39,219 nt of DNA, from assembly GCA_014384375.1 (NCBI GenBank), contig JACNFY010000029.1, positions 1 to 39,219 of the forward strand. The letters run 5' to 3'. Position 1 is the first letter of the stretch. Each line of letters starts with the position of its first letter. The notes beneath the pieces were generated by a model that saw only the letters and a program-made list of their open reading frames with translations, did no database searches and was not told the origin of the DNA. The DNA is from Nanobdellati archaeon (GTDB taxonomy: Archaea; Nanobdellota; Nanobdellia; Woesearchaeales; GCA-2686295). Shown piece after piece: positions 1 to 39,219 of the stretch. Both the position numbers and the translations under genes were made by a program.

Positions 1-4
1 ATGC

Positions 5-35
5 TTTGAAATTCAATTAACCATTGAATTTCAAA
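5..35. repeat. perfect 13-bp inverted repeat
   Basis: TTTGAAATTCAAT at 5-17 is mirrored exactly by ATTGAATTTCAAA at 23-35 around a 5-nt spacer. It is AT-rich and sits just before a TGTCCAG-type box (44-50) and the first gene. It could be the end of an upstream transcript, an operator, or an origin-associated palindrome; the sequence alone does not decide. Confidence 0.6.
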
Positions 36-137
36 TCACTATTCTGGACAGAGCCATAAAAGCAAAAGATTTATATACTATTTGTTCCTCTATAATTGTT
101 AATATTTAAAAAAGAGGGTTAAAAAGGGGTGATAAAT

Positions 138-800
138 TTGGTTACTTACTTAGAAGCAACAGGTATTTCTCTCATGGATGTTTTGGCCAACTTATGGTTT
201 CAATTTATTCAATTGCTACCAGGGCTGATTGGAGCCGTTATTTTGCTATTGATAGGTTATTTCTTAGGAGCCTTGTTTGAAGGCATTATTAAAGGAGCTC
301 TCCTAAAAGCGGGCTTGGACCAGTGGGTTGAAAAACATGAGAGACATCATGCAATTGGTAAGGCAAGTGTTTCAGGAATTATGGGAGCAGCTGCCAAGTG
401 GTATACTGTAGTATTGTTCTTAAGTCCTGCTGCAGCACTGATAAACTTTGGAGTGTTATCAAACTTGCTGTATGAATTAGCAAGATGGCTACCACATGTC
501 ATCGCAGGAGTGATAATATTCTATTTCGGTTTGATAATAGCTGACATGGCAGAGGTATCTATTGAGTCACACAAGTTCAAGTGGAGACACTTCTGGGGAG
601 GACTTGTAAGAGTAGTCATAATATTGTTCGTGCTGGACATAGCATTAAAAGAGATCGGCGTGAACATAGTTATTGCTGAATCAACCTACTTGATAATCTT
701 GACAGGAATTGTTTTGGCACTAGCACTTGCTATCGGAATAGGATTCGGCAGTGCTTTGAAACCAGAAGCAGCCAAGATTTTGAAGAAATTAAACAAATAA
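138..800 (+). CDS. small membrane protein, MscS-type conserved TM-helix family
   Basis: A protein of about 220 residues with four to five hydrophobic helices: one near residues 20-45 (ending in a GYFLGALFEGIIKG-like loop), one around 85-105, one around 120-140 and two in the C-terminal half ending in a Gly-rich stretch (GIGIGFGSALKPEA). This pattern is typical of the conserved TM-helix family related to the membrane part of small mechanosensitive channels, but the cytoplasmic MscS beta domain is absent, so ion conduction is unproven. A GTG at 129 is in frame, but GGGGTGAT at 126-133 is a near-perfect ribosome binding site four bases before TTG 138, so I chose TTG. It is followed by a T-rich terminator. 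Confidence 0.75.
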   Translation: MVTYLEATGISLMDVLANLWFQFIQLLPGLIGAVILLLIGYFLGALFEGIIKGALLKAGLDQWVEKHERHHAIGKASVSGIMGAAAKWYTVVLFLSPAAALINFGVLSNLLYELARWLPHVIAGVIIFYFGLIIADMAEVSIESHKFKWRHFWGGLVRVVIILFVLDIALKEIGVNIVIAESTYLIILTGIVLALALAIGIGFGSALKPEAAKILKKLNK

Positions 801-801
801 A

Positions 802-830
802 TTTTTTTTAATTTTTTTTCTTTTCGTTTT
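802..830 (+). terminator. T-rich archaeal terminator
   Basis: Two runs of eight or more T residues directly after the stop codon of the membrane protein gene, without a hairpin, which is the usual archaeal termination signal. The next gene has its own TATA box, so the units are separate. Confidence 0.6.
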
Positions 831-848
831 TCTTCCGATTTTAATTTG

Positions 849-862
849 AAAAAATATTTAAA
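849..862 (+). promoter_or_regulatory. TATA box of the orc1/cdc6 gene
   Basis: An AAAATATTTAAA-type box lies about 27 bp before the ATG at 886, with no ribosome binding site between, so the transcript should be leaderless. Confidence 0.6.
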
Positions 863-885
863 CCAATATCTTATCTATTCTTTCT

Positions 886-1941
886 ATGGGGACATTCGAT
901 GATATTCTAGGTCATGGTGAATCTCTGATAAGGAATGAGAACGCTCTAGACTTTGACTTCATACCAAAGTTAATTCCTCACAGAGAGCAAGAACAGAGAC
1001 AAATAGCGCTAGCAATCAAACCTTTACTGGAGAAAAGAAATGGGAGAAACATGTTTATATATGGAAAACCAGGAGTAGGAAAAACAGTTGCAGCAAAACA
1101 TGTGTTAAGAGAGCTAGAGGAAAAACATGATGATATATACGCTGTTTATGTGAATTGCTGGCAGCAAAACACAAGCTACAAAGTAGCTGTTTCTATCTGT
1201 GATCAAATAGGTTTCAAGTTCGTACAGAACAAGAACACTACAGCGCTATTCCAAGTGGTAGCTCGCATAGTTAATGAAGCCTCTGCAGTTTTTGTGTTTG
1301 ATGAGATAGACAAGGTTGAAGACACTGACTTCTTATATCACCTATTGGAAGATGTTTATAGGAAAACGATTCTATTAATAACTAATTATAAGGATTGGAT
1401 CTCTGAGCTTGATGAGAGAGTAAGATCAAGACTAACAGCTGAGCAGATGGAGTTCAAGCAGTATACTCCTGAAGAGACAGCTTCAATATTAAGGGATAGA
1501 TTGTCTTATGCCTTTCCAGAGGGTGTATGGAGTGACGAAGCTTTTAACATCGTTGCCAAAAAAGCAGGGGAGTTGAAAGATATACGTTCTGGTTTGTTCT
1601 TGTTAAAGGAATCTGCCTATGCAGCAGAGGAGAAAGCAAAGAGAAACATAGAAGTTGAGGATGTGAAAAATGCTTTATCAAAGCTTGATGACTTCACAAT
1701 CAAGAACAGCGAAGAACTTGAGGATGAGACAAAGTTCATCTACAATGTAGTAAAGGAGAACTCTGGCAAGAAGATTGGTGAGTTATTTGAGATTTACCAG
1801 AAGAAAGGCGGAAAGTCAAGCTACAAGACCTTTCAGCGAAAGATAAAAAAACTTTCAGAAAACAAGTTCATAAAAACCACAAAGAGTATGGGTAAAGGCG
1901 GAACCACCACTATAGTTGAGAAAAAATTGACAGAGTTTTGA
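886..1941 (+). CDS. cdc6: Orc1/Cdc6 replication initiator ATPase
   Basis: Archaeal Orc1/Cdc6 binds origin recognition boxes and loads the MCM helicase. The 351-residue protein has an N-terminal AAA+ domain with Walker A GKPGVGKT (about residues 61-68), Walker B VFVFDEIDK (about 136-144), and an arginine region around ELDERVRSRL (sensor 2/lid follows). The last 85 residues form a winged-helix DNA-binding domain, with the basic stretch SSYKTFQRKIKKL fitting a recognition helix. Length is close to the family norm of about 400. A TATA box about 27 bp upstream and lack of a ribosome binding site suggest a leaderless start. Three TGTCCAG boxes lie within 110 bp after the stop codon and one upstream of the preceding gene, so the gene probably sits at an origin. 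Confidence 0.93.
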   Translation: MGTFDDILGHGESLIRNENALDFDFIPKLIPHREQEQRQIALAIKPLLEKRNGRNMFIYGKPGVGKTVAAKHVLRELEEKHDDIYAVYVNCWQQNTSYKVAVSICDQIGFKFVQNKNTTALFQVVARIVNEASAVFVFDEIDKVEDTDFLYHLLEDVYRKTILLITNYKDWISELDERVRSRLTAEQMEFKQYTPEETASILRDRLSYAFPEGVWSDEAFNIVAKKAGELKDIRSGLFLLKESAYAAEEKAKRNIEVEDVKNALSKLDDFTIKNSEELEDETKFIYNVVKENSGKKIGELFEIYQKKGGKSSYKTFQRKIKKLSENKFIKTTKSMGKGGTTTIVEKKLTEF

Positions 1942-1943
1942 CC

Positions 1944-2048
1944 ACTGGACACTTTATTTTTAAGCTTTTTCTCGTCGAGAACACTGGACATTCTCGCGCC
2001 AAGTATTTAAAGGAAATAGACTATTTCTTACATGTTGCCAATGTCCAG
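1944..2048. other. candidate replication origin: cluster of TGTCCAG origin-recognition-like boxes
   Basis: Three copies of a shared core occur in 105 bp: ACTGGACA at 1944-1951 and 1983-1990 (bottom-strand TGTCCAGT), and TGTCCAG at 2042-2048 in the opposite orientation. A fourth, CTGGACA, is at 44-50. The first reads GTGTCCAGTGG on the bottom strand, containing TCCAGTGG, which resembles the mini-ORB core known from euryarchaeal origins. The second is embedded in an inverted repeat, CGAGAA (1976-1981) and TTCTCG (1991-1996). Opposed orientation of boxes beside a cdc6 gene is the usual layout of an archaeal origin. Origin activity itself is inferred. Confidence 0.55.
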
Positions 2049-2060
2049 AGGTGATGCAGC

Positions 2061-2165
2061 ATGTCAACAGAAATGATTGAAGATTTATTTTACAAACAGA
2101 TAAGAGATTTGACAAAAAGAACTGTCGATAGCTTTGATATTCAGCACAGCGATACTTGGTTATGA
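2061..2165 (+). CDS. micro-ORF 1 (34 residues), unknown function
   Basis: A 34-residue reading frame, ATG to TGA, starting MSTEMIEDLFYK and ending QHSDTWL. It has one of the strongest ribosome binding sites in the window, GAGGTGAT at 2048-2055, five bases before the ATG; this site overlaps the third TGTCCAG box. The peptide is charged, has no membrane segment and matches no family I know. Its stop overlaps the ribosome binding site of the next small frame, as in a translationally coupled operon. It is in the same frame as the next one with two stops between them, so a decayed longer gene is the alternative. Confidence 0.45.
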   Translation: MSTEMIEDLFYKQIRDLTKRTVDSFDIQHSDTWL

Positions 2166-2177
2166 GGTGACTAAATA

Positions 2178-2300
2178 GTGATTGCAGAAGATACAAGATA
2201 TGACTATTATCCTGAAAAAATCGCAAAGATAGTGTTAGAGCATGATCTAATACTTCCAAACGAAGAAAAAGCTTTTACTAGCTTTATAAGAGGTTATTAA
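2178..2300 (+). CDS. micro-ORF 2 (40 residues), unknown function
   Basis: A 40-residue frame starting at GTG, with TGAGGTGA at 2163-2170 seven bases upstream acting as ribosome binding site and overlapping the stop of micro-ORF 1. The peptide (starting MIAEDTRYDYYPEKIAKIV, ending SFIRGY) is soluble and mixed in charge. No family is recognised. It could be the second half of one ancestral protein with micro-ORF 1, but the fresh binding site favours separate translation. Confidence 0.42.
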   Translation: MIAEDTRYDYYPEKIAKIVLEHDLILPNEEKAFTSFIRGY

Positions 2301-2302
2301 AG

Positions 2303-2413
2303 ATGTTCAGAAAGAAAAAATATTTGGATTGGAACTCTTACATGAATAGGGTTGACTTCTTGGATGTCTTCTACTGGCAACAAAGTGTCCGAAGGGAGAA
2401 TCTTAGTAGGTAA
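2303..2413 (+). CDS. micro-ORF 3 (36 residues), unknown function
   Basis: A 36-residue frame, rich in basic and aromatic residues (starts MFRKKKYLDWNSYMNRV), with AAGAGGT at 2288-2294 eight bases before the ATG. It starts two bases after micro-ORF 2 stops and ends exactly where the TATA box of tsaC begins. No similarity is recognised. Coding status rests on the tandem ribosome binding sites only. Confidence 0.33.
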   Translation: MFRKKKYLDWNSYMNRVDFLDVFYWQQSVRRENLSR

Positions 2414-2444
2414 TTTTTTAAATGATGATTCATTCTCTTTTTCT

Positions 2445-3014
2445 ATGGAAATAGTGAATAAAGAGGAGTTTTTAGCTCAAAAGCGTTTTATTATTAGAAA
2501 GCTCATGGAGGCTATCTTTATATATCCAACAGACACTATTTATGGTATTGGTTGTAATGCCGAAAATAAAGACTTAGTTACTAGGCTTAGAATGCTTAAG
2601 AAAAGGTTTGGCATGCCTTTCTCAGTTATACCTCCTTCAAAAAAGTGGGTTGAAGAAAACTGTGATGTTGATAAAAAAGCAGCTTTCTGGATTGGTAAGC
2701 TTCCGGGACCTTACACTCTAATTATGAATCTGAAGAATAAAAAAGCAGTCGCAAATAACGTTAATCTAGATGGGAAAACACTTGGTGTGAGAATCCCTAA
2801 TAATTGGTTTTCTAAGATAGTGACTGAGATGGGTGTTCCAGTAGTAACTACTTCTGCCAATGTTTCAGGTCATAACTTCCTGACTTGCTTGGATGATTTG
2901 GATCCTAATCTGAAGAAAGGTGTTGATATATTTATTGAGGAAGGAGTTATTGAAGGCAGACCATCAACATTGATTATGTTAGATGGGAGTAAAATTGAGA
3001 TTACAGAAAGATAA
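2445..3014 (+). CDS. tsaC: TsaC/Sua5-type threonylcarbamoyl-AMP synthase (YrdC domain)
   Basis: This enzyme makes threonylcarbamoyl-AMP from threonine, bicarbonate and ATP for t6A modification of ANN-decoding tRNAs; KEOPS then transfers the group. The 189-residue product is a single YrdC domain: YPTDTIYGIGCNA near residues 23-35, a PGPYTLIM segment, GVRIPNNW and the conserved TTSANVSG. The C-terminal Sua5 domain is missing, so it is the short TsaC type. An in-frame ATG exists at 2352, but a TATA-like TTTTTTAAAT at 2413-2422 places the transcript start at the 2445 ATG, which also fits the family's N-terminus. No KEOPS subunit is seen in the window. Confidence 0.9.
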   Translation: MEIVNKEEFLAQKRFIIRKLMEAIFIYPTDTIYGIGCNAENKDLVTRLRMLKKRFGMPFSVIPPSKKWVEENCDVDKKAAFWIGKLPGPYTLIMNLKNKKAVANNVNLDGKTLGVRIPNNWFSKIVTEMGVPVVTTSANVSGHNFLTCLDDLDPNLKKGVDIFIEEGVIEGRPSTLIMLDGSKIEITER

Positions 3015-3017
3015 TGT

Positions 3018-3248
3018 TTAGTATTCTACAGAATATTTTGATTGTTCTGGCTCGCAATCCTCACTATATTTCTCAAGTTCATCAACGATCTCTTCATACT
3101 TTTTAGTGCTTTCTTTCTCTTCTATATCTGGATCCTTCTTCTCTATCTTTTCGAATTCAGCATCTCTTCTCATACATAAAGGACATCTATCTGGTTTATC
3201 TTCTTGTTTTAATTCGCATCCGCATTTATCGCAAAGCCAGATTATCAT
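3018..3248 (-). CDS. small zinc-ribbon (rubredoxin-like) protein
   Basis: A 76-residue protein with CDKCGCE at residues 6-12 and CPLC at about 22-25, spaced like a rubredoxin or rubrerythrin-type metal knuckle, followed by an acidic helical tail (KYEEIVDELEKYSEDCEPEQ). Metal binding is likely; electron transfer or regulation is unknown. It lies next to a ferredoxin gene on the same strand and converges with tsaC, with three bases between stops. A TATA-like TTTTTAAAT lies upstream of the start, so transcription is probably separate and leaderless. Confidence 0.6.
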   Translation of the reverse strand: MIIWLCDKCGCELKQEDKPDRCPLCMRRDAEFEKIEKKDPDIEEKESTKKYEEIVDELEKYSEDCEPEQSKYSVEY

Positions 3249-3291
3249 ATAGAAAGATAGTAAAAACAGATTTAAAAATTTTATTAGAAGA

Positions 3292-3522
3292 TTATATTAT
3301 TTTCTTTTTTGTTTCAGTATCTACAATGTGGATTACTTCCACCGGGCAGGATTCTGCTGCTTCTTTGTTATCTTCGAGTTCTGACTCGTCAATCTCTCCT
3401 TTTTTGGGCTTGGCCTTTTCTTCACCGTTAATTTCGACCATCTCCCAGTTATCTGAAATTGCTGCACATGCAGCGCAACCAATGCATTCTCCAATGTCGT
3501 GTTTAATCTTGTACTTTGTCAT
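3292..3522 (-). CDS. single-cluster [4Fe-4S] ferredoxin
   Basis: A 76-residue ferredoxin with CIGCAAC (C-x2-C-x2-C, residues 14-20) and a distal SCPVEVIHI (Cys at about 59), giving the four ligands of one [4Fe-4S] cluster. The insert between the halves is acidic (KKGEIDESELEDNKEAAE), as in monocluster archaeal ferredoxins. It acts as a soluble one-electron carrier; the partner is not evident here. A TATATAAATATT box lies about 30 bp upstream. Neighbouring metal-binding protein genes on the same strand have their own promoters. Confidence 0.85.
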   Translation of the reverse strand: MTKYKIKHDIGECIGCAACAAISDNWEMVEINGEEKAKPKKGEIDESELEDNKEAAESCPVEVIHIVDTETKKKII

Positions 3523-3586
3523 CTTCTTCTTTTGTGAGTAATTTGTAGAATATTTATATATTTTTCTAAGGTTTCAGAATTTACTA

Positions 3587-3799
3587 TTAGTATTCAACGA
3601 TTGTGACCCCTGAGGAATCATCGTCATCTTTTTTATCAGAATCTTTGCTTGAATCTCCGAACATGTTGAATGCTCCTTCTCCAACTGTTGGGATATCATT
3701 TGTTCCTCTTTCACCTACCTCCACAAATTTTAACAAGAAGTCAATTGTTTTCTTTATGTCTTCAACAGAATCTTTTTTTGTATCAATTTTGATTTCCAT
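3587..3799 (-). CDS. small acidic protein, unknown function
   Basis: A 70-residue soluble protein: an N-terminal amphipathic helix (SVEDIKKTIDFLLKFVEV) followed by a disordered acidic tail (SSKDSDKKDDDDSSG) ending VTIVEY. I do not recognise a family. The frame stays open upstream through tRNA-Val(CAC), but that part only reflects the tRNA sequence; the ATG at 3799 is the first one outside it. Confidence 0.5.
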   Translation of the reverse strand: MEIKIDTKKDSVEDIKKTIDFLLKFVEVGERGTNDIPTVGEGAFNMFGDSSKDSDKKDDDDSSGVTIVEY

Positions 3800-3844
3800 C
3801 AGAGAATAGTTGTTTGTTTGAATATAAATATTTTTTGATAAGAA

Positions 3845-3918
3845 TGGGCCTGCCCGGATTCGAACCGGGGACCTCCGCCATGTGAAGGCGACGTCATAAA
3901 CCACTAGACTACAGGCCC
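3845..3918 (-). tRNA. tRNA-Val(CAC), no intron
   Basis: A 74-nt cloverleaf: acceptor GGGCCTG with CAGGCCC and discriminator A, anticodon stem TCGCC/GGCGG, loop TTCACAT giving anticodon CAC (valine, GTG), variable loop AGGTC, T-arm CCCGG TTCGAAT CCGGG. No CCA is encoded. This is the only complete uninterrupted tRNA in the window. It is preceded by a structured leader shared with tRNA-Val(GAC). Confidence 0.95.
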
Positions 3919-4027
3919 GAGCCTTTGCGAAAGCTTTCAAAAAAGCTTTTTTTGAGAGACCAAAAAGCTTTGCTTTTTGATTCCTTGAGAGAAAGCAAGC
4001 TCCCTCTGGTCGCGACGCTTCGCGTCA
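3919..4027 (-). ncRNA. structured leader of tRNA-Val(CAC), repeat copy 1
   Basis: The 45-nt segment 3983-4027 recurs almost unchanged at 12488-12533 in front of tRNA-Val(GAC), and an AGCCTTTGC(G/A)AAAGC block next to the tRNA end is also shared. On the tRNA strand it forms a GACGC-GAA-GCGTC hairpin, then an interrupted hairpin around GAGGGAGC. This copy has an extra insert holding CAAAAAGC-AAA-GCTTTTTG. A TATA-like sequence at 4046-4053 lies about 25 bp before the hairpin start, so the leader is probably transcribed with the tRNA. Its role is unknown. Confidence 0.5.
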
Positions 4028-4045
4028 AGAGAAAAAAGTTAAAGC

Positions 4046-4053
4046 TTTATATT
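4046..4053 (-). promoter_or_regulatory. TATA box for the tRNA-Val(CAC) leader
   Basis: AATATAAA on the minus strand, about 20-26 bp before the leader hairpin and about 130 bp before the tRNA itself. No TATA box is visible closer to the tRNA. Confidence 0.45.
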
Positions 4054-4132
4054 TCTTTTTATCAAGTTATTACTATTTATAAGTGACAAAAAATAGAAAG
4101 ATTTATATATTTTGTCTGATTTATTTCTTTTT

Positions 4133-5287
4133 ATGACTAATAAAATATCCCTTATTGAAGTAACACAAGCATATGATGATGTAGGGGGTTTAGAGATAGT
4201 CCTTAAGGATTTAAATAACTCTCTTGTAAAAGAAGGTTATGATATATCAATTGTGTATTTTACTCCTGACAAAAATTCTGTAGAAAAACTTCCAGAAGTT
4301 GAGAACATTCATTATTATCCTGTATATAAAGATATTTCAAGGATTCATTATTTTAATCCTTCAACTATTTTAAATTTATTCAAAACATTAAATTCTCTTC
4401 TGAGTGAAAAGCAGGCTGATATCATGCATATTCATTCACCTTGTGTTCCAATTGGTCCAGTCTCTGTTTTAATGGCAAACAGACATAGAGTTCCAGTGGT
4501 AGTTACTTATCATGGAGCTCATAGGAGAAAAATGAGCACTGAATTAGTTGCCTCTACATGTACTTATGTGACTTCCTATTTTTCAACCATAAATCTTGGT
4601 GTGAGCAGTTCATCCTGTGATGCAATGGTTAGTAATCCCAGAGTAATTGGTGATCCTGTTGATCTCGAATTCTTTTCAAGAGAAAAAGCAGATCCTGATA
4701 GGTTTAGAGAGAGTTTTAATCTCAATGGAGAAAAGATTTTCTTATATCCTGCCAGATTTTATATGGGTAAAGGTCAACAAGATTTAGTATCTGTAGCTAA
4801 AAGATTAAATGGGAAAATTAATTATAAATTTTTATTATTTGGGAGTCATATTCATCAAGACTTTGTAAATTTTCTAAAAGATGAAGTTGAGGTTAGTGGA
4901 TTAAGTGACAGGTTTATTATTTCAACACCTCTTTCCAGAGAAGATCTTAGGGATGCTTACTCTGCTTCAGATGTTATGGTATTTCCATCTTATTCAGAAG
5001 GTTTAGGGTTAATTTCTATTGAAGCAATGTCTATGGGTGTTCCAGTTGTAGCATATAATAGTGGAGGGATTCCAGATGTTGTATTGAATAATAAAACTGG
5101 ATTACTAGTTGAAAAAGGTAATACTGATGAATTGGCGAATAGTCTAAAGATGTTAGTATATGACAGCCAAACAAGAAGTTTCCTGATCGAAAACGGTAGA
5201 AGATTTGTTAAGGAAAAATTCTCTCTGGATTCATTTATTAATAAACAATTAAGTGTTTATGAAGAGGTATTAAGCCAACCAAATTAA
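4133..5287 (+). CDS. family 4 glycosyltransferase
   Basis: A retaining GT-B glycosyltransferase that would add a sugar from a nucleotide donor to a lipid or polymer at the inner membrane face. The 384-residue protein has the N-terminal acceptor domain with the glycine segment DDVGGLEIVLKDL, HIHSPCVPIG and VVTYHGAH, and the C-terminal donor domain with LYPARFYMGKGQQDL, FGSH, and the signature SEGLGLISIEAMSMGVPVVA (E-x7-E motif) followed by GGIPDVV. I start at ATG 4133: TTTATATATTTT at 4101-4112 is its TATA box, so an in-frame TTG at 4112 lies upstream of the transcript. The 3' end overlaps tatD by four bases, tail to tail. Confidence 0.88.
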   Translation: MTNKISLIEVTQAYDDVGGLEIVLKDLNNSLVKEGYDISIVYFTPDKNSVEKLPEVENIHYYPVYKDISRIHYFNPSTILNLFKTLNSLLSEKQADIMHIHSPCVPIGPVSVLMANRHRVPVVVTYHGAHRRKMSTELVASTCTYVTSYFSTINLGVSSSSCDAMVSNPRVIGDPVDLEFFSREKADPDRFRESFNLNGEKIFLYPARFYMGKGQQDLVSVAKRLNGKINYKFLLFGSHIHQDFVNFLKDEVEVSGLSDRFIISTPLSREDLRDAYSASDVMVFPSYSEGLGLISIEAMSMGVPVVAYNSGGIPDVVLNNKTGLLVEKGNTDELANSLKMLVYDSQTRSFLIENGRRFVKEKFSLDSFINKQLSVYEEVLSQPN

Positions 5288-6033
5288 ACAAACAACCTCT
5301 GATAATTAGTATATATTATCTTCTTTAGTTCTTCAACATTCAATCCTTTTATATCTGCAATCTTCTTTAAACTTTCGATAATGTAAGCTGGCTCGTTTCT
5401 TTCAATGCTTGGATCATATGTCAGGAATGGCGAGTCTGTCTCTGTCAATATTTGGTTCAAGGGGCACATCTTAACTGTTTCTTGGAATTGCTGGCTTCTG
5501 ACAACATTGCATGGTATTGACAGGTACCACTTGTTTTTTATTATTCTCTCAACAAGCTTTTTGTTGCCTGAGAAGCAGTGCATCAGGACTTTTGTTGCTT
5601 TTTCTTCTTCAAGAATATTGATTGTTTCTTCCTCTGCAAATCTTGAGTGGACTATAATTGGAATATCAAGTTCCTTGCTTAGTTCTATGAATTTTCTAAA
5701 ATACTTCTTTTGTTTTTCAAAGTCATGATCATGTTTCTTGTCTAAACCAACTTCTCCTATAGCTATTACTTTGTCTTTATTATTTCTTATGAACTCTATC
5801 TCTTTGTCAATCTCTTCTTCAGAAACCTTGTCACATTCGCATGGATAGTAACCAAGGGCAGCTTTGATAATATTATGCTTTTTAGAAAGCTCTAATATCT
5901 TCCTGTTGTAGTCTGGATTTGTGCCATTGCAGATAACAGCAACAACACCCGCTTTATCAGCTCTTCTAACTACTTCATCCCTGTCTTTCTCAAAATTATC
6001 AAATTCCAAGTGTGCATGAACATCTACAATCAT
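5284..6033 (-). CDS. tatD: TatD-family metal-dependent DNase
   Basis: TatD enzymes are TIM-barrel hydrolases with two divalent metals and 3'-5' exonuclease activity, linked to DNA repair and degradation. This 249-residue protein has the expected VHAHLEF near residue 5 (metal ligands H-x-H), IGEVGLD (bridging Glu), PIIVHSR, MHCFSG and the terminal TETDSPFL containing the catalytic Asp. Length matches the family. It is on the opposite strand to the glycosyltransferase and appears to be a single-gene unit; AACCTTATTTAAAG about 28 bp upstream looks like its TATA box. Confidence 0.92.
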   Translation of the reverse strand: MIVDVHAHLEFDNFEKDRDEVVRRADKAGVVAVICNGTNPDYNRKILELSKKHNIIKAALGYYPCECDKVSEEEIDKEIEFIRNNKDKVIAIGEVGLDKKHDHDFEKQKKYFRKFIELSKELDIPIIVHSRFAEEETINILEEEKATKVLMHCFSGNKKLVERIIKNKWYLSIPCNVVRSQQFQETVKMCPLNQILTETDSPFLTYDPSIERNEPAYIIESLKKIADIKGLNVEELKKIIYTNYQRLFV

Positions 6034-6143
6034 AGAACAAAAAAACTGTTAACCTTATTTAAAGCTTATTCTTCCTTGCTCATCTTCTTGAAGCTAATCA
6101 ATAAATATGTTTATTTATTGGGGCATTTAAAAAAGTGAGCTCA

Positions 6144-6518
6144 TTATTTTTCGCTCATTTTTTTAAAGCTCTCTATCAAATCTATGACATACTTTCCTTC
6201 TTCCAATTTGTAGATGAGCGGTTGTTTCTTGAACAGGTTAACAAGGTCTATCTCGTACTTTCCTGGTTTCAATATCTTTATGGTCTCTATATCAAGGACT
6301 ATTGGTTTTTCTCGGTCTATCTGGCTGCCAATAATGTCGTATATGTCTTCTTCTATCTGTTTTTTTTCTTTCTGGCTCAGTTTTATTATTTCTTCTTTCT
6401 TTTCAATAGCGCTCTTCTTTATGTAGAAAAAGAGCTTTCCACCGCAGTTGCATCCCTGTAGTATCTCATTAGAACCATCATCATACATTGATCCGCATTT
6501 AACGCATTGGTGTGGAAT
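6144..6518 (-). CDS. DUF2072-type zinc-ribbon protein with AUU start
   Basis: A 124-residue protein with an N-terminal zinc ribbon made of PHQCVKCG (first CxxC) and GCNCGGK (C-x-C), followed by a lysine-rich helical region. It resembles the conserved archaeal zinc-ribbon family encoded beside a DUF2073 protein and an Era-like GTPase, which are the next two genes upstream. The first ATG (6488) would delete the first CxxC. Reading upstream, the frame stays open only to an ATT at 6516-6518 preceded by an in-frame TGA. GGTGAT at 6523-6528 lies four bases before that ATT, so initiation at AUU is the best explanation. The binding site overlaps the stop of the preceding gene. Confidence 0.72.
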   Translation of the reverse strand: MPHQCVKCGSMYDDGSNEILQGCNCGGKLFFYIKKSAIEKKEEIIKLSQKEKKQIEEDIYDIIGSQIDREKPIVLDIETIKILKPGKYEIDLVNLFKKQPLIYKLEEGKYVIDLIESFKKMSEK

Positions 6519-6523
6519 TCAAA

Positions 6524-6907
6524 TCACCTTTTCTTATGAGAATCTTCAGTGAAGAGCTGAATCTTCTCAGGGTCCTTTTTGATCTCCTTTATTATGGTTG
6601 CAGGGCCTATAATAGTGAATCCTTCCCTGTTTCCAAGAAGGAGTTTTATGAATAAGGTTCTTAATTTCTGCCATATATCCTTTGTGTCAGTACTTTCAGG
6701 GTTGATAACACTTAGTTCAATTCCTTTGAACTTGCCATCAACCTCTTCCATTGTCTTGCTAATGAGCTCTGCCTCTTCATGGCTTTTCAGTTTTCCTTCT
6801 AGGAGAACTATCTTTTCATCCTTGACAAGCTTTAAAATCTTATTGATTCGCTTAATTGAGTCAAGACCTTCTATTTCTACATATGGAATAAATTGTAAAG
6901 TTAGCAA
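6524..6907 (-). CDS. DUF2073-type conserved archaeal protein
   Basis: A 127-residue soluble protein of mixed alpha/beta character (QFIPYVEIEGLDSIKRINKI; IVLLEGKLKSHEEAELI; FTIIGPATIIKEIKK). It appears to be the archaeal family encoded between an Era-like GTPase and a zinc-ribbon protein; its biochemical role is not established. The start is TTG at 6907, with AAGAGGT six bases upstream; the gene lies 16 bases after the GTPase gene, and its TGA stop overlaps the ribosome binding site of the next gene, so the three are one operon. Confidence 0.65.
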   Translation of the reverse strand: MLTLQFIPYVEIEGLDSIKRINKILKLVKDEKIVLLEGKLKSHEEAELISKTMEEVDGKFKGIELSVINPESTDTKDIWQKLRTLFIKLLLGNREGFTIIGPATIIKEIKKDPEKIQLFTEDSHKKR

Positions 6908-6923
6908 TATAATACCTCTTTTT

Positions 6924-7556
6924 TTAAGTAGTTATCTTGAATAAATATTCATAAAAATCTTCTAAATTATTGCCATACTTAGCACTTATACCAATAACTT
7001 CATACTGTGGGAAAGCTGATTGTACCTTCTTGATATCTGCTTTTTTCAGATCTATCTTGTTACCAATCAATAGGACAGGTATATCTCTTGCTTCAAGGTT
7101 TCCAATTATTGTGATATTAACCTGGGTGTAAGGGTCTTTGGATGCGTCAAGAACTACTATGACTGCGTCCATATCATCGAGCCATTTGATTGCATCGATA
7201 ACTCCTTTTGTGGCTTCCTTTGCCCTTGTTTTAGCTTCTTTCTCCTTCAACCCTTCTTTTATGAACTCCTCATAATCAATCTTAGTGGCGATTCCAGGAG
7301 TATCGACAAGGTTGAATGTCAACTCTCTACTATTGCTCTTGATGGTTATCTCTTCCTTGATCTGTATTTCACGAGTCTCGTGAGATATATTTGATACAGC
7401 ACCCATCTCTTCGCCAAGCCAGTCCTTGCAAATCTTGTTAGCAAGCGTTGTCTTTCCACCGTTTGGAGGACCATACAGTCCTAGCTTGACGTGTTTTTTC
7501 TTTTTGAAGAGATTTCTGAAGAACATGCTTAATAATCGTTTGAGTATTCCTGCCAT
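6924..7556 (-). CDS. Era-like GTPase
   Basis: A 210-residue P-loop GTPase. The G1 motif GPPNGGKTT is near residues 29-37, G3 is VDTPG (about 87-91), G4 is GNKID (about 168-172) and G5 resembles ISAKYGN. The N-terminus is basic (FFRNLFKKKKHVKLG), which may bind RNA or membrane. The combination with a DUF2073-type protein and a zinc ribbon downstream is a recurring archaeal gene set, suggesting a shared role, perhaps in ribosome or RNA assembly, but this is inference. It is the first gene of a three-gene minus-strand operon. Confidence 0.82.
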   Translation of the reverse strand: MAGILKRLLSMFFRNLFKKKKHVKLGLYGPPNGGKTTLANKICKDWLGEEMGAVSNISHETREIQIKEEITIKSNSRELTFNLVDTPGIATKIDYEEFIKEGLKEKEAKTRAKEATKGVIDAIKWLDDMDAVIVVLDASKDPYTQVNITIIGNLEARDIPVLLIGNKIDLKKADIKKVQSAFPQYEVIGISAKYGNNLEDFYEYLFKITT

Positions 7557-7633
7557 CTTTCTCTAACCTTGTTATCACTTAGAAAGGTTATACTATTTAA
7601 AATTTTCTTTTTGGAAACATATTTAGAAAACTA

Positions 7634-7646
7634 AAAATATAAATAT
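7634..7646 (+). promoter_or_regulatory. TATA box
   Basis: AAAATATAAATAT lies about 25-30 bp before the ATG at 7668, which makes 7668 a leaderless start and argues against the ATG at 7647. Confidence 0.6.
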
Positions 7647-7667
7647 ATGAATATAATAAGTACTTCT

Positions 7668-8234
7668 ATGGCAGATGTGAGGAGTGGTTTGTTCTTGTCA
7701 GACCCTTTGAAAATAGGTGATAAAATAAGGAGTTTTTCTTTGAAAGGCGTTGATGGAAAGAGTTATTCTGTTCATGACTTCTCAACTAGAAAAGTGTTGG
7801 TGATAGTTTTCATTTCTAATAATTCAAGGTATTCACAAGCATATAACTCGCGTTTAGTAGGTCTTCAGACAAACTTTGAGGATAAGAGCGTTCAAGTCAT
7901 AGCGATAAACTCTAATGATGAATCCTACTCTCCATACGACAGCTATTACAGCATGGTTGAGTATGCGAGAAAGGCAGGTTTTAATTTTCCTTATTTAAAA
8001 GATAGAGACCAGAAGGTAGCTACTTCTTTTGACGCAGTATGTACCCCGGAAGCGTTTGTTTTTGATGAAGAGAGAAAACTCAGGTATAGAGGCAAGATAG
8101 ATGACAATTGGAGCAACCCAAAAGCTGTAAGAGTGGATTATGTTACTATAGCGATAAAACAGATCCTAGCAGGAAGACATGTAACGATTCAAGAAACCAC
8201 TCCATTAGGAGATCCTATCAATTGGACTTACTAA
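7668..8234 (+). CDS. thioredoxin-fold protein of the AhpC/TSA type, catalytic cysteines lost
   Basis: The 188-residue protein aligns by eye with AhpC/TSA-like thioredoxin-fold proteins: KIGDKIRSFSLKGVDGKSYS, VLVIVFI, VQVIAINSNDESYSPYDS, FPYLKDRDQKVATSFDAVCTPEAFVFD and RYRGKIDDNWSNP. In relatives the active site reads CNHCPYVKAY; here it is SNNSRYSQAY, so both redox cysteines are serine. The usual C-terminal Cys (VGCSIKW) is also replaced (LGDPINW). Only the Cys in VCTPE remains. A redox role is therefore unlikely; a binding or chaperone role is possible. The ATG at 7668 is chosen from the TATA spacing. Confidence 0.8.
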   Translation: MADVRSGLFLSDPLKIGDKIRSFSLKGVDGKSYSVHDFSTRKVLVIVFISNNSRYSQAYNSRLVGLQTNFEDKSVQVIAINSNDESYSPYDSYYSMVEYARKAGFNFPYLKDRDQKVATSFDAVCTPEAFVFDEERKLRYRGKIDDNWSNPKAVRVDYVTIAIKQILAGRHVTIQETTPLGDPINWTY

Positions 8235-8235
8235 G

Positions 8236-8655
8236 TTAGATCTGGCCTGGTTCTACGAATATTCCTGAACTGTTCTTTTTTATAGTATTATATCCCTTGT
8301 CTATTTGTCCTGTTAAATTTGTGATTAGGAATACATAGTAGTCCTTATCTTTGTATTTTATCACTACTTCTACATTATCAAGTAGTTGAATGGAATACTC
8401 TACCCCGTTGATGTAATCTGGGAGCCAGAAGTTTTTTTTGTATCCCTCATGAACAGAATTGGCCATGTCAACCTCGTTCTTTATGACATTTCCTAGTGCA
8501 TTGACTTGTCTATCTGTCTGAGTATTTTTTATATCAATAGTTTTTTGCTGTATCACTACGAATGTTACTGTGAATATCAACATCATGAAAGTCATTAGTA
8601 TGACAAACTCCATGCTGGTCTGTCCTCTTTTTAAGAAGCTCTTTCCCCAATTAAT
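8236..8655 (-). CDS. class III signal-peptide pilin-like protein
   Basis: The frame encodes KRGQTSMEFVILMTFMM, a class III (type IV pilin-like) signal peptide cleaved before Q by an archaeal prepilin peptidase, then a hydrophobic helix and a soluble beta-rich domain of about 100 residues. The first ATG (8613) falls inside this motif, so the start must lie further up. The frame is open to an ATT at 8653-8655, with GGTGAT five bases upstream inside the preceding gene; no ATG, GTG or TTG is available before the motif. I give the start as 8655, uncertain. It overlaps the previous pilin-like gene by 25 bases, so the two are probably co-translated and may form a heteromeric pilus or surface structure. 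Confidence 0.65.
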   Translation of the reverse strand: MNWGKSFLKRGQTSMEFVILMTFMMLIFTVTFVVIQQKTIDIKNTQTDRQVNALGNVIKNEVDMANSVHEGYKKNFWLPDYINGVEYSIQLLDNVEVVIKYKDKDYYVFLITNLTGQIDKGYNTIKKNSSGIFVEPGQI

Positions 8656-9068
8656 ACGTGATCACCTTTTGATTCGATTTTTATGTTCATATGACCATGA
8701 TGGAATTGAGAGGATATATTAGTGTTAGGATATGCTCCTTTAATAGTTATGTCTGTGAAAAAAACAGCTTCTGTTAAGCCTCTAGTGGTTTGATAAGTGA
8801 TAACAAGCTCTGAATCATCCACTATATAAGCATCTCTTGTGCTCTCAGGGAAGTTAACTTCTATCGTGACCCAGGAATCCTTACCAATAGTGTACATCTG
8901 CTCTGCAGAGCTGATTATGTTTTTTCCTATCCTGTTTATTTGGCTGGCAACAAGCTGCTCGTTTGAATCCTTTGAATAGTTATAGAACAGCACGCTGCCA
9001 GGTATGATTATGGCTAGCGCCATGGTTAGTATGAATAGATACTCGACAGATACTTGGCCTTTTTTCAT
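8631..9068 (-). CDS. class III signal-peptide pilin-like protein
   Basis: A 145-residue protein with a textbook class III signal peptide at its start, MKKGQVSVEYLFILTMAL, followed by a hydrophobic helix and a soluble extracellular domain with the sequon NIS and beta-strand pattern. Processing after KKG would leave Q at the N-terminus, as in archaeal pilins and related surface assemblies. It is first in a two-gene minus-strand operon with another pilin-like protein, and transcribed away from secF-secD. Confidence 0.82.
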   Translation of the reverse strand: MKKGQVSVEYLFILTMALAIIIPGSVLFYNYSKDSNEQLVASQINRIGKNIISSAEQMYTIGKDSWVTIEVNFPESTRDAYIVDDSELVITYQTTRGLTEAVFFTDITIKGAYPNTNISSQFHHGHMNIKIESKGDHVLIGERAS

Positions 9069-9167
9069 GCGGAGCCTCTTTTTTATGAATTTAGGAATTA
9101 TGGTATATAAATCTTCCCATCTTTTAAAAGCAAAACTTTTATTAATCTATATTAAACCCTATCAGGC

Positions 9168-10178
9168 ATGGCTAAGAGCAGGAGGGAGAGACGTCTCAGA
9201 AGGCTGAAGAAACACAAAGTAATGAACGATGTAGAAGTCTCTAAAGACACAAGTGAAGCTCCAGAAGTTAGTAAAGAACCTGCAAAGAAGGAGTACAGGA
9301 ATGTTTTCTCAAGGATATATGATACTCAGTACAAGAGACTCGTACTAATACCTTTGATACTATTGTTGTTAGCCTTTATAGTACTAGGTGTAAACATGGC
9401 TACAACAGGAGACTTTATGAACAGAGGAGTCTCTTTGAAAGGAGGACTAACACTTACAATTCCTTCTGAAGAGCCGATTAGCATATTAGAATTAGAAGTT
9501 GCTCTTAACTCTGAGTTTCCAGCGAATGATATAGTAGTTAGAGGGTTATCAGAGCTTGGAGTTCAGAGAGGAGTAATCATAGAAGCTGATATAACACCTG
9601 ATGAGAGAGAGGGTTTCATCTTTTTTGTGGAAGGAAGAACTGGAATAGATGAAGAGTTGTATTCGATAGAGGAGATAGGTTCTTCTCTTGGTGCAAGCTT
9701 CTTCAAGCAGACAATGATAGCTGTTCTCTTTGCTTTTGTTTTTATGGGGTTGGTTGTATTCTGGTATTTCAGAACACTCGTGCCGAGCGGAGCAGTCATA
9801 CTAGCAGCGTTCTCTGATATCGTTGTGACTTTAGCCATTGTTAATTTGATGGGCATGAAGATAGGTACTGCAGGCATAGCTGCTTTCCTGATGTTAATAG
9901 GTTACAGCGTGGATACTGATATCTTGTTAAGTACAAGAGTGCTAAAGAGAACAGAAGGCACTGTTATGAAAAGGGTTTATGGAGCTATGAAAACCGGTCT
10001 GACAATGAACGGGTCAACAATAGTTGCAGTCACAGCAGCTCTCATTCTTGCTGATTCTGAAGTTATCAAACAGATAATGACAATCATACTCATAGGATTA
10101 TTTGTGGATATAATAAACACTTGGATACAGAACGTTTCGATACTAAGATATTATCTTGAAAAGAAAGGAATAAAATGA
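9168..10178 (+). CDS. secF: protein translocase subunit SecF
   Basis: SecF with SecD forms an RND-type membrane complex that uses the ion gradient to help pull secreted proteins from the SecYEG channel. The 336-residue protein has a basic N-terminus (KSRRERRLRRLKKHK), a first membrane helix at about 63-83, a periplasmic-side domain with GVSLKGGLTLTIP, and five more helices in the C-terminal half. LIGYSVDTDILLSTRVLKR is the conserved SecF loop. It overlaps secD by four bases (ATGA), so the two are translationally coupled. Confidence 0.93.
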   Translation: MAKSRRERRLRRLKKHKVMNDVEVSKDTSEAPEVSKEPAKKEYRNVFSRIYDTQYKRLVLIPLILLLLAFIVLGVNMATTGDFMNRGVSLKGGLTLTIPSEEPISILELEVALNSEFPANDIVVRGLSELGVQRGVIIEADITPDEREGFIFFVEGRTGIDEELYSIEEIGSSLGASFFKQTMIAVLFAFVFMGLVVFWYFRTLVPSGAVILAAFSDIVVTLAIVNLMGMKIGTAGIAAFLMLIGYSVDTDILLSTRVLKRTEGTVMKRVYGAMKTGLTMNGSTIVAVTAALILADSEVIKQIMTIILIGLFVDIINTWIQNVSILRYYLEKKGIK

Positions 10179-11869
10179 ACACACTGAAAAAATTATTTAC
10201 GAATTGGAGGATAATCATTCTGATAATTGTTCTAATCTTGGCCATTCTCAGCATAAGGCCGAATCCATGGCATGAAGGTGCAACGATTAGGTTTGTAACT
10301 AAGAACAGCTCAGCTTCATTAGCAACTATTGAGAGTCCAAGACCTGGCGGTAGTCCTATGAGCAAAGAGACTGTAATATCAATAAATAACAGACCTATAA
10401 TGACTGCTAAGGATTACTACGACTTTGTTGAGAATCTACCTCCAAACAAGACTTTCACAATACAGACAAATAAACGCTTCTATAGAGTTACCACAAAACC
10501 TGAATATAACATAACCGTCTTAAATGAGACAGAGTTTAGGACAGAGGAGATTTTTAATGAGACACTTAACAAGACTGTTAACGTGACTAGAGAGGTGCAG
10601 AAAGTTCATAAAGAAGTAATAGGCACAGAGGATGTTGGACTTGTAGTTTATGATGCACCACAGAACAACATAAGAAAAGGATTAGATCTTTCAGGAGGAA
10701 CAAGAGTTATTCTAAAGCCGGAGGAGAAGGTTGGAGCAGAGGATATCGAGATTGTGGTGTCAAATATCAAGGAAAGATTGAATGTTTATGGTTTGAGTGA
10801 TGTAAGTGTTAGAGTGGCCAGTGATCTTAAAGGTGAAGAATTCATTATTGTAGAGATTGCAGGTGCTAACAAGGAAGAAGTCAGGGAATTACTGGCTAAG
10901 CAAGGAAAATTCGAGGCAAAGGTTGCTGGTCAGACAGCGTTTAAAGGAGGAAATGACATAACATATGTTTGTAGAAGAGCAGAGTGTTCAGGTATAGATC
11001 CTTCAGCAGCTTGTGGTCAGTCAGGTGATGGTTGGGCTTGCAGGTTCAGGTTTAGTATATCCTTGAGTCCTGAAGCTGCACAGAAGCAAGCTGATGCCAC
11101 TATGAGTTTATCAGTAGTTGCAGAAGGTGCTGAGAGTTATCTAAATGAGTCTTTGGAGTTATACTTGGATAATCAGTTGGTAGATACTTTGAGAATAGGT
11201 GCAGAGTTGAGAGGAAACGCTGTCACTGATATATCGATTTCTGGTGGCGGATTTGGTGGAACCCAGCAGGAAGCTACTCTTGACGCTCTTAATAACATGA
11301 AGCGCTTACAGACAGTGCTTATAACAGGGAGTCTTCCTGTGAAGCTGAACATTGTTAAGACTGACACGATATCTCCAATCTTGGGAGAGCAGTTCTTGAA
11401 AAACGCGTTGCTGATAGGTTTGGTGGCAATAGTTGCTGTAGCTATTGTTGTCTTCATAGTTTACAGGAAGTTTATGGTTTCTATTCCAATGGTTATAACA
11501 ATGCTCTCAGAAGCCATAATAATTCTTGGGCTTGCATCCATCATAGGGTGGAACATTGACCTTGCAGCTATTGCTGGTATAATAATCGCTATAGGAACAG
11601 GTGTGGATCACCAGATAGTTATCGCTGATGAGATATTGAGAGGGGCAAAAGGAGGTGTTTACATTTCTTGGAAGGACAGAATAAAGAATGCATTCTTCAT
11701 AATCCTGGCTGCTTACTTCACAACAATGGTTGCTATGATACCATTATGGTTTGCAGGAGCTGGATTGTTGAGAGGCTTTGCAATAACAACAATCTTAGGA
11801 GTTTCTGCAGGTGTTTTCATAACAAGACCTGCATATGCATCTATGCTAGAAATAATGAGTAGAGACTAA
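10175..11869 (+). CDS. secD: protein translocase subunit SecD
   Basis: Partner of SecF. The 564-residue protein has a first membrane helix at about 12-30, a large outside domain, and five helices near the C-terminus. GLDLSGGTRVILKP is the SecD D1 motif and TGVDHQIVIADEIL the conserved membrane motif. Between helix 1 and D1 there is an insert of about 130 residues: a PDZ-like part (KETVISINNRPIMTAKDYY) and a sequon-rich segment (NETEF, NETLN, NKTVN). Short SecD versions lack this, so it may be a lineage-specific substrate-binding module. The gene order secF-secD and the four-base overlap are as in other archaea. Confidence 0.92.
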   Translation: MNTLKKLFTNWRIIILIIVLILAILSIRPNPWHEGATIRFVTKNSSASLATIESPRPGGSPMSKETVISINNRPIMTAKDYYDFVENLPPNKTFTIQTNKRFYRVTTKPEYNITVLNETEFRTEEIFNETLNKTVNVTREVQKVHKEVIGTEDVGLVVYDAPQNNIRKGLDLSGGTRVILKPEEKVGAEDIEIVVSNIKERLNVYGLSDVSVRVASDLKGEEFIIVEIAGANKEEVRELLAKQGKFEAKVAGQTAFKGGNDITYVCRRAECSGIDPSAACGQSGDGWACRFRFSISLSPEAAQKQADATMSLSVVAEGAESYLNESLELYLDNQLVDTLRIGAELRGNAVTDISISGGGFGGTQQEATLDALNNMKRLQTVLITGSLPVKLNIVKTDTISPILGEQFLKNALLIGLVAIVAVAIVVFIVYRKFMVSIPMVITMLSEAIIILGLASIIGWNIDLAAIAGIIIAIGTGVDHQIVIADEILRGAKGGVYISWKDRIKNAFFIILAAYFTTMVAMIPLWFAGAGLLRGFAITTILGVSAGVFITRPAYASMLEIMSRD

Positions 11870-12250
11870 TTAATCAAATTTAAGAAGTTCATTTACTCTG
11901 TAGGCAAGGGAACCTTTGATGTATGCATCTGTTTGGTCTTCAGGTATATCTTCTGATACAGATATGATTTGTTCAACAAATTCACCTATTTTCCTGTATA
12001 AAGGGTTTCCTTCTTGTTTTAATTGTGTTGCTCTGGCAATCAAAGAGTTAAGAACATCTGGTACATATGATTCTCCCAAGTTTAGAATATTTCCAAGGGA
12101 GTGTAATTGAGTGTCTGCTTCGTTGATTACTGTGTCTTCTCCTTTGGCTGGAATAATTTTTTGCAATGTTTGTTCTGTTAAGTCAACTACGCGTCCAAGA
12201 TTTTTTTGATAACTTTCTTTTTCTTTCGGAGTTTCTATGTCTAAGTTCAT
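11870..12250 (-). CDS. hypothetical protein
   Basis: A 126-residue soluble, mostly helical acidic protein (LGRVVDLTEQTLQKII; LHSLGNILNLGESYVPDVLNSLI; RKIGEFVEQIISVSEDI). No motif or family is recognised. TTTTATAAATAG about 27 bp upstream is a good TATA box for a leaderless transcript, which supports it as a real gene. Its stop abuts the stop of secD, convergent. Confidence 0.55.
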   Translation of the reverse strand: MNLDIETPKEKESYQKNLGRVVDLTEQTLQKIIPAKGEDTVINEADTQLHSLGNILNLGESYVPDVLNSLIARATQLKQEGNPLYRKIGEFVEQIISVSEDIPEDQTDAYIKGSLAYRVNELLKFD

Positions 12251-12320
12251 GTTTTTTAGAAAAATTCCTTCTATTTATAAAACTTTCTATTTTCGTCACT
12301 TATTAGTGGTTATAAAGGTA

Positions 12321-12472
12321 TGGGCCCAGGGAGACTCGAACTCCCGACCTCCGCCGTGTCGAGGCGACGTCATTTGTGGAACGTTTTCACCGTGTGGTTG
12401 AGCAACGTTAGTTGCGAATGCAGCATTTCGTTGTCAACGGGCGAAACCGTTGAGCCACTAGACTATGGGCCC
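12321..12472 (-). tRNA. tRNA-Val(GAC) with D-loop intron of about 78 nt
   Basis: Acceptor GGGCCCA/TGGGCCC with discriminator A, anticodon stem TCGCC/GGCGG, T-arm GGGAG TTCGAGT CTCCC. The body matches tRNA-Val(CAC) (GTCTAGTGG, ATGACG). The anticodon loop is TCGACAC, giving GAC (valine) but with C instead of the near-universal U at position 33. Between GTCTAGTGG and AAATGAC lie about 78 extra nucleotides (roughly 12377-12454), beginning with the hairpin CAACGG-TTTCGC-CCGTTG. The exact splice sites are uncertain by a few bases. A shared structured leader precedes it. Confidence 0.85.
12435..12452 (-). repeat. intron hairpin module, copy in tRNA-Val(GAC) D-loop intron
   Basis: CAACGG, loop TTTCGC, CCGTTG, at the 5' end of the intron. 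The identical sequence starts the anticodon intron of tRNA-Ser(CGA), and stem-covaried versions occur elsewhere in the window. Confidence 0.75.
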
Positions 12473-12533
12473 AAGCCTTTGCAAAAGCCTTGAGGGAAAG
12501 CAAGCTCCCTCTGGTCGCGACGCTGAAGCGTCA
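12473..12533 (-). ncRNA. structured leader of tRNA-Val(GAC), repeat copy 2
   Basis: The second copy of the leader seen before tRNA-Val(CAC). Positions 12488-12533 differ from 3983-4027 by one base plus the GACGC hairpin loop (TTCA here, GAA there), and the AGCCTTTGCAAAAGC block adjoins the tRNA. The changed loop with an intact stem argues for RNA structure. TATA at 12554-12562 lies about 25 bp before it. Confidence 0.5.
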
Positions 12534-12553
12534 TTTGGGAAAACCACAAATGT

Positions 12554-12562
12554 TTTATAAAG
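12554..12562. promoter_or_regulatory. shared divergent TATA element
   Basis: TTTATAAAG lies 29 bp before the leaderless ATG at 12585 on the plus strand and about 25 bp before the tRNA-Val(GAC) leader on the minus strand. One near-palindromic box could serve both directions. Confidence 0.5.
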
Positions 12563-12584
12563 ATTATTGTTTTCGTCCTTCGTC

Positions 12585-13061
12585 ATGAGAACCTACTTTG
12601 ATGAAATAGCAGAGGGATATGAAGAGCTTTACAAAGAAGAGCAGTTAAAGAAGTTAAGAATAATAAAAGATAATCTTCGTATTGCGCCTGAAGATTTGAT
12701 GCTTGACGTAGGATGTGGTCCAGGTTTTGTTGCAGAAGTTTTTGATTGCAGAATCATAGGTCTTGATCCTTCTGAAGAACTTCTCAAGAAATGTTCTTTC
12801 GAAACAATACGATGTGAAGCAGAAGATATTCCTTTCCCAGACAATCATTTCGATGTTGTGATTTCAGTAACTTCAATCCATAACTTTGATAATTATAAAA
12901 CTGGTTTGTTGGAGATAAAAAGGGTTGGAAAGGATAGATTTGCTTTCACTGTTCTAAAGAATTCAAAGAAATTTAATGACATAAAAGATTTTATTGAGAA
13001 GAATTTTAGTGTTAAGAAAACAATTGATGAGAAAATCGATTTAATTCTTATCTGTGCTTAA
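12585..13061 (+). CDS. class I SAM-dependent methyltransferase
   Basis: A 158-residue Rossmann-fold methyltransferase. Motif I is MLDVGCGPGFVAEV, motif II is IIGLDPSEELLKK, then CEAEDIPFPDNHFDVVIS (motifs III/IV), typical of UbiE/BioC-like small-molecule methyltransferases. The C-terminal part is short, so the substrate lid is reduced. The substrate is unknown. The start at ATG 12585 fits the TATA box at 12554-12562. Confidence 0.82.
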   Translation: MRTYFDEIAEGYEELYKEEQLKKLRIIKDNLRIAPEDLMLDVGCGPGFVAEVFDCRIIGLDPSEELLKKCSFETIRCEAEDIPFPDNHFDVVISVTSIHNFDNYKTGLLEIKRVGKDRFAFTVLKNSKKFNDIKDFIEKNFSVKKTIDEKIDLILICA

Positions 13062-13159
13062 TTTGAGTTGCGTTTTTGCTTTGCAAAACCGCAACATATA
13101 AATACTGGTTGTTACATTCAGTATATATTTTAGTATACTAATATAAAAAGGTGTGTATT

Positions 13160-13810
13160 ATGGCTTTTGAGAATGTGAAGGATGACAGAGTTAAGAAATT
13201 GGCAGAAACCCTGAGGAGTAATGGACTTGCAGCTTCTGAAACAGAAGCGATAAGAATGGCTGAAAGGATGACTTCAACAGAGGCTAAGATTCAGAAGTCA
13301 TACGATGAGCAACACGCTGAACCTGACAAATCAACTGCTACTGAAGAAGTTGTTTCTAGAGTAGTTCCTGAAGAGTCTAAACCTGTTGAAGAAGAATCAC
13401 AGGATGTTCCTGGAAGCTTTGATAAAGAGGAATTATTCAAAAAGCAGGAAGGTCTGATTAATGATAGTTTTAGCAGAGATATTAGTTCTGATAAATCAGT
13501 TAAGGAATTGATGGATGAAGATGCTAATAGAGTTTATTCTGAGTCTGCGAAAAAAGAGGTTGATGAAGACATAAGCATTTCTGAACCTGAAGAAGTGCAA
13601 GCTCCTGTTGAAGAAGTGCAACCAGAGCCAGAACAAGTTACTCCTACAGAACCTTCTCAAGAGAAACCTTCTGATGATGGTTTCGAGGTTGATAAGACGG
13701 TTGAGATCCAATCCGAGCAGAAGAGTGAAGAGGAGAGAAAGAAGGAAATTGATAGCATGACTGAATCTAAAGTTGATTTAAGCGATGTTTTTGATACAAG
13801 CAAAAAATAA
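13160..13810 (+). CDS. acidic protein with conserved N-terminal helical domain and disordered tail
   Basis: A 216-residue protein. The first 45 residues (VKKLAETLRSNGLAASETEA, then IRMAERM) form a compact helical unit, similar in look to small helical domains repeated in proteins of related archaea. The rest is low-complexity, rich in Glu, Ser, Pro and Gln (EEVQAPVEEVQPEPEQVTP) and probably disordered. No membrane segment. GGTG at 13150-13153 sits six bases before ATG 13160, better than the in-frame GTG at 13151. TATA-like sequence precedes. Function unknown; a scaffold or DNA-associated protein is possible. Confidence 0.65.
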   Translation: MAFENVKDDRVKKLAETLRSNGLAASETEAIRMAERMTSTEAKIQKSYDEQHAEPDKSTATEEVVSRVVPEESKPVEEESQDVPGSFDKEELFKKQEGLINDSFSRDISSDKSVKELMDEDANRVYSESAKKEVDEDISISEPEEVQAPVEEVQPEPEQVTPTEPSQEKPSDDGFEVDKTVEIQSEQKSEEERKKEIDSMTESKVDLSDVFDTSKK

Positions 13811-13913
13811 TTTTCTGGTCTTTTTTTGTCAAAAAAGGAAAACCTTTATATACTACTTTATAATTATTATTTTTAATCATCACTCTTAAATGGAAAAACC
13901 TTGTAGGGGGTAC

Positions 13914-15506
13914 ATGAAAATGAAGAAAGTTTTGATGTTTGTGGCAATATTCTTATTGGCAATTTTAGCAGTAAATGCACAGCCGACATTACCAACAATA
14001 TCTGATGTTACTGCTACTGAAGGTGATACAGTAACAATCGATATAAACCTAACAGCTGGTCCAGATAATGGAAGCACAACTTGGTGGACTAACTTTAGCT
14101 CGTTAACATTAGCAGCTAGCAGTGATAACAGCTCCCAATATACTTGGGCAACAAGTGTTGGTGATGCAGGAACTTATAGTGTGAGGTTCAACGCATCAGA
14201 TAATGATTCATCTGACTCTAAAACTATGACTATAACTGTAAATGCTTTGGCATGGAGTTTGTCATTGTCAGCTGTCACACTTGGAAGTAGCTCTCAGGAA
14301 AGAGAACAGAATGCAAGTGCAACACTTACTGTTACAAACACAGGAACAGGTGATATAACAGGCATAACATTAAGTACAAATGCAGCCTCTGTTTACAATA
14401 TTGGACTCTCTCAAACAACTATTGCAAGTCTTGCAGCAGGAGCAAGCACAACAGTGACTGTTACAGGATACGTCCCTGATGACCATGATGCAGGAGTTGA
14501 TAATTTAGGAACAATAACAGCAACAGGAACAGGCGGTGGAAACACAGTCACAGCAACATCAACACTAAGCATGCAAGCTGAGAATAACTTAGTTATAAGA
14601 GATGTTGACGTAACAGTGAATGGTGATGATACAAACCTTGATGATGGTGATGACGTTAAAGTTTACCCAGCAGCAGAGATAGAGATGACTATTGAGCTAA
14701 AGAACACTCATAGCACTATTGATATAGAAGATATAGAAATAACTGTGGAAGGCGAAAGTGACCTTGATGATATTGACGAGGATGATGACATCTCGAAGAT
14801 AAAGGACGGTAAGAAAGATACTGTGACATTTTCTTTCACAATTGATAAAGATGCTAGTGAAGACACATATGACATAACAATAACTGTGGAAGGAGAAGAT
14901 GAGAACGGGGCAACCCACGGTGAGATATGGACCATAGAGTTTGACCTGGAGGAGGAAGGTATCTTAATAACAAAATCTGAGTTGATACCTGAAACCTTAA
15001 GATGTGGAGAGGACTCCTTTGACCTGAGACTAGAATTGTCAAATGTAGGTACGAAGGATGAAGATGATGCAGCAGTAGAGATAGTAGCAGACACTCTTAA
15101 CTATGAAAAGAGAGTTTCAAATCTTCAGATTGATGAGGATGACGAGATAACAAGGACTTACACAATACCAGTTCCAGACAATGCAGACTCAGGAGTTCAT
15201 GTAATAGAAATAAAAGCTTTCCAGGACTTCGATGAGCAGACACACAAGAAATACGTATACTTCACAGTGCCTTCAGGATGCTTTCCTGAGGAAGAGGAGG
15301 AAGAGGATACAGGAATTGAAGTAGTGACAGACGGCGATGAACTCGATGAAGAAGAGGATTTAGAATTCGTAGATGCAGGCGCTGGAGAAGGTGTATCTGC
15401 TGGTTTAGAGTTTGGTGTCTGGGGAACAGTATTGCTAGTATTAGCCAACGTACTAGTGTTGGTTATAATCGTAATACTAGTGGTGAAGTTCTTGATAAGA
15501 GTTTAA
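13914..15506 (+). CDS. surface-anchored Ig-like/CARDB repeat protein
   Basis: A 530-residue extracellular protein: signal peptide (KKVLMFVAIFLLAILAVNAQ), an Ig-fold domain of about 90 residues (ISDVTATEGDTVTIDINL), two or three CARDB-like beta domains (LSAVTLGSSSQEREQNASAT; ITVEGEDENG; LELSNVGTKDEDDAAVEI), an acidic stalk (EEEEEEDTG, DEEEDLEF) and a C-terminal membrane helix with a basic end (VKFLIRV). N-X-S/T sequons are frequent in the first 250 residues, so it is a likely N-glycoprotein, perhaps an S-layer-like or adhesive component. ATG 13914 follows a GGGGG site; an in-frame ATG at 13890 adds an odd non-signal extension. Confidence 0.75.
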   Translation: MKMKKVLMFVAIFLLAILAVNAQPTLPTISDVTATEGDTVTIDINLTAGPDNGSTTWWTNFSSLTLAASSDNSSQYTWATSVGDAGTYSVRFNASDNDSSDSKTMTITVNALAWSLSLSAVTLGSSSQEREQNASATLTVTNTGTGDITGITLSTNAASVYNIGLSQTTIASLAAGASTTVTVTGYVPDDHDAGVDNLGTITATGTGGGNTVTATSTLSMQAENNLVIRDVDVTVNGDDTNLDDGDDVKVYPAAEIEMTIELKNTHSTIDIEDIEITVEGESDLDDIDEDDDISKIKDGKKDTVTFSFTIDKDASEDTYDITITVEGEDENGATHGEIWTIEFDLEEEGILITKSELIPETLRCGEDSFDLRLELSNVGTKDEDDAAVEIVADTLNYEKRVSNLQIDEDDEITRTYTIPVPDNADSGVHVIEIKAFQDFDEQTHKKYVYFTVPSGCFPEEEEEEDTGIEVVTDGDELDEEEDLEFVDAGAGEGVSAGLEFGVWGTVLLVLANVLVLVIIVILVVKFLIRV

Positions 15507-15507
15507 A

Positions 15508-15536
15508 TTTAATTTTTTTTCTTTTATTTTTTGTAT
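15508..15536. terminator. T-rich region between convergent genes
   Basis: T runs follow the surface protein stop codon on the plus strand. The minus-strand gene converging here also ends within it. Confidence 0.45.
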
Positions 15537-15874
15537 TTTCTAAGAAGATTATTTAGTTTCTTAAGTAATGGTTTTCTCCAATCATCTTCTAATTGTGTTT
15601 TAAGAAATTCTACTAAAGATTTATCATCTTTTGTTAGTTTTAATTTTTCTAGTTGTTTACATTTAGCTAAGATCTCAAAATCTTCATCTGTTGACAGAAC
15701 ATATTTTTTCTTCTCCTTCTTGGTTATTTTGAAATGTTTGGTTAATTTTTGTTTTCTTTCTTTGATTATTTTCTGATATTCCTTATCTTTGTCTAGAACT
15801 TTTCTTAGCTTGTCTCCTTTGTATCCTAGGGTTTCATAATAATCTTGGATTTGTTGTAATGATTTCTTCTTCAT
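15524..15874 (-). CDS. hypothetical lysine-rich protein
   Basis: A 116-residue basic helical protein (ERKQKLTKHFKITKKEKKKY; KKLNNLLRKYKK) with no membrane segment and no recognised motif. The charge suggests nucleic-acid binding, which is only a guess. It ends convergent to the surface protein gene and starts 15 bases after the MNT-HEPN-like gene on the same strand, so they may be co-transcribed. Confidence 0.5.
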   Translation of the reverse strand: MKKKSLQQIQDYYETLGYKGDKLRKVLDKDKEYQKIIKERKQKLTKHFKITKKEKKKYVLSTDEDFEILAKCKQLEKLKLTKDDKSLVEFLKTQLEDDWRKPLLKKLNNLLRKYKK

Positions 15875-15889
15875 AAGGTTAGAAAATAA

Positions 15890-16687
15890 TTATTTTTTTA
15901 TAAATTCTTGCATAGCTTTAACAAAATCATTAGCTTCTTTTAGGTATTCTTGATACTGCTCTCCAGAAATCTCTTTTATGTCACGGGCAGTTATCATCTT
16001 CATTATATCGTAGAATCTTCTCATAATTCTCGGATACTTCTTGTCTAATAATCCTGGTTTGACAAGTTTCTCTTCCAACATATCTCCAACATGCTCTGGT
16101 GATGGTGGCACCTCGTTCATCTTCATAAGAGCTGCATGTGCTGAGTCAATCACTGCCCAGTACAAATCAACAGTTGCTTGTAAGATATGCCACTTCGAGT
16201 TCAACAATGTTTGAGGAGCCCTGTTGAAGTATCCCCACACTGATTCAGGTGTTGGTCTAATTCTTCCTTGGTAAAGAAGGGCTTGTAATGGTTCAAAGAA
16301 TCCAGTGTCTACAAGGGCGTAACCATCTCTCAGTATGTTTACAGCTACAGGGTCACCTGACCTTACATACTCCCAGAAATTAGTGAACCTAAGTGTTGTT
16401 ACATGCAGCTTTGTGGATGTGTTTACAATGATTTTTTCAACTATTATCCTGTATGTCTGCACAAGTTCCTTTGTCAATGCAATGGTTATGTCATCAATGA
16501 TCAGAAGTATATCAATGTCTTTGGACTTTTTTTTCTTCCTGGCTGCACTTCCGAATATGATTATTGCTTTTATGAGTTTCCCGAATTCCTTGTAAACCTT
16601 CTTAGAAAAAGTGTATGCTATATCAATATCGCTTTTCTCGTATTTCTCGACATTCTTCTTTTTTTTCTTCTCTATCTTGAATTCCAA
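15890..16687 (-). CDS. nucleotidyltransferase-HEPN-like fusion protein
   Basis: A 265-residue protein. Residues 35-70 hold the nucleotidyltransferase signature IIFGSAARKKKKSKDIDILL (GS...D-x-D), so the catalytic Ser and two Asp are present; a third acidic residue may lie near KLHVTTLRF. The C-terminal half (from about 135) is all helical and resembles a HEPN-type domain (NSKWHILQATVDLYWAVIDS), but I see no clear RNase R-x4-6-H motif. In two-gene MNT-HEPN systems the nucleotidyltransferase inactivates the HEPN toxin; here both are one chain. The start is TTG at 16687 with GAGGTG five bases upstream. It lies 52 bases after the three-gene TIM-barrel operon and probably belongs to it. Confidence 0.7.
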   Translation of the reverse strand: MEFKIEKKKKKNVEKYEKSDIDIAYTFSKKVYKEFGKLIKAIIIFGSAARKKKKSKDIDILLIIDDITIALTKELVQTYRIIVEKIIVNTSTKLHVTTLRFTNFWEYVRSGDPVAVNILRDGYALVDTGFFEPLQALLYQGRIRPTPESVWGYFNRAPQTLLNSKWHILQATVDLYWAVIDSAHAALMKMNEVPPSPEHVGDMLEEKLVKPGLLDKKYPRIMRRFYDIMKMITARDIKEISGEQYQEYLKEANDFVKAMQEFIKK

Positions 16688-16739
16688 CTATGCACCTCTT
16701 CTTCCCTTAAAGGGTAATTAATAGTATATTATATAAATT

Positions 16740-18812
16740 TTACTCTAATGGGACTTCTGACCAGATTTTCCACTCGTTTGTTGGGGCGTATGCTCCTACG
16801 ATGTATAGTGGTGGTGCATCGTATCCGAAGTGTCTCTTGTGAATCTCGCTGAATCTTCCTGCTTGGCCTGCAGTTGGCACGCTGTATACTGGGCTTCCGA
16901 AGAATGACCAAGCTTCTGGAAGAACTGTTTGTGGGTTAAAGCTTCCAGGTTCTACTATGAAGTCCTTGTAACCTTTCTCTGTTAGGAAGTCCACCATTTC
17001 CTTAACAGGTGCATTACCCTTTCCAATGTGTACGTGTTCATCATCGTATCCAAAGTTATCTGTCAGGTGAACATGGCCAATCGCTTTTGCCTCGTGTAGT
17101 TTCTTTAGTTTTTCAACAGACCATTTAGCAAATCTTTTGTTGAATTCCTCATCGCTCTCAATTGGAACTCCGTTCTCATCTGTTTTTCTCTTTAAATGAG
17201 ATTTCCAAAGATTTAGATGTCCTGTGTCTATTGTTGTCTTTATATGTGTCTGTGCCAGCTCTTCTGCCTTCTCTCTCCCTAAGCTTGGGGAGAGTCTCTT
17301 GATCATCTCATTTCTTGCTCCATCCACCATTTTCAAAAGCTCGTCAGGGTGGCTTCCGAACTGGTTTGGGTGCCAATTCTCAGGAGCAATGTATAGTGCT
17401 TCTTTTAGATGGTCTTTGTTCTTCTCGTATTTCTGCCATGCCATTATACCAAGCTCTGCTATGGATTCTGATGATTTTTTAAGGCCATATTTATCCAATG
17501 ACTTCGCGTGTTCCATCGCCTCATAGAACTGAGTTGCTTGGACATCAGCTGCTGCAGATGCTTCATGTGTGTATCTCATAGAGTCTTCATGGTTCTTCAC
17601 GATTTCGTTTAAATGCTCGAGTACAGAAATGTTTTTTGGTGGTATAAATTCACTATATGTATTGAAGTACCCCTGTCTCGTCATAAGTTTATATTTCTCT
17701 TCTTCTGAGAGAGATTTATCTAGTTTCTCATAAAATCTTAATGCTTTTAATGCTGCATCTTTAGCTTCTTTCTCTCGTTCATAGAATCTTGCGTGGTAAA
17801 GTGATGAACCTTTTGCTTGTAGTACCTGGTTCATATACTGTGTCTTTGCGAATATCTCTTCAGGTGTTAATTCTTTGCCTGGGTTTCTCTCGTTCCATCT
17901 CATTGCTTTTTCCAGGAAGTATGTCCAGTTTCTTTCGATTGTTTTGAAATTGGTTTGTTCTGGATTCCAGTGTGGGACTCTTTTGAACATTGTTTCTGCT
18001 TTATTTCTGTCAAATTCCCAGTCTCTCTTAACAACGTCTCCAGTGACACCAATCCAATCATCTTCTTCATATAAATTTCCGTATTTGTCTCTTGTGCCAA
18101 TGACTTTTTTACCGTTTTCTTTCTCATAATCTTCGACTGTCTTAAATACTGGTTCATAAACAGGTGTGTCTTTCCTCATAGCTCTTAGCTCACCTGTCCT
18201 GTCATCAACTACCATTATAGGCGCTTTCTTCTCTTCACCTTCATACCCTGTGAATTCATATTTTATTCCTCCTTCTATTTCATGTCCGTGGTGGTCAATT
18301 ATTGGCCTGTTCCATTCACCTGTGTGAACTACTATTGCGCCGCCTGTTGATGCATCTGCCGCAAACTCGACAGCTTTTTTTATCTCTCTAACATTCTGGT
18401 CGCGCATCTGTTCTTCGAATCCTCTCTGTGGATCAAAGCCTGCTAAGCCAGTAACTGCTACTGTAGCGTGTGTGCTGCTCTCTACCTCGTTTATCTCTGC
18501 TAGTTCCCTCATCTCTCTTCTCTCTTCGCTATCAAAACTTTCAGGAGTTGCTCTTTCCTTCTGTCCTTTGCCTGCTCCGAAGAATTCAAATTCTACTTTT
18601 CCTGCTCCTTCTTTTATCTTAGCACTTAATGCTTGGAGCTGATGTTGGAATGGATTCAAGGATGTTCCTACCCTTTCAGGTTCCATCTCGTCTTTGTCTA
18701 AAGGTTGCTCTCCTGTGGTAAGTTCTATTGGTTGCTCTACCCAATCCCCTTTTTCAGATAACGCGTATTCTGTTCTGTCCAAAGCGTGATAGTATCCGTT
18801 TGTAAAGATCAT
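16740..18812 (-). CDS. large protein with C-terminal xylose-isomerase-like TIM barrel
   Basis: A 690-residue protein. Conserved pieces of the sugar-phosphate isomerase/epimerase/endonuclease IV TIM barrel are visible: AIVVHTGEWNRP (about 160), ENWHPNQFGSHPDELLKMV, TTIDTGHLNLW (about 520), GHVHLTDNFGYDDEHVHIGKG (His at about 580 and 582) and IVEPGSF. Asp, His and Glu in these could bind two or three metals. The protein is over twice the length of a simple barrel; the extra sequence includes long helical segments. Substrate unknown. It starts two bases after the coiled-coil gene and forms an operon with it and the 513-residue gene. No membrane segment is seen. Confidence 0.7.
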   Translation of the reverse strand: MIFTNGYYHALDRTEYALSEKGDWVEQPIELTTGEQPLDKDEMEPERVGTSLNPFQHQLQALSAKIKEGAGKVEFEFFGAGKGQKERATPESFDSEERREMRELAEINEVESSTHATVAVTGLAGFDPQRGFEEQMRDQNVREIKKAVEFAADASTGGAIVVHTGEWNRPIIDHHGHEIEGGIKYEFTGYEGEEKKAPIMVVDDRTGELRAMRKDTPVYEPVFKTVEDYEKENGKKVIGTRDKYGNLYEEDDWIGVTGDVVKRDWEFDRNKAETMFKRVPHWNPEQTNFKTIERNWTYFLEKAMRWNERNPGKELTPEEIFAKTQYMNQVLQAKGSSLYHARFYEREKEAKDAALKALRFYEKLDKSLSEEEKYKLMTRQGYFNTYSEFIPPKNISVLEHLNEIVKNHEDSMRYTHEASAAADVQATQFYEAMEHAKSLDKYGLKKSSESIAELGIMAWQKYEKNKDHLKEALYIAPENWHPNQFGSHPDELLKMVDGARNEMIKRLSPSLGREKAEELAQTHIKTTIDTGHLNLWKSHLKRKTDENGVPIESDEEFNKRFAKWSVEKLKKLHEAKAIGHVHLTDNFGYDDEHVHIGKGNAPVKEMVDFLTEKGYKDFIVEPGSFNPQTVLPEAWSFFGSPVYSVPTAGQAGRFSEIHKRHFGYDAPPLYIVGAYAPTNEWKIWSEVPLE

Positions 18813-18814
18813 TT

Positions 18815-19420
18815 TTATGTTTTGTATTGCGACAGTTGTTTTTCGATGCTGTCAATCACTTGTTTAGACCTATTTATGTATTCGTATGGGTCTTTGTCTT
18901 GTAGGAATAAGGGGTCTGCTTCTATTTCTTGGTTGAATCGTTCGAATTCCTCCTGTCTTTTGTAGAAGGCGCTTTTTTCTGCTTGGGAAAGATATTCGCC
19001 TCTCTGAACCTTCTCTAATGTGCCTTTCAGTTCATTGTAAATATTGTAGTTGCTTCTTTGGTATACTGTAGCGAGTGTTTCTTCAATAGGCGCTCCGTAT
19101 ATTGGACCTCCTTTCTCTTTTGCTTCTTCTGATACTTTTTCTTTAGCAACTGTTTCTTCGAGGGTTACCCCTTCTGCTATTTCTTCTTTCTTGGCTGTCT
19201 CTTCAGCAATCTCTCTCAGAGCAGGTATCTCCCTTCTTAGGCGTTCAAGTATCTCTTCTTCTTCTGCAGTGAGCTCTTCAACGCCTGCTTGGAGCATCTC
19301 TTCTGCTTCTTCTAGCTCTTTTTTCTTTTTCTCTTCTAATTCTTTAAGCTCTTTTTCTTTTTTTCTCCTAAGTGCTCTGAGATTTTCAAGCCATTCTCTT
19401 CTTCTGTCATCTATTACCAT
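18815..19420 (-). CDS. coiled-coil protein, unknown function
   Basis: A 201-residue protein whose first 100 residues are a charged coiled coil (EKELKELEEKKKKELEEAEE), followed by a short conserved-looking segment (GGPIYGAPIEETLATVYQRS) and a helical tail (SKQVIDSIEKQLSQYK). It overlaps the start of the neighbouring 513-residue gene's stop by seven bases and is followed after two bases by the TIM-barrel gene, so the three are translated together and may form a complex. No family recognised. Confidence 0.6.
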   Translation of the reverse strand: MVIDDRRREWLENLRALRRKKEKELKELEEKKKKELEEAEEMLQAGVEELTAEEEEILERLRREIPALREIAEETAKKEEIAEGVTLEETVAKEKVSEEAKEKGGPIYGAPIEETLATVYQRSNYNIYNELKGTLEKVQRGEYLSQAEKSAFYKRQEEFERFNQEIEADPLFLQDKDPYEYINRSKQVIDSIEKQLSQYKT

Positions 19421-20955
19421 GTGATCATTCGTTTGGATTTCTTATAGTTCTTGTATGTGAGCCACATATTAACTCTTGCGGTTCTCTCAGCAGATTTTAT
19501 TTTTACTTTTGAAGGCTTTGAAGCAGATTTTGATTTTTTCCCAGATCTTCTCTCTGGAATTGGTATTAGAGCTGTGAAGAGTTCCCATATTCCTCCAACT
19601 ACTCCTATGAATGGGTCTAATATTCCCCAGTGTCTTATTATCTTCTTTTTTTCAGATTTTTCTGGTTCAGATATTTCTATAGGTTCACCTTCTTCTGCTA
19701 GATATCTCTCTAATTCATCACCTAGTGCTTCCATAGCTGCTTTTACGGATTCATCTATTACGCTGAATAGGTTCATGCTTTCCTCTCTTCTATACTTTCG
19801 GTATTTCTCTATCTCTTCATCTGTCCAACCGTATGATCTTAATTCCATTTTAACTCTTCCAACATGTATAGGTCCTCTATGTGCGTAGTGATCTTGCTGG
19901 AAGGTCATCTCAGGTCTTGTTCTGTAGTTGAAGCTTGCTATGATAACAGGGTGTACTCCTCCTGATGCTGGCTTTACAGTCATGAATTCTATTTCAGTCA
20001 GAGAATTCTCGAATGCGGATACTATGTCAACGCTTTCGATATGCTTCTCGCTCATCTGCATCCTTTTTATATTCCTGAGATATGGTTTTATCCAGTCCAT
20101 GTACATCTTGATAACTACCCAGTGCTGCCTTAAGTATTTTATCTGGAACCTTCTTCTGTTTTTGAGTTCTTTGTCAGTCTTGTTCTTCCAGATTATGTAT
20201 GAAGTTAGTTTTCTTTTCAAAACATTCTTTACTGCTTTGTTATACTTCATTGCGTCAACGACTTTATCAACATCTTCTGCTTTGAAGACGTGAGTGTTGA
20301 AGAAAAGGTCTGGAAGTATTGTAAATCCTACCTGCTGCGCCAGTCCGTATACTGATGCAGGATTTTTGCTTGCTCCCTCGACAAGATCTATGTATAGTCC
20401 TTTTAGGGTTATGTCTGCGCTCTTTAGTTCCTCCCAGTTGTTATATATTTCCAATCTCTCATCGATTATCCTTAATTCTCTTACAATTTGGAAGAGGTCT
20501 TTTACCATCTTCCCAATTGTGACCAGATATTGACTCACGTTATCTTGCTGGAGTTTCAATCTATTATGAGCAGCTCCCCAAAACGAGCTTTGTTCAGACG
20601 CTGAGAATATATCTGTTATCTTGTAAAATGTGTGATATCCTTGGTCTCTTCGAAGCTGGCTTATGATCCAGAAGTACATTTCTTCTATAGAAAAATTGTA
20701 TGATTCAAGCATTAGCTGGTATCTCTTATCAGGTGGAGGGTATCCTGTTGAGAAGTACTGTTCGAATCCTTTTCCAAGAGCTGGTTCAAGTCTTCCTTCC
20801 TCAGCGTATTCCTCATCAGCTAATTTTTCTGCTTCGTCATCAGAAATTCTGTCAACGTACTTCTTCCACTCCTTATAAGACATCTTTGCCTTGATTTTTT
20901 TTCCATTCTTGTTGACGAATCCAGATTTTAGCATACTTTTTGAATATTCTGACAT
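19414..20955 (-). CDS. large unknown protein, first gene of the TIM-barrel operon
   Basis: A 513-residue protein with an acidic N-terminal region, a helical central region with many aromatic residues (YFWIISQLRRDQGYHTFYK; QHWVVIKMYMDWIKPYLRN) and a C-terminal hydrophobic patch (GILDPFIGVVGGIWELFTAL) followed by a strongly basic tail (RRSGKKSKSASKPSKVKIK). The patch could be a membrane hairpin or amphipathic. I recognise no family. Its place in a tight operon with a coiled-coil protein and a TIM-barrel protein suggests a joint complex. Confidence 0.6.
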   Translation of the reverse strand: MSEYSKSMLKSGFVNKNGKKIKAKMSYKEWKKYVDRISDDEAEKLADEEYAEEGRLEPALGKGFEQYFSTGYPPPDKRYQLMLESYNFSIEEMYFWIISQLRRDQGYHTFYKITDIFSASEQSSFWGAAHNRLKLQQDNVSQYLVTIGKMVKDLFQIVRELRIIDERLEIYNNWEELKSADITLKGLYIDLVEGASKNPASVYGLAQQVGFTILPDLFFNTHVFKAEDVDKVVDAMKYNKAVKNVLKRKLTSYIIWKNKTDKELKNRRRFQIKYLRQHWVVIKMYMDWIKPYLRNIKRMQMSEKHIESVDIVSAFENSLTEIEFMTVKPASGGVHPVIIASFNYRTRPEMTFQQDHYAHRGPIHVGRVKMELRSYGWTDEEIEKYRKYRREESMNLFSVIDESVKAAMEALGDELERYLAEEGEPIEISEPEKSEKKKIIRHWGILDPFIGVVGGIWELFTALIPIPERRSGKKSKSASKPSKVKIKSAERTARVNMWLTYKNYKKSKRMITW

Positions 20956-21000
20956 TTTTCCTGTATAATCTTCGGTTTTATCAGTTTATAATATTTTCGC

Positions 21001-22695
21001 TTAATGGTGGTAGTGGACTTCTTTTCTCTCTTTCAGCTCTCTTATATGGTCTATTTTTGTTTCTATGAGCTTGTCTAAGTCGTATGATATGTCTTCAAGC
21101 ATTATTGCCATATGGTTTCCTCCTAAAATATGAGGCATTATGACGTAGTCTGCTCCTTCGTCATATAATTTCAATGCATCTTCTATGTCCATTGCTGTTA
21201 CTATTATTATAGAATGAGCATTAACGTGCCTGATTTTTTTTATCAATAGCTTAGCTGCATTTACATCTGGGATTGTGGAGATAACCATCTCAACTTGATG
21301 TAGCTTGAGTTTTTCAAGTATTTCAATATCACCAGCATCTCCGTATATGCATGGCTGCTTCGCTCTTATGAGTCTCTTTACTATATCCGGGTTAAAGTCT
21401 ACTATTAAGTAATGTTTTTTCATTTTTCTTAGTGACTTAGCGATGCTGTAACCCATTCTGTCATAGCCTATTAACACCACTTTGTGTACTGGGTGCTCAT
21501 CCATGTATGTTAGTTCTCTGTTTGTCTTGCTGAAACTCTCAAAGAATCGCAGATATTTCTTTGACTTCTCGTATATCTGGCTGTCGAATTTTATGAAATA
21601 AGTAGAGATTGTGATGGTTATAGTCGCTAAGATTGTTGTTATTGACAGGAATTCATTGCTTATATGTCCTAATATGGCTCCTTGTGCCACTATTATGAGT
21701 GAGAACTCAGATGTTTGGGCAAGAGTCGTGCTTGTCATGAAAGCTGTTTTTCTCTTGTATCCGAAGAAGCTAAGAATGGTCGTTATTAGCAGTGGTTTGA
21801 AGATTATGATTATTGCTGTTAGAATAATTAGTGGGAGTAACCATTTAGTTATATTGGTGAAAACAAGTCCCATTCCTAGTGATACAAAGAATATTGTTGA
21901 GAAGAAATCTCTTAATGATCTCACTTTGCTCTCTATTTCGAGGTTGTATGGAAGGTTTGCTAATGATACTCCTGCTAGGAATGCGCCGATTGCTATTGAT
22001 AATCCTAATACTAATCCTAGCATTCCGAATGAGAAACAGACAGTTATTGCTATTAAGAACAGTATCTCTTGTGACCTCGCAGCTACTTTGAAGATAGTTG
22101 GAAATATAAATCTTCCACTTACATAGACTAAAGCTATGATGCCGAATACTTTGAAGATGGCTTCTAGAAGTAACAAAGGAGAAAAGTTGCTTATGGTTTG
22201 AAGTGATGATATTGCTAGTATTGCAAACAAATCCTCCATCAGCAGGATTCCAATCACAATCCTTCCATGGAGAGTGTCTAGCTCGTTTTTGTCTGCTAAT
22301 AACTTAATAACCACCATGGTGCTGCTGAAACTCACTATCAATCCTAAATATATCAGCTCCTCTCCTATGAAGCCGAGCCAGACACCGACAGATATGCCGA
22401 TTAAGAACATAGCTACTATCTGTATTATACTGCCGGTTATGACTACATTACCAACATCTTTGAGCTTTCTGAGGTCAAGCTCTAAACCAACGACGAACAA
22501 TAGAAATGCAACTCCTATCTCTGATAGTGTTCCTATAACTTCATAATCAGTTATCCAACCAAGGCCGACAGGGCCTATGATTAGACCTGCGAGTATGTAA
22601 AGGGGAATCAAAGGCTGTTTCAGAAGCCTTCCAATATAGCCAAGAATGGTGGCAAATATTATGATAATTCCTATGTCAAAAAATATGCTGGTCAC
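21001..22695 (-). CDS. Kef-type monovalent cation:proton antiporter with RCK domain
   Basis: A CPA2-family transporter of 564 residues with 12 or so membrane helices (LPLYILAGLIIGPVGLG-like region at about 30-50, LSEIGVAFLLFVVGLELDL, SFSSTMVVIKLL, AIGAFLAGVSLA) followed by a TrkA-N/RCK Rossmann domain from about 400 (VVLIGYDRMGYSIAKSLRK; CIYGDAGDIEILEKL). The Rossmann glycine motif is degenerate (G-Y-D-R-M-G). The end is histidine-rich (EVHYHH). It would exchange K+ or Na+ for H+. The start is GTG at 22695 with GAGGTG upstream. The CorA gene lies 115 bases upstream on the same strand. Confidence 0.9.
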   Translation of the reverse strand: MTSIFFDIGIIIIFATILGYIGRLLKQPLIPLYILAGLIIGPVGLGWITDYEVIGTLSEIGVAFLLFVVGLELDLRKLKDVGNVVITGSIIQIVAMFLIGISVGVWLGFIGEELIYLGLIVSFSSTMVVIKLLADKNELDTLHGRIVIGILLMEDLFAILAISSLQTISNFSPLLLLEAIFKVFGIIALVYVSGRFIFPTIFKVAARSQEILFLIAITVCFSFGMLGLVLGLSIAIGAFLAGVSLANLPYNLEIESKVRSLRDFFSTIFFVSLGMGLVFTNITKWLLPLIILTAIIIIFKPLLITTILSFFGYKRKTAFMTSTTLAQTSEFSLIIVAQGAILGHISNEFLSITTILATITITISTYFIKFDSQIYEKSKKYLRFFESFSKTNRELTYMDEHPVHKVVLIGYDRMGYSIAKSLRKMKKHYLIVDFNPDIVKRLIRAKQPCIYGDAGDIEILEKLKLHQVEMVISTIPDVNAAKLLIKKIRHVNAHSIIIVTAMDIEDALKLYDEGADYVIMPHILGGNHMAIMLEDISYDLDKLIETKIDHIRELKERKEVHYHH

Positions 22696-22809
22696 TATAC
22701 ACCTCTTTTTGTGGTCACTTACAATGTTTTATGACGCTATTCATATATAAATTTATTGCTAAAAAGAAAACTTTTCTGTTTTTGTTTTCCAAAAATATAA
22801 AATTTTTGA

Positions 22810-23760
22810 TTAGAACCAGTCTTTTTTCTTGAAATATGAGAAAAGGAAGATTATAGAGCCTATTATCAGGAGCCAGGCGAAGATGTATCCATACTTCCAA
22901 GTTATTTCAGGCATGAATCTGAAGTTCATACCATACAAACCAGTGATGAATGTAGGGACGAGAACCAATGAGCCAAGAGCAGTCATTCTCTTCATTATTA
23001 TATTAAGGTTGTTGGACACACTGCTAAGATAGATATCTAGAGAGCTTGTCAGTATATCTCTGTAAGTAGCTACCATATCTATAAGTTGAACAATGTCATC
23101 ATAAACATATCTGAAATTCTTTATCTGGGAGGGATCAATCTTCTCAGCGTACTCCTTGTCTATGCTTGACACCACGTCCCTGTTAGTAGATAGTGATTTA
23201 TGGAAGTAAACCAGTGTTTTTCTCAGAGAGAATATTTTCATCACTGTCTTCTTATCAGGATTGTGAAAAACATCTTTCTCAATAATGTTTATATCCTTTT
23301 CAATATCATCGAGAATCTTGAAATAATCATCCATTATCTTCTCAGAGATCTGGTAAGCGATGTAGCTGGTGCCTTTCTTGAACACTTTTTTTCTTGACTT
23401 CTCTTCTAAATTCCAAATACTACTTAAACCTTCAAGCTCTCTCCTTCTAAAAGTAACCAGAAGATTATTAGATATCAGCATTGAGAAAGAAGTAGTTGAT
23501 GAATGCTTCTCACTCTTGAAAGGACTCTTGAAAATTATCAAAGAGAAGTGCTCAAGTTTAGTTACACTTGGTCTCTCATCCTCATCAATGCATCTGTCAA
23601 ACTCGTTTTCAGGAATGTTTATTATTTTTCTGACTTCCTCGACTTCTTCTTTGTTAGGACCATAACAGTCAAGCCATTTCAGCTTGTGAAAGTCCATCTC
23701 ATCTATAGAAACCTCTGAAACAGCGTCGGAATCCCCATCATATTGCAGAACTCTAAGCAT
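22810..23760 (-). CDS. corA: CorA-family divalent cation transporter
   Basis: A 316-residue CorA-type magnesium or cobalt channel: a soluble alpha/beta N-terminal domain, a long helix (about 170-260) and two C-terminal membrane helices with the signature YGMN in FITGLYGMNFRF between them. The C-terminus after the second helix is short and basic (FSYFKKKDWF), as usual. GGGGTGA three bases before the ATG is the ribosome binding site. It precedes the Kef-type antiporter gene on the same strand, so the two may share a role in ion balance. Confidence 0.9.
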   Translation of the reverse strand: MLRVLQYDGDSDAVSEVSIDEMDFHKLKWLDCYGPNKEEVEEVRKIINIPENEFDRCIDEDERPSVTKLEHFSLIIFKSPFKSEKHSSTTSFSMLISNNLLVTFRRRELEGLSSIWNLEEKSRKKVFKKGTSYIAYQISEKIMDDYFKILDDIEKDINIIEKDVFHNPDKKTVMKIFSLRKTLVYFHKSLSTNRDVVSSIDKEYAEKIDPSQIKNFRYVYDDIVQLIDMVATYRDILTSSLDIYLSSVSNNLNIIMKRMTALGSLVLVPTFITGLYGMNFRFMPEITWKYGYIFAWLLIIGSIIFLFSYFKKKDWF

Positions 23761-23900
23761 TTCTCACCCCTCTTCTTTAGAAGTAATAAGAAAGATATTA
23801 TATAAATTTTTTGTAAAGAAAACAAGCTAATTGGCGTTATAAACCAAAACCTTTTAATATTTGACTTCATTATATAGTGAGTAACTCGTAGGTTTTGAAA

Positions 23901-23990
23901 ATGGCCTATTTCAATAAACCAGTTTTTTCCGACGAGGAAGATGATTCGGAAGATTACGACGAAAACTACGACGACTTCGAATCTTTGTAA
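23901..23990 (+). CDS. 29-residue acidic peptide
   Basis: ATG to TAA, starting MAYFNKPVFSDEEDD; 14 of 29 residues are Asp or Glu. Possible TATA boxes (CTTTTAATATTT near 23851 and TTATATAG near 23871) lie upstream, and a run of 12 T at about 24003 follows, so it has the layout of an independent short transcript. No clear ribosome binding site is seen. Function unknown; comparable small acidic tails bind basic partners. Confidence 0.4.
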   Translation: MAYFNKPVFSDEEDDSEDYDENYDDFESL

Positions 23991-24000
23991 CTTTGATTGC

Positions 24001-24014
24001 GATTTTTTTTTTTT
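24001..24014 (+). terminator. poly-T terminator
   Basis: A run of about 12 T directly after the 29-residue acidic ORF, with no hairpin, matching archaeal termination. The tRNA-Glu gene on the other strand ends nearby. Confidence 0.5.
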
Positions 24015-24061
24015 CGAACTTCTTCTTATAAATGAGTTTGCTAGGTTGTAGTATAGAAAAA

Positions 24062-24328
24062 ATGCCCCGCACGGGACTTTCGCTAGTGGTTTCGATTTGC
24101 GAAGTAAATCCTCCGCCCGAAGGGAAGGATCTCGTCGTCAATGGGCGAAACCATTGTTTCGAACCCGTGTCCTTGCCTGTCTCTGGGAACAGAGACCTCA
24201 ACAATCTCTGATTGCTCGCCGCGAGAGGGCAAGATGATTGGTTATCCAACCTGTACTGCTTTATGCGGTACGAATTTTGGTTAAGCTTTTGGCTTGCCCA
24301 AAAGGTTACCGGACTACACCAGCGGGGC
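24062..24328 (-). tRNA. tRNA-Glu(CTC) with three introns
   Basis: Acceptor GCCCCGC/GCGGGGC with discriminator A. The D-arm begins GTGTAGTCCGG, interrupted by about 68 nt (about 24241-24308), resuming CCAATCAT. The anticodon stem TTGCC pairs with GGCAA around loop CTCTCG-A (anticodon CTC), with a 43-nt intron at 37/38 (24178-24220) folding into CAATC-AGA-GATTG and GTCTCTG/CAGAGAC hairpins. The T-stem ACGGG/CCCGT holds TTCGAA...T with an 81-nt intron at 59/60 (24076-24156); exon TTCG pairs with intron CGAA as in a bulge-helix-bulge motif. Removing about 192 nt leaves a 75-nt tRNA. Probably co-transcribed with tRNA-Lys upstream. Confidence 0.87.
24138..24155 (-). repeat. intron hairpin module, copy in tRNA-Glu T-loop intron
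   Basis: CAATGG, loop TTTCGC, CCATTG, one base after the 5' splice site. Compared with the Val and Ser copies, one stem base pair (C-G to T-A) changes on both sides. Confidence 0.72.
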
Positions 24329-24418
24329 ATAGTGTTGATGAATCCGTTAGGATTCCTGCGCCCGAAGGGAAGCGGCTTGTTGTCAAGGGGCTAAACCCTT
24401 GGACTGCACCAGCGGGGC
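24329..24418 (-). pseudogene. orphan 5' piece of tRNA-Glu with intron-like sequence
   Basis: Between tRNA-Lys and the complete tRNA-Glu lies a second 5' tRNA-Glu segment: acceptor GCCCCGC, TG, then GTGCAGTC, one base different from the complete gene. It is followed by CAAGGG-TTTAGC-CCCTTG, the same hairpin that begins other introns, then a stretch similar to the tRNA-Glu T-loop intron (CTTCCCTTCGGGCG) and a GAATCC-TAAC-GGATTC hairpin. No 3' tRNA part follows before the complete tRNA-Glu. It may be a duplication remnant, a half of a split tRNA, or an alternative 5' exon. Confidence 0.6.
24384..24401 (-). repeat. intron hairpin module, copy in orphan tRNA-Glu piece
   Basis: CAAGGG, loop TTTAGC, CCCTTG: stem positions 4 changed on both strands relative to other copies, loop one base different. 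Confidence 0.7.
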
Positions 24419-24423
24419 GTGTA

Positions 24424-24529
24424 TGGGTCCACTGGGACTTTCTGTTAAAAAGCTTGATGACTTTTTAATTTCGAACCCAGGACCTGCCGGTTAAGAGCCG
24501 GCTGCTCTACCAGGCTGAGCCATAGACCC
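24424..24529 (-). tRNA. tRNA-Lys(CTT) with T-loop intron of 32 nt
   Basis: Acceptor GGGTCTA/TGGACCC, discriminator A, D-arm GCTCAGCCTGGTAGAGC, anticodon stem GCCGG/CCGGC around CTCTTAA (anticodon CTT), variable AGGTC, T-stem CTGGG/CCCAG. The T-loop reads TTCGAA, then 32 nt (24438-24469), then T, so the intron is at 59/60. The intron has a perfect TTAAAAAG/CTTTTTAA stem. Removal leaves 74 nt. A TATA box (GATATATAAAC, about 24555-24565) lies 27 bp upstream and probably drives Lys, the orphan piece and Glu as one transcript. Confidence 0.92.
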
Positions 24530-24554
24530 ATAGAGGAAAGAAACTTCTAAAATG

Positions 24555-24565
24555 TTTATATATCT
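24555..24565 (-). promoter_or_regulatory. TATA box of the tRNA-Lys/tRNA-Glu unit
   Basis: GATATATAAAC on the minus strand, about 27 bp before the tRNA-Lys 5' end. No other TATA box is visible between tRNA-Lys and tRNA-Glu, which suggests a joint transcript. Confidence 0.55.
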
Positions 24566-24712
24566 TTTGATAAATTGAGAAACGAAATTTCATCCAAAAA
24601 ACAGTTTTTTCTCGTCTAAAAGTAATTTCAAATCATTTCGAAACTTACTCTTCCTTATTTATAATATAACGTCTTAACCAGTTTCACGTCGAGAGGCGTG
24701 GAGGAATATAAA

Positions 24713-25735
24713 ATGAGAAAAGTATTTGCAATTTTTGCTTTGCTGCTCTTGATGTTAAGCAGTGTTTCAGCACAAAGCGAAGAAGAGGAAACCCCAAGCG
24801 TTTATTGGGACGATGAACAGTGGGATGACTCGCAATGCGATTGTCCAATGCCACCATACAGGCCACAGATAGATGTTGTCTTTTTAATAGACAGTACTGG
24901 TTCTATGGCGGATGAGATAAGAAGTGTAAAGATCCACATAGTGAAGATAGTTAAAGATGTCATGGAAGGAAGACCTTCACCGCGATTAAGAGTGGGGGTT
25001 GTGACTTACAGAGACCATGAAAGAGAGGAAAGACAATATCTTTTGCGAAAAACAGACTTGACATACAACGTTGATAAAGCCCTTGACTTCTTGGAAGATA
25101 TAGAAGCAAGAGGTGGAGGAGACCATCCTGAAGCTGTCGCAGATGGCTTGCATGAAGCTATAAACGACATGAACTGGGATAAGAGAGCAAGAAAGTTAAT
25201 CTTCTTGATAGGAGACGCTGCTCCTCACGGCGAAGGAAGCAGTGACAGAAGTTACGAGCAAGGATGTCCTGAAGGACATGACTATGTTACAGAGATAAAG
25301 AATGCCAGAGCAAAGGATATAAGGATTTATACCATAAGCGGCTCTGGAATGGATAGTGTAGGAGTAAGGATTTGGAGAGAGATAGCAAAGGAAACAGGAG
25401 GTCAGTATGAAAGGCTTAGCTATGTCAGGCAAGATGTTGACCAATACTACACTGAAGAAGGCGTTGACCCTGTTTGGATAGCTGAAGCCAAGAAAGATGC
25501 TGACTATGACACTGAGTCAAACAGTATCCTAACAAACAGTCTTGGAAAGTTCGCTAAGTCAGCAATGATAAGCGAAGCCATGGAGATAGGAGTTGAGTAT
25601 GATGAAGAAGAGTCTGAAAGTGGAATAGACTACGATAACCTAATAACAGATGAAGTTGTAGAAGAGTCAGACTTTGACATCAAATTGACAGATTTCTTCA
25701 GGAGAGTGTTTGAGAAGATAGTCTTCTGGAAGTAA
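24713..25735 (+). CDS. secreted von Willebrand factor A domain protein
   Basis: A 340-residue protein: signal peptide (RKVFAIFALLLLMLSSVSAQ), an acidic linker with a Cys-containing segment (SQCDCPMPPY), and a VWA domain starting IDVVFLIDSTGSMADE with the MIDAS DxSGS-like motif (here D-S-T-G-S), a conserved Thr in VGVVTYRD, and FLIGDAAPH. The C-terminal 100 residues are acidic and end in an amphipathic basic helix (DFFRRVFEKIVFWK) that might contact membrane. VWA domains bind metal and mediate protein contacts, here outside the cell. GGAGG at 24700-24704 precedes ATG 24713, so the in-frame GTG at 24698 is not used. Confidence 0.85.
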   Translation: MRKVFAIFALLLLMLSSVSAQSEEEETPSVYWDDEQWDDSQCDCPMPPYRPQIDVVFLIDSTGSMADEIRSVKIHIVKIVKDVMEGRPSPRLRVGVVTYRDHEREERQYLLRKTDLTYNVDKALDFLEDIEARGGGDHPEAVADGLHEAINDMNWDKRARKLIFLIGDAAPHGEGSSDRSYEQGCPEGHDYVTEIKNARAKDIRIYTISGSGMDSVGVRIWREIAKETGGQYERLSYVRQDVDQYYTEEGVDPVWIAEAKKDADYDTESNSILTNSLGKFAKSAMISEAMEIGVEYDEEESESGIDYDNLITDEVVEESDFDIKLTDFFRRVFEKIVFWK

Positions 25736-25737
25736 AA

Positions 25738-25764
25738 TTATTTTTTTCTTTTCTTTTTTTTTTG
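25738..25764 (+). terminator. T-rich terminator
   Basis: Several T runs (up to ten) directly after the VWA gene stop codon. Confidence 0.55.
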
Positions 25765-25873
25765 ATTTCAAACAGAATTGAAGCTAATCAAAAACTAAAA
25801 AATGTTTTTGAAGATTTCAACTTCGTTCAAACCTATCACAAACTATTTAAAAATACTTCTTATACTGATTAGA

Positions 25874-26509
25874 ATGGCTGGAAGGAAAGAATCTTTTTTG
25901 CTTGTCTCTTTAAGTGAGGACAAGGCAAAAGAGCTGGCACAGGTGGTTAGCAATGATACGTGTAGGAAGATTCTTGACTACTTATCTGAGAAAGAAGCCA
26001 CAGAGTCAGAGATAGCCAAGGAATTAAAGGTTCCTATCTCAACAGTTCATTACAATCTCCAGCACTTGATAAAAGGAGGGCTAGTGGTTGTAGAAGAGTT
26101 TCATTACTCTGAGAAAGGAAAGGAAGTCAATCATTATAAGATAGCTAATAAGTATATAATCATAGCTCCCAAGACAACGTGGGGATTGAAAGAGAGATTA
26201 AGAAAGGTTTTGCCAATAGCTGTTGTGACTGTTGTAGGTGCTTTTGCAATTGAAATATCTAGGAGATTATTCGCTAGAAGCGGGGTCGCTTTGAGTAGAG
26301 GATTTGCAAAAAGCACTGAAATGATAGCTAGTGCTCCTGCTACAGAAGAGGCGGTAATGGCTGCAGCTGATATGGCTCCAGCAACTGTTCCTCCAGAGAT
26401 AATAATACAAACAGTTCCTATATGGCAGCAAGCTGCTCTCTGGTTCTTGATAGGTGGCTTTGTAGCAATCATAACTTACTTATTAGTTGATTGGGTTAGG
26501 AATAAGTAA
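25874..26509 (+). CDS. membrane-anchored winged-helix (ArsR-like) regulator
   Basis: A 211-residue protein. Residues 15-95 form a winged HTH (CRKILDYLSEKEATESEIAK, then ELKVPISTVHYNLQHLIKGG with the recognition helix and HYKIANKY wing). Two hydrophobic helices follow at about 112-130 (VLPIAVVTVVGAFAI) and 183-203 (WFLIGGFVAIITYLLVDW), separated by an Ala-rich loop. This is an HTH domain tethered to the membrane, suggesting a sensor that couples a membrane or surface signal to transcription. ACTATTTAAAAATA near 25841 lies about 25 bp before ATG 25874, giving a leaderless start; the frame upstream is not used. Confidence 0.8.
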   Translation: MAGRKESFLLVSLSEDKAKELAQVVSNDTCRKILDYLSEKEATESEIAKELKVPISTVHYNLQHLIKGGLVVVEEFHYSEKGKEVNHYKIANKYIIIAPKTTWGLKERLRKVLPIAVVTVVGAFAIEISRRLFARSGVALSRGFAKSTEMIASAPATEEAVMAAADMAPATVPPEIIIQTVPIWQQAALWFLIGGFVAIITYLLVDWVRNK

Positions 26510-26541
26510 ATTTAAATAATAAAAACTAGTTATAGTTCTGC

Positions 26542-26889
26542 ATGGGAATAAAAGAGGTTGTCTATACTTTCTTCTTGAAGCTGGAGTTAAGCAGTGAAGG
26601 ATTGTTTGCTGACTGGTATTTGGCATTGGTATTGTTAATATTATTGACCTTAACCTTTGGTCACAGTTTGGAGAAAAGTTTAGAAAAAAAACACTTTTCA
26701 TCCTATTTTATAGGATTTGTGCTTGCAATACCGCTAGTTATCATAGTCTTCTTTTTGTTTCACTTTCTAGAATTATATACAGGATTACATTCTGCTTTGT
26801 TCTACCACATCTCTTTCTTAGTCTTTGTTGTTGTTGCTTTCAGAAGGTTATTCTTTCATGTTAAGGAAAAAAAGAAATTTTCTAAGTAG
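26542..26889 (+). CDS. small membrane protein, unknown
   Basis: A 115-residue protein with three hydrophobic helices (WYLALVLLILLTLTFGHSL; FIGFVLAIPLVIIVFFLFHF; HISFLVFVVVAFRRLFFH) and a basic C-terminus (VKEKKKFSK). AAATTTAAATAAT about 25-30 bp upstream is a TATA box. No family recognised. The stop codon lies two bases from the end of the tRNA-Ser(CGA) gene on the other strand. Confidence 0.6.
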   Translation: MGIKEVVYTFFLKLELSSEGLFADWYLALVLLILLTLTFGHSLEKSLEKKHFSSYFIGFVLAIPLVIIVFFLFHFLELYTGLHSALFYHISFLVFVVVAFRRLFFHVKEKKKFSK

Positions 26890-26890
26890 A

Positions 26891-27157
26891 CGCCGAGGCC
26901 CGGACTTTCGATCCTGTTACAGGGCCGCCGAAGCGTAAGCAACGTTATACCCTGTCACCTCTTTTTAGAGCAGGATTTCGAACCGGGAATCCCAAAGGGA
27001 GCGGTTCACTCGATTTGCTTGCGGGCTTGAACGAAGTGAAACTCGCTTCGTTTTCAACGGGCGAAACCGTTGTTCGAGACCGCCGCAATTTCCTGCATTT
27101 ATATGCAGAACGTTGAAATGCTCTGCATTTAAACGTACCAGGTTATGCGACCTCGGC
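26891..27157 (-). tRNA. tRNA-Ser(CGA) with three introns
   Basis: Acceptor GCCGAGG/CCTCGGC with discriminator G73 and a long variable arm (TCCC-TTT-GGGA), serine features. D-arm GCATAACCTGGTA is interrupted by about 47 nt (about 27089-27135), resuming TTGC. Anticodon stem GCGGT/ACCGC, loop CTCGAA with a 66-nt intron at 37/38 (27007-27072) starting with CAACGG-TTTCGC-CCGTTG. T-stem CCCGG/CCGGG, TTCGAA...T with a 72-nt intron at 59/60 (26905-26976), closed by TCCTG/CAGGA and exon TTCG with intron CGAA. Splicing would leave about 82 nt. TATA-like ATTTTTAAAC lies about 27 bp upstream. Confidence 0.88.
27055..27072 (-). repeat. intron hairpin module, copy in tRNA-Ser(CGA) anticodon intron
   Basis: CAACGG, loop TTTCGC, CCGTTG; identical over 18 nt to the copy in the D-loop intron of tRNA-Val(GAC). 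It begins exactly at the 5' splice site and is followed by AACGAAG/CTTCGTT. Confidence 0.78.
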
Positions 27158-27209
27158 GTAAGAAAGGTAAAGGAATTGTTGTTTAAAAATATGTTGGAAA
27201 GGAAATTTT

Positions 27210-27216
27210 TATAAAA
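27210..27216 (+). promoter_or_regulatory. TATA box of tRNA-Gln
   Basis: TATAAAA with flanking T run, 30 bp before the tRNA-Gln 5' end. The tRNA-Ser(CGA) promoter lies back to back at about 27181-27192 on the other strand. Confidence 0.6.
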
Positions 27217-27239
27217 GGATGTTCTGTACTTAGCACCAC

Positions 27240-27521
27240 AGCCCCGTGGTGTAGTGGCCAACAACCCTTTTCAGGGTTGATCGGGAAAGTGCGACATTCA
27301 CAAGCAAAAAAGCTTGTTCAGTCCCACAGAATCAATCTTGATGGTTGGCTAATCATCTGGGATTTTGGTGGCGAGGAAGAAACTTCCTGAAGTTTTCGCC
27401 TTCGTCGAAAACGTCCTAGGACCTCGGTTCGAAACAACCCTTTCCACTTCGTGCAAAGCGTTGACGGAAAGAATGGAATTTGCAATAGCAAATTTGGTTG
27501 ACGGAAGTCCGAGCGGGGCTA
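27240..27521 (+). tRNA. tRNA-Gln(TTG) with three introns, 282 nt
   Basis: Acceptor AGCCCCG (27240-27246) with CGGGGCT (27514-27520), discriminator A. D-arm GTGTAGTGGCC is followed by an intron of about 91 nt (about 27260-27350), then AATCATC. Anticodon stem TGGGA/TCCTA, loop TTTTGG (anticodon TTG) with a 44-nt intron at 37/38 (27369-27412) folding as AGGAAG-AAA-CTTCCT and GTTTTCG/CGAAAAC. T-stem CTCGG/CCGAG with TTCGAA then a 74-nt intron at 59/60 (27434-27507). The D-loop intron has CAACCC-TTTTCA-GGGTTG and ACAAGC-AAAAAA-GCTTGT. About 73 nt remain after splicing. Introns make up about three quarters of the gene. Confidence 0.88.
27262..27279 (+). repeat. intron hairpin module, copy in tRNA-Gln D-loop intron
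   Basis: CAACCC, loop TTTTCA, GGGTTG: same 6-6-6 geometry as the other copies, CAA and TTG kept, inner base pairs all changed in a compensatory way. Confidence 0.62.
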
Positions 27522-27522
27522 T

Positions 27523-27531
27523 GTTTTTTTT
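27523..27531 (+). terminator. poly-T terminator of tRNA-Gln
   Basis: A run of nine or more T starting three bases after the tRNA-Gln 3' end. Confidence 0.5.
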
Positions 27532-27603
27532 TGACGCTTTTGCGTCGTGACTGCAAGGAGCATGATCCTGTCCAACCTTGATAAAGGTTGTTTGGGCGGG
27601 GCT
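27531..27603 (+). pseudogene. hairpin-rich tail with second 3' acceptor copy of tRNA-Gln
   Basis: After tRNA-Gln the sequence continues with GACGC-TTTT-GCGTC followed by GTGAC and AAGGAGC, closely resembling the leader repeat of the two tRNA-Val genes. It continues with a CAACCT-TGATAA-AGGTTG hairpin (27573-27590, same geometry as the intron module) and ends TTTGGGCGGGGCT, with CGGGGCT at 27597-27603 repeating the acceptor 3' strand of tRNA-Gln. It has no T-arm. It looks like a degenerate duplicated end of a tRNA gene or an alternative 3' exon. Rad50's TATA box follows. Confidence 0.5.
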
Positions 27604-27647
27604 ATAATCACAAAAAACATATAAAGAATTATTCTTTTCAACAGTTT

Positions 27648-29714
27648 ATGATTATTAATTCTCTGAAGATTAAGAATATAAGGTCTTATACAGATGAAGA
27701 GATAGTCTTCCCAGAGGGCTCGATAATGCTCTCCGGAGATATTGGTACAGGTAAGACCAGCGTTTTATTGGCTATAGAATTCGCGTTGTTTGGTATAATT
27801 AGAGGTCAGTTGCCAGGAAGCACTTTGTTAAGGCATGGAAAAAGAGAAGGTTTTGTGGAGTTGAGCTTTACACTCGAAGGAACAAAAGTAACTATAAGAA
27901 GGAATCTCAAACGAAGCAATCGTTCGATAACTCAAGATTCTGGATATATAATTATCAATAACCAAAAACATGACTTGACACCTATAGAGTTGAAATCCAA
28001 GATTCTAGAACTCATAGGATATCCTGATGAACTGATAACAAAGTCAAAGACCTTTATCTACAGATACACAGTCTACACGCCACAGGAAGAGATGAAACAC
28101 ATATTGTTTGAGGGTAAGGATGAGAGACTCAATGTTTTGAGAAGGATATTTGACATAGACAAGTACAAGCGCATAAAAGAGAACACATTGAATTATATGA
28201 AAGAACTAAGAGGCAAGAAGATAGAGTTAGAGACAAGAATTGAAGATTTAGAGGATAAGAAAAAAGAACACAAGGAGTACGAAGATAAGATAAGAACAAT
28301 AAAGGAAGAAGCAGCTAAGCTACAAAAAGTAGTAGATGAGATAAGCAAAGAGTTAAAATCAAAAGAGGAAAAGGTAAATGAATTCGAGGACAAGATAAAA
28401 TCAATAGAAACAGTAAAAAATCAAGTCGAGATAAAGACCAATAATATTAACAACAAGAAAGCAACGATTTCTAATACTGAAAAAGAGTTGAAAACAATAG
28501 ATGAGAATATAGGAAAGATTAGTAAAGAGTTGGAAGGATTCGAAACATTAGATGTTGATCGTTTGAAAAAACAAAAAGAAGAGCTTGATAGCAAAAGGAG
28601 AACACTTCAAGAAAATCTTGAAAAGATAAATGACAGAGAAGCGACCTTCACAGCTATGAAGAAAAATTCAGAAGATATAGTCAAGAAGATATTCTCGTTG
28701 GATGAATGCCCTGTTTGTCAACAAAAAGTTGATTCTGGACATAAAGAAAGGGTGAAAGCAAAGGAGAACAAAAATATAGTTGACTTGGAAAAACAGCTAG
28801 GAAAACTCGTTAATTTGAAGAAGCAAAGAAAAGATGAAATAGAGTTGTTTGATAGACAGATGGAATCACTATTTGAGAAGTTGAACAAACAAGAGGTAGT
28901 ACTGGTAAAAAAGGAAAGACTGGATGAATACAGAAAAAAGAAAGAACTTCTTATGAAGGAGCAAGTAAAAATTAAGTCAGAGATTGAAAAAACAGAAAGA
29001 GAAATACAAGACTTAAAGAAAAAACTAGAAGCAAGCCACGACATCCAAAGCAGATATTCAGAAGCAAAGAAAGTTTTAGAGCAAGTTAGAGAGAAACATA
29101 AAACAGAGGAGATAAAGAAAGCAGAGCTGTTGAGAGAGCAAAAAACACTTGAAGAAGTAAAGACAAGGATAAGAGAAGAAATAAACAGAAAGGAAGAGTC
29201 TAAGAAGAAGTTGAGTGTTCTTCAAGAAATCCGGAACTGGCTGATGAAATACTTCCTTAATATAATATACTTGATGGAGAAGCAGATAATGCTTCATGTC
29301 CATCACGAATTCAACGAGTACTTCCAGGAATGGTTTAACATACTACTAGAGGATGAAAACCTCAATGTAAGGTTGGATGAGACATTCACACCTATAATAG
29401 AGCAGAACGGCTACGAAACATATCTGGAGAATCTTTCAGGTGGGGAAAGAACATCAGTTGCTTTGTCATATAGATTAGCTCTCAACAAAGTCATAAATGA
29501 CTTTATGGGCACGATAAAAACAAAAGACTTGTTAATATTGGACGAGCCGACTGACGGCTTCTCATCAGAGCAACTTGACAAGATAAGAGAGTTACTAGAA
29601 CAGATAAGAATCAAGCAGATAATACTTGTTAGCCACGAGCCAAAGCTTGAAAGCTATGTGGATAATATCATAAGGGTTCACAAGGAAGAGCATGTGAGTA
29701 GGATTATAAGTTGA
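27648..29714 (+). CDS. rad50: Rad50-type SMC-like ATPase
   Basis: Rad50 with Mre11 senses and processes DNA double-strand breaks. This 688-residue protein has Walker A SGDIGTGKTS (about 30-39), a long coiled coil with the zinc hook CPVC at residues 354-357 in its middle, and the ABC signature LSGGERTSVALSYRLAL, Walker B LLILDEPTDGF and a VSHE switch histidine near the end. It is shorter than typical archaeal Rad50 (about 850-900), mainly in the coiled coil. No mre11 is adjacent, unlike the usual archaeal order. The start ATG 27648 is about 25 bp after ACATATAAAG; the in-frame upstream ATG at 27588 lies in the tRNA tail. Confidence 0.88.
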   Translation: MIINSLKIKNIRSYTDEEIVFPEGSIMLSGDIGTGKTSVLLAIEFALFGIIRGQLPGSTLLRHGKREGFVELSFTLEGTKVTIRRNLKRSNRSITQDSGYIIINNQKHDLTPIELKSKILELIGYPDELITKSKTFIYRYTVYTPQEEMKHILFEGKDERLNVLRRIFDIDKYKRIKENTLNYMKELRGKKIELETRIEDLEDKKKEHKEYEDKIRTIKEEAAKLQKVVDEISKELKSKEEKVNEFEDKIKSIETVKNQVEIKTNNINNKKATISNTEKELKTIDENIGKISKELEGFETLDVDRLKKQKEELDSKRRTLQENLEKINDREATFTAMKKNSEDIVKKIFSLDECPVCQQKVDSGHKERVKAKENKNIVDLEKQLGKLVNLKKQRKDEIELFDRQMESLFEKLNKQEVVLVKKERLDEYRKKKELLMKEQVKIKSEIEKTEREIQDLKKKLEASHDIQSRYSEAKKVLEQVREKHKTEEIKKAELLREQKTLEEVKTRIREEINRKEESKKKLSVLQEIRNWLMKYFLNIIYLMEKQIMLHVHHEFNEYFQEWFNILLEDENLNVRLDETFTPIIEQNGYETYLENLSGGERTSVALSYRLALNKVINDFMGTIKTKDLLILDEPTDGFSSEQLDKIRELLEQIRIKQIILVSHEPKLESYVDNIIRVHKEEHVSRIIS

Positions 29715-30377
29715 TTACTTGTTTATGGTTCCGTAAACCAGCTTAGAACTGCCTAATATCAAGTCTCCTTTGTATTCAGAGCCTTCTACTTCTACATTAT
29801 TTTTCAAGAATAATCCTTCAAGGTCACTATTCTCGAAGTGCCATAATCTTTTTATGAAAGGAACGACCATATAATTATGCAGAGCTCTTTTAACAGTCAT
29901 TTGTTCAGGAGGTTCGCACATCTCAAGCATAACGATTCTTGAACCGTTTTTTCCAACTCTCACAATTTCTCTGAAAGCTTTTTCTTTGTCAGGTATTCCT
30001 CCAAATCCATAAGCGGAAACTATTTTATCAAAAGTATTGTCTTTGAATGACATTTGTTCAATGTTCTTGTTGAGAAGATAGAAACTGCCAGTTGCCTCTC
30101 TTGATTCAATATTCTCATAGGCTTTTTTTAGCATTTCCTCACTTATATCGGCACCGAAGACCGTTGCATTCGGTTCTAATGCTAAAATCTCTAAACCGGT
30201 TAGTCCTGTTCCTGTACCTATATCCAGAACTAGATCGTTTTCTTTGACTTGGGTTTTTTCTGCAACAATCTTTCTATATTCTGAGTCCTGCCATATTGTT
30301 TGAACATGATGTGCTAAATCATACATTGGAGCCCAAAATCTGTAAGTTCTTTGTGTAGAGTCTATATTTAAGTTCAT
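29715..30377 (-). CDS. class I SAM-dependent methyltransferase (UbiE-like)
   Basis: A 220-residue methyltransferase with LVLDIGTGTGLTGLE (motif I, about 50-64), VFGADISEEML (motif II), NKNIEQMSFKDNTFDKIVSA and FREIVRVGKNGSRIVMLEM (post-I and IV regions), the pattern of UbiE/COQ5 quinone methyltransferases and relatives. The substrate cannot be told. The start at 30377 follows a TATA-like ATATTTAAATAC; the frame upstream is not used. Its stop abuts the rad50 stop without a gap, convergent. Confidence 0.85.
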   Translation of the reverse strand: MNLNIDSTQRTYRFWAPMYDLAHHVQTIWQDSEYRKIVAEKTQVKENDLVLDIGTGTGLTGLEILALEPNATVFGADISEEMLKKAYENIESREATGSFYLLNKNIEQMSFKDNTFDKIVSAYGFGGIPDKEKAFREIVRVGKNGSRIVMLEMCEPPEQMTVKRALHNYMVVPFIKRLWHFENSDLEGLFLKNNVEVEGSEYKGDLILGSSKLVYGTINK

Positions 30378-30489
30378 TATAAGTATAATGTTGTTCTTAT
30401 AGTATTTAAATATTTCGCTTTTTACCACTAATAAGTTGTGAAAACACTATTTATGTTTAAATTAAGATATTAAACGCCTTTACAAAACC

Positions 30490-30498
30490 TTTATATAC
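30490..30498 (+). promoter_or_regulatory. TATA box
   Basis: TTTATATAC with an upstream AAAACC (BRE-like), 25-30 bp before the leaderless ATG at 30520. Confidence 0.6.
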
Positions 30499-30519
30499 AA
30501 TCTTTTCTTCATAATTTGT

Positions 30520-30921
30520 ATGAGATTTACAAAGATAACAATTATCAGCACAAGAAAGCCAAGAGCGAGTGATATAAATGAGCAGTTGCAATGGTTCGGT
30601 GGAACGCTTGGGTTGTTTGGTACTCGTGATAGGGATAAGAGTTGTTTCAGAGTTTTCATAGTTCTATTAAAAAACCTGAAAAAGGAAAACCCAATATCAT
30701 CCGATGAAATCGCTGAGAGGACTGGTTTGACTCGTGGAACAGTGGTTCATCACCTGAACAAACTGATGAGTTCTGGGATAGTTACCAGCGAGAAAGACGG
30801 CTACCAGTTGAAGGTTGATAAGCTTGAACATCTTGTTGACATCATAAAAGACAATGTTGACAGAGCATTCGATAATTTGAAAGAGATAGGAAAAGAGTTG
30901 GATGATAAGCTCGGGTTGTGA
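30520..30921 (+). CDS. winged-helix transcriptional regulator
   Basis: A 133-residue DNA-binding protein. The HTH runs from SCFRVFIVLLKNLKKENPIS through SSDEIAERTGLTRGTVVHHL (recognition helix TRGTVVHHLNKL) to SGIVTSEKDGYQLKV (wing), of the ArsR/MarR-like class. The N-terminal 30 residues (EQLQWFGGTLGLFGTRDRDK) and the C-terminal helix (DRAFDNLKEIGKELDDKLG) may form the dimer. No membrane segment. Leaderless start from the TATA box. The signal and targets are unknown; it is followed by a tRNA gene on the other strand. Confidence 0.8.
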   Translation: MRFTKITIISTRKPRASDINEQLQWFGGTLGLFGTRDRDKSCFRVFIVLLKNLKKENPISSDEIAERTGLTRGTVVHHLNKLMSSGIVTSEKDGYQLKVDKLEHLVDIIKDNVDRAFDNLKEIGKELDDKLGL

Positions 30922-30924
30922 ATA

Positions 30925-30938
30925 TTTTTTTTTCTTAT
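30925..30938 (+). terminator. poly-T terminator
   Basis: A run of nine T after the regulator gene stop codon. Confidence 0.5.
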
Positions 30939-30943
30939 AAGTG

Positions 30944-31060
30944 CGTCGGGGCCGGGATTTTCACCCGTAAACATAACAAGTTATGCAGGATTTGAACCCG
31001 GAAGCCTAAAAAGGCAGCGGAGTGTCAATCCACCGCAATACCTGATTATGCGACCCCGAC
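30944..31060 (-). tRNA. serine-type (class II) tRNA with apparent GAC anticodon and T-loop intron of 33 nt
   Basis: Acceptor GTCGGGG/CCCCGAC with discriminator G73, D-arm GCATAATCAGGTATTGC as in tRNA-Ser(CGA), and a long variable arm GCCT-TTTT-AGGC; these are serine features. The anticodon stem GTGGA/TCCGC encloses TTGACAC, which reads GAC (valine) rather than any serine anticodon; a one-base shift would give TGA but breaks the stem. T-stem CCGGG/CCCGG, TTCAAA then 33 nt (30958-30990) then T. The intron shows a textbook bulge-helix-bulge: TTCA with TGAA, AAT bulges on both sides, CCTG with CGGG. Mature length 84 nt. Confidence 0.8.
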
Positions 31061-31101
31061 ATTATAAAAAAATTTAAATAGGTCAACAGTTTATTGTTAT
31101 A

Positions 31102-31137
31102 GAGTGTCAATCTGCTGCAATGCCGCTTTATGCGGCC
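31102..31137 (-). pseudogene. degenerate 5' fragment of the serine-type tRNA
   Basis: On the same strand and just upstream of the class II tRNA is a copy of its D-arm to anticodon-loop part. GG-CGCATAA, ATTGC and GATTGACACTC match; the acceptor and 3' half are absent. Substitutions create a stable GCCGC-ATAAA-GCGGC hairpin. On the plus strand this hairpin is followed by a T-rich run (31137-31146) and could act as a terminator or attenuator ahead of cbf5. Confidence 0.55.
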
Positions 31138-31268
31138 TTTTCTTTTTTAGAATAAGTCCTTAATAAAAGTTTAGTGAGAATTTTCGTAATATTTCTAGAT
31201 TTATCGGAAAACCAAAACTTAGTCAAAAACCAAAACCTATTAAAAAAAGCTTATTCTTTCTTTTCTCC

Positions 31269-32255
31269 ATGGGGAAGCTACCTTTTGAGCTTAGGAAAAG
31301 AGAAATTCTCGTGAAGAGAGATGCAGATACTGATCCTAAGTTTGGAAAAAAACCTTCTGATAGAAGCGTTGATGAGGTTATTGGTTATGGAGTTGTCAAT
31401 ATTGACAAGCCAGAAGGTCCAAGCAGCCATCAGGTATCTGCATATGCTAGGAATATTCTAAGACTAAAGAAGGCGGGTCATTCAGGAACATTGGATCCCA
31501 AAGTTACAGGAGTCTTACCAGTTGCTCTTGGAAGAGCTACAAGGATAACACATTCATTGTTGACAGCAGGAAAAGAATACATCTGCCTGATGAGACTGCA
31601 TAAAGAGCTTGATGAAAAAACAATTAGAAAAATAATGAATGAATTTGTAGGCAAGATAAAACAGCTTCCACCAATAAAGAGTGCTGTTAAGAGGCAAGAG
31701 AGATTCAGGCATATTTATTATCTGGAAATCCTTGAAATTGACAGGAAGGATGTTCTCTTTATTGTGGGTTCACAGGCAGGAACTTATATAAGGAAGCTAT
31801 GCCATGACATAGGTGAAAAGCTTGGCGTAGGTGCCAACATGTATGAGCTGAGGAGGACAAAAGCAGGACCATTCAGTGAAGAGACTTTATGCATTTTGCA
31901 GGATTTAAAGGACGCATATCATTTCTACAAAGAAGGCGATGAGAAATACTTGAAGAAAATCATCCAACCAGTAGAGTTTGCAGTTGAGCATCTGCTAAAA
32001 ATATGGGTTCTCGACACAACTGTTGATTCATTGTGTCATGGAGCTACTCTAAAAGTGCCTGGTATTGCCAAGCTTCATGAAGGGATAGAGCCCGATATGA
32101 GAGTTGCTGTGATGACTTTGAAAGACGAATTAGTGATGACAGCTATAGCTAAACTAAACTCGCAAAAGATTCTAAAAGAAGAAAAAGGGATAGCTGCAAA
32201 GCCAGACCAAGTTTTCATGAAGCCAGGAACTTATCCTAAAATTGAAAAAGTATAA
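31269..32255 (+). CDS. cbf5: Cbf5 (TruB-family) RNA pseudouridine synthase
   Basis: Catalytic subunit of H/ACA ribonucleoproteins, which pseudouridylate rRNA under guide RNAs with Nop10, Gar1 and L7Ae; it can also act on tRNA U55. The 328-residue protein has GYGVVNIDKPEGPSSHQVSA, the catalytic-Asp loop SGTLDPKVTGVLPVALGRAT (about 77-96), the motif AGTYIRKLCHDIG, and a C-terminal PUA domain (CHGATLKVPGIAKLHEGI; MRVAVMTLKDELVMTAIAKL). TATA-like CCTATTAAAAAAAGC precedes the ATG. Two small membrane protein genes follow on the same strand. Confidence 0.95.
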   Translation: MGKLPFELRKREILVKRDADTDPKFGKKPSDRSVDEVIGYGVVNIDKPEGPSSHQVSAYARNILRLKKAGHSGTLDPKVTGVLPVALGRATRITHSLLTAGKEYICLMRLHKELDEKTIRKIMNEFVGKIKQLPPIKSAVKRQERFRHIYYLEILEIDRKDVLFIVGSQAGTYIRKLCHDIGEKLGVGANMYELRRTKAGPFSEETLCILQDLKDAYHFYKEGDEKYLKKIIQPVEFAVEHLLKIWVLDTTVDSLCHGATLKVPGIAKLHEGIEPDMRVAVMTLKDELVMTAIAKLNSQKILKEEKGIAAKPDQVFMKPGTYPKIEKV

Positions 32256-32282
32256 ATATGATTAGATAATAACCAAAATAAA

Positions 32283-32615
32283 ATGGCTAAGAAAAAAGCT
32301 TCAAAGAAGTCAGTTAGTATAAGTCCAAAAGAGAAGAAAAGAAGGAAATACAACAAGTATGTCTTCTGGGGTTCATGGGTTTTATGGGCTCTATTCATGC
32401 TACCGCAGTACTTGCCGAACAAGTGCGCTGCTCTGTTTGACCCAATACTAAATGCTGCTTTCGAATGTCCGCCTGTATCGATGGTTATAAGCTTGATTCT
32501 TGGCTCGTTGTTCATGGCGTTCTTGACATGGGTTGTTGGCTGGATAGTCATCTGGTTGTACTTCTACCACAAAGAGCTTACTTGGAAGAACATAAAAGAG
32601 TTTTTCAAGGAGTAA
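32283..32615 (+). CDS. small membrane protein, unknown
   Basis: A 110-residue protein with a basic N-terminus (AKKKASKKSVSISPKEKKRR), two membrane helices (YVFWGSWVLWALFMLP; SLILGSLFMAFLTWVVGWIV) and a short charged tail. An outside loop with Cys residues (NKCAALFDPILNAAFECPP) may form a disulphide. One base separates its stop from the next gene's ATG, so the two are coupled. No family recognised. It lies 27 bases after cbf5. Confidence 0.6.
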   Translation: MAKKKASKKSVSISPKEKKRRKYNKYVFWGSWVLWALFMLPQYLPNKCAALFDPILNAAFECPPVSMVISLILGSLFMAFLTWVVGWIVIWLYFYHKELTWKNIKEFFKE

Positions 32616-32616
32616 G

Positions 32617-32892
32617 ATGGCTGCAAGAAAAAAGAAAACTTCTAGGAAAAAATTGAATAAAGATAAGATTGCTTTGTTGCTCTCCATAGTTCCAGGTGTT
32701 GGACAGCTCTACAAGAAGGACTGGGTTGATTTTTTCGCTGTCTACTTTGGTTTCTTAGTTGCTCTGTGGTGTTGGGGTGTAAAAAATATCTTGCCTGAAA
32801 AGATGTTCTGGTACACTTTCTTAAATGTGGCTGGATGGGTTATACTGCTAGGCACGTATGTGTGGAATCTTGTCGATGCTTATAGAAGTTGA
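32617..32892 (+). CDS. TM2-like small membrane protein
   Basis: A 91-residue protein with a lysine-rich N-terminus and two or three membrane helices. SIVPGVGQLYKKDWVDFFAV followed by a second helix and WNLVDAYRS resembles the TM2-type pattern (PG-GQ-Y ... DAY) found in small membrane proteins. Function unknown. Coupled to the preceding membrane protein gene. Confidence 0.62.
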   Translation: MAARKKKTSRKKLNKDKIALLLSIVPGVGQLYKKDWVDFFAVYFGFLVALWCWGVKNILPEKMFWYTFLNVAGWVILLGTYVWNLVDAYRS

Positions 32893-32934
32893 TTTTGGAA
32901 ATATTTTTATATTACAAATTATTTATTTCTCTCC

Positions 32935-33693
32935 ATGAAAAAAATAATTTTTCTACTAGTATTAGCTGTTTTAATTACTGGTTGTGGTGAATCTGAAGAA
33001 GTGATTGAAGAACAAGAAACTCCTCCAGAGCTTGATGTGCCTAAGGTTTCTTTTGAAGATATTAGTGTTGAAGAGTTGGATAACAGATACGATGGAAGGA
33101 TAATCGAGGTAGAGGGAACATTTCTCGAAGGTGAGAATGAGGGAATGACTTTCTCAAGGTATGATATTTCTTACACTGTTGATGGTAGGGATTTCAGGAA
33201 TTATTTCTTGGTAGAGCTCAGACCTGCATTGGATTGGGTAGCTGATAATGTTCCGGAAGACGCTGTTTTCCTGAACTGGTGGGATTATGGTCACATGATC
33301 AGAGGATATACAGGCAGAGAAGTTATTATATACTCTCCATCTGAGGATTTGCTTTGGAGTCTTGCAAGTGGCAAATGGGATGTTGGAGGAAGCGGAGATT
33401 TTGCAACAGACGAAGAGATAACTGATGTATTGTTCGGTTTGCTGTTTGATATTGGAAGGACAAAAGTGGTTATGGACAAATACAACGCTGATTATGTATT
33501 TGTAGTGGGCATGGACTTGACAATATTCGAGCACATCCTGATAAATCTTGGGTTGTATGATGACATTTCAGAAGAGGAAAGAAAGGAAAAAATCCAAGAA
33601 TCTGTTTTAGTTGGGTTCTTGAATGAAGAAGAGTTTGAAGGTTTTGAGTTGGTATATTCTGATGATAAGGTTAAGATCTATAAAAAGAGTTAA
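32935..33693 (+). CDS. lipoprotein with oligosaccharyltransferase-type WWDYG motif
   Basis: A 252-residue protein: signal peptide ending in a lipobox-like LITGC (Cys at about 17), an acidic linker, a small beta domain (RYDGRIIEVEGTFLEG), then ALDWVADNVPEDAVFLNWWDYGHMIRGYTGREVIIY. WWDYG at residues 115-119, with preceding PEDAV and following G-R-E, is the hallmark of the C-terminal domain of AglB/STT3, where it recognises the Ser/Thr of the glycosylation sequon. The membrane catalytic part of STT3 is absent, so this stand-alone protein might bind sequons or glycans outside the cell. The 3' end overlaps the PIN gene by 23 bases, tail to tail. Confidence 0.8.
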   Translation: MKKIIFLLVLAVLITGCGESEEVIEEQETPPELDVPKVSFEDISVEELDNRYDGRIIEVEGTFLEGENEGMTFSRYDISYTVDGRDFRNYFLVELRPALDWVADNVPEDAVFLNWWDYGHMIRGYTGREVIIYSPSEDLLWSLASGKWDVGGSGDFATDEEITDVLFGLLFDIGRTKVVMDKYNADYVFVVGMDLTIFEHILINLGLYDDISEEERKEKIQESVLVGFLNEEEFEGFELVYSDDKVKIYKKS

Positions 33694-34159
33694 GAACCTT
33701 GATGTTATATTTTCTTAAGAAGTTCTCCATTCTTACATTGAAAATGTCATGCTTGTCCCTTGTCAGTACGTTTGCTTTTGTTTTTATCGCTGCTGCAAGA
33801 ATAACTGCGTCGCTTGGGTCATGCTCTTCAGTGTCAAGTTCTGGAAGAATTGATTTGACGAAGGAATGTTCTTTCTCTGCGTTGCCAGGGTGGACAGGAA
33901 CTTCTAACACAAACAGATTTTCAGCTTTGTGCAAGAACTTTCTCACACAAACTTTAACTTTGTCGTGAATATGGTGTTCTATGTGAACAAACTCTTCAAC
34001 ATTGAAAGATGTAATTGCGCATTTGTTGTTCTTCAAGAATTCTTTGAAGTCTTTTTCCTTGTGATGTTTGAATATCCAAACAAAAAAGCAGGTGTCGATG
34101 AGAAAATCTATGTTGTCATCAAGAGTTAGTTTTGGTAGTGATTCGAATAGTTCTTTCAT
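33671..34159 (-). CDS. PIN-domain RNase-like protein
   Basis: A 162-residue PIN-fold protein. Acidic residues expected for the metal site are at FLIDTCFF (Asp near 22), FNVEEFVHIEHH (Glu), HDPSDAVILAAA (Asp) and LTRDKHDI (Asp), matching the family order. PIN proteins are ribonucleases in toxin-antitoxin pairs or rRNA processing. Its start overlaps the stop of a DUF357-like gene (TAATG), so the two are translationally coupled. Some archaeal PIN proteins act in ribosome biogenesis, so toxin function is not assured. Confidence 0.75.
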   Translation of the reverse strand: MKELFESLPKLTLDDNIDFLIDTCFFVWIFKHHKEKDFKEFLKNNKCAITSFNVEEFVHIEHHIHDKVKVCVRKFLHKAENLFVLEVPVHPGNAEKEHSFVKSILPELDTEEHDPSDAVILAAAIKTKANVLTRDKHDIFNVRMENFLRKYNIKVLNSFYRS

Positions 34160-34446
34160 TAATCATCAACCGTGAACAATCTTGAATCTTTGACCTTGAA
34201 TAGGCCTATCCTTGCGCCTGCATCGAGCCATCCGTGGGCATAGTTCAACGCGCCAAAGGCAAGAACATAGTTTCCTTTTTCTTTGAAGTGCTGTGCATCT
34301 GAGTAATAGCGTGAAGCCATGTCTAGGAAGTCAGCTGCTTCTTTTTTCATGCTTTTCTTCTTCTCTGCTTTCTTAGCTACTTCCAAAGCTTCTTTTGTTA
34401 TTGAGAAGCTTTTTTCCAGTTTTTCTTCTGTGACAGTGTTGTTCAT
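34159..34446 (-). CDS. DUF357-like helical protein
   Basis: A 95-residue all-helical protein: VTEEKLEKSFSITKEALEVA, FLDMASRYYSDAQHFKEKGN and YVLAFGALNYAHGWLDAGARIG. The last segment, with a conserved Tyr-Ala-His-Gly-Trp-Leu-Asp-Ala-Gly-Ala-Arg pattern, is typical of the archaeal DUF357 family, distantly similar to HEPN-like helical bundles. Its stop overlaps the start of the PIN gene, so the pair forms one unit. It may be the binding partner or antidote of the PIN protein; this is inference. Confidence 0.7.
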   Translation of the reverse strand: MNNTVTEEKLEKSFSITKEALEVAKKAEKKKSMKKEAADFLDMASRYYSDAQHFKEKGNYVLAFGALNYAHGWLDAGARIGLFKVKDSRLFTVDD

Positions 34447-34511
34447 GAATTTTTAAAAAAAGTGCTCAGTATAAAAAAGTTTTTATAATAGTTATTTAAG
34501 GAATAGTCTTT

Positions 34512-35552
34512 ATGATAGACTGGCAGAGGTTCAAGGAACAGATTGATTTGAATATTTTTAAGCGTATCTTTACTGATAGTTTAGCCGTTGGTAATGAGAA
34601 GGTCCTAATAATAGGTGATTATGGTGTCAGGAACAGAGTTCTTTCTCCTATCTTGACGAATGCCTATGCTCTGGCAGCTAGAGAGCTTGACTTGAATTAC
34701 AATGTATTAATGCAGAACGCTAAAGCAAGAGGTGATTTCGCCGACGAAGTTATGATTACAAGCCTAAGAAGGCTTCCTAAGAGAAGCGTTATAGTGATGA
34801 ATGTTTCTAATAGAATTGGAAAGCTTGGGTCTTTAGGTTTGAGCTTTAGAAAGTTTTGCAATAACCGTCAGCATAAGTTCTTAACATCTTCCTCCCTTGG
34901 TAGTCTGTCTAATAATAATTTAAGAGATGTCCTCAGAACCTTGGATGTTGATTACAAGAAGATGGATGCTCGTGGACAAAAAATCAAGAGGGTATTAGAC
35001 ACTGGGAGAGAGATAAACATAACAACAAAGCTAGGTACTGATATAACCATGAATGTTCAAGGTGTAAAATCCATTGTTAACGCAGGAATGTACACTCGGA
35101 CTGGTGCTGGTGGAAACATGCCTGCGGGAGAAGTATATCTAAATCCGAAGTTTGACAAAGTTGAAGGTACTTTCTACATAGATGGTAGCATGAGGTTGAA
35201 AAACAGGACTCTTGTTGTGAGAAATCCTGTAAGGGTAGATGTCGAGCATGGAGGTATAACCAATATATCAAGTAATTATGAAGGAAATCTGTTCAAGGAG
35301 ACACTTGAATGGGCTCATCGAAAGGCGAAAAGGCCTCAAACAGTGAGGAAGATAGCCGAGCTAGGCATAGGAATAAATCCTAATGCGAAGATTGTTGGCG
35401 CTACAATCATAGATGAGAAAACAGTGGGGACAGTTCATATCGCTAATGGTTCAAATGCGTGGTTCGGAGGAGAACTGAAATCTATCGTCCACCTGGACCA
35501 TGTTATAAGAGATGCTATAGTAAGAGTGGATAGTAGGTTGTTGAGGCTTTAG
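34512..35552 (+). CDS. M29-type (leucyl/aminopeptidase T-like) peptidase
   Basis: A 346-residue protein similar to the aminopeptidase T family of metallopeptidases. GNMPAGEVYLNP, the AELGIGINPNAK segment, the GTVHIANGSNAWFGGE region and a final SIVHLDHVIRD carry the expected Glu, His and Asp metal ligands. It probably trims peptides in the cytosol. TTTTTATAATAG about 27 bp upstream gives a leaderless ATG. It overlaps the next gene by four bases, tail to tail. Confidence 0.8.
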   Translation: MIDWQRFKEQIDLNIFKRIFTDSLAVGNEKVLIIGDYGVRNRVLSPILTNAYALAARELDLNYNVLMQNAKARGDFADEVMITSLRRLPKRSVIVMNVSNRIGKLGSLGLSFRKFCNNRQHKFLTSSSLGSLSNNNLRDVLRTLDVDYKKMDARGQKIKRVLDTGREINITTKLGTDITMNVQGVKSIVNAGMYTRTGAGGNMPAGEVYLNPKFDKVEGTFYIDGSMRLKNRTLVVRNPVRVDVEHGGITNISSNYEGNLFKETLEWAHRKAKRPQTVRKIAELGIGINPNAKIVGATIIDEKTVGTVHIANGSNAWFGGELKSIVHLDHVIRDAIVRVDSRLLRL

Positions 35553-36316
35553 TTTTTTATTTCGCATCCACCAGCTGGTAATGCTCTTATTATCTCATCA
35601 AGGTCTCCGCCAATTTTTTTCTGGATTTTCTTCGCTACTTCACTTGTTTTCTTTTCTCCCTGCACAATTTCAACGTATTCTTTGCAGTGTTTTTTTATTG
35701 CAGAAACAGGTCCGGCCATTGCTTTATCTTTATATATACTAACTGCTAGGTTGATATTTGGAGTTACATAATTTGTTTTCCCTCTTATCATGAAGGCTCC
35801 TTTTGGCATGTACTCGCCAGGATTTGCTTCCTTTGACACTTGTTCGGGATTTACATAGAAAACGTCTAAAGTACTCATTCCCTGCTTCCATCCCCTGCTG
35901 AAGTCTGCTGTGAAGTCTGCAGCTTCTTGTATTGTTGTTTTTGGGATACTCTTTCCTTCGGATTTTACTACAACAAATGGACTCCCTGCCATGTCTGTGT
36001 GGAAAACCAAGTCATTCTTGTCAGTGTATTTCTTAACAACAATCTCGTTAGTTGTTGCATCTCTTCCGCCTAGGACTAGAAAACCATCTGAAGATACAAA
36101 CCATCTGAACTTCTCAAACCACTCTCTCTTCTTTATCTTCTTTATCTTTGGCTCTTCGAAAACAATTTCTTTTTTCTCGATTTTCTTTAGTTTCTCTTTG
36201 CTTTTTTCCAAAGCTTTCTTTGCTCCTTTAAGCTTTTTCTTGGCTTTCTTAGCTTTTTCAAAATACTCTGCTGCGTTCTCTTCTACAGATTTCCTGATAT
36301 CTAGAACTAGTTTCAT
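35549..36316 (-). CDS. NFACT-R (DUF814) protein, truncated RqcH-like
   Basis: A 255-residue protein with a lysine-rich coiled coil (KAKKKLKGAKKALEKSKEKL) followed by the NFACT-R domain: WFEKFRWFVSSDGFLVLGGR, DATTNEIVVKKY, DLVFHTDMAGSPFVVVKSEG and AFMIRGKTNY. In full RqcH/NEMF these follow an NFACT-N and HhH region and act in ribosome quality control, adding alanine tails to stalled chains. Here the N-terminal tRNA-binding half is missing and the gene starts with LDIRKSVEENAAEYFEKAKK, the normal middle of the protein. It could be a split half working with a separate NFACT-N protein not present here. Confidence 0.85.
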   Translation of the reverse strand: MKLVLDIRKSVEENAAEYFEKAKKAKKKLKGAKKALEKSKEKLKKIEKKEIVFEEPKIKKIKKREWFEKFRWFVSSDGFLVLGGRDATTNEIVVKKYTDKNDLVFHTDMAGSPFVVVKSEGKSIPKTTIQEAADFTADFSRGWKQGMSTLDVFYVNPEQVSKEANPGEYMPKGAFMIRGKTNYVTPNINLAVSIYKDKAMAGPVSAIKKHCKEYVEIVQGEKKTSEVAKKIQKKIGGDLDEIIRALPAGGCEIKN

Positions 36317-36368
36317 AATTTTACCTCTCTAAAATTATGGATTTCCAAAATTTTTAATTTTGTAATTT

Positions 36369-37181
36369 TCATAGTATTTCATCAGGGTTCCAGCAAACCC
36401 GAAAGTTTTCATTGAACAAATCAAGTTTCTTCATATCATATTCTTCTATATTAAAGTCAAAGACATTAGCGTTTTCTTTTATTCTTTCCTTGTTGATTGA
36501 TTTTGGAATGACAATCATGTTGTGCTGCAAAACCCATCTTATCAGGATTTGTGCAGGTGTTTTTGAGTATTTCTTGGCTATAGCAGCTAGTTTTGGGTCA
36601 TTCAGTTTTTTAGCTCTCGTCAGAGGGCTGTATGCTTCTAAAGCGATTTCTTTTTCATTACAAAATTCTAATAGTTCTTTCTGGAATAGGTATGGGCTGA
36701 ACTCGACTTGGTTGACTGCGGGCATTATTTTTGTATGTTGAAATAGTTCTTTGAGATGTCTTATTGTGAAGTTACTAACACCTATTGCTTTGCATTTCCC
36801 TTGTTTGTATAGTTTCTCCATGTATTTCCATGTGTTGTTCCTTATTTTTTCCACTGGCCAGTGCATCAAGTATAAATCAACGTAATCCACTTGTAATCTT
36901 TTCAGGCTTTCATTATACGCCCTTATTGGGTTGTCATGGTCGCTGTTCCATAATTTTGTTGTTATGAATATATCTTTTCTGTTCACACCTGATTTTTTGA
37001 TGGCTTCTCCTATTTCTTTCTCGTTTCCGTATATTGCTGCAGTGTCTATATGGCGGTAACCAGCTTCTAAAGCCCATAGAATAGCATTACCAACATCCAT
37101 TGGTGAGGATTCCCAGGTACCGAGACCTAAGACTGGCATTTCCACTCCGTTGTTAAGTTTTATAGTGCTCTTTATATCCAT
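36369..37181 (-). CDS. aldo/keto reductase
   Basis: A 270-residue TIM-barrel NADPH-dependent oxidoreductase. The catalytic tetrad is visible: Asp in GYRHIDTAAIYGNE, Tyr in the same segment, Lys in IFITTKLWNSD and His in VDLYLMHWPV. AIGVSNF and PKSINKERIKEN (NADPH-binding) follow. It resembles the 2,5-diketo-gluconate reductase group; the real substrate is unknown. The gene is flanked by its own short spacers and appears monocistronic. Confidence 0.92.
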   Translation of the reverse strand: MDIKSTIKLNNGVEMPVLGLGTWESSPMDVGNAILWALEAGYRHIDTAAIYGNEKEIGEAIKKSGVNRKDIFITTKLWNSDHDNPIRAYNESLKRLQVDYVDLYLMHWPVEKIRNNTWKYMEKLYKQGKCKAIGVSNFTIRHLKELFQHTKIMPAVNQVEFSPYLFQKELLEFCNEKEIALEAYSPLTRAKKLNDPKLAAIAKKYSKTPAQILIRWVLQHNMIVIPKSINKERIKENANVFDFNIEEYDMKKLDLFNENFRVCWNPDEIL

Positions 37182-37227
37182 CTTAGACTATCTAATAATG
37201 TCTCTTTTTTATGTCTTTTGGATTGGA

Positions 37228-37491
37228 TTAACAAATTGCTAGTTTAGAAATCTCAATGGCGTGGTCCTCACAAACCTCGTATTTGTCTTCTTTAGTCTTT
37301 ATACGTGGAACTATTTTGTCAGTTAATGTACAGAAAGCATTTGAACTTATTATCTCCTCTGGTAAGTCTGCGCATTCAGGTGCTTCCTTTACTATTCCTG
37401 CTGTCCAGCTCATAATCATAGCTCCAATTGCTACAGCGAAGGCTATCAGCAGGATGGTTGCGATTATAGGAGAAAGACCTCTTTTATTCAT
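37228..37491 (-). CDS. archaeal type IV pilin-like protein
   Basis: An 87-residue protein with the archaeal pilin N-terminus NKRGLSPIIATILLIAFAVA, cleaved after RG by prepilin peptidase, and a membrane helix that doubles as the pilus core. The mature part is short and has Cys at about 39, 53, 73 and 87, which could form two disulphides. It is a stand-alone gene with a TATA-like ATTTTTTAAATAC upstream. Confidence 0.82.
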   Translation of the reverse strand: MNKRGLSPIIATILLIAFAVAIGAMIMSWTAGIVKEAPECADLPEEIISSNAFCTLTDKIVPRIKTKEDKYEVCEDHAIEISKLAIC

Positions 37492-37598
37492 ATATTAAAT
37501 ATTATTTGTTTGTATTTAAAAAATTTTCTAAAAAAATAAAAAAACGTAACATTTATTAATAATCTCTTCATTTTCAATCTAAAACAAGGGTGATATTT

Positions 37599-38351
37599 AT
37601 GGTTTGGTGGACATGGTTAATTGTTATTGTTGTTCTATACATATTTGCAGGTCTTAAGATTGTAAAGGAGTATGAGAGGGGAGTTAGGTTCACTCTTGGA
37701 AGATTCTCTGGTGTTATGAATCCCGGGTTAAGGGTTGTGTTACCGATTATCCAGTCTTGGCAGAGAGTTGATATGAGAGTCAAGGCTGTTGACGTTCCTG
37801 ACCAGGATTGTATGACAAAGGATAATATCTCTGTCAATGTCAATGCGGTTATTTATTACAAGGTTGCTGATTCTGAAAAAGCGATTATTAAGGTTGAACA
37901 CTTCAACTATGCTATAAGCCAGCTGGCCCAGACAACTATGAGGAACATTGTTGGAGAAGTAGAGCTTGATGAACTGTTAGGTCAAAGGGATAAGATTTCT
38001 GGCAAGATTCAGCAGATCGTTGATACTGCTTCTGACCCTTGGGGTATAAAGGTTGAGAGTGTAGAGTTGAAAGACGTTGTGCTACCTGCAGACATGAAGA
38101 GAGTGATGGGTAAGCAGGCAGAAGCTGAAAGAGAGAAGAGGGCTGTTATAATCAAGGCAGAAGGGGAAGTGATAGCAGCTACAAACATGTCAAAAGCAGC
38201 TGCTATGCTTTCAAGGTATGACGGTGCCTTGCACTTGAGAACCTTGCAGACTATCAATGATCTCTCATCTGATCAGAGCAACACTGTTATCTTTGCTGTG
38301 CCTTTAGAAGTGTTGAGGGCTTTGGAAGGCTTGAGTAAGAAAAAAGTTTAA
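37599..38351 (+). CDS. SPFH/band 7 (stomatin-like, slipin) membrane protein
   Basis: A 250-residue slipin: an N-terminal membrane helix (WTWLIVIVVLYIFAGLKIV), a band 7 domain (KEYERGVRFTLGRFSGVMNP, RVDMRVKAVDVPDQDCMTKD, NISVNVNAVIYYKV) and a helical C-terminus (MGKQAEAEREKRAVIIKAEG) that oligomerises. SPFH proteins scaffold membrane microdomains and regulate proteases or ion channels. No NfeD partner gene is adjacent. GGTGAT at 37589-37594 lies four bases before ATG 37599, better than an in-frame GTG at 37590. Confidence 0.93.
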   Translation: MVWWTWLIVIVVLYIFAGLKIVKEYERGVRFTLGRFSGVMNPGLRVVLPIIQSWQRVDMRVKAVDVPDQDCMTKDNISVNVNAVIYYKVADSEKAIIKVEHFNYAISQLAQTTMRNIVGEVELDELLGQRDKISGKIQQIVDTASDPWGIKVESVELKDVVLPADMKRVMGKQAEAEREKRAVIIKAEGEVIAATNMSKAAAMLSRYDGALHLRTLQTINDLSSDQSNTVIFAVPLEVLRALEGLSKKKV

Positions 38352-38366
38352 TTTTTTTTCTTTTAT
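38352..38366 (+). terminator. T-rich terminator between convergent genes
   Basis: A run of eight T and more after the slipin stop codon, before the dphB stop on the other strand. Confidence 0.5.
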
Positions 38367-39112
38367 TTCCAATTTTCTAGTGCTTCTTTCTCGACAAAGT
38401 GTAGTTTTCCAGGAACTATAAGGCAGTGTAATGGCTTGCCAAAGTCTTCTTTCCCTATCTCTGATGCTTTTCCATACTTTATCTTGTAGTCTCCGCCTAG
38501 TCTTGCGCATCCTAGAACCATTGTATTTTTGGTAAAAACTTTTTCCTTTCTTTTATTTTCTATTTCTAACAATATTTTAATCGCTTCGTTTACACTCATG
38601 TTCCTATTAGGCTTTATGTCTAGAAGGATGAGTGTGTGTAGTCCTGCTTTTCTGTTTTTCTCTATGACGTCATACGCGGTCTCTGGCTTAAAGCTTTTCT
38701 CATGATAGGGTATTGATGTAGTTTTTCCGAACTTGTATAATTCAAGGCCTGTTAAGCCGACAGCAGTCAGTATAGATGCGTTGTGTATTATTTCTACTTT
38801 TATTCCTTTCTTCTTTGCTCTCAGGAATAGGTCTGTGTGAGTCGTTGCTCCAAAAACATCACCAACCACAAGAAAAGCAACTTCTTTGTTCTTTGCTTTG
38901 TCAAGGATATTATCTGCTTTCTTCTCAACAAGGTCTCTGTCAGCAAGAATTATTTTCTTCTTGTAGAATTTTTCTAGTCTTTTCATAACTACTTGTAATC
39001 TTGAGGTGTAACACTCTAAAAATACGTAGTCTGCTTCCTTGATTGCTTTTAATCCTTTAATAGTGATGTCTTCCTCGTCAGTCAAGCCGATGCCTATCAT
39101 GTATAGTGTCAT
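38363..39112 (-). CDS. dphB: diphthine synthase DphB (Dph5)
   Basis: A SAM-dependent methyltransferase that tri- or tetramethylates the 3-amino-3-carboxypropyl histidine of elongation factor 2 in diphthamide synthesis. The 249-residue protein has the family N-terminus LYMIGIGLTDEEDITIKGLK, the residues AFLVVGDVFGATTHTDL, HNASILTAVGLTGLELYKFG and SIPYHEKSFKPETAYDVI, and the end LIVPGKLHFVEKEALE. Length matches the family. CCTTAAAAAAAC upstream is a TATA box. The other Dph proteins are not in the window. Confidence 0.95.
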   Translation of the reverse strand: MTLYMIGIGLTDEEDITIKGLKAIKEADYVFLECYTSRLQVVMKRLEKFYKKKIILADRDLVEKKADNILDKAKNKEVAFLVVGDVFGATTHTDLFLRAKKKGIKVEIIHNASILTAVGLTGLELYKFGKTTSIPYHEKSFKPETAYDVIEKNRKAGLHTLILLDIKPNRNMSVNEAIKILLEIENKRKEKVFTKNTMVLGCARLGGDYKIKYGKASEIGKEDFGKPLHCLIVPGKLHFVEKEALENWK

Positions 39113-39219
39113 AAAAAGTAGGATAATGATTGTTTTTTTAAGGGTTTAGGTTTCTGACTATAGCGAGTTTGTCGCAAAATAAATAAATGACTTTGTTAAT
39201 TAAAGGTTTAGGAGGGTGG
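39113..39219. other. intergenic end of window
   Basis: About 107 bp with the dphB promoter on the minus strand. Near the end, GGAGGGTGG looks like a ribosome binding site of a plus-strand gene that starts beyond the window. Confidence 0.35.

What the first reader, a model, noticed from the sequence alone, without database searches (positions are those of the whole stretch)
30944..31060. Class II serine-type tRNA with a valine GAC anticodon
The body (G73, long variable arm, D-arm identical in pattern to tRNA-Ser(CGA)) says serine, while the only stem-compatible reading of the anticodon loop TTGACAC is GAC. If real and charged by SerRS, it would put serine at GUC/GUU codons; if it is a pseudogene or differently processed (editing, extra splicing), that is also of interest. 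Seryl-tRNA synthetase mostly ignores the anticodon, which makes mischarging plausible.
Basis: partly seen in the sequence, partly recalled or inferred. Interest (0 to 1): 0.68.

Follow-up and report, generated by a model that had tools for sequence, protein, structure and literature searches.

The report
Miscoding serine tRNAs with antisense partners
The odd tRNA is real and one of a large archaeal family of serine-type tRNAs whose anticodons read codons for water-repelling amino acids, most with a neighbouring predicted antisense RNA that matches their own anticodon or variable arm, which looks like a toxin-antitoxin pair made only of RNA.

Summary
Window 30944-31060 (minus strand) is an intact class II, G73, serine-type tRNA with anticodon GAC and a BHB-type intron in its T loop; spliced, it folds into a perfect cloverleaf.

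It is not a one-off. This Woesearchaeota genome holds seven such genes (GAC, GAT, CAG, GAA, TAT x3). A covariance model found the family in many genomes of the same order. Of 69 non-serine anticodons extracted, 68 have A35 and would put serine at Phe, Leu, Ile or Val codons. Stems covary strongly.

Most loci also hold a divergent antisense gene beside the tRNA: BRE/TATA, then about 26 nt on an RNA whose 5' end is complementary to that tRNA's own anticodon arm or variable arm, then a hairpin and T-run. Spacing is 23-27 nt in 42 of 47 loci (permuted mean 10.9), and in 0 of 41 control tRNAs. In the window the antisense RNA is 31102-31148, plus strand.

GUU/GUC sites in Cbf5 still align with Val/Ile, so the code is not reassigned. 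Best reading: a mistranslating tRNA toxin silenced by an antisense RNA antitoxin. Architecture is well supported; toxicity, charging and expression are inferred.

The parts
30944..31060 (-). Class II serine-type tRNA gene with anticodon GAC (G1 at 31060, G73 at 30944)
   Evidence: 7/7 acceptor pairs, Ser D arm, long variable arm, G73; spliced form folds to a cloverleaf
30959..30991 (-). T-loop intron, 33 nt (cut positions uncertain by 1-2 nt within the AAT bulges)
   Evidence: BHB geometry read from sequence; central helix 4/4 pairs here and in 64 of 72 family rows called non-Ser (3 of those 72 rows are normal Ser)
31022..31028 (-). Anticodon loop TTGACAC; anticodon GAC at 31024-31026
31004..31015 (-). 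Long variable arm (GCCT-TTTT-AGGC), the SerRS-recognised arm
   Evidence: Sequence; cloverleaf fold
31020..31030 (-). Segment GATTGACACTC: target of the antisense RNA (end of anticodon 5' stem, loop, first nt of 3' stem)
   Evidence: 11-nt exact match with the upstream cassette, longer than its match with any tRNA of another genome (max 9)
31073..31080 (+). TATA box (TTTAAATA) of the antisense RNA promoter, with A-rich BRE-like stretch 31065-31072, pointing away from the tRNA
   Evidence: TATA centre to complementary segment about 25 nt; BRE-like flank is on the antisense side in 26 vs 2 of 47 loci
31102..31148 (+). Predicted antisense RNA: 5' seed (31102-31112) complementary to the tRNA's anticodon loop and stem, then hairpin and T-run
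31122..31136 (+). Hairpin GCCGC-TTTAT-GCGGC of the antisense RNA (derived from a D-arm copy)
   Evidence: Fold
31137..31148 (+). T-run (CTTTTCTTTTTT) as terminator of the antisense RNA
   Evidence: Similar T-run in nearly all loci with an upstream cassette
31158..31169 (-). Candidate promoter element (CTTTTATTAAGG) for the sense tRNA transcript, reading through the antisense cassette
   Evidence: Resembles CATATTAAGAA elements about 36 nt upstream of class C tRNAs; weak, inferred

Best explanation
The locus is a two-RNA module. RNA 1 is a seryl-acceptor tRNA (class II, G73, T-loop intron removed by the archaeal splicing endonuclease) whose anticodon has been changed to one with A35, so that it would insert serine at codons for hydrophobic amino acids (here GUU/GUC). 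SerRS does not read the anticodon, so this is about the only kind of body, besides Leu and Ala, that can carry a wrong anticodon and still be charged. Serine inside hydrophobic cores is among the most damaging substitutions, so the tRNA should be toxic when active. RNA 2 is a short antisense RNA, transcribed divergently from a BRE/TATA next to the tRNA 5' end. Its 5' end is complementary to the anticodon loop and stem (class A) or to the long variable arm, the SerRS handle (class B), and it ends in a hairpin and T-run. In class C there is no separate cassette; a BRE/TATA-like element inside the T-loop intron could make a cis-antisense RNA that ends at a T-run abutting the tRNA. RNA 2 would mask or destroy RNA 1, as an antitoxin. 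Shown by sequence: the tRNA fold, intron geometry, anticodon rule, and antisense match and spacing. Inferred: transcription, splicing, serine charging, decoding, toxicity, neutralisation, and the benefit to the cell (addiction, defence or stress response).
For: 68 of 69 non-serine anticodons have A35, from many genomes, in all three architectural classes; 13 further non-Ser loci fetched later, not used to form the rule, all have A35 as well. 71 of 72 have G73. BHB central helix 4/4 pairs in 64 of 72 rows. Stems: 97.7% of cells paired, covariation score 0.694 vs 0.175 shuffled. Antisense: own match exceeds every other-genome tRNA in most loci; TATA to complement 23-27 nt in 42 of 47 loci vs permuted mean 10.9, maximum 21 in 5000, while the TATA-to-tRNA distance varies (sd 10.6); BRE-like flank on the antisense side 26 vs 2; 0 of 41 control tRNAs show it. 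Duplex energies favour the cognate tRNA for all eight antisense RNAs tested. Normal Ser, Val and Phe tRNAs exist in the genome, and GUU/GUC sites in Cbf5 align to V/I, not S, so the tRNA is not needed for decoding and cannot be very active. Ser tRNA with a wrong anticodon is lethal in yeast and the Ser anticodon does not specify charging (PMC6827378).
Against: No RNA-seq, aminoacylation or toxicity data. No toxin-antitoxin property (toxicity, neutralisation, differential stability) was measured. Some loci use C33 or A34, which are unusual for decoding. 18 of 71 lack a standard 31-39 pair. The sense promoter is uncertain: a transcript from the upstream element would run through the antisense cassette. 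Class C antisense promoters rest on a motif only. One locus (G186:C16) has a GCC anticodon with C35. Some class A/B loci (CAG_C9, TAT_C15 of this genome) show a weaker or differently placed antisense match. Both models were built mainly from A35 members, which could favour them slightly.
Confidence: 0.6

Rival explanations
1. Same two RNAs, but the purpose is controlled, tolerable mistranslation (proteome diversification or stress response) rather than a toxin: the antisense RNA tunes a low level of Ser-for-hydrophobic substitution.
For: Low-level mistranslation is tolerated and sometimes beneficial (PMC6827378, PMC7082066); anticodons cover several hydrophobic codon boxes in one genome.
Against: Strict A35 and target codons that are common here (GUU 33, AUA 51 per 1000) would make the effect broad and damaging; same-genus-like relative L033 lacks the module at this site.
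Confidence: 0.15
2. The tRNA-like RNA does not decode; it is a regulatory or decoy RNA (for example a decoy for tRNA-cutting effectors) controlled by an antisense RNA.
For: A34 and C33 in some members and absent 31-39 pairs in 18 of 71; allo-tRNA-like RNAs unusable in translation are known and were speculatively linked to TA systems or transposons (PMC7609411).
Against: G73, an intact variable arm, U33 in 63 of 72, purine 37 in most, and the A35 rule restricted to sense hydrophobic codons are best explained by charging and decoding.
Confidence: 0.13
3. The upstream copy is a sense guide RNA (CreA-like) that directs an RNA-guided effector to the tRNA gene.
For: Hairpin followed by a short matching segment looks like a crRNA in the sense reading.
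Against: Promoter spacing, BRE side and the T-run all fit the opposite strand; the match differs at many D-arm positions.
Confidence: 0.05
4. Decayed tandem duplication of an ordinary Ser tRNA; the copy and the odd anticodon are neutral leftovers.
For: The cassette clearly derives from a tRNA copy, with acceptor and D-arm remains.
Against: Recurs across an order with constant promoter spacing and locus-specific matching; covariation in the tRNA; A35 rule; 0 of 41 control tRNAs show it.
Confidence: 0.03
5. Codon reassignment: GUU/GUC (and others) now mean serine in this organism.
For: Only the presence of the tRNA.
Against: GUU/GUC sites in Cbf5 align to V 59% and I 27% with no Ser among the residues listed; three class I Val tRNAs are present.
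Confidence: 0.01

Closest known systems
CreTA, RNA-RNA toxin-antitoxin guarding CRISPR-Cas (PMC8501985)
   Same: Both partners are RNAs; the toxin acts on translation through tRNA biology; the antitoxin recognises the toxin locus by base pairing.
   Different: CreT sequesters a rare tRNA by a mini-ORF and CreA is crRNA-like and needs Cascade. Here the toxin candidate is itself a tRNA and the antitoxin candidate is antisense to its anticodon or variable arm; no CRISPR repeat seen around the window locus (Cas genes not searched).
Allo-tRNAs of bacteria (Mukai 2017, as reviewed in PMC7609411)
   Same: Ser-type tRNAs with many non-serine anticodons; some were linked speculatively to toxin-antitoxin systems.
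   Different: Allo-tRNAs have 8/4 or 9/3 acceptor-T arms and anticodons across the code, are bacterial, with no antisense partner described there. Here 7/5 arms, A35 only, T-loop intron, antisense cassette.
Nematode nev-tRNAs (Hamashima 2012, as reviewed in PMC4033280)
   Same: Class II tRNAs carrying class I anticodons, including UAU.
   Different: Charged with leucine, eukaryotic; no antisense RNA described there.
Laboratory mistranslating tRNA-Ser variants in yeast (PMC6827378)
   Same: Ser body plus wrong anticodon gives toxic mistranslation; tuning is needed.
   Different: Engineered; here natural, multicopy and paired with an antisense gene.
Type I toxin-antitoxin systems (antisense RNA antitoxin; PMC6563280)
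   Same: Adjacent antisense RNA gene as antitoxin.
   Different: The type I toxin is a peptide; here it would be a tRNA.
Archaeal tRNAs with BHB introns at non-canonical positions (PMC4033280, PMC4090602)
   Same: T-loop intron with BHB geometry.
   Different: In class C the intron may also hold the antisense promoter.

Membership tests
tRNA-Ser (archaeal, seryl acceptor) | Long variable arm and G73 | tested here: met
   71 of 72 rows G73; variable arm pairs 95.7% formed
tRNA-Ser (archaeal, seryl acceptor) | Serine anticodon | tested here: not met
   GAC here; 69 family members with non-Ser anticodons
tRNA-Ser (archaeal, seryl acceptor) | Charged with serine by SerRS | not testable with these tools
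   Inferred from identity elements
tRNA-Val | Class I body and A73 as in the genome's own Val tRNAs | tested here: not met
   Class II, G73; 50-51 of 84 identical to Val vs 62 to Ser-GCT
Archaeal BHB intron | 4-bp central helix with two 3-nt bulges | tested here: met
   4/4 pairs in the window copy and 64 of 72 rows
Allo-tRNA | 8/4 or 9/3 acceptor-T arms | tested here: not met
   7/5 arms in the model and the fold
CreTA (CRISPR-regulated toxin-antitoxin) | crRNA-like antitoxin flanked by degenerate CRISPR repeats, Cascade dependent | tested here: inconclusive
   No repeat-flanked guide seen in the cassette; cas genes not searched
RNA-RNA toxin-antitoxin (type VIII-like) | RNA antitoxin base-pairs with an RNA toxin encoded next to it | tested here: met
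   Sequence level only: antisense complementarity, promoter spacing and terminator
RNA-RNA toxin-antitoxin (type VIII-like) | Toxin inhibits growth and antitoxin relieves it | not testable with these tools
   Needs expression experiments
Pseudogene / tRNA fragment | Broken stems or no structural constraint | tested here: not met
   Covariation and intact cloverleaf

The most novel reading that the evidence does not exclude
A new kind of toxin-antitoxin system, widespread in one order of DPANN archaea, in which the toxin is a seryl-tRNA that miscodes hydrophobic codons and the antitoxin is an antisense RNA that blocks either its anticodon or its SerRS-binding arm.
Probability: 0.55. Interest if true: 0.94.

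Novelty: categorically new. Interest (0 to 1): 0.88.

Why it matters
If true, cells carry natural, multicopy miscoding tRNAs kept in check by dedicated antisense RNAs: a tRNA used as a weapon or switch. It would add a class to toxin-antitoxin systems, give a natural case of anticodon-directed antisense control, and show selection for the wrong amino acid at chosen codons. It bears on fidelity of the genetic code, on how DPANN symbionts defend or addict themselves, and on how many 'mis-annotated' tRNAs with isotype-anticodon conflict are really functional. The paired design is testable with two short RNAs in a laboratory host.

Tried and rejected
Codon reassignment (rejected: Cbf5 alignment). 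Shifted anticodon TGA with an 8-nt loop (rejected: stem does not pair, and sister genes have other A35 anticodons). Split or trans-spliced tRNA from the upstream half (rejected: no acceptor complementarity, shared segment is same sense). Sense guide RNA / CreA-like reading (set aside after the promoter and terminator were found to fit the other strand). Tail-to-intron complementarity between the cassette and the tRNA (no general signal). A blast search with the upstream promoter element of one locus found it only in this genome at useful E-values. Literature searches gave no description of such a pair; only open-access papers were searched. One viral-contig pattern scan gave no match (exact pattern, so weak evidence). 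Outside the order, the phylum search returned only two genomes at the threshold used; one was opened (L288) and it is a normal Ser-GCT.

Full report
CHECK. The tRNA lies on the minus strand at 30944-31060. It has a 7-bp acceptor stem, a D arm like the genome's Ser tRNAs, anticodon arm GTGGA-TTGACAC-TCCGC, a long variable arm and G73. With it removed, the minimum-energy structure is the complete cloverleaf. The gene is missed by ARAGORN and by Rfam at gathering score and scores 19.6 bits in the whole-genome Rfam search. The only stem-compatible anticodon is GAC.

OWN GENOME. The genome is a Woesearchaeota-like DPANN MAG of 1.27 Mb, 95.5% complete (names of relatives), with many tRNA introns. 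Normal Ser tRNAs GCT, TGA and GGA, and class I Val tRNAs CAC, TAC and GAC, are present. Seven tRNAs have a serine-type class II body, G73, a T-loop mini-intron and non-serine anticodons: GAC (window), GAT, CAG, GAA and three TAT.

FAMILY. A covariance model (R1) and a second one that includes the intron (R2) were searched over relatives. R2 at E <= 1e-14 matched 60 of 193 genomes of the order, some of them ordinary Ser tRNAs. In a phylum draw at E <= 1e-15 it matched 43 of 279 genomes, all but two of the same order. I extracted 77 loci. Three of the 72 rows called non-Ser are ordinary Ser tRNAs with introns in the arm (own GGA, own GCT, G188 CGA). Of the remaining 69, 68 have A35: GAA, GAT, CAG, GAG, AAG, CAA, GAC, TAT, AAC, TAG, CAC. 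These read Phe, Leu, Ile and Val codons only. A single exception has GCC. Fifteen loci examined afterwards, which had not been used to form the rule, gave 13 A35 anticodons and two ordinary Ser tRNAs, GCT and TGA. The structure covaries: 97.7% of cells paired, changes on both sides at 24 of 28 pairs, covariation score 0.694 against 0.175 for shuffles and at most 0.087 for slid structures.

THE SECOND RNA. Upstream of most of these tRNAs lies a partial copy of the same tRNA. In class A it resembles the D arm and anticodon arm, in class B the anticodon arm and variable arm. In the great majority the copy matches its own tRNA better than any tRNA of another genome. I first read it as a sense RNA; the other strand fits better. 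A TATA box sits too close to the tRNA (often 6-20 nt) to serve it. Read away from the tRNA it has a BRE-like A-rich flank (26 loci, against 2 with such a flank on the sense side, of 47). The complementary segment begins 23-27 nt from the TATA centre in 42 of 47 loci, against a permuted mean of 10.9 and a maximum of 21 in 5000 permutations, although the TATA-to-tRNA distance varies widely. The predicted RNA continues through a hairpin into a T-run such as TTTTTCTTTATTTTT; the hairpins are modest (mean z -0.9). None of 41 ordinary tRNAs shows this arrangement. In the window: TATA 31073-31080, RNA 31102-31148, hairpin 31122-31136, T-run 31137-31148. Duplex energy is best with the cognate tRNA for all eight antisense RNAs tested.

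CLASS C. A third group (for example in G011, G031, G044, G168, G186) has no upstream cassette. Here a T-run on the opposite strand usually abuts the tRNA 5' end, and the intron carries, on the opposite strand, AACCGAAAG followed by NTWTTTGAA in most members. A cis-antisense RNA starting near the anticodon arm is plausible but rests on a motif only.

SYNTENY. Next to Cbf5 the window has GAC, genome G006 (L034) has GAA, and G188 (L042) has CAC and GAT in tandem a few kb away. A close relative (L033, Cbf5 76% identical) has only about 40 nt between the same two genes instead of 347. The module is gained and lost, and its anticodon changes.

MECHANISM. SerRS does not read the anticodon; it reads G73 and the variable arm (PMC6827378). 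A Ser body with a changed anticodon therefore stays charged and miscodes; in yeast a Ser tRNA with a Pro anticodon is lethal. The A35 rule points to one effect: serine at hydrophobic codons. GUU and GUC are 4.3% of codons in the window's genes, AUA 5.1%. In Cbf5, GUU/GUC positions align with Val 59% and Ile 27%, and Ser is not among the listed residues, so the organism does not use these codons for serine and the tRNA must be mostly inactive. Antisense RNAs that cover either the anticodon (class A) or the variable arm that SerRS grips (class B) are two ways to the same end, to disable the tRNA. This is the reasoning behind a toxin-antitoxin reading. Shown: sequence, fold, covariation, anticodon rule, antisense match and spacing. 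Inferred: transcription, splicing, charging, toxicity, neutralisation, purpose.

COMPARISON. It works like an RNA-RNA toxin-antitoxin pair (CreTA is the nearest; PMC8501985), but its toxin candidate is a tRNA and it shows no crRNA-like antitoxin. It is not an allo-tRNA (7/5 arms, A35 only; PMC7609411) and not a nev-tRNA (archaeal, G73; PMC4033280). I found no published description, within the open-access library searched.

LIMITS. No expression data. MAGs only. The models were built mainly from A35 members. E-values of the models are rough.

Noticed in passing
window 12320-12473 (-): Class I tRNA-Val(GAC) with a long D-loop intron; its anticodon loop TCGACAC has C33 instead of U33, and ARAGORN with introns miscalls it Ser(CGA).
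   Followed up: partly
window 24424-24530 (-) and about 24200-24400 (-): tRNA-Lys(CTT) with a T-loop intron, followed downstream by a partial and an apparently complete intron-containing tRNA-Glu(CTC)-like sequence.
   Followed up: no
L017, L019, L024, L027, L003 and window 12320-12473: D-loop and T-loop introns of unrelated tRNAs share sequence blocks (GTTTCGNCCGTTGAC...), suggesting intron spreading within the genome.
   Followed up: no
Upstream of cassettes in L114, L119, L120, L219, L236, L260: Motif CACTGGACA (or CACTAGACA), sometimes in tandem repeats, a little before a TATA box upstream of the antisense cassette; possible activator site shared across genomes.
   Followed up: partly
L234 (G119:C38:1100-4000): Array of five such tRNAs within about 2 kb, alternating class A and class B.
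   Followed up: partly
L012, L030, L011: Introns at unusual tRNA positions (for example inside the anticodon stem of Ser-GCT), so standard tRNA callers give wrong isotypes for this genome.
   Followed up: partly
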